IMG/VR virus record: IMGVR_UViG_3300046171_000234
Location: 1-40,610 of that record
Strand: one strand, 5' to 3'
Length of the DNA stretch: 40,610 bases
Source: a virus
Each line of letters starts with the position of its first letter. Within the stretch, counting starts at the first letter, position 1. A model generated the notes under the pieces. That model saw only the letters and a program-made list of their open reading frames with translations. It searched no databases and had not been told where the DNA came from. Positions 1-40,610 of the stretch are shown here, piece by piece. Both the position numbers and the translations under genes were made by a program.

Positions 1-2
1 GA

Positions 3-119
3 AAAGTTTATCAGAATTATGTTTTAACGCTTGGCTTAACAGCAGAGCAAAGAGATACCTTAACAACAAAAATTGAGGATTTCGCAACAGCGTCTTATGA
101 CGCAGGAGAAATGGTATGA
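3..119 (+). CDS. C-terminal end of an unknown protein, cut by the window edge
   Basis: An open frame enters from the left edge and ends at TGA 117-119, leaving 38 residues that finish with ASYDAGEMV. The visible part is hydrophilic, with no motif I recognise. Its stop overlaps the next start as ATGA (116-119), so the two genes are probably translationally coupled. No function is proposed. Confidence 0.5.
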   Translation, partial: KVYQNYVLTLGLTAEQRDTLTTKIEDFATASYDAGEMV

Positions 120-310
120 TTATATTTAATCTAGGGAATGACAGAATAGAGGGTAAAGATTGGAAAGATTGTCAAAAGCAAATGAAAAATAAAATGCTTT
201 TAAAATCTTTGTTCTCAGAAGTGCCTGTATTCAATATGGAATTAAACCATTATGAGCAATGGCAAAAAGAGGAACGCTTTAAGAAAACTAGAATGAAAGA
301 ATTGTTTTAA
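116..310 (+). CDS. Small hypothetical protein, 64 aa
   Basis: The gene starts with ATG inside an ATGA overlap with the preceding gene. The product is charged and rich in Lys, Glu and Met (for example KDWKDCQKQMKNKML), with no signal peptide, membrane segment or recognisable domain. It is the last gene of the operon that enters from the left; a 179-nt gap with promoter P1 follows. I do not recognise it. Confidence 0.5.
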   Translation: MIIFNLGNDRIEGKDWKDCQKQMKNKMLLKSLFSEVPVFNMELNHYEQWQKEERFKKTRMKELF

Positions 311-323
311 TCTGTTAGCACAC

Positions 324-358
324 ATAGAGGGGGGTTAGTTGACTTCCCTCTGCTCTAT
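324..358 (+). other. Hairpin-prone GC-rich patch in the gap 311-489
   Basis: ATAGAG at 324-329 can pair with CTCTAT at 353-358, and AGAGGG with CCCTCT inside it, so alternative stems are possible just after the upstream operon. There is no clear run of T behind it, so I do not call it an intrinsic terminator. The rest of the gap holds the inverted repeat and promoter listed separately; I see no further gene in it. Confidence 0.25.
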
Positions 359-423
359 CGCTCACACCCCTCCGCACGTACAACTTTGAGAAATTTTGAA
401 AGGTCAAAAAAGACGCAAAACTT

Positions 424-440
424 TGCATCATAATGATGCA
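424..440 (+). promoter_or_regulatory. Inverted repeat just upstream of promoter P1, possible operator
   Basis: TGCATCA, spacer TAA, TGATGCA is a perfect 7-bp inverted repeat ending 14 nt before the -35 box of P1. The position would suit a dimeric regulator. No copy was noticed at the other three promoters, so any regulator would be specific to the terminase/curli operon. The function is inferred from position only. Confidence 0.35.
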
Positions 441-454
441 TACAAAAATATAAC

Positions 455-483
455 TTGACACCGATGTTACTTTTTGTTATAAT
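455..483 (+). promoter_or_regulatory. Promoter P1 (sigma70 type) of the terminase/curli operon
   Basis: A perfect TTGACA (455-460) and a perfect TATAAT (478-483) are separated by 17 nt, with a T-rich stretch before the -10. The ATG of the next gene lies at 490, only six bases beyond the -10 box, so the transcript would be leaderless or nearly so. No other good promoter is seen until 7457, so P1 probably drives about 7 kb. Confidence 0.85.
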
Positions 484-489
484 TCACAT

Positions 490-960
490 ATGGCAAAGAA
501 TCAAATATCTACAAGAATCAGCCCAGAAGGACTGGAAATCGCTAATGCTTACTTAGAACTCGGAAGTATTCCCGCTGTCTGTAGCAGACTTCAAATCGAT
601 GAAGCCAAGGCATCGGAGTACTTAGCTAAAAGAGAAGTTAAAGCATACGTTGATCAAGTCTACCTGGATACTGGATATCGAAACCGCTTTAAACTCGCAG
701 AAACTTTAGACACACTTATTGATAAGAAGATGGAAGAAGCAGAGGAGAGTGAAGTGTACACCAGCAAAGATTTAGCTGATCTAGTAGGCATGGCACATAA
801 GATTAGGATGGATGAACTCAAAGCGCAAACTGAATTAGAAAAAGCACGAGCATCCACAATCAAAACACAAAACAATGTACAGATTAACAGCGGCGAGATG
901 CCTTTCGGGCAAGGAAACTATGGGGAGCTTATGAAGAAGCTTCTCAACGATAAAAAGTAA
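490..960 (+). CDS. Terminase small subunit-like protein, 156 aa
   Basis: This is probably the DNA-recognition subunit of the packaging motor. Residues about 15-55 read like the helix-turn-helix of small terminases (a YLELGSIPAVCSRL segment, then EVKAYVDQVY). A charged helical middle and a coiled-coil-like stretch at about 100-130 follow, and the C-terminal tail ends KKLLNDKK, the part that in such proteins often contacts TerL or the portal. Length and architecture fit the family, but the call rests on pattern, not an alignment. The start is the first ATG, almost at the predicted transcription start. The gene lies 9.5 kb from TerL, which is unusual, because the two subunits are normally adjacent; the curli cargo and the small-gene cluster sit between them. 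Confidence 0.65.
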   Translation: MAKNQISTRISPEGLEIANAYLELGSIPAVCSRLQIDEAKASEYLAKREVKAYVDQVYLDTGYRNRFKLAETLDTLIDKKMEEAEESEVYTSKDLADLVGMAHKIRMDELKAQTELEKARASTIKTQNNVQINSGEMPFGQGNYGELMKKLLNDKK

Positions 961-1257
961 GTGAACACTGCATTTCAACTGATTGCAGATGTTGGAGCAC
1001 CTATTGCAGGAGCACTGTTTATGGGTTTCTTTATTTTTATCATTATGCAACAAATCATGAATGGAGTTGTAGGGAGAATCAAAACTCTACAAGGCTTTTG
1101 TGAAATGCTTGTAACAAGAATCAAAACAATGAATAACGACATGATCAGACTAGATACTAGTGTGAGCGCAGCTTTGGAATTAAATCCAGATTTAGATAGA
1201 ATCGCAAGAGCAGAGAACTTTGTAGAGGATGGTAGTATAGATGTCAGAAGAGATTAA
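961..1257 (+). CDS. Small membrane protein, 98 aa, paralogue of the gene at 1507
   Basis: It starts with GTG directly after the TAA of the preceding gene. The N-terminal third contains one hydrophobic segment (about residues 10-33, GAPIAGALFMGFFIFIIMQQ), followed by a cytoplasmic-looking helical tail. The tail carries NNDMIRLDTSV, closely matched by DNDMIRLQQKV in the protein at 1507-1764, so the two are paralogues. The layout of one membrane helix near the N-terminus plus a charged helix recalls small holin-like or YvrJ-like phage proteins. Its place directly upstream of secretion genes is compatible with a role in the envelope. The function is unknown. Confidence 0.6.
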   Translation: MNTAFQLIADVGAPIAGALFMGFFIFIIMQQIMNGVVGRIKTLQGFCEMLVTRIKTMNNDMIRLDTSVSAALELNPDLDRIARAENFVEDGSIDVRRD

Positions 1258-1507
1258 ATGTCCTGAAGAATATATTTGTCTTACAGAAGACGAATGGTGG
1301 GAAATAGTGGAAGACTATGACGTTGATAGTTCACTTTATGATACTCAACCAACAGGAGATGCTCAAGCAGCTATAGACTTTATATGGCAAACACTTTTTC
1401 TAAGTCCTTGGGAACTAGCATACATTGCTTTGCCTATGACTGTATTAGCTTTCTACGGATTGACAATATACAGTATTTTTAAATATATACAAAAGAGATT
1501 TAGTTAA
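1241..1507 (+). CDS. Small acidic membrane protein, 88 aa
   Basis: The first 45 residues are strongly acidic (EDEWWEIVEDYDVDSS), and one C-terminal membrane helix (about residues 55-80) ends in a basic tail, IQKRFS. By the positive-inside rule the acidic part would face the periplasm. The gene overlaps the previous one by 17 nt and the next by 1 nt (TAATG), so it is part of the same operon. No family is recognised. It is the middle one of three small membrane proteins that precede the curlin-like gene. Confidence 0.55.
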   Translation: MSEEIKCPEEYICLTEDEWWEIVEDYDVDSSLYDTQPTGDAQAAIDFIWQTLFLSPWELAYIALPMTVLAFYGLTIYSIFKYIQKRFS

Positions 1508-1764
1508 TGGCAGAATTAATAGCAGAGTTCGGATTTCCAATCGTAGCAATGGTTGGATTAGGATATTTCGTATACTATGTATGGAGCACGATGATAAATG
1601 TTATCGGCCCAGCAATAACGAATATGCATACTGCACTAATCAAACTTATAGATCAAATACGAATGTTAGACAACGATATGATCAGGCTGCAACAAAAAGT
1701 AAATACTATACTGCAGATGAAAGAAAATGAGAAAAAGCGTACTGATACTACTAATCGCAAGTAG
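1507..1764 (+). CDS. Small membrane protein, 85 aa, with GFPI motif
   Basis: It begins MAELIAEFGFPIVAMVGLGY, giving one membrane helix at about residues 8-30. A helical tail with the DNDMIRL segment shared with the protein at 961-1257 follows, and the extreme C-terminus is basic. The GFPI start plus a following helix recalls the YvrJ type of small phage protein, but this is only a resemblance. Its last 38 nt overlap the start of the curlin-like gene, so translation of the two is likely linked. Holin-like or membrane-scaffold roles are both possible; nothing in the sequence decides. Confidence 0.6.
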   Translation: MAELIAEFGFPIVAMVGLGYFVYYVWSTMINVIGPAITNMHTALIKLIDQIRMLDNDMIRLQQKVNTILQMKENEKKRTDTTNRK

Positions 1765-2518
1765 CCTACAAGCAGACGACAACCATGTACATATTGATCA
1801 AGCAGGAGCAAACATGCAAATGGAAATTGATCAAGTTGCAGGAACAATCAATAAAGTAGACCTTTCTATTGATGGTACGAGTAACTCACTTGACATTGAT
1901 CAGTGGGGAAGTAATAATGAAGTATCATGGATTGACTACTGGGGATCAGGAGCAACTTGGGGTGGAGACTTAGACGGAAATAATAACTCACTTCATTTTT
2001 ATCAGTATTGTTCAAGAGGTTCTAACTGTGCAAAAAGTGATGTTGGTTTTCATGTTTTAGGAAATGATAATACAGTTCGTTGGGGTCAAGGTGGTATGTT
2101 AGATGATATAGATGATACTACTTTTGGACATGACGGCGATGAAGGTGGAGGATCAAAACTCAACTTAGACATTCATGGAGACGATAATAAAGTTGCTGGA
2201 GTACAAAGAAATGGAAGTGCAAATGTATGGAGTGGACACACCGCAACAGTTTACATCTATGCAGACGATAATGAAGTTTGGGTAAATCAGAATACTGATG
2301 GAGTTAAAACTTTTACAATGACTTCACGTACTGATGAGAATAGTGTAAATGTACAACAGACAGGGTATGCAGCACATACAGGAACAATTACTCTAACAGG
2401 CACTTCTCCAACAACATTGAATTTAACACAACAAAGTAATACTGCACAATCTTATAGTCTAACACAAAACTGTGTAACTGTAGGAGGTTGCTCAGTATCG
2501 GTAACACAAGGAAACTAA
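1727..2518 (+). CDS. Curlin-like secreted protein 1 (CsgA-type), 263 aa
   Basis: A Sec signal peptide is clear: a basic N-terminus, then LILLIASS, with likely cleavage after LQA (about residue 16). The mature part consists of short strand-loop repeats of the curlin kind: HIDQAGANMQMEIDQ, VDLSIDGTSNSLDIDQWGSN, VNVQQTG, LNLTQQSN. Gln, Asn, Gly and alternating hydrophobics dominate and there are few positive charges. E. coli CsgA has five such repeats and about 150 residues; this protein is larger and its repeats are more irregular, with an Asp/Gly/Trp-rich middle. Four cysteines could form disulfides outside the cell. The genes for CsgF and CsgG follow at once, so it is most likely exported through that pore. 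Fibre formation is inferred, not shown. Confidence 0.8.
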   Translation: MRKSVLILLIASSLQADDNHVHIDQAGANMQMEIDQVAGTINKVDLSIDGTSNSLDIDQWGSNNEVSWIDYWGSGATWGGDLDGNNNSLHFYQYCSRGSNCAKSDVGFHVLGNDNTVRWGQGGMLDDIDDTTFGHDGDEGGGSKLNLDIHGDDNKVAGVQRNGSANVWSGHTATVYIYADDNEVWVNQNTDGVKTFTMTSRTDENSVNVQQTGYAAHTGTITLTGTSPTTLNLTQQSNTAQSYSLTQNCVTVGGCSVSVTQGN

Positions 2519-2601
2519 TGAGCGATGCTAAAATAGTATTAATTTATTTTATAGTTTTTGGAACTATCGGCAAACTAGCAGAGGTATATTTAGGAGCATG
2601 A
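2518..2601 (+). CDS. 27-residue membrane peptide between curlin 1 and CsgF
   Basis: The gene begins in a TAATG junction with curlin 1 and ends in an ATGA junction with CsgF, so both borders suggest translational coupling. The product is almost entirely one membrane helix (IVLIYFIVFGTIGKLAEVYL). It may be a small subunit of the export apparatus, or mainly a coupling cistron that keeps ribosomes on the message. It is too short for family recognition. Confidence 0.5.
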   Translation: MSDAKIVLIYFIVFGTIGKLAEVYLGA

Positions 2602-3110
2602 AAGAAGACGATTTTGGAAGTGGCATGGGAACTGCAATCAAATGGATAGTCTTAGCCGCACTTATCGGCTTTGGATTAAACCAGTTACTATTTGCAGATG
2701 AAATGGTACATAAATTTAAAAGCCCTTCGTTCAATGGACAAGGTGTTTCCGCACACTATCTAACTATAGAAAATCAGGAAACAAGTAGAAAGGATGATGC
2801 TAAAGCAGCCGCGCAAGCAGCACTTGATGATTTAGAAAGAGATGCACAGAATACAACTCTTGCTAGATTTATGAAAAACTTAGAATCAAGAATTTACTCA
2901 CAACTTAGTAGAGACTTGGTAGACAATCTATTCGCAGATGGAATAGGAACAGAGGCAGCAGGTGTCATAGAACTAGAAGGAAATATAATAGAATATAGCA
3001 GCGACGGAGTGACAGTTACACTCAAAGTTACAGACGAGGAAGGGAATGTTACAGAAATCATTATACCAATCGGTAGTTTCGGCGATTTTAGTCTCGACTC
3101 TGACGGCTAG
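2598..3110 (+). CDS. csgF: CsgF-like curli assembly protein, 170 aa
   Basis: In known curli systems CsgF binds the CsgG pore and links it to the fibre at the cell surface. Here a hydrophobic signal segment (about residues 14-31, IKWIVLAALIGFGLNQLLFA) precedes a mature part that matches the CsgF layout. First comes a KFKSPSFNGQG block like the FRNPNFGGNP pore-binding block of E. coli CsgF. A helical region with LESRIYSQLSRDLVDNLF follows, then strands ending VTLKVTDEEGNVTEIIIP, which resemble its LNVTDRKTGQTSTIQV. The N-terminus before the hydrophobic segment is longer than usual (13 residues). The last 65 nt overlap the signal sequence of CsgG in another frame. Confidence 0.87.
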   Translation: MKEDDFGSGMGTAIKWIVLAALIGFGLNQLLFADEMVHKFKSPSFNGQGVSAHYLTIENQETSRKDDAKAAAQAALDDLERDAQNTTLARFMKNLESRIYSQLSRDLVDNLFADGIGTEAAGVIELEGNIIEYSSDGVTVTLKVTDEEGNVTEIIIPIGSFGDFSLDSDG

Positions 3111-3906
3111 CTGTATGCTGACTCCTGGAAAGGATGTCAGAGATTTTATAAATAATAACAGACATACTACTGTTGAAAAAGGTGCTGTAATTAGTACTTT
3201 ACATAATGCTGAACTTACAAATATTAAGAGAGTAAGTAATCCTGCACCTGTTGTAGCGATATACAGCTTTCCAGACTTAACAGGTCAAAGAAAGAGTAAT
3301 AGTACTTTTGCATTGTTTAGTACAGCAGTAACAATGGATCCTGCAAGTTTATTACTAAGAGCAGTAAAACACGCAGGAGAAGGAAAGTTCTTTAAAGTTG
3401 TCGAAAGAGCTGGGTTAGATCATCTTACAAAAGAAAGACAACTAATTCGTTCTACTAGAAATAGTTTGGATGAAAAAGAACCTGTATTACCATTATTGTT
3501 TGCAGGTTTAATATTTACTGGTGGTGTTATTGGATATGACACCAATTTAAAAACAGGAGGTATCGGAGCAAGATATTTAGGTATTGGGGCACAGAAACAA
3601 TATCGTGAAGATACCGTATCTATTTCAATAAGAGTTGTATCTGTTAGTAGCGGAGAGGTTCTTATGGAAACACTTGTTACAAAGACCATTCTCTCGGTCG
3701 GAGTATCACAGGATGTGTTTAGATTTATAGAACTCGGAACTGAACTAGTTGAAGTTGAGAATGGAGTGACGAAGAACGAAAGCGTAACTATCGCACTTCA
3801 AAAAGCTTTAGAGACTGGAGTTTTAGAAATAATCTACGAAGGAGAGAAAAGAGGGTACTGGGAAACAGTACTAATAGGGGAAGAAAATGAAATTAGTGGG
3901 AGCTAA
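3046..3906 (+). CDS. csgG: CsgG-like outer-membrane curli secretion pore, 286 aa
   Basis: CsgG forms the nonameric outer-membrane lipoprotein channel that exports curli subunits. The N-terminus is a signal peptide ending in a relaxed lipobox, LTASC, with Cys23 as the probable lipidated residue. The family core is easy to follow: FFKVVERAGLDHLTKER, then GVIGYDTNLKTGGIGARYLG, then SISIRVVSVSSGEVL, then the segment that contributes to the barrel (KTILSVGVSQDVFRFIE), then ESVTIALQKALETGVLEIIYEG and RGYWE. These match E. coli CsgG block by block and the length is normal (277 in E. coli). The start at 3046 lies inside csgF and is needed for the signal peptide; the next Met would remove it. No CsgE plug gene is seen nearby. 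Confidence 0.95.
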   Translation: MLQKSLYQSVVSAILVSTLTASCMLTPGKDVRDFINNNRHTTVEKGAVISTLHNAELTNIKRVSNPAPVVAIYSFPDLTGQRKSNSTFALFSTAVTMDPASLLLRAVKHAGEGKFFKVVERAGLDHLTKERQLIRSTRNSLDEKEPVLPLLFAGLIFTGGVIGYDTNLKTGGIGARYLGIGAQKQYREDTVSISIRVVSVSSGEVLMETLVTKTILSVGVSQDVFRFIELGTELVEVENGVTKNESVTIALQKALETGVLEIIYEGEKRGYWETVLIGEENEISGS

Positions 3907-4642
3907 TCTAATATTAATACTTATGGCAGTATTTACAATCTTTGCAAGCGCAGCTGACAATGAAGTATTTATAACACAGAGTGGTACAAACGCTCAAATA
4001 GAAATCGATCAGATTGGATCAGGAAATGAAGTTGAAGGTAATGAAGCAGCCTCAGGATCAAACCCTGTGAGTGACTTTAAATTAACTGGTAATAGTCAGA
4101 CTATTGATATTGACCAAATTGGGGATAACAACATATTTAGAGGAGATATTGATTCTTCTACTTTCACTGGTAAATTTGTATTTACTGGTAGTACCAATGA
4201 ATTTGATATTCAATATGATGCAGATGGAAGTAATGTTTCTGATAATGGTGAGATGGATGTTACGGTTACAGGTAGTAATTCTGATTTAACAGTTACTGTT
4301 GCAGGCACAGACACCGCAGCAAACTTAGATTATGATGCAGTTATTACTGGTGATTATAATACTTGGATTAATACTATCGACTCTGATAACGTTACCTTCG
4401 AGGTAGATGTTAATGGAGACAACGGAACATTAAACTACGATGCAGACGGATATGCATCTGGTAGTACAGGGCATACTTTTATCTTAGACCAAGATGGAGA
4501 CTATGTTAACTATAATATTGATCAACAGTCAACAAGTGCTGTCGATTACTTAAACTTACAAATGACAACGAGTGGTACAAGTAGTGCAAATGCGAACGTT
4601 TGCGTTTATCAGTCTGATAACGCTACATCTACAAGCTGCTGA
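3887..4642 (+). CDS. Curlin-like secreted protein 2 (CsgA-type), 251 aa
   Basis: A signal peptide (hydrophobic LILILMAVFTIFASA, cleavage near residue 22) is followed by curlin-type repeats at the N-terminus: EVFITQSGTNAQIEIDQIGS and QTIDIDQIGDNN. A longer Asp/Gly/Thr-rich section of repeated strands follows (TVTGSNSDLTVTVAGTDT), and the C-terminus holds a Gln-rich strand (YNIDQQST) and two cysteines. It resembles curlin protein 1 in layout but is not a close copy, so the pair could act as major and minor subunit, as CsgA and CsgB do. The gene starts within the last 20 nt of csgG, and its 3' end overlaps the FecR gene. Confidence 0.8.
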   Translation: MKLVGANLILILMAVFTIFASAADNEVFITQSGTNAQIEIDQIGSGNEVEGNEAASGSNPVSDFKLTGNSQTIDIDQIGDNNIFRGDIDSSTFTGKFVFTGSTNEFDIQYDADGSNVSDNGEMDVTVTGSNSDLTVTVAGTDTAANLDYDAVITGDYNTWINTIDSDNVTFEVDVNGDNGTLNYDADGYASGSTGHTFILDQDGDYVNYNIDQQSTSAVDYLNLQMTTSGTSSANANVCVYQSDNATSTSC

Positions 4643-5675
4643 TATAGGCAGTATTAGCGAATTAAAGGGAGACGCCCAGATCAAAAGATCGGGCGAATCT
4701 CTTACAGCTGAATTAAAACTAGGAGTAGAATCTTATGACGACGTTAGAACTGCTAATAGTCGGGTGGGGCTTACTTTTATTGATGACAGCGTTGTTCGTC
4801 TTACTGAGCATTCGAAGCTTATACTTGACGAAGTTATATTTGATCCAGATCCTTCTAAGTCTAAAATCGGACTCACATTTGCTTCAGGAACTGCAAGATT
4901 TATTACAGGAAAAATAGGTGGAATTAATAAAGAAAATATTAAAATTCAAACTCCGACTTCTCAAATCGGTATTCGAGGAACTGACTTTACTGTTACTGTT
5001 GACGAGTTGGGTCGTAGCTTGGTTATTCTTTTACCTGATATCAATGGGATATCATCTGGCGAGATTACAGTGGAGACCGCAGCGGGACTGGTCATTCTTA
5101 ACAAACCATATGAAAGTACCACCACATCCGTCTGGGAAACCGCCCCAGCAGAACCAGTAACACTTGATATTACATTAGACTTAATTGACAATATGTTGAT
5201 TGTTACACCTCCAGAAGAAGAGGTCTTTGAAGAAGATATTAATAATGTACAAACAGCAGACTTCTTAGACTTTAATGATCTTGATATTGATCTACTCAAC
5301 GAAGATGTATTAGCAGAAGAAGATTTAGAATTTACAGAACTCGATATTAATTTCTTAGATGTTAACTTCTTTGAAGATTTACTAGAAGTTATAGAAGAAC
5401 TCGACAAACTAAGAGAAGGAAACGAAAAGAAAGCACCAGTCGCAGTTGGGAAAACAGAGATCGAGGGAACAATAATTGGACAAGATCCAAACACACAGAT
5501 TATTACTATTGTAGACGCACAAACAGTAAGTGTACAACGACAAGTAAATGACTTTGCAAAAGTTGTTGTAGACTCACAAGCAGGTACAAATATTACTATT
5601 TCACAAGATGGAAAAGAGTACCTTATTACTATTAATAAGGGCGGAACATCTAATATAATTATAAGGCAACAATGA
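4590..5675 (+). CDS. Secreted FecR-domain protein with curlin-like C-terminus
   Basis: The preferred start is ATG 4590, because it opens directly onto a signal peptide, MRTFAFISLITLHLQA; a GTG in frame at 4572 would add six residues. Residues about 20-140 form a FecR domain (GDAQIKRSG, then DVRTANSRVGLTFIDDSVVRL, then GTARFITGKI, then TPTSQIGIRGTDFTV), a periplasmic fold used in signalling or scaffolding. An acidic Leu/Asp/Glu-rich linker (about 205-280) follows. The last 40 residues (SQAGTNITISQDGKEYLITI, then TSNIIIRQ) read like one curlin strand-loop repeat. No sigma factor or FecA-type receptor is nearby; the partner is more likely the cyclase gene, which starts within its last 4 nt. The first 53 nt overlap curlin 2 (71 nt if the GTG is used). 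Confidence 0.82.
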   Translation: MRTFAFISLITLHLQAADIGSISELKGDAQIKRSGESLTAELKLGVESYDDVRTANSRVGLTFIDDSVVRLTEHSKLILDEVIFDPDPSKSKIGLTFASGTARFITGKIGGINKENIKIQTPTSQIGIRGTDFTVTVDELGRSLVILLPDINGISSGEITVETAAGLVILNKPYESTTTSVWETAPAEPVTLDITLDLIDNMLIVTPPEEEVFEEDINNVQTADFLDFNDLDIDLLNEDVLAEEDLEFTELDINFLDVNFFEDLLEVIEELDKLREGNEKKAPVAVGKTEIEGTIIGQDPNTQIITIVDAQTVSVQRQVNDFAKVVVDSQAGTNITISQDGKEYLITINKGGTSNIIIRQQ

Positions 5676-7453
5676 TAAGACTACTTACAGCAACTGGATT
5701 AGTTGCTTTATTTATTTGGAATCCATATCCATTTCAATACTTAGAGTTGAAAGGGTATGATACTCTTATCATGTCTACTGAACCAGTACAAAATGAAAAT
5801 ATACTTATTGTAGATTTGGATGAAGACTTAGTAAAAGCTTACGAAGGATATCCACTACCAAGAAGTTTATATGCGGAACTAATACAAAAAACAAATGCAG
5901 TTCCAGGAATTACAGTCTTAATGCCCGATGCAGATATTCGAGGCAAAGAAAATGACACTTTATTTAGCAGTGCTATGCGTAAAATACCAACAGTATTAGC
6001 ATCTGCAGCTTCGGCACAATCAACCGAGCAAGGCCTACATGTAGGCACAGCCCAATTAGGGGAGGATCCATTACCATGGCTATACGAGTACCAAGGAATT
6101 TTACGTACAGAGTCTATTCTGGAGTTAAGCAGAAAGGGGCTAGGGCTAGTAACCGCTACGCCGGAGATAGACGGGGTTACTCGTCGTATTCCCCTAGTCG
6201 TAAACGTGCAGTCAAAACTTTACCCAGCTTTCGCCTTGGAACTCTTAAGACTCGCAGTAAACGATCCTTCGTACCAGCTAAAAACAACACAAGAAGGTAT
6301 TGATTGGATAAGGGTTCCTAGCTACCCTTTGATGAAAACAGATGCAAACGCTAGAATATTTTTAGATTGGAACACAAAATTCTACAAACAAACAGGATTA
6401 GAGTTTTTAGAGAGTCCAATAGATGCACCTTTTGTTATTTTTGGAGTAACAGCAGAGGGTGTAGTTAACCCAACTCCAACACCAGCAGGTTTAAAGTACC
6501 CACATGAAGTTCAAGCAAATATTTTACATAATCTTATTAATGGTTCTGCTCCTTCTACCCCTAGTTGGGCTCCAGCAGGAGAGTTACTTGGCCTTACACT
6601 CGGCTTATTACTTGTTGCCTTAACAGTTTCATCCATTTACATTAGTGCGCCTGTAATATTTTCACTAATTGGTGGTTCAATGTTCGGCGCCTGGTACTTG
6701 TTTCAATCTTCTTACTTGTTTGACGTCACAGGCCTTATCATAATCTGGTTTTTATTCTGGAGTATTGAAAGTTTCCGTAATTTTATTACGCAGTATTTGC
6801 TGAGATTACAAATTAAACAACAATTCGGGACGTATGTATCTCCAGACCTCGTGAAAAAATTACAGGAGGACCCAACATTGCTGAGATTGGGTGGGGAGAC
6901 GAAACGACTCACTTTTCTTTTTTCAGATATTCGAGGATTCACACCAATTTCTGAAAAATACCAAAAAGACCCGCAAGGTCTTACAAAATTAATCAACCGA
7001 TTTTTGGATAATCAAACAGAAATCATACTAAAACATGGCGGAACCATAGATAAATACATGGGAGACTGTATTATGGCTTTCTGGAACGCACCACTTGACA
7101 TCGATGATCAAGAAAGAAAGGCTACAGAGTGTGTACTCGAGATGCGCGAGGCACTAGGAGAATTAAATGAAAAACTTAAAGAAGAAAATCTTGACCAAAT
7201 TAATACAGGAGCAGGAATTAATACTGGCTTATGCGTCGTTGGTAACTTTGGTAGTAGTAGTCGTTTTGATTACTCTGTCTTAGGAGATGCTGTAAACTTA
7301 GCTGCCCGATTAGAGTCCTCATGTAAAAACTACGATGTCGATCTTGTCATATCTGAGTACAGTTTAGTTGACGGATACGACTACGAGTTCTTAGATGAAG
7401 TAACGGTAAAAGGCAAGTCGGAACCAGTTAAAATATACACCATCAGAAAATAG
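5672..7453 (+). CDS. Membrane adenylate cyclase, class III, with CHASE2 sensor domain, 593 aa
   Basis: It should convert ATP to cyclic AMP and diphosphate at the inner membrane. Order: an N-terminal membrane helix (1-18), an extracytoplasmic CHASE2 sensor (about 20-300, with VDLDEDL, PDADIRG and ATPEIDGVTRRIPL), three membrane helices (about 305-370), and a cytoplasmic cyclase domain (about 405-590). Key residues are present: metal-binding Asp419 (FSDIRGF) and Asp465 (KYMGDCIMAFWN), substrate-selecting Lys461 and Asp539, and the transition-state pair Asn542/Arg546 (NLAAR). The Lys/Asp pair indicates ATP rather than GTP. FecR genes next to CHASE2-cyclase genes are familiar from bacterial chromosomes, so the pair was probably acquired together. 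Around 6061-6240 GC content and codon choice differ from the rest of the gene (see the overlapping frame at 6076). Confidence 0.93.
   Translation: MIRLLTATGLVALFIWNPYPFQYLELKGYDTLIMSTEPVQNENILIVDLDEDLVKAYEGYPLPRSLYAELIQKTNAVPGITVLMPDADIRGKENDTLFSSAMRKIPTVLASAASAQSTEQGLHVGTAQLGEDPLPWLYEYQGILRTESILELSRKGLGLVTATPEIDGVTRRIPLVVNVQSKLYPAFALELLRLAVNDPSYQLKTTQEGIDWIRVPSYPLMKTDANARIFLDWNTKFYKQTGLEFLESPIDAPFVIFGVTAEGVVNPTPTPAGLKYPHEVQANILHNLINGSAPSTPSWAPAGELLGLTLGLLLVALTVSSIYISAPVIFSLIGGSMFGAWYLFQSSYLFDVTGLIIIWFLFWSIESFRNFITQYLLRLQIKQQFGTYVSPDLVKKLQEDPTLLRLGGETKRLTFLFSDIRGFTPISEKYQKDPQGLTKLINRFLDNQTEIILKHGGTIDKYMGDCIMAFWNAPLDIDDQERKATECVLEMREALGELNEKLKEENLDQINTGAGINTGLCVVGNFGSSSRFDYSVLGDAVNLAARLESSCKNYDVDLVISEYSLVDGYDYEFLDEVTVKGKSEPVKIYTIRK
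6076..6303 (+). CDS. Candidate overprinted gene inside the cyclase, 75 aa, very basic
   Basis: In a second frame of the CHASE2 region an ATG lies 10 nt behind AGGGGAGG (6058-6065), one of the strongest Shine-Dalgarno matches seen in the window. The 75-codon frame encodes a protein rich in Arg, Lys, Ser and Tyr (RYAGDRRGYSSYSPSRKRAV) that resembles the small basic proteins at 8.2-10.2 kb. GC rises to about 57% at 6121-6180, against roughly 30-38% nearby. The cyclase frame there uses codons rare elsewhere (GGG, CCC, GTG, GCC), as expected where two frames are constrained. A chance open frame in a locally foreign segment remains possible. Confidence 0.35.
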   Translation: MAIRVPRNFTYRVYSGVKQKGARASNRYAGDRRGYSSYSPSRKRAVKTLPSFRLGTLKTRSKRSFVPAKNNTRRY

Positions 7454-7456
7454 TAC

Positions 7457-7485
7457 TTGACACTTCTGCTCACTTTTGATATAAT
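7457..7485 (+). promoter_or_regulatory. Promoter P2 (sigma70 type) of the small-gene cluster
   Basis: A perfect TTGACA (7457-7462), a 17-nt spacer ending in a T-rich stretch, and a perfect TATAAT (7480-7485). The -35 box begins three bases after the stop codon of the cyclase gene and no terminator lies between, so read-through from P1 may add to this promoter. The predicted transcript starts near 7492. Confidence 0.83.
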
Positions 7486-7494
7486 TATGAACAT

Positions 7495-7521
7495 ATGAAG
7501 AAAAATCTTCAAGAATATTAG
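7495..7521 (+). other. Eight-codon leader frame and small hairpin behind P2
   Basis: The sequence after P2 can encode MKKNLQEY and then stops at 7519-7521. TGAAGA (7496-7501) and TCTTCA (7506-7511) form a six-pair stem with an AAAA loop over the first codons. As the transcript should begin near 7492, this would be a 5'-end hairpin or a leaderless mini-frame. It may stabilise the message or tune the next gene; both ideas are inference. Confidence 0.3.
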
Positions 7522-7531
7522 GGAATTCAAT

Positions 7532-7729
7532 ATGGAACTTAACGAAGTCGCTGCAGATTTAGCGAAACATGAAGCTGTGTGTGCAGAAAGATGGAAAACT
7601 GCGTTTAATAAATTTGCAGATGTTGAAAAACAAATTAATAGAATCGAATCAATAATGATTGGAGTCGCAGGCACTCTAATATTAGGAGGTGTATCTACTA
7701 TTGGAACAATAGTAATGATGCACAGTTAA
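7532..7729 (+). CDS. Small membrane-anchored protein, 65 aa, XhlA-like layout
   Basis: A charged amphipathic helix (residues 1-40, HEAVCAERWKTAFNKFADVE) is followed by one membrane helix (about 43-62, IGVAGTLILGGVSTIGTIVM). This layout is seen in XhlA-type and other small lysis-associated phage proteins, so a holin accessory or membrane anchor role is reasonable but unproven. AGGGA lies just before the start. It is the first substantial gene behind promoter P2. No endolysin gene is visible in the window. Confidence 0.6.
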   Translation: MELNEVAADLAKHEAVCAERWKTAFNKFADVEKQINRIESIMIGVAGTLILGGVSTIGTIVMMHS

Positions 7730-7739
7730 AGGAAAAAGT

Positions 7740-7919
7740 ATGATAAAAGGATACGAAACAAAAGACGTAAAAGCATCAAAAACCAAGAAAAAAGGAGATG
7801 GAGTTATTTCAAAAGGAGATGACGGATTATTCTATTTTGAATGGGAAGGACAAAAGCATGGTTTTACTAAAGAAGAAAACGCTGAAATAGCACTTAACAG
7901 ATTTAAAAATGGCGAATAG
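7740..7919 (+). CDS. Small basic hypothetical protein, 59 aa
   Basis: The frame begins 10 nt after the preceding stop, with AAAGGA upstream. The N-terminal half is lysine-rich (KASKTKKKGDG); the second half looks like a small folded strand unit (GDDGLFYFEWEGQKHGF) and then a helix. It overlaps the next start by 11 nt, which supports an operon. No known family is recognised. Confidence 0.5.
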   Translation: MIKGYETKDVKASKTKKKGDGVISKGDDGLFYFEWEGQKHGFTKEENAEIALNRFKNGE

Positions 7920-8091
7920 CATAGAAGAAGCTTTGAAAAAAGCAGTTGAGAAAACAGATTCAACAAAAGTCGTTGAAGGAGAAGGCGCAGAACCTTCTCA
8001 AGAACTTTCTAAAAGAGTAAAAATGCTCATGGCTAGAAAGACTAACTTAAGACGACAACGCAGACAAAAAATACCTAAAAAACTGAGATGA
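7909..8091 (+). CDS. Small hypothetical protein with basic tail, 60 aa
   Basis: An acidic/polar N-terminal half (EEALKKAVEKTDSTKVVEGE) is followed by a strongly basic C-terminus (ARKTNLRRQRRQKIPKKLR) that could bind nucleic acid. It overlaps both neighbours: 11 nt upstream, and an ATGA junction with the zinc-ribbon gene. The function is unknown. Confidence 0.5.
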   Translation: MANSIEEALKKAVEKTDSTKVVEGEGAEPSQELSKRVKMLMARKTNLRRQRRQKIPKKLR

Positions 8092-8249
8092 AGAAAAAGC
8101 TTTCCCATGAGGAACGCTATAAGATCTGCAAAGAATGCCCAAACCTAGATAAAAGGTGGAAGGTATGCAAAGTTTGTAATTGTTTTATGCCCCTCAAAAC
8201 AAAAATTAGATGGGCAGAGTGTCCTGAGGAACCCCCTCGTTGGACATAG
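8088..8249 (+). CDS. Small zinc-ribbon-like protein, 53 aa
   Basis: Five cysteines are arranged as CKEC, CKVCNC and a later C in WAECPEE. That is the pattern of a short zinc-binding protein common in marine tailed phages, where the C-terminal part CFMPLKTKIRWAECPEEPPRW is characteristic. It probably binds one zinc ion and may bind nucleic acid or another protein. The start is ATGA-coupled to the preceding gene. I know the pattern but no experimentally proven role. Confidence 0.65.
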   Translation: MKKKLSHEERYKICKECPNLDKRWKVCKVCNCFMPLKTKIRWAECPEEPPRWT

Positions 8250-8258
8250 GGAGAGAGT

Positions 8259-8333
8259 ATGCCTTACGGTAAAGGAACTTACGGCGGAAAGGTTGGAAGA
8301 CCTAAGAAGAAGAAAAGACGTGGCAAGAACTGA
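8259..8333 (+). CDS. Tiny basic protein, 24 aa (Gly/Lys-rich)
   Basis: MPYGKGTYGGKVGRP followed by a lysine/arginine tail. Short proteins starting MPYGKGTYG recur in marine phage genomes, which supports a real gene despite its size. GGGAGAGAG lies immediately upstream. The charge suggests binding to DNA or RNA. It opens the run of very basic products that continues to 10235. Confidence 0.55.
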   Translation: MPYGKGTYGGKVGRPKKKKRRGKN

Positions 8334-8346
8334 ACAAAACTGGAGC

Positions 8347-8565
8347 ATGGATAACTACGATGCAGTAGTATATTTAACAAACATGTCAGTTGATGAATTA
8401 GATAAGTTCGTAGAATATAGAAATAACGAACAGAATTCATGTGAGTATCTTTGGTCACATCCAAAATTTACTAAAGGCGGTCATAGACAGACTAGCCAAC
8501 CTATAGTCATTCAACAAGACAGAGCGTTCTTAACCGAACTTAGAGAGAAACAAAGTGGCAGTTAG
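8347..8565 (+). CDS. Small hypothetical protein, 72 aa
   Basis: ATG 8347 is preferred over an upstream TTG at 8293, because the region before it is the basic tail of the previous gene read in another frame. The product begins MDNYDAVVYLTNMSVDELDK and is mostly helical and charged, with no membrane segment. Its 3' end overlaps the next gene by 11 nt. I recognise no family. Confidence 0.5.
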   Translation: MDNYDAVVYLTNMSVDELDKFVEYRNNEQNSCEYLWSHPKFTKGGHRQTSQPIVIQQDRAFLTELREKQSGS

Positions 8566-8740
8566 AAAAAGAAGAAGAAAAGCGACAAAAAAGAAACGCA
8601 ATATTCCTACTAACTCTAGATTATACGCTACAGTGAAATCTGCAGCTAAAAGAAAGTTTGCAGTTTATCCTAGTGCCTATGCAAATGCATGGCTTGTACG
8701 AGAGTATAAAAAACGAGGCGGTAAGTATCGCCGTGGTTAA
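8555..8740 (+). CDS. Small basic phage protein, 61 aa
   Basis: A GTG start inside the preceding gene. The first 15 residues are a run of Lys and Arg. The second half, AAKRKFAVYPSAYANAWLVR followed by EYKKRGGKYRRG, is a motif found repeatedly in small proteins of marine and giant phages (KF.VYPSAYA). It is probably a small nucleic-acid-binding fold; I know no demonstrated function. It overlaps the next gene by 8 nt. Confidence 0.6.
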   Translation: MAVRKRRRKATKKKRNIPTNSRLYATVKSAAKRKFAVYPSAYANAWLVREYKKRGGKYRRG

Positions 8741-9095
8741 TAAACGAAAACATAAAACTTATATAAAGAAAAAAGATGTATATACAAAATCATCTGCAGC
8801 TCGTAAAGCAGCAAGAAAATATGGGTTAGGATTAAAGAAATGGTTCAAAGAAAAGTGGGTGGATATTGGTCGTCCTAAAAAGAAAGGCAAATATCAACCT
8901 TGTGGTAGAGGAAAAGCAAAAACTTCCAGAAAAGGCTACCCTAAATGTGTACCTTTAGCTCGTGCGAGAACTATGAGTAAAGCTCAAAAGAAATCTGCTG
9001 TTCGTAGAAAACGAGCAGTAAGACAAGGAGTGAGAGGTAAACCAACAAATGTTCGAACAATCGCAAAAAGAAAAACTAGACGAGGTAAGAGATAA
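8733..9095 (+). CDS. Basic conserved phage protein (DUF5872-like), 120 aa
   Basis: GTG 8733 is chosen because sequence upstream in this frame is the neighbour gene read out of frame. The core GLKKWFKEKWVDIGRP, GKYQPCGRGKA, GYPKCVPLARARTMSKAQK fits the pattern I associate with DUF5872 (family number from memory). Two conserved cysteines may bind a metal. The C-terminus is very rich in Arg and Lys. Members occur widely in marine viruses; the role is unknown. Confidence 0.6.
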   Translation: MVNKRKHKTYIKKKDVYTKSSAARKAARKYGLGLKKWFKEKWVDIGRPKKKGKYQPCGRGKAKTSRKGYPKCVPLARARTMSKAQKKSAVRRKRAVRQGVRGKPTNVRTIAKRKTRRGKR

Positions 9096-9213
9096 AGAAC
9101 GTCAGTTTGCTGACTGGGCTCTTCAAAGAATTTCTCAAGGCGAGTTTCGGGAAAATTATTATAAATTATTAAAACAATTCGAGGAAGAAAATGGTAGAAT
9201 GGTTAAAGATTAA
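9049..9213 (+). CDS. Small helical hypothetical protein, 54 aa
   Basis: The gene overlaps the basic protein upstream by 47 nt in another frame. The product is a charged helical protein (KLDEVRDKERQFADWALQRI) with no membrane segment. The end overlaps the EF-hand-like microprotein by 23 nt. Three overlapping small frames in a row argue for tight operon packing and not for chance frames, but this one has no recognised relative. Confidence 0.45.
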   Translation: MFEQSQKEKLDEVRDKERQFADWALQRISQGEFRENYYKLLKQFEEENGRMVKD

Positions 9214-9319
9214 ATGGACACAATTTGTGAACATTGTTTCAGGACAAGATAAAAACTGGGACGGCGAAGTGGATATCAAAGATAAACTGATAGAAGCCGA
9301 GCAAAAAGCTAAAAGCTAA
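9191..9319 (+). CDS. 42-residue protein with EF-hand-like calcium loop
   Basis: After an aromatic N-terminal helix (WLKIKWTQFVNIVSG) comes DKNWDGEVDIKD. This fits the 12-residue EF-hand/dockerin loop at every ligand position: Asp1, Asn3, Asp5, Gly6, Val8, Asp9, Asp12. The start has GAGGAAG upstream. A single half-hand could bind calcium as a dimer or bind a partner protein; the function is inferred only from the motif. It is too short to be found by ordinary gene callers. Confidence 0.5.
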   Translation: MVEWLKIKWTQFVNIVSGQDKNWDGEVDIKDKLIEAEQKAKS

Positions 9320-9350
9320 AATTCATTAGCTAAGTCATATAAGGACTAGC

Positions 9351-9536
9351 ATGGACAGACGAGAAACTGCAAACGAGATTCTACAAATAGTAAGGATGTC
9401 GCTTAAATTCAAAAAAGCTATAGAACAAAGACTAGCGTGGAGTGAAGAACTTCGTAGCTTATTAAATTTACCACGCACTAAAAATAATAAAGAATTATTA
9501 AAAACTCATTTAAAAAATGGGACGGAACAGGCTTAG
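9351..9536 (+). CDS. Small helical hypothetical protein, 61 aa
   Basis: AAGGA lies upstream of the ATG. The product is charged and helical (ETANEILQIVRMSLKFKKAI) without membrane or metal motifs. It lies in the P2 operon between the EF-hand-like microprotein and a basic protein. No family is recognised. Confidence 0.5.
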   Translation: MDRRETANEILQIVRMSLKFKKAIEQRLAWSEELRSLLNLPRTKNNKELLKTHLKNGTEQA

Positions 9537-9554
9537 CCTGTTTAGGAAAAGAAA

Positions 9555-9818
9555 ATGGCAAGACAAGGCGGATTTCTTAGCGGACCTAGTGTACATGGTA
9601 CATCAAAGTTAGCTAAACATAAACTAAAAAGAGGACTAACTAGAGACCTCAATGCAGCTGCAGGAACTTTTGTTAATACAAAGACTCCTATGTCCACTCC
9701 AGGTGGATTCTACGGAGCTGCCCCGAAAGCAATCGGACCAAGATTCGGCAAAACAGTCAACCCCAAAAGGGCTAGATTTGGCAAAAAAGGTGCAGGTCGA
9801 ATACTACGTAGAAGATAA
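9555..9818 (+). CDS. Basic Gly-rich hypothetical protein, 87 aa
   Basis: AGGAAAAG precedes the ATG. The product is rich in Gly, Lys and Arg (SKLAKHKLKRGLTRDLNAAA, then RFGKKGAGRILRRR) and lacks hydrophobic segments, so it is probably nucleic-acid-binding or partly disordered. It belongs to the basic-protein run of this operon. I recognise no domain. Confidence 0.5.
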   Translation: MARQGGFLSGPSVHGTSKLAKHKLKRGLTRDLNAAAGTFVNTKTPMSTPGGFYGAAPKAIGPRFGKTVNPKRARFGKKGAGRILRRR

Positions 9819-9834
9819 ATATTATTCACAGAGA

Positions 9835-9876
9835 CTTTCATAACTTTATGAAAGCAGGACGACTTAGTAAAGTCGT
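9835..9876 (+). promoter_or_regulatory. Two tandem perfect hairpins in the leader of the basic protein gene at 9891
   Basis: CTTTCATAA (9835-9843) pairs with TTATGAAAG (9846-9854), and ACGACTT (9859-9865) pairs with AAGTCGT (9870-9876) around an AGTA loop. They fill most of the 72-nt gap at 9819-9890. No T-run follows, so a terminator is unlikely; RNA processing, mRNA stabilisation or control of the next gene are possible. The gene that follows has no clear Shine-Dalgarno sequence. Confidence 0.45.
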
Positions 9877-9890
9877 AAACATGATACACA

Positions 9891-10235
9891 ATGGCACTAA
9901 CGACAGCAGAAAAAGCAAGGCTAAAAAAGGCAGGACTAAGCGGACTAAATAAACCGAAAAGAACTCCTAAGCACCGAACAAAGAAAGCAGTTGTAGCTGT
10001 AAGAGTCGGTGGCAAAGTGAAAATCATTCGCTTTGGAGCGCAAGGCATGGGACATAATTATAGTCCAGAAGCACGACGAAGTTTCAAAGCGAGACATGGA
10101 AAGAATATCGCTAAAGGAAAATCTTCCGCAGCCTATTGGGCAAACAAAGTATTTTGGGCAGGTAAAGGTGGTTCAAAGAAAAGACCACCTCGCTCCCAGA
10201 AAAGACAACTTGGAAGTAAAAGAAGGAAAGGATGA
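9891..10235 (+). CDS. Basic conserved phage protein (DUF6321-like), 114 aa
   Basis: The sequence IIRFGAQGMGHNYSPEARRS, KARHGKNIAKGK, SAAYWANKVFW is a well-conserved signature among marine phages, which I associate with DUF6321 (number from memory). The N-terminus LTTAEKARLKKAGLSGLNKP also fits and fixes the start. The protein is strongly basic and probably contacts DNA or RNA. It ends in an ATGA junction with the next gene, close to TerL. Confidence 0.65.
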   Translation: MALTTAEKARLKKAGLSGLNKPKRTPKHRTKKAVVAVRVGGKVKIIRFGAQGMGHNYSPEARRSFKARHGKNIAKGKSSAAYWANKVFWAGKGGSKKRPPRSQKRQLGSKRRKG

Positions 10236-10474
10236 CAGTACCAAAAGTAATAGATCGAAGAGCAGTATGGTTAGAAGGGTTATCCCTGCATGCCGCAGAA
10301 GTTCTCAAGAAACTTCAAACACGACAAGTGAATGGAATAACTCCATCTGACGCTGAAAGTGAAATTATCGATTTATGTGGTGGCTACCTATATCTTCTAC
10401 AACTTGCAAAAGAACACGGACTCTTTGATTCCGACGATCCCTTTAACCTATTTGAAAAAGAGACCTTACATTGA
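10232..10474 (+). CDS. Small acidic protein preceding TerL, 80 aa
   Basis: ATGA overlap with the upstream gene and a 4-nt overlap with TerL (TTGA) indicate coupled translation. Unlike its neighbours the product is acidic at the C-terminus (FDSDDPFNLFEKETLH) and looks all-helical. The position directly before TerL is where a small terminase often lies, but I see no helix-turn-helix and prefer the gene at 490 for that role. It may be a packaging accessory protein. Confidence 0.55.
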   Translation: MTVPKVIDRRAVWLEGLSLHAAEVLKKLQTRQVNGITPSDAESEIIDLCGGYLYLLQLAKEHGLFDSDDPFNLFEKETLH

Positions 10475-11772
10475 TTGAAATAAGTCGTTCCGATGTAGTG
10501 CAAGACTACTTAATGGACATGAATCCCGAACATCGTTTCATAAAGCTACCTATTGAAGGGTATCTTAACTTACTCAATGTCACACCAAACACTTCCCAGA
10601 CTGCAATCATCAATGCAATCAACAATCCTAAATATCGTTTTGTCTGTGCAGCAGTATCACGACGACAAGGAAAAACATATATCAGCAACATTATAGGACA
10701 GCTAACCTGTTTAGTACCTGGTTCACATGTACTACTTATGTCTCCAAATTACTCATTATCTCAAATCTCATTTGACTTACAGAGAAATCTCATCAAGCAT
10801 TTTGACTTAGAGGTAACACGAGACAACGCAAAAGATAAAGTTATTGAACTATCAAACGGTTCTACAATACGAATGGGTTCTATCAATCAGGTAGACTCAG
10901 TAGTTGGTAGAAGCTATGATCTCATTATATTCGATGAAGCAGCACTAACAGATGGCAGAGATGCTTTCAATGTTGCACTCAGACCTACACTAGATAAAGA
11001 AAATTCAAAAGCAATCTTTATATCTACTCCTCGTGGTAGAAATAACTATTTTGCAGAATTCTACTACAGAGGCTGGTCAGAAGAGTTTCCAGAGTGGTGT
11101 AGTATAAAAGCAACATATCATGAAAACCCAAGAGTTTCAGATGCAGATATTATCGAAGCCAAGAAAACAATGTCCCAAGCAGAATTTAATCAAGAGTATA
11201 TGGCAGACTTTAATGTATTTGAAGGACAGATATGGAAATTTAACCATGAAAAATGTACTGGAGACTTCTCCGAACTAGATGTTCGAGAGCTCGATGTATT
11301 TGCAGGGTTGGATGTTGGTTACAAAGACCCAACAGCATTATGTGTTGTTGCCTATGACTGGGATACTTCAACTTATTACTTAGTTGATGAGTATTATAAT
11401 TCGGAAAGAACAACAGAACAACATGCGGCTGAAATAAGAAAGCTAATAGAAAAATGGGATATAGATTATATCTACATTGATTCAGCTGCTCAACAAACAA
11501 GATATGACTTTGCACAAAACTATGATATTAGTACTATCAATGCAAAAAAGTCAGTACTAGACGGAATAGGGCATGTAGCAGGCATAGTCGATAACGATGG
11601 GCTTATGGTTGATCAGAAATGCAAAGAAGCTCAAATGTGTTTAGACCAGTATCAGTGGGATCCAAATCCTAATTTAATGAGAGAAAAGCCAAAACATGAC
11701 ATGGCATCTCACATGGCTGATGCTTTACGATACGCACTCTATTCATTTGAAACCAATATCACTACATTCTAA
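10471..11772 (+). CDS. terL: Terminase large subunit, 433 aa
   Basis: TerL pumps phage DNA into the prohead using ATP and cuts the concatemer. The ATPase domain shows Walker A SRRQGKT (residues 63-69), Walker B LIIFDE (151-156, catalytic Glu156) and the coupling motif STPRG. The RNase H-like nuclease domain has Asp281 (GLDVGYKD), Asp337 (YIYIDS) and Asp417 (HMADAL). All catalytic positions are present and the length is normal, so the protein should be active. It starts with TTG, coupled to the stop of the preceding gene. No frame disruption is seen, in contrast to the genes downstream. Confidence 0.97.
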   Translation: MIEISRSDVVQDYLMDMNPEHRFIKLPIEGYLNLLNVTPNTSQTAIINAINNPKYRFVCAAVSRRQGKTYISNIIGQLTCLVPGSHVLLMSPNYSLSQISFDLQRNLIKHFDLEVTRDNAKDKVIELSNGSTIRMGSINQVDSVVGRSYDLIIFDEAALTDGRDAFNVALRPTLDKENSKAIFISTPRGRNNYFAEFYYRGWSEEFPEWCSIKATYHENPRVSDADIIEAKKTMSQAEFNQEYMADFNVFEGQIWKFNHEKCTGDFSELDVRELDVFAGLDVGYKDPTALCVVAYDWDTSTYYLVDEYYNSERTTEQHAAEIRKLIEKWDIDYIYIDSAAQQTRYDFAQNYDISTINAKKSVLDGIGHVAGIVDNDGLMVDQKCKEAQMCLDQYQWDPNPNLMREKPKHDMASHMADALRYALYSFETNITTF

Positions 11773-11794
11773 TAAGACCTGTTAAAAACAGTTC

Positions 11795-11824
11795 TTGACA
11801 TTTGATGTAAGTTTTTGGTATAAT
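11795..11824 (+). promoter_or_regulatory. Promoter P3 (sigma70 type) before the HNH/head genes
   Basis: TTGACA (11795-11800), 18-nt spacer ending GTTTTTGG, TATAAT (11819-11824). The spacer resembles that of P4 (TTTTTTGG before the -10). A small inverted repeat CTGTT-AAA-AACAG (11779-11791) sits just before the -35 box. The HNH gene begins 19 nt after the -10 box, and the head genes follow without another promoter. Confidence 0.85.
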
Positions 11825-11843
11825 TCTAATTAAGAGTAGAAAT

Positions 11844-12221
11844 ATGAAATTAAAAAGAGATTTAGTTAAATATGTGAGAGACAAAGCTAAATCAAAATAT
11901 AAGAAATCAAATAATTGTTATATCTGTGGCGACACAGATCATTTAGACTTTCATCATTATTATGGATTGACCGAACTACTAGAAACTTGGTTAAAACAGA
12001 AAAAGATAATTATAGAGAAGGAACAAGACATACTAGCACTTCGAGAATCCTTTATTGATGAAAATTATGACAAAGTGTATGATTATACGGTAACTCTCTG
12101 TCACAAGCATCATCTTAGACTACACTCGATTTATGGTAAACGACCCAAATTGATTACTGCAGAGAAACAAAACAAATGGGTCGAGATTCAGAGAGAAAAA
12201 CAACATGGCATGGTACGATAG
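11844..12221 (+). CDS. HNH endonuclease, 125 aa
   Basis: A zinc-stabilised HNH domain is visible: CYICG (structural Cys pair), LDFHHYYG (first catalytic His region), then LCHKHHLRLHSIYG carrying the second Cys, the histidines and the metal ligand. A long charged helix lies between the halves. HNH proteins encoded next to TerL or the portal assist DNA cleavage during packaging in several siphoviruses; here the gene lies between TerL and portal and follows its own promoter, which supports that role. A homing endonuclease is the alternative. It overlaps the portal start by 17 nt. Confidence 0.82.
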   Translation: MKLKRDLVKYVRDKAKSKYKKSNNCYICGDTDHLDFHHYYGLTELLETWLKQKKIIIEKEQDILALRESFIDENYDKVYDYTVTLCHKHHLRLHSIYGKRPKLITAEKQNKWVEIQREKQHGMVR

Positions 12222-13420
12222 ACTATTAGGTAGAACTCCCGAAACTGAGGAAAAACTCAACCCTGCCCAATATGTTATTTCTAGAAACGAAGGTCTAACA
12301 GTAGACTCTCGTGAAGTTGTTACTAATTATAGAAATGCATATGAACAACTAGAAATAGTGAATAGAGCAGTCAACATGATAGTTGACGATGTTGCAGATA
12401 TACCATATACTCTTGGAAATCAAACTCCAGGAACTAGTAATATTGTAAAAAATATTAGAAGATCAAAAGTTGATATTTTAGTTAATAGGAGAACCAAACC
12501 CTTTTCAGGATATTAATTCATTTAAAAGAAACTTAATTATTGACTTGATGATAGATGGAAACATCTTTATATATTTTGATGGAGCGCATCTTTATCATTT
12601 ACCAGCGGATAAAGTAAGAATAGAAACTGATGCCGCAACTTTCATTTCAAAGTATACATACGAAAATAGCATAGATTATAGTCCTAGTGAGATTATACAT
12701 ATTAAAGAAAACAGTTTTAACTCCATTTATAGAGGAGTACCAAGATTAAAGCCAGCATTTAGAACTATGCAGCTTTTATCAAGTATGAGAACCTTCCAAG
12801 ATAACTTCTTCAAAAACGGAGCAGTTCCAGGTTTAGTACTAAAATCACCAAACACACTTTCAGAGAAGATAAAAGAAAGAATGTTACAGGCATGGGTTGC
12901 AAGATATAACCCACAATCTGGCGGTCGTCGCCCACTCTTTTTAGATGGCGGACTAACAGTTGAGAACTTAACAGAAGTAAACTTCAAAGACTTAGATTTC
13001 CAAGAAGGTATCAAGTCAAATGAAAGAATAATACTAGAAGCAATGGGAATACCACCCATTTTACTAGACGGCGGTAATAATGCAAATATAAGACCTAATC
13101 ATAGGCTTTATTATTTAGAAACAATTTTACCAATCGTAAGAAAATTAGGGTATGCGTTAGAGCGTTACTTTGGTTTTGAAGTATCTGAGGATGTAACAGG
13201 AATACCTGCTTTACAACCAGAACTAAGAGACCAGGCAGCATATTATGCTACTCTTGTAAATACAGGGATTATGTCCCCGAACGAAGCAAGAGAAGCTTTA
13301 GGTAAAGATCCAGTTGATGGATTTGATGAACCTAGAGTACCAGCTAATATAGCAGGCTCAGCAACAAACCCCGAAGAAGGCGGTAGACCTCAAGAGGCTG
13401 CCCCAAGCGAAGAGGAATAA
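12205..13420 (+). CDS. Portal protein, HK97 family, interrupted by a one-base shift
   Basis: The portal forms the 12-fold ring through which DNA enters. The first frame (from 12205) gives the N-terminus with EIVNRAVNMIVDDVADIPYT. The second frame (to 13420) continues with the family blocks GEPNPFQDINSFKRNLIIDL, MIDGNIFIYF, PSEIIHIKENS, RTFQDNFFKNGAVPGLVL and EAMGIPPILLDG. Removing one G near 12489 joins the two into a normal protein of about 405 residues. This looks like a sequencing indel or a recent mutation, because the in-frame reading beyond it (NRRTKPFSGY) has no portal character. The C-terminal tail is acidic and Pro-rich. Confidence 0.9.
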
Positions 13421-13424
13421 ACAA

Positions 13425-13691
13425 ATGACAAAAGATATGATGGCTAAAGCATTATCCGACTGGTTTGTAGAAGAAGGAGTCGAGTCAATGGATTTACGAA
13501 CTTATAAAAGTCATGGTAATGATGTACCTGTTAAAGATTACTTGCTCAGAAGAGCATTTGGATCTTGGAACAGAGTTTTATCAGCTATGAATAAAAGGCA
13601 TCCAGTCGCTGTAGTTGAAGAAGCTCCAGCACCTACTCCCGCCCCAAAGGCTCCTAAAGCCAAGAAAGCGGAGAAGAAAGATGTCAAATAA
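13425..13691 (+). CDS. Hypothetical protein between portal and protease, 88 aa
   Basis: It starts 4 nt after the portal stop. Residues 1-60 are a helical domain ending RRAFGSWNRVLSAMNKRHP, similar to the short FGSWN repeats attached to some homing or DNA-binding proteins (weak resemblance). The last 25 residues are Ala/Pro/Lys-rich and disordered. It overlaps the protease start by 11 nt. It could be a small head or neck accessory protein; no firm assignment. Confidence 0.5.
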   Translation: MTKDMMAKALSDWFVEEGVESMDLRTYKSHGNDVPVKDYLLRRAFGSWNRVLSAMNKRHPVAVVEEAPAPTPAPKAPKAKKAEKKDVK

Positions 13692-14619
13692 AATTTATCA
13701 CTGGACTAGCACTTTTAAAACATTAGGCGAAACCGAAGACGGCGGCGTTGATATTAAAGGATCTGCTAGCACTAACGCTCTTGATAGAGCAGGCGACATA
13801 ATCGAATCAGATGCTTGGACAAAAGGTGGATTGGAAAACTATAAAGGTAATCCAATTATTTTGTTCAATCATAATTACGACAAACCAATAGGTCGTGCAA
13901 AAGATTTAAAAGTTACAGACAATGGACTAGAGATTTCTGCAAAGATTTCAAAAGGTGCAGGTGATAATGTAACACAACTTATTAAAGACGGTGTCCTTGG
14001 GGCTTTTTCTGTTGGTTTCAAAGTCAAGGACGCTGATTATATGACCGAAACCGATGGATATAAGATAAAGGACGCAGAGCTTTTTGAAGTATCTGTAGTA
14101 TCAGTGCCATGCAACCAAGGGGCAACCTTTGGATTAAGCAAGTCATTTGATTCTATGGACGAATACAATGAGTATAAGCAAACTTTTTATAAGGCTAACT
14201 TAAAAGATTCAGCAGACGCTGTTGAAATTGAGCAGCCAAGTACGGCGAAAGCCAAGGAAATGGAGACAAATATGTCAAAAGAAAATAAATCTCCTGAAAG
14301 CAACCCAGAGTTCAATCTTGAGTCATTTGCTGCAGAAGCTGCTGAAAAAGCAGTTGCTCAGTATGCAATGAAACAAGCCGAACTTAAAGCTGCTGAACAG
14401 AAGGCTGCAGAAGAAGCTGCTCAAAAAGCATCTGAAGAAGCTGAAGTTCAAAAAGCCTCCGAGGAAGCAAAACAGGAAGAGCAAAAAACTGTTATCCAAG
14501 CTGGATTAACAGGTGCTGAAAAATTAATGTCTGACGTTGAGTCAAGAGTGAAAGAAGACTACTCTAACTTAGAAAGTGTCGTTAAGTCACTTGAAGCACA
14601 ACTTGCTGAGAAGTCCTGA
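13681..14619 (+). CDS. Prohead serine protease with C-terminal scaffold-like region
   Basis: The HK97-type (U35) maturation protease processes the scaffold during head assembly. The start is ATG 13681; upstream sequence in this frame is the neighbour read out of frame. Catalytic features: His64 in FNHNYDKPIG, Ser110 in GAFSVGFKV, then FEVSVVSVPCN. After about residue 190 comes a long Ala/Glu/Lys-rich coiled-coil region of scaffold or delta-domain type. The same frame contains an internal start for the capsid at 14272, so this C-terminal part is probably shared with the capsid precursor. The frame stops at TCC TGA (14615-14619 region); one extra C there would explain the break. Confidence 0.88.
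   Translation: MSNKIYHWTSTFKTLGETEDGGVDIKGSASTNALDRAGDIIESDAWTKGGLENYKGNPIILFNHNYDKPIGRAKDLKVTDNGLEISAKISKGAGDNVTQLIKDGVLGAFSVGFKVKDADYMTETDGYKIKDAELFEVSVVSVPCNQGATFGLSKSFDSMDEYNEYKQTFYKANLKDSADAVEIEQPSTAKAKEMETNMSKENKSPESNPEFNLESFAAEAAEKAVAQYAMKQAELKAAEQKAAEEAAQKASEEAEVQKASEEAKQEEQKTVIQAGLTGAEKLMSDVESRVKEDYSNLESVVKSLEAQLAEKS
14262..14274 (+). promoter_or_regulatory. Internal ribosome binding site for the capsid precursor
   Basis: GGAG (14262-14265) lies six bases before ATG 14272, which is in frame with the protease and begins exactly where the protease domain ends and the coiled-coil region starts. AAGGA just upstream adds to the match. This would yield a separate scaffold-capsid protein from within the protease gene. 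Confidence 0.55.
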
Positions 14620-15728
14620 AGAAATCATGAACATTCGTGAGTCTAAAAGACATTTCTCTGACAGACAAGGTAACAACGGCGATTGGAAAAAATCCTTCGA
14701 GCAAGACATTACAGATGCTAAATTTGCAGGTCTAGCTACCGGACAAGGATGGAATACTCCAATGGCAAAATCTTTGATGGAAAAAGTTAACACTCATTCA
14801 GGTGTTGCTGTTTCATCTGCTGATTTTGAGCAAGTTGTTTCAACAAACATCGAAAGAGATATCGAAAACGAATTAGTCTTGGCTCCTCTATTTAGAGAAA
14901 TCCCAATGACTTCTGCGAACATGATTATCCCAATCTTACCAGATAGCTGGTTATGCTGAATTTACTTCAGGGTCTGCTGTAGCAAATGATAACTTAGATA
15001 TGAGATCTGCTACTTATGGTGATGATGCAGGGGTTACTATGTCTGAAAGAACTCTTTCAACTAAGAAACTTATTTCTCAATCATTCTTAGGAAATGAAAC
15101 AGAAGAAGATGCAATCTTACCGATTCTTCCTTTAATTAGAGAATCTATGGTAAGATCACACGCTAGATCAATTGAAAACTCAATCCTAGCTGGTGATGAT
15201 GCTGATGGCGTATTCGGTACTGGTGGAGCTTCTTTCGAAGGTTTACTACACTTAGCAAGAAATGACAGTGATTATACACAGTCAGCTACTGCTTTTGCTT
15301 CTGATACAGTTACAGCTGCAGAACTTCTTTCAATGAGAAAAAACATGGGCAAATATGGTGTTAATCCATCTGACGTAGTTTATATTGTTTCACAAAGAAC
15401 ATATTACGAACTACTAGAGGATGCTGAATTCCAAGATGCTAACTTAGTAGGCGACATGGCTACTAAACTAAGTGGTGAAATTGGTCAAGTATTCGGTTCA
15501 AGAGTACTATTATGTGACGAGTTCGCTACTCCAGCAGTAGCTAAATTCGCAGCTATCGCTGTCAACCCTAGAAACTTTGTATTACCAAGATTACGTGGTG
15601 TAACCGTGGAATCTGACTACGAAGTAATCAATCAGCGAAGAGTACTAGTTGCTTCACAAAGAATTGGCTTTACCGATCTTATCAACGGTGCTACTTCTAA
15701 GTGGGGTTACATGTATAAAGCTAGCTAA
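14272..15728 (+). CDS. Major capsid protein, HK97 fold, with delta-like N-terminus; two one-base shifts
   Basis: Three frames join to one capsid precursor of about 485 residues. The delta/scaffold part comes first (14272-14615), then RHFSDRQGNNGDWKKSF to TSANMIIPILPD (second frame), then AEFTSGSAV to the end (third frame). Blocks typical of HK97 capsids include ENELVLAPLFREIPM, ERTLSTKKLISQSFLGNE, ARSIENSILAGD, AELLSMRKNMG, VVYIVSQRTYYELL and FGSRVLLCDEF. One extra base near 14615 and one near 14946 (an A in GATAGCTGG) explain both breaks. If the first break is real, the mature capsid gene would instead start at ATG 14628 (MNIRESKRHF). A strong terminator follows, as is usual after capsid genes. 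Confidence 0.9.
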
Positions 15729-15748
15729 TATTGGCTTAGACAGGATTC

Positions 15749-15778
15749 GTGGGGCAGCCTTAATTGCCCCACACTTTT
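15749..15778 (+). terminator. Rho-independent terminator after the capsid gene
   Basis: GTGGGGCA (15749-15756) pairs perfectly with TGCCCCAC (15765-15772) around an 8-nt loop, and TTTT follows at 15775-15778. It lies 21 nt after the capsid stop and would set a high ratio of capsid message to downstream genes; some read-through is needed, as no promoter is seen before 15786. Confidence 0.85.
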
Positions 15779-15785
15779 AATAATT

Positions 15786-16382
15786 ATGGCAGATTTAATA
15801 ACAGTACAAGAGTATAAAAATGCAGAGGGGATAGTGAACGCAAAGGAAGATTCACGCCTTGCTATTATTGTACCACAAGTTAGCAATTTAGCCAAGAAGT
15901 ATTGCGGTACTTCATTTGTTGATTATTATAGTAGTGATAAAACCGAAACTTTTTCAGTTAACGACAACTTTACCAGTACTATAATCGTCAGCGAAAGTCC
16001 ACTTGTAAGTGTGACTTCCGTAAAAGAAAGAGGCACATATGATGCTTCATATGAGACTCTTGCAACTAGCGACTACGAATATTATGTAGATACAGCCGCA
16101 GATGCAATAGTAAGAACAACAAAGAGTGGAGCAAAGAAAGCATTTCCACAAGGAATGGGAAGTGTGCAGATAGCATATAGAGCAGGCTACAGTGCCGCTC
16201 CAAGTGATCTTAAATTAGCACTCTTTGACTTAGTAACATACTACTTAAAAGACGAACATAAAGAACGAAGAACAATAGCAGGAGCAACATTGCAGAATCA
16301 AGGAACATCTGGAGTACGAGATAACACAGACTTTCCAGATCACATAAAAGAGGTACTTGATTTATATAGAGTTATAATCTAG
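15786..16382 (+). CDS. Head-tail connector protein, 198 aa
   Basis: The position (first gene after capsid), length and pattern fit the gp6-like connector family: an N-terminal helix MADLITVQEYKNAEG, then SNLAKKYCGTSF, a strand-rich middle, then VQIAYRAGYSAAPSDLKLAL and a C-terminal helical part. Such proteins form a ring below the portal that closes the filled head and receives the tail. The next gene starts in the last base of the stop (GTG at 16382). The middle section is longer than in short gp6 proteins. Confidence 0.75.
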   Translation: MADLITVQEYKNAEGIVNAKEDSRLAIIVPQVSNLAKKYCGTSFVDYYSSDKTETFSVNDNFTSTIIVSESPLVSVTSVKERGTYDASYETLATSDYEYYVDTAADAIVRTTKSGAKKAFPQGMGSVQIAYRAGYSAAPSDLKLALFDLVTYYLKDEHKERRTIAGATLQNQGTSGVRDNTDFPDHIKEVLDLYRVII

Positions 16383-17882
16383 TGGCTCTCGCAAAAGTAC
16401 GGAAGTATATACGAAAAGATTTAGGCACCGACATTACTGACAAAGTAAAAGCTGAATTAGCAAAATTAGGACTTGAACAGTATTCTTTTAAAAAATACTA
16501 TATTTTAGAATGGTGTGAATTTGTAATCAATGATGCAAATGCAACAGGAACAAGTGGTCAGCTTGCAAGAAAAATGGCAGCATCTTTTTATAAAAGTATA
16601 AAAGATACTGTAAGAAGACAAGGAACCGTACCTTTTCATTTAACTATGAATGCAGATGGCATGATAGTTACACAATTACATAGAGGTAGCCCTGGATTCC
16701 AGAAAGGCGGAAGCACTGCTAATAAAATGATTCGGGATGCAAAACGTGCGGCAATACAAAGATTAGAAGAATTTAAAGGACAAGATCTTGATAATAGAAC
16801 AGATATGATGTCAGATTTACATGGACATCATGGAGGAACTACACCAGGAGGTCAACAAGGCAGAAGAACTACAGGAGCAGTTCTTAAAGCTAAAAAAGAT
16901 ACACGAGAAAAAGTATCACCTGCGGGAGATATTGAAGATTTAATGGATGAATATGATCAAAGAACTCCCAATGAGGCTTTGTATGATGTTGTAGTAACTC
17001 AATTAAGCAATTGGATAGATCTTCAACTTGGATTTGATAAAGAACCTCAAGAAGTTTTAAGTGCAAATAAATCTACTCGACAAGGTAAAAAAATCAAATT
17101 TCAAATGAGTAACATCATCTATATTGAATTTGCACTTGGTACCAGGTATACCAATGTTGGTAAAGAATATACTGCAGCTATGAATGATTGGGATGCAGGA
17201 AGTGCAGGAAAATTTGGCAAACAGGTAGACACAGCTTTAGAGCAAATAGAGAAAAAAATAACAAGAGAAATCGAAAATAATATTCTAAAGAAAAGTTATG
17301 ATTTAATTGCACTAAGAGGATCACCAAGTATTGAAGATCATATATTAGCAGCAGTACCTTCACATATTCTTAATAAATTAGTTAGAACAAAAACAGGACA
17401 GATAGATAAAAGAGTAAAAGTAAATAAACAAGCCTTAGCTGACTATCCAAAACTTTCAAAAGTAAGTGCTCAAGGATTAAATATAGCAGTAGTAGGTAAA
17501 GCAGCTACAAAGAAAAGAAAACCTGTAAAACAACAAACAGGACCTGCAAAGCATATGGCAAGTACAAGCCATCCCTTAGCATTAAAAGAGATGATTAATG
17601 CAGTGCTTCCAGATGAAATATTAAAAAATATGGGAAGTCCAGCACTTAATAATAGGACAGGAAGATTTCGAGAATCTGCACAAGTAACAAATGCACTTGT
17701 TGGACCACGAGGGCGGAGTAAATATAGAATATACTTATCAAGAAATCCTTATGAAACTTTTGAACCTGGCGGAGCACATGGGAAGCACAGGTAGAGACCC
17801 TCGAAGATTAATAGGAAATACAATAAGAGAAGTAGCTCAAGAAATAATGGGTAAAAGATTCATAAGGACTAGGAGAGTATAA
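16382..17882 (+). CDS. Virion neck-region protein, about 500 aa, with a shift near its end
   Basis: A long protein of unknown enzymatic role lying between connector and tail terminator, where head-completion or tail-completion proteins occur. The C-terminal part, ALNNRTGRFRESAQVTNAL, NPYETFEPGG and RDPRRLIGNTIREVAQEIMG, is a pattern recurring in marine phage virion proteins. One extra base near 17780 separates the first frame (stopping GAHGKHR) from the second, which ends at 17882. The N-terminal half is charged and partly helical. It starts with GTG. I infer a structural role from position and conservation, with low certainty about the exact function. Confidence 0.65.
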
Positions 17883-18333
17883 TGGCAAAGCAGAGATTAC
17901 ACGACAAGAAGAAGTGCCATTGTAAACGCCTTTGTAGAAAAATTAGACGGAATAGACGGCACAGGAAAATTTAGAACTGTAGTAGCAAGCACCGCACCAA
18001 GACTTTTGTTTTGGGACGAAGTAGCAGAGTTTCCAGCAGTTCATGTAAATTCAGGTAGTGAAACTAGAGAATATCTAGGAGCAGGCGAGAAAATTTAGAT
18101 TTCTTACTTTAACATTTAGATGTTATGTAAATGAAGAAGATGCAGTAGATGCTTTAGAAATGTTACTTGAAGATGTGGAAACAGTAATTGAAGACAATAA
18201 TCCAATTAGTTATAATACTGGATTAGGTGTAACAACTACTACTATACAAACAACGATAAACTCAATCGATACAGACGAAGGAGTTTTAGAACCTTTTGGA
18301 ATTGGCGAAATAATAGCGACAGTCCAATATTAA
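17882..18333 (+). CDS. Tail terminator-like protein, about 150 aa, two one-base shifts
   Basis: Joining three frames gives DYTTRRSAIVNAFVEKLDGI, then APRLLFWDEVAEFPAVHV, then RFLTLTFRCYV and a C-terminus IGEIIATVQY. Size, position directly before the tail-tube gene and the strand pattern fit a gpU-like tail terminator, the hexamer that caps the tail tube and joins it to the head. The ATG at 17882 overlaps the previous stop; one extra base just after the start (near 17891) and one near 18089 restore a single frame. Without those corrections no frame exceeds about 80 codons. Confidence 0.65.
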
Positions 18334-18339
18334 TGAAAA

Positions 18340-18373
18340 CGGATAGGCAGAGAATACTCTAGCCGACCCTTTT
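18340..18373 (+). terminator. Weak hairpin with short T-run before the tail-tube gene
   Basis: CGGATAG (18340-18346) can pair with CTAGCCG (18359-18365), with one mismatch and a 12-nt loop; ACCCTTTT follows. It could attenuate transcription or mark a processing site ahead of the highly expressed tube gene. The stem is imperfect, so the call is tentative. Confidence 0.3.
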
Positions 18374-18398
18374 CAAAGCAAAGATAGGAGAATGTAAA

Positions 18399-19713
18399 AT
18401 GGCAGATACATTTTATTACTCGAGAGATACGTTAGTCCATCTTACTGATAGCGCAGGAGCAATCTATAAGATACCAGTACTAGATGGGTTTAGTTTCTCT
18501 CAAGCAACCAATGCAACGGAAGTTACATTGAATGAGATGGCAACAGCAGCAGGTGTTAGTCGAAGATCTAGACAAATGTTTACAGATTCTTACGCTCCTG
18601 CAGAATGGTCATTTCAAACCTACATCAGACCTTTCAAATCTGGTGGAGCAGGATCAGGTGGTGAACATTCAGCAGTAGCTCATCACATGGTCGAAGAGCC
18701 TCTATGGAATGCTTTAGCAGGAAGTGGAGCAGTAGGCGCATCTGGAACAGCTTTAACAGCTGATGGAACAGACGCAAACATAGCTTTTACTAATTCAAAC
18801 AAAGTTGCACTCGATACCTTTGACCTATTCTTCGAAATGGGCAGTGGTAAAGCTAGTTCAACTGTTTATAAAATAGCAGGTTGTGTTGTAAATGAAGTTT
18901 CAATTGATTTTGATATTGATGGAATTGCAACAGCAAATTGGTCAGGAATGGGTAAAATCATAACTGAAGAAGCTTCAATGACAACTGCAACTATTTATGA
19001 AGGAACAGCAGCAGCTGATACTAACAACTTTATTAGAAACAGATTAACAGATTTAGTTGTAACTAATGACGTTGTAACAGACACAGTTAACGGAGCAGTT
19101 TCAAGTTCTACATCTGTTACTTTGGATAATGGTAGTGCATTAATCAAAGTTGGACAGGTTGTTTCAGGAACTGGAGTAACTGCAGGTACAACTGTAGCTG
19201 CAATATCAGGTACTACTTTGACACTAAGTGCAGCAATGTCTATCGCAGACGGAGCAACACTTACCTTCTCAAATGTAGGTATGACTGATACTTATACACT
19301 AACATTAACTGGTGGAAATATTACTATTTCAAATAATATGACTTTCTTAACACCAGAAACACTAGGCATTGTAAACCAGCCTTTAGGACACGTTACAGGA
19401 ACTCGTTCTGTATCAGGTAACTTTACTTGTTACTTAAATACTCCTTCATCTGGTGCATCTAGTGCAGATTTATTTGAGGACATCATTGAATCTACCTGAA
19501 GTAATAACAAATTCATTTGATTTGACATTTACTATTGGTGGAACAGGAAATACTCCAAGAGTAGTTGCAAATTTAAACAACTGCCACCTTGAAGTACCTA
19601 CACATTCAATTGATGATATCGTAAGTTTGGAAACAACTTTCCATGCCTTACCAACCTCAGTTGATGCTACGGACGAGATAGACTTTATCTTCCTCGGACC
19701 GACAGTAACTTAA
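18399..19713 (+). CDS. Major tail (tube) protein, about 437 aa, one-base shift near 19495
   Basis: The gene lies between tail terminator and tail chaperone, as expected for the tube subunit. AGGAG lies 10 nt upstream. The N-terminus (VHLTDSAGAIYKIPVLDGFS) and the body with SIDFDIDGIATANWSGMG suit a tail-tube fold. An inserted module (about residues 230-300, GTGVTAGTTVAAISGTTLTL) looks like a surface beta-domain found in other marine phage virion proteins. The last part (SFDLTFTIGGTGNTPR to FIFLGPTVT) lies in another frame; removing one C at ACCTGA near 19495 joins both. A strong hairpin follows. Confidence 0.8.
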
Positions 19714-19721
19714 TTTTAGAA

Positions 19722-19745
19722 GGGAGGGGCAACCCTCCCCTCATT
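19722..19745 (+). terminator. Strong hairpin after the tail-tube gene
   Basis: GGGAGGG (19722-19728) pairs with CCCTCCC (19733-19739) around a GCAA tetraloop; CTCATTT follows. The stem is perfect and very stable for this AT-rich genome. The T-run is short, so it may be an mRNA-stabilising 3' end as well as a partial terminator for the abundant tail-tube transcript. Confidence 0.65.
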
Positions 19746-19760
19746 TAACCAGGAAACAGA

Positions 19761-20193
19761 ATGACAGAACAAGAAAACAAATCAGTATCACTAGCGAGTT
19801 TATTAACTCCAAGCAAAACAGTTTCAGTTGATTATCCTAGCATGCCAGGATTTTCAGTCGACTCTTGCTACTTAGCAAGAGAAGAACTGCTAAAACTACG
19901 AAGTCGTTGTCTTATCTCAAAAGTTCAATCGTAAAACAAGAGCATTTGATGAGCAACTCGATGAAGATAAGTTTTTAGTAGAGTACGTAAAAGCTGTAAT
20001 TAAGGGATGGAAAGGCTTAAAATATTCTTACCTCGAAGAGCTTCTATTGGTGGACATTAGTAGTCTTGATCCCGATGATGAACTTGTATTTTCTCAAGAA
20101 AATGCTGAAACGCTGATGAAAAATGCAGCTGATTTCGATACTTGGGTTACAGAAGTAACAGGTGATTTAGAAAATTTTACCAGAGCCAAGTAA
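19761..20193 (+). CDS. Tail assembly chaperone G-like, about 143 aa, one-base shift near 19914
   Basis: It lies between tail tube and tape measure, like lambda G. The N-terminus (NKSVSLASLLTPSKTVSVDY) and the helical C-terminal part (DEDKFLVEYVKAVIKGWKGL, then FDTWVTEVTGDLENFTRAK) fit this chaperone class, which coats the tape measure before tube assembly. One extra A near 19914 interrupts the frame and looks like an indel error. Near its 3' end lies a -1 slippery heptamer that would produce a longer G-T fusion. AGGAAA lies before the start. Confidence 0.7.
20172..20178 (+). promoter_or_regulatory. Programmed -1 frameshift site A AAT TTT
   Basis: In the G frame the codons GAA AAT TTT contain the heptamer A-AAT-TTT, which has the X-XXY-YYZ form for -1 slippage. 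The G stop follows at 20191-20193. The -1 frame is open from just before the site through 20513 and encodes the downstream half of a G-T fusion. Lambda uses the same strategy at the same genome position with another heptamer. Confidence 0.7.
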
Positions 20194-20513
20194 GACAAAT
20201 ACTTGGTCTCTTTGACAAACAATATAAAGACGGACAACTCGAACTCGACGTTTACTTAGACCTATGTGAACAGAGAGGAGATTTGCCCGACCCCGATGAA
20301 ATGCCACCAACTACAGAGGATTACCCTCTTGAAGTTCAGGTGGCTTTTTTATTGCATGATCTTTTGCCAGATCGTTGGGATGGTATGAGCGGTTCTTATA
20401 TGGGAAAAGATTTTTCTTCTATAGGAACACTACTTGATATATGGCAAGTAAAAGATAAAAAAACTTGCTTGTACTTTATAAAACACATGAAGCCCGAAAC
20501 ACAGGAAAGATAA
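20179..20513 (+). CDS. T part of the G-T tail chaperone fusion, made by -1 frameshifting
   Basis: After the slip the product continues YQSQVRQILGLFDKQY and then LELDVYLDLCEQRGDLPDPD to KHMKPETQER. It has no good independent start: the first in-frame starts are TTG 20283 and later, well inside the conserved part. In lambda the T part binds tail-tube subunits and recruits them to the tape measure. A further frame, ending at 20602 (KSQERKRKAQENKAKAGKGG, then INSANIPR), looks like a natural basic C-terminus and would be joined if one base is missing near 20500; that extension is tentative. Confidence 0.7.
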
Positions 20514-20604
20514 ATAAGTCTCAAGAGAGAAAAAGAAAAGCACAAGAAAATAAAGCTAAAGCAGGCAAAGGCGGAATTAATTCTGCAAATATACCAAGAT
20601 AAAT

Positions 20605-23600
20605 ATGGCTAAAAGAAAAAAGGGAGCAACTATTACTTTTGAAGTTACCGATAATGGTACTTTAAAATGCTAGATGCAGGCGCAAAGAAAGCATCAAAAT
20701 CAACAGAAAAGTTAGGTAAAAGTGCTCAATCTGCTGACCGACAATTAAAAGGAGCCGCTCGTGCTTCTTCAAACTCAACTAAGAACTTCTCCAAAATGTC
20801 ACAAGGCATTACAGGAGGACTTGTGCCCGCTTATGCTACCTTAGCAGCTAATATATTTGCGATTGGAGCCGCTTTTAGATTTTTACAAGACGCAGCTAAT
20901 TATAGAATATTAGTGGAAGGTCAAATGGAGTATGCAACAGTAACTGGAGACTCCTTAAAGACTCTTACAAGACAATTACGTGAAGCAACAGGTGGACAGT
21001 TAGCTTTTGCTGAAGCTGCTCAATCAGCTGCTATTGGTAGAGCTGCTGGATTAAGTGGAGCACAATTAAATGAACTAGGAAAAATAGCAAAAAATGCTTC
21101 TATTGCATTGGGTAGAGATTTAACAGATTCTTTTAATCGATTAGTACGAGGTGTTACAAAAGCCGAGCCAGAATTACTAGACGAATTAGGTATTATTCTG
21201 AGACTAGAAACAGCAACAAGTAAATATGCACGAGAAATCGGCAAAACTGCAAATCAATTAAATATCTTTGAGAAAACCCAAGCTGTAGCAAACGAAGTAT
21301 TAGGACAGGGTCAAGATAAATTTGCAGAATTTAATACAGAACTCAATGAATTTAACAAACTCGCAGTAGCTTTTGATGATTTAATTAATACTATTAAAGG
21401 CAGTCTAACAGGAGTTGCAGAGTTTATTGCAAAAGGGCTAGCAGGAAATGTAGTGGCTCTAGGAGGAGCTTTTGCACTATTAGGTTCTGGAATTATGAAC
21501 GCTATTACTCCTCAAATGCCAGATATGGACTTAGCAGCTGGAGCAAAAGGCGCTAGAAAAGACTTGAATAAAATATTAAATAAAGAAGGTAGAGCAAAAT
21601 TTGGAAATTTAGATACTAAAGCACAAACAAATAACTTAGAAAGATCTTTAAAAGCAAATACAACAAAATTTTCAAAGTATGAACAAGGCAGAAGAATGGA
21701 GTCTCTGAAATCTCTTAATATAATCAGAGCTCATAATGCTCAACTAGAAGCGGATAGTGCAATGGGCTTTAAAAGAATGGGACTAAGGTGGAAAGCTGAG
21801 CTTGCTCTTATGCAAGCAGAAGCTGGTAAAGCTTTTGGATTTATTAAATTTGCGGGTGTAATGGCAATGAGAGCAATTACAGCAATAGGGTATCTTGGAC
21901 TACTATTTTCTGTAGTAGGAGTATTAGCACAATTCATTAAAACAACAGAAGATCCTGCAGTCGCAAAATTTAGAGAAGAACAAGAAAGAACAGCAGAAGC
22001 TTTTAAACAGACCGCTATCGAAATTGAAAATGTAACAAACAAGTTATTAACAGCTGACGATGCCTTTACAAATTTAGTTAAAAGAGCCAGACTTATGGAA
22101 ACCTTAGACTTGGGAAATACATTCAATCTTGATAATCTTGGAACAGAAAAAACAAGCGGTACTAGTGGTAAACAAAGCTCGGCAAGAATAGGAAGAAATC
22201 TCTTAAGAGCAATGGGCTCTGCAGGAATTTTTAATTTTGGTATGGGTGGTGCTAATGAAATCGAAGCAATATCCCAAGCCTCCGACTTTATATCTCAAGG
22301 AGACCAAGGAGTCATACAAGGAGCTCTTGACAAACTAGAAGCAGGAATCGGTATTGTAGGAGAAACGTCAGATCAAGGAAAACAACTAAGAGGCATAATT
22401 GGCGATATCACAAGAGAAAGAGATGCAGGAAACTTAGAAGCTATTAGACAAATATTTACAGAATTACAAGATCCTGACAATGCCTTAATGAAAGAACTTC
22501 AAATTTTAGTAGATTTTTCAAAAGCACCTCAACTTATAAAAAATGCAGGAGATGAGTTTGGAAAAGGTATGACATCGCTCGTATCAAAAAGCACACCTTT
22601 AACAGGAGCAACAACAGCTCTTGGAACTATGATAGAAACATTTCAAAAAATGGGAGATGTTACTGATAAGTTTCCAGGGTTAGTTAAAGGTGCAGAGATA
22701 GAAGATGGCACGGATGCAGCAACTATAAGACAAATGCTTGGAACAGAAGCATATAATGCATTACTAAAAGAAACGGCAGAAATTAAAAATGCAGAAGATC
22801 GAGCAGAAGCACAAAGAACAGCATTAATAACAGCTTTCCAACAGAAACAAGTAGAATTCCAGTCATTAGAATTACGAATGTTAAACTCGAAAAGAGACTC
22901 ACAAACAGAACTCATGGGACTTCTTCATGGTCAATCAAAACTTGCCGCAGGACAAATTAAAAAAGAACAAAAAGTCAAGGACTTAAAAGAAGAAATTGCA
23001 ATCATAGAAGAAACAAGAAGATTGAGAGCAGGAACTGATCAAGAACTCGATGCAACGCAAGCAGCAGTAGAAGAATCAAATTTAAAAAATCTTCAGTCAA
23101 AGCTAAAAGTAGCAGAAACAACAGCAGATTTATTAGCACAAGTTGAGATGCAATTCAGAGATTCCTTTGAACAAGGAATGGCAACAGCAATACAAGGATT
23201 AATTGAAGGCACAACAAATCTAAAAGATGCTTTCTTAAACATGACAAAATCAATACTATCTGCAATGGCACAAGTACTTGCACAACAAGCAGCAATAGCA
23301 ATCATGGGATCAATTCCTTTCTTTCCAGGCGGAGGACTTGGAGGTAGAGAAGGGGGAGTAATGAAATCTCCTGGATATCGTTCATTCGGAACAGGTGGAG
23401 TATCAACTGGACCAGACTCAGGATACCCTGCAACTCTTCACGGAACAGAAGCAGTCGTACCACTTCCAAACGGAAGAAGCATACCAGTAGAAATGTCTGG
23501 TGGAGCGGGTGGAAACAATATCAGTGTAAATGTAAATATGACAACAGGAGAAACCTCTTCAACAGGTGGAGGAGAACAAGCATACGCACTAGGAAGAGCA

Positions 23601-23669
23601 ATATCAACAGCAGTACAAACAGAACTTGAAAAACAACAACGACCAGGCGGCACATTAAGCCCTTATTAA
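20605..23669 (+). CDS. Tail tape measure protein, about 1020 aa
   Basis: The tape measure sets tail length and is ejected ahead of the DNA. The frame begins MAKRKKGATITFEVTDNGTL (from 20605) and needs one added A near 20665 to join the long frame from 20667. The N-terminal third is helical and Ala/Lys-rich, with KKASKSTEKLGKSAQSADRQ and a hydrophobic GLVPAYATLAANIFAIGAAF. A second hydrophobic stretch lies about residues 405-435 (AMRAITAIGYLGLLFSVVGV), and the C-terminus is Gly-rich (GGGLGGREGG). At roughly 1.5 angstrom per residue, known for this family, the tail would be about 150 nm long. Confidence 0.93.
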
Positions 23670-23675
23670 TAGATC

Positions 23676-24071
23676 ATGGCATTTGGAATATTTAAAGCAG
23701 ACGGTGGAAATATAACAGGATTCTCTGCGCCTGTACAACCTGATAAAGGACTCTCTCGATCAAATACCCCAAGAGTATTACTTGCAAGCTTTGGAGACGG
23801 ATATGAACAACGATTAGCTGACGGAATTAATATTCTTGATCAAAGTATGAGTATATCTTTTTCAACAAGACCAAAAGCAGAGATAGATGATCTTGTTGCA
23901 TTTTTTGAAAGTCTGAAAGGAGTAGATAAATTTAAGTTTAGTTTAGAGGACAGCAATGAAGGCTCAAGCACAGAAACAATATTTTGCATTTGCTCTAGCT
24001 GGAATCAAACTTGGGCTTTTGAGAATTTTTATACATTAACAGCAACATTTAGGAGAGTTTACGAGTCATGA
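23676..24071 (+). CDS. Minor tail protein M-like, 131 aa
   Basis: The pattern NTPRVLLASFGDGYEQRLAD, then FSTRPKAEIDDLVAFFES, and the end FENFYTLTATFRRVYE match the lambda gpM family, which helps build the tail tip. The order after the tape measure (M, L, K, I, J) is that of lambda. The length is close to the usual 110-130 residues. It ends in an ATGA junction with L. Confidence 0.85.
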   Translation: MAFGIFKADGGNITGFSAPVQPDKGLSRSNTPRVLLASFGDGYEQRLADGINILDQSMSISFSTRPKAEIDDLVAFFESLKGVDKFKFSLEDSNEGSSTETIFCICSSWNQTWAFENFYTLTATFRRVYES

Positions 24072-25300
24072 CACTAGTAAGTGATTTTCAAAAACAATCG
24101 CCAGGTTCCGAACTTGTTCAACTTTTTGAAATAGAAAAACCAGATGGATCTTTTGCATACTTTACAAGAGGAGAAGATTCTGATGGTTCATCTTTACAAA
24201 TGTACGATTATAGTTCTCCGAGCACTTTAAGAACCTATGCTCCAATTCCAATTACAATGGATGGCTTTGATATTAAATCTACAGGAGCAATAGCAAGACC
24301 TGTTTTTAATGTTGCAATTATAGATAATACTTTTTCAACTGCAATAGGAACAACTGACTACGACTCTTTACTAGGTAAAAAAATAATTCGAAGATTAACA
24401 CTAAAAAGATATTTACAGGGAGAAAGCTCTGATCCAGGCGCAGGAAATACTCCGATAGAATTTACACGACAAGTCTGGACAGTATCAAAAATTAACTCAA
24501 GAGATGCTTTAAATCTTTCTTATGAATTAACTGCTCCTTTTGATTTACAAGGAGTACAAATACCAGCAAGAGAAATTGTATCAAATGCATGTCCTTGGGA
24601 GTATACAGGAGCAAGCCCAGACTTAGCTGAGCACGCAAAATGCGGTGGATGTAGTTGGCATCAAGAAAGTAAATTTACTCGTCAAAATTATACTACATCA
24701 GGAACAGCAGTAAATGGAACTGAACATACAGTATATGTAACTTTAGATGATGAATATATTGTTCCTGCAAGTGGAAGTTTTACAAATTATACTACAGCTT
24801 CAGGAGCAACAAGTTTTGCAGTAAGTGATTATATAAAAACAACAGGAACAGCAGTAAAGGTAACTACTACAGGCTCTTTTACAAGTGCTAGTATAACCGA
24901 ATATTGGATAGTAAATACAGCAGGTACAAAAACAGCACTTGGAACACCTTCAGATTCAAATGCAAAATTTGATAGAGTAAGAGTACATCAAGGAGCGTAT
25001 TCAAATAGTACAACTTATAATGCTTACACTGATGATAAATTAAATGACATTGTTACTTATGCAAGTGGCGGAAAGACTTATGCTTGGAAAACAAAAGTTA
25101 CCCATGCAGGAAATGCGCCAGGATTTAATAATTTTTGGAAAAGAGCAGATGAGTGTGGTAAAAAATTATCATCTTGTGGAAAACGATTTGGCTTTTCGCC
25201 TGTAGATGCTACTTCAGCAACTTCGAGAGCGAAAGCAGAAATAAATACTACAGTAACATTACCTTTTGGAGCCTTTCCAGGTTCAAAAAACTTTAAGTGA
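24068..25300 (+). CDS. Minor tail protein L-like with cysteine cluster, 410 aa
   Basis: The N-terminal 200 residues are gpL-like: GSELVQLFEIEKPDGSFAYF at the start and NACPWEYTGASPDLAEHAKC before GGCSW. Cysteines in CPWEY, KCGGC and, much later, ECGKKLSSCGKRFG match the iron-sulfur-binding cysteines known for lambda gpL. Between them an extra beta-rich module of about 120 residues (about 215-335, Thr/Ser/Gly-rich) is inserted, which makes the protein longer than lambda gpL (232). The insert splits the cysteine set and could be exposed at the tail tip. Confidence 0.85.
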   Translation: MTLVSDFQKQSPGSELVQLFEIEKPDGSFAYFTRGEDSDGSSLQMYDYSSPSTLRTYAPIPITMDGFDIKSTGAIARPVFNVAIIDNTFSTAIGTTDYDSLLGKKIIRRLTLKRYLQGESSDPGAGNTPIEFTRQVWTVSKINSRDALNLSYELTAPFDLQGVQIPAREIVSNACPWEYTGASPDLAEHAKCGGCSWHQESKFTRQNYTTSGTAVNGTEHTVYVTLDDEYIVPASGSFTNYTTASGATSFAVSDYIKTTGTAVKVTTTGSFTSASITEYWIVNTAGTKTALGTPSDSNAKFDRVRVHQGAYSNSTTYNAYTDDKLNDIVTYASGGKTYAWKTKVTHAGNAPGFNNFWKRADECGKKLSSCGKRFGFSPVDATSATSRAKAEINTTVTLPFGAFPGSKNFK

Positions 25301-25617
25301 AATTTCTGGATCAAATATTTGCTCAGGCAGCTGCCGAGGCACCTCGTGAAATGTGTGGACTTATTGTTGAGGAAAATAACGAAGAAAAATATATTCCTTG
25401 TGAGAATATATCCACAGAAGAAAATCAATTTGAAATTGACGGAAAAGTTTTAGGTAAGTATCAGTTAATTTCTAAAATAAAATATATAGTCCATAGTCAC
25501 TATATGCAAAATTGTCATCCAAGCAAGCATGACAAAGACATGGCAAAAGCATTGCAGATACCATATTTAATTGTATCATACCCAGAAAAAGGAGTAGAAA
25601 TATATGACCCACGTTAA
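25297..25617 (+). CDS. Tail-tip peptidase K-like, JAMM/MPN domain only, 106 aa
   Basis: The JAMM metalloprotease motif is complete: Glu18 (APREMCGL), His66-Ser-His68, Ser76 and Asp79 (HSHYMQNCHPSKHD), which would bind one zinc. Lambda gpK also has a C-terminal NlpC/P60 peptidoglycan hydrolase domain, absent here. A short cysteine-containing stretch at the start of the next gene could be a relic of it. The role is inferred to be processing or local cell-wall opening at the tail tip. It starts with GTG overlapping the L stop. Confidence 0.85.
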   Translation: MKFLDQIFAQAAAEAPREMCGLIVEENNEEKYIPCENISTEENQFEIDGKVLGKYQLISKIKYIVHSHYMQNCHPSKHDKDMAKALQIPYLIVSYPEKGVEIYDPR

Positions 25618-26413
25618 GTTAATGGGAGAACTCGGAGAAAAGTTTGGAACAGACTGGCATATGGCTACGTCTAGCTTTCGTGATATATTTAAACTAATAG
25701 ACTGCCAAACAGAAGGATTCAAACAATATATACTAGAATGTAATGAAAAAGGATTAGACTTTGATATATTAAATGGAAAAGATCTACTAGAAGATGGCTA
25801 CTCTGTTATGTTAGAAAAACCAAAAGATATTGTAGTAATAACACCAAGAGCGGCAGGAGCTGGAAGTTTTAGTGATGCATTTAAGATTATTGCAGGAGCA
25901 TTATTAATTATATATGGACCTGGATTTATAAAAGATATATTTGCAAATGCAGAAGCTGAAGCCGTAGCTAGTGCTACAGCAGAAGGAGCTGCAGTTGGTG
26001 CAGACATGACTCAGGTAGCATTAGAGATAGAAGCACAGTATGCAACGTATACTCAAGTGGCATCTTGGGGAGTATCAACACTAGGTGTGGGACTTGCAAT
26101 GTCAGGTGTAGTTGGGTATATGACACCAGAAAGTCCTTCAGAAGCAGGAGACAGTTATCTCTTTGATGGACCACAGAATAATACAAAACAAGGAATACCA
26201 GTGCCTCTACTTTATGGACAACTCATAGTAGGAGGCGCACTTACCAATATTGGATTTATAGATACTAAAATAAATTACCAACAAACAGGATATACAATTA
26301 TATCACCTGATACAAGTTCACCTAATGGCTCATACGGAGATCAACACCAAGATGAAAATGGACATAATAAAGCAGGTGGCGGCGGAAACGGAGCATCAGG
26401 ACAATTTAAATGA
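25604..26413 (+). CDS. Tail assembly protein I-like, 269 aa
   Basis: The N-terminal domain has the ubiquitin-like layout of the gpI family (VKLMGELGEKFGTDWHMATS, then DGYSVMLEKPKDIVVITPRA). Two hydrophobic segments follow (about 95-110 and 150-175), then YLFDGPQNNTKQGIPVPLLY and GQLIVGGALTNIGF, the conserved C-terminal signature. In lambda gpI is needed early in tip assembly. The tail of the protein is Gly/Asn-rich. It overlaps both neighbours, in line with a single tail-tip operon. Confidence 0.85.
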   Translation: MTHVKLMGELGEKFGTDWHMATSSFRDIFKLIDCQTEGFKQYILECNEKGLDFDILNGKDLLEDGYSVMLEKPKDIVVITPRAAGAGSFSDAFKIIAGALLIIYGPGFIKDIFANAEAEAVASATAEGAAVGADMTQVALEIEAQYATYTQVASWGVSTLGVGLAMSGVVGYMTPESPSEAGDSYLFDGPQNNTKQGIPVPLLYGQLIVGGALTNIGFIDTKINYQQTGYTIISPDTSSPNGSYGDQHQDENGHNKAGGGGNGASGQFK

Positions 26414-29400
26414 AAAATTTAGGTAGATTTTACGACTTAACAAATGGTGGGCAAGCACAAGGAGCAGGGTCAAGTTCATCAATAGTAAATAATCCAAATG
26501 AATATCAAACAGCTGTTGTATATGATCTTATATCAGAAGGTCCTATCCAAGGACTTGTAAATGGCACTGATTCAATATATCTAGATCAAACAGCAGCAAC
26601 AATTGGGTCTATTGGAACAAAACATAATATTGCAGAAAGTCTAGATGTTTCATTTACAGCAAGTTCCTTAACTGTTGTTGATAATGTAAACAGTATGTTT
26701 AGTGGTCTATCCGTAAATGATGGAGATAGATATATAAATATAGCAGGGGCAAAGAAAGCTATTACTGGCGGATTAAGCATGACAAAGGGAAGTAATACTG
26801 TAACTGCAAGTTCAAGTTTCTTTAATGCAAATGATCTTTATATTCCTGGAACTGTTGATGGAATGAAACAGTTTGTAACTGTAAAAGGAGCAGGAGTAAA
26901 TGGAGGAGTTCTTCGCTCAGAAGTTATTGCTTTTACTTCAGCAACTTCTGTACAGCTAGCTCTACCTGCTTCAACAACAGTGTCAAATGTAGACGGAACA
27001 GTAGATAAAGTTGGAAAAATAGCTTCAATTACAAATACAACAACAGCAGTCATATCAAATATATCAGCACAAGGAACAGATGCAAGAAATGTATCAAATG
27101 TTACTGCTTTTACAACTACTCCAAAATTAAATATTGGAGATACTCCTATCTATAATCATGGAGCATTTCAATATGCTTTTATGAATGGATATCGAAGTCA
27201 ACCATTACTTCAAAGTTTTCCAGGAGTTGGAAGTGCTTCAATAGTTCATTCTGCAAATACAGAAATACAACAAACAGATTTATCGTCTATAACAGGAAGT
27301 CAAAGTAATATAACAAGTGGAGGATATCACTCAACAACTGGAAATGCAACCGCTTCCGCAACTACAATATCTGCAAGTACAATGGGTATAAGTAATCAGC
27401 CCGAAATAGACAAACTTAAATTAACATTTAAATTTCCAATGATGCTTGCAAGTAAAAAAAGCTCTGGAGATGAAGCTCCCGCACATGTTGAGCTACGAAT
27501 ATTTCTAGGTTTTAAACGAGCAGGAGATTCTTCTTTTACAGAAGTACAAATCTTTGGACCAACAAATTCACAGATTTCCGGGAGACCAACAGGAAGAAGA
27601 ACTTCAAATTTTAGAGGTCGTTTAGGCATGAATACTGGATTTGTTGAAGCAGAGACAAAAGCACCCTTTATTGAAACTTTTACAATTAATATGGAAGAAT
27701 TTCAACCATTTTCAGATTTTCAAGTAAAAGTTGAAAGAGTTAATCCTACAAATGCAAGACATGGCGACTACGATCATACTAATCCTTGCACCTTACAAAC
27801 AATTGAAGCAATAGTAGATGATAAACTTTCTTATCCTTTATCTGCTTATGGTGCACTTATATTTGATGCACAGTCTTTTGGAAAATTACCCGTTCGTGGT
27901 TATGAAGTAAGAGGAAGATTATTACAAGTTCCTACAAATTATTTCCCTCGAACAGAAGGAAATAGAAGTGTTGCAGGTTATGATAGAAATGTAACTACAG
28001 GAGCAGATGAAAATTCTTATCAACAATGGGATGGAAATTTTAGAGGAGATAAATCAACTTTTAATGGAGCACACGTAAATCATCATCCAGTTTACACAGA
28101 TAATCCAGCATGGGTATTTTATGACTTAGTAACAAACGATAGATATGGAGTTGGAAAATATCTTGATGCTTCACAAATTGATAAATACGAATTGTATAGA
28201 ATTGCAAGATATTGTGATGAACTTGTAAGTGATGGAGAAGGAGGAACAGAACCAAGATTTACATGTAATTTGTACTTATCTCAAGCAGCAGAAGCTTTAA
28301 AAGTATTAAAAGACGTCACAAGTATATTCCGAGGAATGATGTTTTGGCTAAATGGTGAAATACAATTCTCTCAAAATAGATTTCAAAGTCCTGTATATAC
28401 TTTTTCAAAAGCAAATGTAATTGCAGGAAAGTTTGCATATACATCCACAAAATCTCAATATAGAAGTAATCAAGTACGAGTAACATGGAATGATCCCGAT
28501 TCTATGTATAAGAAAGCAGTAGAAATCGTCGAAGATACAAATAATATACTAGAAACTGGGAAAATAGTTTCAAAAGATGTTGTAGCATTTGGATGCACAT
28601 CAAAAGGACAAGCACATAGATTTGGCAAGTGGACACTTCTCTCAGAAATTATGGAAACAGAAGGAATTAGTTTTGAAACTAGTTTCAATGGTGGATTTTT
28701 AAAACCTGGAGATGTGATAAATGTACAAGACACAGATAGAGATCATATACGATTTAGTGGAAGAACCTCTTCTAGTAATACTACTACTACAATTAATGTA
28801 GATAGTGCTATAAACTTATCAGGCGGTAATACTTTTGAACTTTCAATTGTATATCCAAGTGGCGGTGCGTTTCTTGGACAAGAAAGCGCAACAATTAATA
28901 GCATTTCATACATAAGAGGAGACTATATCCCCCAAGCAACAGTAGGCGGAAGTTTAGTAACTCTTGATACAAGCGCAGAGGTAGCAAATGCTGTTGATGA
29001 TAGCGGAAATGTATTAGTATTAAATTGGAATCCAAATAGCAGAGTTGAAACTAAAACTATTTCAAGCACAGGAAGTTCTGTAACTGCAATACAAGTATCA
29101 AGCGCATTTAGTAGTGCCCCTGCTCAAGATATGCCTTGGGCAATTAAAGAAATAAAAGCAGATGGGTCACTTGATGATGGCTCTGCAAAACAATATTTAA
29201 TTACTGGAGTAAATGAATCTGACAGAGGAAGATATGAAATAATAGGCATAAAATACGAACCAAGTAAGTTCGATTTAGTTGACAGAGGATATAAATTACA
29301 ACAAGACCAAACAATTAGAGCGCTCCCTTCTTATACAGATGAAGTGCCAGTTCCAAAATCCGTAACTTTATCACTAAAACAAGATATAAACCCTAGTGTA

Positions 29401-31288
29401 GAAGATGATACATCCGTAACGGGAACTGCAAAAATTATAAGACTGCAATGGCAACATCCAACAAGTATACGAACAGATAGTTCAGGAAATGCTGTTAACT
29501 CTATTTATGAACATTTAAACTACTACGAGATAGAACATAATGCAAGTGGCAGACCTGTTTACGAAAAAATATTTGCAACAAAGGATACAAGTTTTATAGA
29601 TATTCCTTTAACTTCATATGGAGTCTTTACTTTTAGAATCAGAACAATAAACACAGAGCAAATGAAATCAGCAGTTGTTCAAAAATCTATTGAGGTAGGT
29701 AATCAACAAGCATTACCAAGTCCAACACAAATCGGAAGACTGTTTCCAGGTGGCTCACTCAATGCAGGACTTAGTATTGATTCAAGCAGTGGAGTCGCAA
29801 CAATTAGTTCGTCCTACTTATACTTTCTTTTCCAGAAACGAAGAAGAATTTATACTCTCTGGCACAGGTACAGGAAATACACAGCAAGCGTTTTCAGGAA
29901 TGGGAGCAAGTGCAGAAGCATACTTATTATTTGATGCAGATGCAACTTCGGATCATCTAAAAGCAGTAGAGCTAAAAACTGATACAGCAGCACAAGATGC
30001 TGATGGAAATGCTTTTAATTTTGAATACTTTGCAGAAGTCGGAGCATCAAATGCAGGTATATCGAGTGCTTCAGGTACTGTAACTATCGAAAACGAAGAA
30101 GGAACTGTAACAGGTTCAAGTACTTCTTTCTTAAGTGATTATAACGTAGGTGATTTATTCATTGTTGGAGCTGCAGGTTCTACTCGTTTCATGGCAAGAA
30201 TTAATAGAATAACATCTGATACTTCTTTAGAACTTGATACAGTTGTACCGAGAGCATACTCTGGAACTTCTATATTTAAACAAAGTTTTAAACCTGATGT
30301 TGTAAGAGATACTATTATTGCAAAAGTTGTAACAAGTTCAGGAACTGTCTACACTTTCGAAATAATATATGCACTTACAGCAGGAGTAGTAGGAGCAGAT
30401 GGAGCAGATGGGCCAAAGACTCTTACGCATTTTGTGTATCATCAAGCAAGTTCATCAAGTGCACCTAGCACTCCTTCTGCCTCAAGTTATACTTTTAGTA
30501 CAAATAGCTTTAGTGGATTAACAAGTGGGTGGGCAACAACTCCACCAACCTTTGCAGCAGGAAATGCAAATAAATATTGGTATTCATACTTTACAGCAAC
30601 TGAAAATACAGCAGGTGGAGACACAGCATCGGGAAGTAACTTAACTTTTCAATCTTCACAACAAGGTATTGGATTTAGTGGACTTGTAACTTTTTCAAGT
30701 AGTAATCTAACAGATGGATCAACTACTTATAATCCAGCAACTGTAGTGAATGCAGGAACAACAACTATTGATGGTGGAAAGATAACAGCAAATAGTATTA
30801 CTGCAAACCAAATTCAAGCAGGAGAAATATCACTTACATCAAATCTAATAGCAGGAACACTTCCTGCAAGTTCGGGTGGTACAGGTTTAACAAGTATTGC
30901 ATCTTTAACAAATAGTCAAATTTCAATAAGTGCGAGTGGTGTATTAAGTGGAGCAGGCGGTGGAACAGTAAGCGCATCAGCGCTTGGAGCAAACACAGAC
31001 TCAACTGCTACTATATTAAGTGGAAACTTAACGGGTTCAGTAAATGGAACAGCAGCAGGTACAGTGGCAAGTGGTGCAGCAGCTGGAGCAACAGCTAACC
31101 AAGACTCAACTGGAGATATAAGAAATGGGGTAAATTTAGGGCATATTAGTGGAACTACTCTAAGTGCAGGAAAGATAAAACTTACTTCAAGCACTTTTTC
31201 ATTAGATACAAGTTCTACAATATCAAGTAATTCAATATTAATAGAAGCAAATAGCTCAAGTGGAGCAAGGATAATCATAGCAGACTAA
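26410..31288 (+). CDS. Central tail-tip/host specificity protein J-like, about 1625 aa, one-base shift near 29812
   Basis: The first 1100 residues follow lambda gpJ: NEYQTAVVYDLISEGPIQGL at the start, VRGRLLQVPTNYFPR, NPAWVFYDLVTNDRYGVGKY, a TMP-like FRGMMFWLNGEIQFSQNR, and fibronectin-like modules (about 980-1090). This protein forms the tail tip and usually binds the host receptor with its C-terminus. One extra T near 29812 splits the gene; after correction the text reads across ATIS-RPTYTFFSRNEEEF without a break. The last 480 residues form a Ser/Thr/Ala/Gly-rich, beta-structured extension not found in lambda J, probably trimeric and possibly the receptor-binding part. Confidence 0.9.
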
Positions 31289-31818
31289 TGGCAAATAGAG
31301 TATTAATAGGAAATAGAGCAAGCGGAGGATATGGACTATATGTTTCAAAAGCAAATAGTAATGTACTTACTTGCGATAATAAAGATTTATTATTTAGTTC
31401 TAATGGAAAAGCGAGTGCAGGACATCTAGTATATGCAGGAGGTTCTCAATCTTCTCTTTCAAGTAGTTTAAATTTCTTAACAACCGGAAGCAAAGATAAT
31501 CTAGGATATATTCCTTTAGTAATTACATCTGAAGCTGAGAATAGAGTATGGAACTGGGGATCAAAAAGCCAAGGAGCTGCTCAAATTCAATTAACACAGA
31601 ATAATGTTTCAATGTTTACTTATACCAGTAGCACTTTAACACCTGCTTTAATAAGACCGTTTCCTGCAAATAATGTTGACGGAGTATTAGAAGTAAGAAG
31701 AACTTCTTCAGGAGATTATGGTAGTAATACAGGAGGTACACAAGCTTGCACCGACTTAGAGTTTGTTGTTTTAAAAATTCCTTGTGCCTACGGCTATATG
31801 AATAGTACATATTTTTAA
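31288..31818 (+). CDS. Tail-appendage paralogue A, 176 aa
   Basis: First of three tandem genes sharing an N-terminal module (MANRVLIGNRASGGYGLYVS, then NVLTCDNKDLLF). The remainder is a strand-rich domain unlike the other two. It begins in a TAATG junction with J. The shared start with differing ends is typical of modular appendage proteins in which the N-terminus docks on the virion and the C-terminus faces outward. No enzymatic motif is seen. Confidence 0.65.
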   Translation: MANRVLIGNRASGGYGLYVSKANSNVLTCDNKDLLFSSNGKASAGHLVYAGGSQSSLSSSLNFLTTGSKDNLGYIPLVITSEAENRVWNWGSKSQGAAQIQLTQNNVSMFTYTSSTLTPALIRPFPANNVDGVLEVRRTSSGDYGSNTGGTQACTDLEFVVLKIPCAYGYMNSTYF

Positions 31819-31820
31819 TC

Positions 31821-32267
31821 ATGGCAAATAGAGTATTAATAGGAAATCGAGCAACAGGCGGATATGGATTATATGTTTCTGAATCAGGACAAAATGTTCT
31901 TACTTGTAATAAAAGTAAATTATTATTTTATACAGACTCAGGAGAAACAGGAAGTTCTTTTGTAACAAAAGGCACACATCAAGCTGTACCTTTTTCAGGA
32001 GGAACTGGAAGCACTGCTCCAGTTACAAAAAACACAGTAAATTTAAGCAGTGCAACTAGTGCTAGCTTGAGTTATCAAAATTTAGGTAGTAGTAACTTTT
32101 TGTATACTGCTAAAAATTCACAATCAAATGCATCAAGTAGTGACTTTGAACGAGGAGCAAATTTTTCTTCGATAGGAGCTACAAGTGCAACAATAAACAG
32201 ACTTGGTACGGGAGATACCTACGATGTAGTAGTATTTAAAAAATTAAGTACTAACGCATTATATTAA
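31821..32267 (+). CDS. Tail-appendage paralogue B, 148 aa
   Basis: The N-terminus MANRVLIGNRATGGYGLYVS is nearly identical to paralogue A, followed by ESGQNVLTCNKSKLLF. The rest is a Ser/Thr/Asn-rich beta domain. Its start lies two bases after the A stop, in the same TCATGGCAAATAG context that recurs before paralogue C, so duplication included the translation start region. Confidence 0.65.
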   Translation: MANRVLIGNRATGGYGLYVSESGQNVLTCNKSKLLFYTDSGETGSSFVTKGTHQAVPFSGGTGSTAPVTKNTVNLSSATSASLSYQNLGSSNFLYTAKNSQSNASSSDFERGANFSSIGATSATINRLGTGDTYDVVVFKKLSTNALY

Positions 32268-32269
32268 TC

Positions 32270-32746
32270 ATGGCAAATAGAATATTAGCAGGAAAAAGAG
32301 CAAGCGGAGGGCATGGACTCTATGTTTCAAGAACAGGAGAAGATGTACTTACAACTACAAATCCACTAGCTTTTGACTCAAGAGCAGGTAATTCACCTGT
32401 AATATATGACGCAGGAGAAGGAATATTAGGTACAACAGCAAATGCGCAAGCAACAATTACGCATAATTTAGGATATACTCCTTTATTTGCAGTAAGATGG
32501 TGTACACAAGCTGAAATAAGTGGTGGAGTTGCAACAAAAGTGTTCGACCCTAGATATAGTCATATGGTTAGTATTACTTATCCAGAAGGTATTGCTGAGA
32601 TTCAATTAGTACCTTATGGAATATTTGTAACTCCAAGTTCCTCAGATTTAAAAATAAGAAGATTTATGCTAACTGGAGGAGATTCCGTATACTACTCATA
32701 TATAATTTTTAATGAACCCGATTACACAGGAGGACTCGGACTATGA
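32270..32746 (+). CDS. Tail-appendage paralogue C, 158 aa
   Basis: It begins MANRILAGKRASGGHGLYVS with RTGEDVLTTTNPLAF, the most diverged of the three copies. The C-terminal domain contains LGYTPLFAVRWCTQAEIS, which resembles small globular domains in other phage tail proteins. Its stop overlaps the following gene as ATGA. It probably assembles on the tail tip with A and B or as an alternative to them. Confidence 0.65.
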   Translation: MANRILAGKRASGGHGLYVSRTGEDVLTTTNPLAFDSRAGNSPVIYDAGEGILGTTANAQATITHNLGYTPLFAVRWCTQAEISGGVATKVFDPRYSHMVSITYPEGIAEIQLVPYGIFVTPSSSDLKIRRFMLTGGDSVYYSYIIFNEPDYTGGLGL

Positions 32747-33162
32747 TATATAACATTTTTTATGACAGTAATAAAGAAATTGCTTGGTCATGCACTGCAA
32801 ATGTGACTGACGAAATAAAAACAGAACAAAAATCTTCTCATAACTATGATTTTTTAACTTATGACTGCTCAGCTGTACCTAATGGAGAAGATTGGCATAT
32901 TAATGCAGATGGTGATGCAGTTGTAGAAAAAGCAGTTTTTGATCCTTCCTACAGCACAACTACACCAAGCGTTGATAGCACCGTTACTGTAACAGGCGTA
33001 CCTGCAGGAACCGAAGTGTTTTTAGATGGAACTTCAGCAGGAACAATGTCAGATACAACATTAACATTTACAGCTCAGGAAGCTGGAGATTTTGAAATAG
33101 AATTTAAAAAAGATAAATACAAAGATTACTATAATGTAATCACAGTATCGAGGTATGCATAA
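32743..33162 (+). CDS. Small tail-associated protein with PEGA-like C-terminus, 139 aa
   Basis: The N-terminal half is a mixed domain (NIFYDSNKEIAWSCTANVTD). The C-terminal half (VTVTGVPAGTEVFLDGTSAG to the end) has the strand pattern of a PEGA-like or Ig-like surface domain. It follows the three appendage paralogues and is coupled on both sides (ATGA and TAATG). I infer a fibre accessory role from position. Confidence 0.6.
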   Translation: MIYNIFYDSNKEIAWSCTANVTDEIKTEQKSSHNYDFLTYDCSAVPNGEDWHINADGDAVVEKAVFDPSYSTTTPSVDSTVTVTGVPAGTEVFLDGTSAGTMSDTTLTFTAQEAGDFEIEFKKDKYKDYYNVITVSRYA

Positions 33163-33350
33163 TGAATGTAAATTTAGCAAAAAGTGGTGCGACTCCTCAA
33201 ACAAAAAGAGCCGCATACTATGAAACTTTAGCAGATCAGTTAGATAAACTTTACCATGATATAGATAATGGCAAGCTTGGTGATGACGCAAAAACGTCAA
33301 CCTTCTATCTAGGTAGGAAAGCAGTAAAAGATAAATATCCCAAAGGATAA
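33162..33350 (+). CDS. Small helical phage protein, 62 aa
   Basis: RAAYYETLADQLDKLYHDID and KAVKDKYPKG form a pattern frequent in small genes beside tail-fibre genes of many phages (QLDxLY, then VKxKYPK). It may be a fibre assembly helper. The gene starts in a TAATG junction and ends the operon before promoter P4. Confidence 0.65.
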   Translation: MNVNLAKSGATPQTKRAAYYETLADQLDKLYHDIDNGKLGDDAKTSTFYLGRKAVKDKYPKG

Positions 33351-33382
33351 AGGATAACGATTTCACATTCCAAAAATAATCC

Positions 33383-33412
33383 TTGACATCAGGTGTGATT
33401 TTTTGGTATAAT
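33383..33412 (+). promoter_or_regulatory. Promoter P4 (sigma70 type) of the fibre operon
   Basis: TTGACA (33383-33388), 18-nt spacer ending TTTTTTGG, TATAAT (33407-33412). The spacer end and the bases behind the -10 (TATAATTAATTC) strongly resemble P3. GGAGG at 33422-33426 lies before the next start at 33441. It should drive the genes to the right edge. Confidence 0.85.
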
Positions 33413-33440
33413 TAATTCATTGGAGGTATAAGAAATAACC

Positions 33441-33773
33441 ATGAGTGCTGGTAATTACAACATAAAAATAGATCAGGGATCAGATTTCTCGTTACAGCTT
33501 ACTGTTCAAGAAGATGGATCCGCAAAAAATCTTACAGGCTTTAGTGCACGTGCACAGATGCGCCCCACAATCGATTCTAGTACTCTTACAGCTACGTTCA
33601 CTTGTACAATATCAAATGCTACTAGCGGAATACTGACTATGGCACTTGCAAATACATTAACAGACGATATAGATGTTGGACAGTATTACTATGACTTAGA
33701 GTTATTTACAAGTACTACCTCACAAAGACTTATACAGGGAACAGCTACTGTCTCTGGTGAAGTAACAAGATGA
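33441..33773 (+). CDS. Virion-associated beta-sandwich protein, 110 aa
   Basis: The pattern NYNIKIDQGSDFSLQLTVQE, LTGFSARAQMRP, VGQYYYDLELF, RLIQGTATVSGEVTR is common in small proteins encoded at the start of marine phage fibre operons and reads as an Ig-like beta-sandwich. It could serve as an adaptor between tail and fibres. It ends in an ATGA junction with the next gene. Confidence 0.65.
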   Translation: MSAGNYNIKIDQGSDFSLQLTVQEDGSAKNLTGFSARAQMRPTIDSSTLTATFTCTISNATSGILTMALANTLTDDIDVGQYYYDLELFTSTTSQRLIQGTATVSGEVTR

Positions 33774-34177
33774 GCCGTATAGGGCAAAATAGACTTGCAA
33801 GAACAGATGTTATTGCAGCTCATCCTACAATTTCTATTACAGAAAGTGCACTCAATGATGTAATTGCAAACATTACGACAACTTCACAAACGATACAAGT
33901 AGAACAATATTTTCGTGCATTTGTAGCAAGTGATGTAGTTTCAACTACACATAACACAGTATCAGTAGCAAATGTACAAGACGCAATAGAACAATTAGAA
34001 TCTCAATTCTCAAGAGGAGACACAGATCCTACTACAAGTAGTGAAACTTATCTTGACAATGGAGATTTATTTTACAATACAAATACAAATCAATTAAAAG
34101 TTTATAGAGATGGTGCATGGCAAATTCTACTCGAAGCAGAGGGAGACATGGATACATTAGATGGGAGTACATTTTAA
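33770..34177 (+). CDS. Fibre adaptor-like protein, 135 aa, paralogue of the next gene
   Basis: Key segments are VSVANVQDAIEQLESQFSRG, then GDLFYNTNTNQLKVYRDG, and the end GDMDTLDGSTF. All recur in the gene at 34178 (NVQDALEQLADQFFRG, DNQLKVYRETS, GDMETVDAGSF). The first half has a short strand region and the middle a helix likely to trimerise. The two genes are a tandem duplication. The closing GSTF resembles the ends of the next two fibre proteins. Confidence 0.65.
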   Translation: MSRIGQNRLARTDVIAAHPTISITESALNDVIANITTTSQTIQVEQYFRAFVASDVVSTTHNTVSVANVQDAIEQLESQFSRGDTDPTTSSETYLDNGDLFYNTNTNQLKVYRDGAWQILLEAEGDMDTLDGSTF

Positions 34178-34523
34178 ATGGCAACAACAATTACAGTAGT
34201 AGAAGATGTAACAAGCGTAAGCGTGAGTGCAATCTCACCAACAGATGCTTCTACTAATGCTGCTCAACTTAACATTTACACCTCATAATGTTATCACTGC
34301 TACTAACGTACAGGATGCGTTAGAACAATTAGCAGACCAATTTTTTAGAGGAAATGACGTACCCAATGCAGGTACTACAAATTTATCAGAAGGCGACTTC
34401 TTTTATGATCTGAATGATAATCAGCTCAAAGTTTACAGAGAAACATCATCAAACGTTTTTCAGTTCGTACCCCTAGCACAAGCAACAGGCGACATGGAAA
34501 CAGTAGATGCGGGGAGTTTTTAG
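34178..34523 (+). CDS. Fibre adaptor-like paralogue, about 115 aa, one-base shift near 34268
   Basis: It starts directly after the TAA of its paralogue. The first frame reads MATTITVVEDVTSVSVSAIS to AAQ and stops; the second carries LTFTPHNVITATNVQDALEQ to the end. Removing one C near 34268 joins them. The homologous protein upstream is intact over the same region, which supports an indel in this copy. It ends GDMETVDAGSF. Confidence 0.6.
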
Positions 34524-34543
34524 GACTCCATTAGGAAAATAAA

Positions 34544-36718
34544 ATGGCAACAACAATTAAGATAAAAAGATCCACAGGTACTTCGGCTCCAAGTAGCCTT
34601 ACTGCTGGTGAGTTAGCTTATACAGGCGGAGCGGGCGCACAAGGTGGTGCTGGTTCCAGATTATTTATAGGTAATCCTGCCGATGGCAGTAATCTAATAA
34701 TCGGTGGTAAATATTTTACCGATATGCTCGACCATGTACATGGTACGAACACAGCGAGTTCAGCATTAATTGTTGACTCCAATAAAAAGATAAACGAATT
34801 ACTAAGTGGTAACATTGTAGTTACTGGTTCTAGTAACACTATTTCTACATCAAGTGGTACTCTTACTATTGCTCCTACAGGTAATTTAATAATTACTCAC
34901 GGTGGTACAATAGATTTAGATGCTCAAGCAAACGTAATGTCTATTATCGACAATAACGCAGCTTCTCTTGATATTAAAGAAGGTTCAACTTCTTACTTAA
35001 AATTCGTAACAACAAATTCCAGCGAAAAGATAGTAGTCGGACAAGACACTACATTCGCAGATGATGTATCTTTACTTTCAGATGCAGCCGTCTTAAACTT
35101 TGGAGCAGATTCAGAAGTTAACCTAACTCATGTTGCCGATACTGGTTTACTTCTAAATAGCACTAGCGTTTTCCAGTTCAGAGATTCAGCACTAAGCATC
35201 GGATCTTCTGCAGACGGACAATTAGACATCAATGCAGATACATTATTAGAAATCACAGCACCAACAGTACAATTTGATACTGATGGTCAAGTAGTATCTT
35301 TTGGAGCAGACGGAGATGTAACACTTACACACGTTGCTGATACTGCATTACGCCTTAACTCAGGCATGGCACTACAATTTAGAGATTCTGCAATCGGCAT
35401 TAACTCTAGCACAGACGGACAATTAGATGTAGACGCCGATACAGAAATTGAAATCACAGCACCAGTTGTTGATATCAATGCTTCAACATCAGTTAATATT
35501 AGCAATGACCTTAAACTTGACAGCGATTCAGCAGTCTTAGGATTTGGTGCTGATAATGATGTAACATTAACACACGTTGCTGATACAGCTTTAATGCTGA
35601 ACAGCTCAATGGCTTTACGATTCAGAGACTCTGCACTAAGCGTATCTTCTCCTTCAGACGGTACATTAGCAATCGCAGCTGACACAGAAGTCGACATTAC
35701 TGCAACAACTATTGATATCAATGGTAATGCAGATATTAGTGGATCACTTGGTGTTGGTTCAACTACAATGTCAACTGCAAAAGTTTCTGACTTAACAAAC
35801 AATAGAATTGTTATTGCAGGTACATCTGGCGAACTTGAAGATGATGCCAACTTTACATTTGACGGCACAACCTTTGCAGTTACAGCCGCTACAGATATTA
35901 CTGGTGACTTAGATGTCGATAACATTAATATCAATGCAAATACAATCTCTAGCACAAATTCAAATGGTGATATAACACTATCTCCAAATGGTACAGGTAC
36001 AGTTAAAGTTCCTTCAGGTTATGATGATAGAAGTGGACAAAATGCACTTACTCTTGTAACAAAAGGATATGTTGACGCAGTAAAACAAGCACTTGATATT
36101 AAAGATTCAGTGCATGTAGCTTCAACAGCAAACGTTTCTTTAACAGCAGGCTCTTCTGGACTAGAAGCAGGTGACGCAATTGATGGCGTTACTCTTGTAG
36201 CTGGCGATAGGGTTCTTCTTAAAAACCAAACAGATGCCTCTGAAAATGGTATCTATGTAGCAGTTGCTTCAGGTGGTACACCTGCTCGTTCAACTGATGC
36301 AAATGCAAGTGCAGAAGTTACTTCTGGTATGTTTGTATGGGTTGAAGAAGGTACTGCTAACGGAGACCAAGGTTATGTACTTACAACAAATAATGTAATC
36401 ACTCTTAATACTACAGATTTAACATTTACACAATTCTCAGGTGCTGGTCAAATAACAGCAGGGAATGGTATGACAAAATCTGGAAATACAATTAATGTAG
36501 TTCCAGACGCAGTAACTCTATCTGTAACAGCAGATCAAATTAAGTTAAAAGGTGATGTAACAACAACAGCACTTGGTGACTTGTTAATTGGTAAAGCGTC
36601 AGACGGCGGTTACAAACGATTAGCAGCTTCTTCAGGTGGTGCAAACTACTTATTACAATTAAACTCTTCTGGAAATGATGTTGAGTGGACAAACTCAATT
36701 GACGGAGGAACATTCTAA
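34544..36718 (+). CDS. Tail fibre protein with three 70-residue repeats, 724 aa
   Basis: The N-terminus (TIKIKRSTGTSAPSSLTAGE) is a common start of marine phage fibres and is related to the next gene. A collagen-free, Ser/Thr/Asp-rich shaft follows, with three repeats at about 185-395 (VNLTHVADTGLLLNS, VTLTHVADTALRLNS, VTLTHVADTALMLNS, each followed by a FRDSAL/FRDSAI segment). The C-terminal part has YVDAVKQALDIKDSVHVAST and LLKNQTDASENGIYVAVA, a domain frequent in phage fibres, and the protein ends NSIDGGTF. It is probably a trimeric fibre. No peptidase S74 chaperone is seen. Confidence 0.85.
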   Translation: MATTIKIKRSTGTSAPSSLTAGELAYTGGAGAQGGAGSRLFIGNPADGSNLIIGGKYFTDMLDHVHGTNTASSALIVDSNKKINELLSGNIVVTGSSNTISTSSGTLTIAPTGNLIITHGGTIDLDAQANVMSIIDNNAASLDIKEGSTSYLKFVTTNSSEKIVVGQDTTFADDVSLLSDAAVLNFGADSEVNLTHVADTGLLLNSTSVFQFRDSALSIGSSADGQLDINADTLLEITAPTVQFDTDGQVVSFGADGDVTLTHVADTALRLNSGMALQFRDSAIGINSSTDGQLDVDADTEIEITAPVVDINASTSVNISNDLKLDSDSAVLGFGADNDVTLTHVADTALMLNSSMALRFRDSALSVSSPSDGTLAIAADTEVDITATTIDINGNADISGSLGVGSTTMSTAKVSDLTNNRIVIAGTSGELEDDANFTFDGTTFAVTAATDITGDLDVDNININANTISSTNSNGDITLSPNGTGTVKVPSGYDDRSGQNALTLVTKGYVDAVKQALDIKDSVHVASTANVSLTAGSSGLEAGDAIDGVTLVAGDRVLLKNQTDASENGIYVAVASGGTPARSTDANASAEVTSGMFVWVEEGTANGDQGYVLTTNNVITLNTTDLTFTQFSGAGQITAGNGMTKSGNTINVVPDAVTLSVTADQIKLKGDVTTTALGDLLIGKASDGGYKRLAASSGGANYLLQLNSSGNDVEWTNSIDGGTF
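35095..35740 (+). repeat. Three tandem repeats in the fibre gene, about 210-230 nt each
   Basis: Units begin near 35095, 35300 and 35530. Each encodes a FGAD..V.LTHVADT..LNS segment, a FRDSA segment, a DG.L.I.ADT segment and a final strand. Protein identity is high but the DNA has drifted, so the duplication is not recent. The arrangement extends the fibre shaft and offers material for length variation. Confidence 0.75.
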
Positions 36719-36723
36719 GGAAT

Positions 36724-36735
36724 CTCTATATAGAG
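36724..36735 (+). other. Perfect 12-bp palindrome between fibre genes
   Basis: CTCTATATAGAG lies in the 38-nt gap between the fibre gene ending at 36718 and the next start at 36757. It may be a binding site or a small RNA stem; no T-run follows. No other copy was noticed. Low weight. Confidence 0.25.
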
Positions 36736-36756
36736 TAAGACAGGACAACCATAAAT

Positions 36757-39700
36757 ATGGCTACAATACAATTAAAGCGTTCAAATACCGCTGGTGCAAA
36801 TCCTACTACTTCCAACCTTGCGTTGGGAGAAATGGGTATCAATACTAAAGACGGAAAGTTTTTCTTAAGAAAACACGTTGATGGTAATACGAGTGGTGAC
36901 TCAATACTAACATATGCTCCACAGGGCATTAATGCCTTTGGAACACAAACTTACGAAGTAAAGGTTGTTACTAAAACTGCCGCTCACCCTCAAAATGGTA
37001 CTGGTAGTTCTAGTGGTTATACTATTGATGGTTTAGAAAGTCCTTTCTTACTCCTTATTCCTGGAAACACATATAAATTTGATCAAGCAGATTCAAGTAA
37101 TAGTTCACATCCTCTACGATTTTATTTAGAAGCAGATAAAACAACTGCTTATACAACGGGCGTTACAACAAATGGTACTCCGGGTTCTTCTGGAGCATAC
37201 ACACAGATTGCTGTCAGCACATCTACTCCTCAAGTTTTATACTATCAATGTTCATCACATGGTTACATGGGTTCAGCCGCTTACTCTGTTTCAGACGCAA
37301 TAGCAGATGGCAAAGTAGACAGCGATCAAATAGCAACAAATGCTGTAACTTCAGCAAAGATTGCTCAAAACTCAATTCTTACAAAACACATTGATGATAA
37401 CCAAGTAACAGCAGATCAAATAGCAGACGCTACAGTTACTACAACTCAGATTGCTGCAAATACTATTGCAACAGGAAACATTGCAGATAATGCAGTAGAT
37501 GGTACTAAGATTGCACAAAATAGTATTCTTACTAGACATATAGACGATAATCAAGTCACAGCAGATCAAATAGCTGATGCAACAATTACAACAACACAAA
37601 TAGCAGCAAACACTATTGCTACAGCAAATGTTGCAGACAACGCTATTGACGGAACAAAAATAGCATCAAATAGTATTCTTACTCGACACATTGATGATAA
37701 CCAAATTGGTATAGACCAGTTAAATGTATCAGATGGTTCTAGTGGACAAGCACTTACAACTGATGGTAGTGGAACATTATCTTTTTCTACTATTTCAGGT
37801 GGTGGTAGTGCTTCAGATAGTTTTAAAACTATTGCTATCTCAGGACAGAGTAGTGTAGTTGCAGACTCTTCTACAGACACATTAACACTCGTAGGTGGAA
37901 CAGGAATTACACTTACAACTAATGCTAGTACTGATACTATTACAATTACAGGAACAACAGGAATATCAGCAAATGCTGTAACCGCAACACATATAGCAAC
38001 TGGAGCAGTTGGAGCGAGTGAACTCGCAGCTACTGCAGTAACAGCCGGTGCTTATACAAATGCCGACATAACAGTCGATGCAGATGGTCGTATAACATCA
38101 GCTTCAAACGGTACAGCAACTGTAGCAGATGGGGCAATAACAACAGCTAAACTAGCAGACGATGCAGTCAGTGCAGCAAAACTTGCAGATACAGCAGTAA
38201 CAGCGGGAACATATGGTTCTACAACTGTTTCACCACAAATTACAGTAGATGCACAAGGAAGAATAACAAATGTATCAAATCAGACAATCTCTGGTGGAGG
38301 TGGATCTGGTGGTATTGGTTTAAATCAAACTGTTGCTGTTTATGAAGGCTCTGGAGACGGCTCAACAACAGCTTTTAATACTGGAACAACAATAACAAAT
38401 GAAAATCTAACTTGGGTGTTTATAGATGGTGTTTATCAAGAAAAAGGAGCTTATTCAACATCTGGCTCAACAGTAACATTTAGTGCTGCACCACCAAACG
38501 GAACAAGTGTAGAAGTAAATAATCTAGCAAACTTAACAACAGGCGGAGCATTTAATCATAACTCGTATAATGGAGATGGCTCTACAACAGCATTTACACT
38601 TTCAAAAGCACCAGGATCAGACACAGACTTAATTGTATTTATAGATGGTGTATACCAAAACGCTGATGCATTTAATGTAAGCAGCACAACTCTTACATTT
38701 GATACTGCACCAGCAAACGGAACAAAGGTTATAGCATACACAATTGGTGGTGTTGTAATGGGTAAAGCTTCAACAGTTGACACATTTAATGGTAATGCTT
38801 CTACAACAGCATTTACATTATCGCTAGATCCTGTAAAAGAAGAAAATACGCAAGTATATGTTGGCGGTGTATATCAGCCAAAAGGAACATATGCTGTAAG
38901 TGGTACAACACTTACTTTCTCAGAAGCTCCACCAAGTGGAACAGGTAATATTGAAGTAGTTATAAATCAAATTACAACTCTTACTGACGTAGGAGCAAAT
39001 GCAGTAACAGCTACTTCCATTGCAGCAAATGCAGTTGGCTCTGCAGAGATCGCTGCAAACTCAGTAGATTCAAGTGAGTTAGTCACTGGTTCTATTGATA
39101 CAATACATATTGGAGATGACCAAGTAACAAATGCAAAACTTGCAGTAAACTCAGTATCCGCAGTAGAACTTGCAGGAAATTCAGTAACAAGTACACAGAT
39201 AGCACAGAATCAAGTAGGAGTATCAGAATTAAATGTATCTGATGGTTCTAGCGGACAAGCACTAACAACAAATGGTAGCGGAACTTTAAGTTTTGCTACA
39301 ATAGCAAGCCCAACATTTAAAACTTTTGGTACAAACTCCATAATGATTGGAGACAATGATACAGGCACGATTAATGCAGCAGATAGTAATACTGGATTAG
39401 GTATAGATATTTTTGCAGCTTTAACAGAAGGTGATGGTAATGTTGCTATAGGTAAAAGTGCTTTAGCAGCAAATACTACAGGTGATTATAATATTGCAAT
39501 TGGTCTAAATACTTTAGATGCGAATACAACAGGTACTCAAAACACTGCTTTAGGTTTAAGTAGTTTAGGTTCTAATACAACAGGTAGTTTTAATGCTGCT
39601 CTTGGGGTTGGTGCTTTGGGTGCAAATACTACTGCAAGTTCTAATACTGCAATCGGTCATACTGCTTTAACAGCAAATACCACAGGGTATGACAATACAG

Positions 39701-40610
39701 CGGTTGGTTCAGGTGCATTAGAAAGTAATACAACTGCAATTAATAATAGTGCTTTTGGTAAAAATGCTTTAAAAGTAAACACAACTGGTACTAATAATAC
39801 TGCATTAGGTTATGCTACTTTAGATGCTAGTACGACAGGTGATGGAAATACAGCAGTTGGTAATCTTGCTTTAAGTGCTAATACTACTGCAGACAATAAC
39901 ACCGCAGTTGGCTATAAAGCTCTTTATGTAAACACCACAGGTACAGCAAACTCAGCTTTTGGATATTTAGCTTTAGATGCAAATACAACAGGTTATTCTA
40001 ACAGTGCGTTTGGTGGTGAGCATACAAGTAATACTTCGGCAGCATTGTCTGCAAATACAACAGGTTCTAGTAATGTTGCTTTTGGTACAGGAGCCTTAGC
40101 CAATAACACAACAGCTTCTAACAATACCGCAGTTGGTACTTATGCACTGTACTACAACACCACAGGAACTCCAAACGTGGCTGTAGGTAAAAATGCTTTA
40201 CGAGCAAATACTACAGGTTATAACAACGCAGCAGTTGGTTATGATGCTATGACGGATAACACCACAGGGCATTCAAATGCAGTATTAGGAACAAGTGCAT
40301 TAGCAAATAACACTACAGGTGAAAATAATACAACAGTTGGTCATGGTGCTATGTTTGATAATACTACAGGTGCTAAGAATACTGCATTCGGATATCTTGC
40401 TTTAGGTGACAATACTACAGCAAATAACAATACAGCAGTTGGTTATGACGCTATGCGATTAAACACAACAGGCGCTGATAATACTTCTGTAGGGTACAAG
40501 TCTTTAGATGCTAATACTACAGGTGCAAGCAATACTTCTGTTGGTAAATCTGCTATGGGCGCTGCTACTGAGGGTGATAATAACACAGGGATAGGAGCAG
40601 GAGCTTTAGG
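36757..40610 (+). CDS. Giant tail fibre protein, at least 1284 aa, cut by the window edge
   Basis: The frame is open from ATG 36757 to the edge. N-terminus: TIQLKRSNTAGANPTTSNLA, like the preceding fibre. Residues about 66-178 form a cupredoxin-like domain with His118, Cys165, His168 and Met171 in the places of a type 1 copper site. Then come 50-residue repeats (about 195-310), a Thr/Ala-rich shaft, three modules with FIDGVYQ or VGGVYQ (about 525-735), a second shaft (745-850), and from about 890 a long run of 17-residue repeats (NTTG..NTA.G..AL.A) like the head repeats of trimeric autotransporter adhesins. The C-terminus lies outside the window. It is probably the main distal fibre that contacts the host. 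Confidence 0.85.
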   Translation, partial: MATIQLKRSNTAGANPTTSNLALGEMGINTKDGKFFLRKHVDGNTSGDSILTYAPQGINAFGTQTYEVKVVTKTAAHPQNGTGSSSGYTIDGLESPFLLLIPGNTYKFDQADSSNSSHPLRFYLEADKTTAYTTGVTTNGTPGSSGAYTQIAVSTSTPQVLYYQCSSHGYMGSAAYSVSDAIADGKVDSDQIATNAVTSAKIAQNSILTKHIDDNQVTADQIADATVTTTQIAANTIATGNIADNAVDGTKIAQNSILTRHIDDNQVTADQIADATITTTQIAANTIATANVADNAIDGTKIASNSILTRHIDDNQIGIDQLNVSDGSSGQALTTDGSGTLSFSTISGGGSASDSFKTIAISGQSSVVADSSTDTLTLVGGTGITLTTNASTDTITITGTTGISANAVTATHIATGAVGASELAATAVTAGAYTNADITVDADGRITSASNGTATVADGAITTAKLADDAVSAAKLADTAVTAGTYGSTTVSPQITVDAQGRITNVSNQTISGGGGSGGIGLNQTVAVYEGSGDGSTTAFNTGTTITNENLTWVFIDGVYQEKGAYSTSGSTVTFSAAPPNGTSVEVNNLANLTTGGAFNHNSYNGDGSTTAFTLSKAPGSDTDLIVFIDGVYQNADAFNVSSTTLTFDTAPANGTKVIAYTIGGVVMGKASTVDTFNGNASTTAFTLSLDPVKEENTQVYVGGVYQPKGTYAVSGTTLTFSEAPPSGTGNIEVVINQITTLTDVGANAVTATSIAANAVGSAEIAANSVDSSELVTGSIDTIHIGDDQVTNAKLAVNSVSAVELAGNSVTSTQIAQNQVGVSELNVSDGSSGQALTTNGSGTLSFATIASPTFKTFGTNSIMIGDNDTGTINAADSNTGLGIDIFAALTEGDGNVAIGKSALAANTTGDYNIAIGLNTLDANTTGTQNTALGLSSLGSNTTGSFNAALGVGALGANTTASSNTAIGHTALTANTTGYDNTAVGSGALESNTTAINNSAFGKNALKVNTTGTNNTALGYATLDASTTGDGNTAVGNLALSANTTADNNTAVGYKALYVNTTGTANSAFGYLALDANTTGYSNSAFGGEHTSNTSAALSANTTGSSNVAFGTGALANNTTASNNTAVGTYALYYNTTGTPNVAVGKNALRANTTGYNNAAVGYDAMTDNTTGHSNAVLGTSALANNTTGENNTTVGHGAMFDNTTGAKNTAFGYLALGDNTTANNNTAVGYDAMRLNTTGADNTSVGYKSLDANTTGASNTSVGKSAMGAATEGDNNTGIGAGAL
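37340..37690 (+). repeat. 150-nt tandem repeats in the giant fibre gene
   Basis: About two and a half units of 50 codons: KIAQNSILT.HIDDNQVTAD, then QIADAT.TTTQIAANTIAT and IADNA.DG. The units are very similar at protein level and clearly similar at DNA level. They form a repeated shaft segment behind the cupredoxin-like domain. Confidence 0.75.
38340..38960 (+). repeat. Three tandem FIDGVYQ modules in the giant fibre gene
   Basis: Units of about 210 nt, each with GDGSTTAF or GNASTTAF, a VFIDGVYQ or VYVGGVYQ strand, a (T/V)(L/V)TF(S/D) strand and a P.(S/N)GT turn. Such modules are common in marine phage fibres and probably form small beta-domains along the shaft. Confidence 0.75.
39430..40610 (+). 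repeat. Long run of 51-nt (17-residue) adhesin-head-like repeats
   Basis: About 23 consecutive copies of the pattern NTTG..NTA.G..AL.A continue to the window edge, for example NTTGYDNTAVGSGALES. The regular spacing of Asn, Thr, Gly and small hydrophobics suits a left-handed beta-roll trimer, as in the head of YadA-type adhesins, though with a longer period than the usual 14-15 residues. The array is incomplete at the right edge. Confidence 0.8.

Follow-up and report, generated by a model that had tools for sequence, protein, structure and literature searches.

A cupredoxin-type domain with a conserved set of predicted type 1 copper ligands in the tail fibres of marine phages

The window analysed here is the whole 40,610-base stretch of the IMG/VR virus record IMGVR_UViG_3300046171_000234, in which gene scans identified terminase, portal, prohead protease, capsid, tape measure, and J-type genes. 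The last gene of interest lies 3' of the tape measure and J-type genes and is identified as a phage tail fibre gene by homology and by its place in the tail module (Table 1); the PHROG models that match it are tail fibre or virion structural proteins (phrog_30742, phrog_892, and others). At its probable virion-attachment end, Pfam Mtd_N matches residues 4-30 under the cut-off (E 0.11) and phrog_1699, a long tail fibre distal subunit family, matches residues 3-33. Elsewhere in the window, curli secretion genes (2598-3906) are carried between the small and large terminase genes and include CsgF (PF10614, E 1.1e-14) and a CsgG-like gene (partial match to NF011731, E 5.1e-45); a search of 50,697 phage records found CsgG relatives in 7, including Methylophilales and Pelagibacter phages. 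At 4572-7453, a FecR-domain protein and, after it, a protein combining CHASE2 with an adenylate/guanylate cyclase form a signalling pair unusual for a phage, and both proteins match phage families without an assigned function.

Table 1. The tail fibre gene, its parts, and the predicted ligand residues, in window coordinates.
Feature	Position	Strand	Basis or remarks
Tail fibre gene	36757-40608	+	1284 codons, open at contig end; PHROG matches phrog_23837, phrog_4636, phrog_30742
Residues 1-60, probable virion-attachment end	36757-36936	+	Weak Mtd_N; phrog_1699
Predicted cupredoxin-fold domain, residues 63-178	36943-37290	+	Homology extent, AlphaFold2, PDB matches, hhalign
His77, conserved fifth histidine	36985-36987	+	Outside the four-ligand set
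His118, predicted copper ligand 1	37108-37110	+	SSHPLRFY
Cys165, predicted copper ligand 2	37249-37251	+	Last residue of predicted strand
His168, predicted copper ligand 3	37258-37260	+	QCSSHGYM
Met171, predicted axial ligand	37267-37269	+	QCSSHGYM
Repetitive linker, residues 185-330	37309-37746	+	Translation
DUF4183 (PF13799), residues 534-585	38356-38511	+	E 4e-09, above cut-off; best of three stretches
Distal NTTG-type repeats, residues 968-1284	39658-40608	+	Cut by contig end; phrog_23837, phrog_4636, phrog_6002

An earlier note on this DNA had proposed a cupredoxin-like domain at 36950-37290, an extent near-identical to that found here (approximately residues 63-178), and a check of the translation places His118, Cys165, His168, and Met171 at the fibre positions it had given. 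The four residues follow the type 1 ligand order of His, Cys, His, and axial Met, with the last three in one loop. In a cupredoxin fold, the His-Cys-His-Met set is the ligand set of blue copper proteins, and because the window's domain carries that set in a predicted fold of this kind, it probably binds copper of the type 1 kind. Counted against this reading is the Pro that follows His118; in plastocyanin, Asn is usual after the first His ligand. Type 1 sites also accept other metals in vitro, and Cys165 is the sole cysteine among the 1284 residues of the fibre, which would favour either another metal (zinc or iron) at the site or inter-chain bonds formed by Cys165 in the fibre trimer. We regard this alternative as very improbable; a disulphide role needs none of His118, His168, and Met171, and the pattern of ligand loss described below also counts against it.

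The structure of the domain was predicted with AlphaFold2 from 95 sequences, giving a nearly all-beta model (pLDDT 94.2, pTM 0.88; model residue n is fibre residue n+58) in which strand 160-165 ends with Cys165, the loop leading to strand 174-177 contains both His168 and Met171, and strand 120-123 begins two residues after His118. Cupredoxin topology has the same placement of Cys, His, Met, and first His on strands and loops. All 50 of the 50 matches listed from a Foldseek comparison with the PDB are cupredoxin-fold proteins, with rusticyanin first (best E 7.7e-04) and with two-domain laccases, nitrite reductases, bilirubin oxidase, factor VIII, and purple cupredoxin among them; these matches have moderate E-values, with 3 of 1305 reaching E <= 0.001, and a TM of about 0.5. 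The top VIA-align match is the copper nitrite reductase 2dv6 (Z 9.2, rmsd 2.8, 101 aligned residues), and 26 of 997 chains reach Z >= 8. The cupredoxin-like domain of the earlier note is thus recovered by the model, Foldseek, and VIA-align alike, as a predicted and not a solved structure, and residues ~63-178 are a predicted cupredoxin-type domain.

Another Foldseek match, 2vmj, is a nitrite reductase into which the loop CTPHPFM was engineered; this loop, that of amicyanin, has spacing identical to CSSHGYM. Amicyanin itself was not found among the Foldseek matches listed. The window domain resembles amicyanin in its short Cys-x2-His-x2-Met ligand loop. Amicyanin is the partner of methylamine dehydrogenase, however, and this redox-partner role has no counterpart in the window. 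In the viral structure library BFVD, 69 matches fall at E <= 0.001, the third being the P-SSM2 fibre-like protein; small beta-sandwich proteins of giant viruses are also among them, and such proteins from Pithovirus and Marseillevirus metagenome genomes (A0A481Z6J5, A0A481YY19, and others) resemble the model at E 3e-08 to 9e-08. A solved structure of a cyanophage protein with the domain was sought without success: the P-SCSP2 protein, which has the domain, gave no PDB matches up to E 1, and in the cryo-EM structure of P-SCSP1u, as described in PMC10575957, the distal parts of the fibre are unresolved.

The sequence relationship to cellular cupredoxins is distant. The window domain gave no match up to E 1 to Pfam cupredoxin families, neither it nor any other part of the window record reached the cut-off of PF00127 (Copper-bind), and a PDB search with the single domain sequence gave no match up to E 10. 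A profile search of the PDB placed pseudoazurin first (E 0.038) and a type 1 multicopper oxidase second (E 0.12), both weakly, and the Pfam At5g54830-like domain matches 7 of 29 members (best E 0.0028). Profile-profile alignment with hhalign to eight Copper-bind domains, cellular or phage-borne and taken from genomes that also hold relatives of the fibre domain, gave a probability of 97.4 and E 1.3e-11, with His118, Cys165, and His168 falling on the invariant His, Cys, and His. Its score was 65.59 versus at most 21.84 in 199 of 200 column shuffles, the one other shuffle (131.96) being an 8-column artefact. The probability against plastocyanins alone was 6.87, which counts against direct closeness, and the cupredoxin link therefore rests on bridging cellular proteins.

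One such bridging protein, L322 (1-1752), comes from Bacteroidetes, contains leucine-rich repeats, and ends in a Copper-bind domain (E 1.6e-06, above the cut-off) that also has the short Cys-x2-His-x2-Met loop. Another bridge, L195 (4639-6243), starts like the T4 gp10 baseplate protein and has the fibre-type domain at its C-terminal end, where Pfam Copper-bind scores E 0.0041 (17.9 bits vs the 21.2 cut-off) and the plastocyanin 1b3i scores E 0.032; its contig is filed as a Rickettsiales MAG. The domain thus appears to be a true cupredoxin-fold domain, distantly homologous to plastocyanin/azurin-type proteins. With the PF00127 plastocyanin/azurin family it shares a beta-sandwich, the order His...Cys-x2-His...Met, and the hhalign relationship to marine bacterial proteins, but it goes unrecognised by Pfam, carries an extra N-terminal segment that includes His77, and belongs to a fibre. 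Plastocyanin, amicyanin, and azurin are soluble electron carriers, whereas the window domain is one segment of a fibre of at least 1284 residues.

The His-Cys-His-Met set is intact in 358 of 371 unique related domains (469 loci), three of the others being cut off and ten departing from it. Duplicates and hits shorter than 60 residues were dropped before counts were made on the 172-domain profile set, the 95 rows of the first DNA-pattern scan, and the 371-domain set; L302, L405, and L228, in which the end of the frame cuts the domain, were set aside to leave 368 testable domains, and the Met of L431 was scored as kept. An initial homology scan (80 loci) retained 71 of 84 hits after duplicates, hits of fewer than 60 residues, and spans below about 80 query residues were dropped, and all 71 unique domains have the four ligands and His77. 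A profile search found the full set in 171 of 172 unique domains; the C-x2-H-x2-M register is likewise fixed in 171 of 172, and the spacing from His118 to Cys165 varies from 41 to 67 residues. His77 is kept in 79 of 79 non-gapped rows of alignment A2 and in 152 of 157 non-gapped rows of the profile set, and is missing from a shorter, distant class of domains.

Since some earlier probe peptides held ligands, ascertainment was checked with probes lacking any ligand. The ligand set is present in 134 of 134 rows holding the ligand-free motif Y[KR]FDQ[AS]D[SN] and in 33 of 34 rows without a ligand-bearing probe. A DNA-pattern scan on the same motif found the ligand set in 90 of 95 rows, the other five, as judged from the printed lists, being two that are cut off and three with ligands lost (L287, L215, L218). 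The scan on a second ligand-free motif found the set in 151 of 156 rows; by the same lists, three of the remaining rows are cut off, one has lost the loop, and one has His changed to Asp and Met to Leu. A third DNA-pattern scan returned 48 loci; when the threshold of the 371-domain set was applied, the domain was detected in none of them. A chance or misread motif is ruled out by this conservation together with the ligand-free controls.

An alternative to copper binding is a domain that has no metal in the virion: the fold would be cupredoxin-like, and the four residues would persist because they serve packing or hydrogen bonding or because the module spread recently. Several observations argue against it. 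In alignment A2 (95 of the 172 unique rows, selected by clustering at 85% and by a length rule, with the ligand-less representative L137 left out), mean column identity is 50% and the four ligands are among only five invariant columns. Synonymous codons are mixed at the ligands (His118, CAC 123 and CAT 141; Cys165, TGC 75 and TGT 186; His168, CAT 157 and CAC 103), so residue identity is held by selection and not by recent descent. By these measures, the four predicted ligand residues are under strict selection.

Ligand losses also come in sets. Each of the ten departures among the 368 testable domains is without at least two ligands, and single-ligand losses number 0 versus about 28 expected under independent loss, a rough figure, as a replaced loop removes three ligands at once and related rows are not independent. 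Cys is kept in only two of the ten (L215 and L429) and is mostly lost with other ligands, contrary to a separate role of Cys165 in inter-chain bonding. In L429 (5081-5806, minus strand), Asp stands for His118 and Leu for Met171 while Cys and His are retained, making it a natural two-ligand variant. In favour of a metal-free domain, the ten departing homologs still look complete, and His118 is kept with the other ligands gone in five of them (L206, L287, L427, L340, and L337, which include the isolates S-CREM1 and S-WAM1). In these five His118 survives without the loop; the loop ligands thus behave like one block, and His118 may serve a further purpose. Weighing both sides, we consider a metal-free domain unlikely. 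Of the earlier note's reading, the cupredoxin-like domain and its complete ligand set are borne out by the predicted fold, by the homology to Copper-bind proteins, and by the strict selection.

The earlier note expected marine phages to have domains of this kind in their structural proteins, and this was confirmed, with copies on tail fibre, virion structural, and baseplate proteins. A search of 50,697 phage records with one distant query picked out 74; each belongs to a phage of Synechococcus, Prochlorococcus, Pelagibacter, or Methylophilales or derives from a marine or unassigned sample. The carrier proteins are annotated as tail fibre, virion structural protein, baseplate wedge gp7, or hypothetical. 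The domain has the full ligand set in 14 of 16 isolate phage loci, the isolates being hand-picked for diversity from lists of 54 and 74 records and not a random sample; gp7 of P-HM2 has a second, degenerate copy. The family phrog_30742 contains the domain (its match covers fibre residues 62-182, E 3.5e-50) and is annotated only as "tail fiber protein", with no metal annotation. The domain is common to 356 loci versus 41 for fibre residues 1-60 and 28 for residues 185-300, so the domain travels alone. A Bacteroidetes contig of 1.06 Mb encodes a protein, at least 3855 residues long, in which the domain occurs together with Ig-like repeats; the domain is thus not purely viral. As far as these sequences indicate, it is shuffled as a module among the fibres and baseplates of marine phages and has distant relatives in cells. 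The Ig-like accessory domains of phage structural proteins are mobile beta-sandwich decorations; the fibre domain is likewise mobile but differs by its conserved metal ligand set.

The type 1 ligand set is the redox-tuned kind, and its complete presence in marine phages, on tail fibre as well as baseplate proteins, would suit copper that is bound for interaction, either redox-active or presented to the host surface in adsorption. Metal in fibres has already been proposed for iron, in the Ferrojan Horse hypothesis, which concerns HxH iron sites of T4 gp37 and of tail fibres in marine phages (PMC11705849) and of which such copper would be the counterpart. The two cases share metal ligands in marine phage tail fibres; the iron is described as sitting on paired His-x-His of the fibre trimer, whereas the window has one predicted Cys-His-His-Met site in a single-chain domain. 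The HxH motif is absent from fibre residues 1-1284, where no two of the histidines (40, 77, 118, 168, 211, 261, 311, 412, 601, 784, 968, 1089, 1172, and 1196) lie two residues apart. Against a role in interaction, no redox partner or copper gene was found among the window genes scanned, and the position of the module within its protein is variable, baseplate gp7 included, which fits a generic module over a receptor tip; we therefore judge binding for interaction improbable. That phages have working blue-copper sites on their particles and use copper in infection, with a fibre competent only when copper-loaded or exchanging copper or electrons with the host surface, is doubtful.

The reading we prefer is a rigid, copper-pinned accessory module. 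Marine phages would insert the domain as a mobile accessory module into fibres and baseplate proteins, and it would be made in the host as an apoprotein that then takes up copper from the lysate or seawater. The copper would tie the C-terminal loop to the His118 strand and leave the tied module rigid on the outside of the virion. Taken as a whole, from cupredoxin module and intact type 1 site to copper uptake and rigidity on the virion, this account seems to us reasonably likely on the sequences and the model, with stabilisation as the benefit its least certain part. A sensing or electron-transfer role lacks support.

Searches of open-licence PMC papers found none on cupredoxin, phage, and virion structural protein together, none on phage fibres, judged by title, for cupredoxin and virion, and, for cupredoxin and cyanophage, only unrelated work on Borgs. 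No earlier description of a fibre cupredoxin domain was thus found in these papers, the nearest idea being iron in fibres, as set out in PMC11705849.

In the fibre domain, a fold and a site that are both already known turn up in a new setting: a fold known for electron transfer appears as a reusable part of virus particles, with a ligand set under apparent strict selection across Prochlorococcus, Synechococcus, Pelagibacter, and Methylophilales phages. Even without an assigned function, an abundant unannotated domain gets a name. If copper is bound, it would be one more of the trace metals possibly borne by phage particles in the ocean, would offer a coloured spectroscopic handle on fibres, and would raise the question of whether copper affects adsorption. 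Should copper prove to be used in infection, phages would form a pool that binds copper in the sea, and their adsorption would be under the control of copper.
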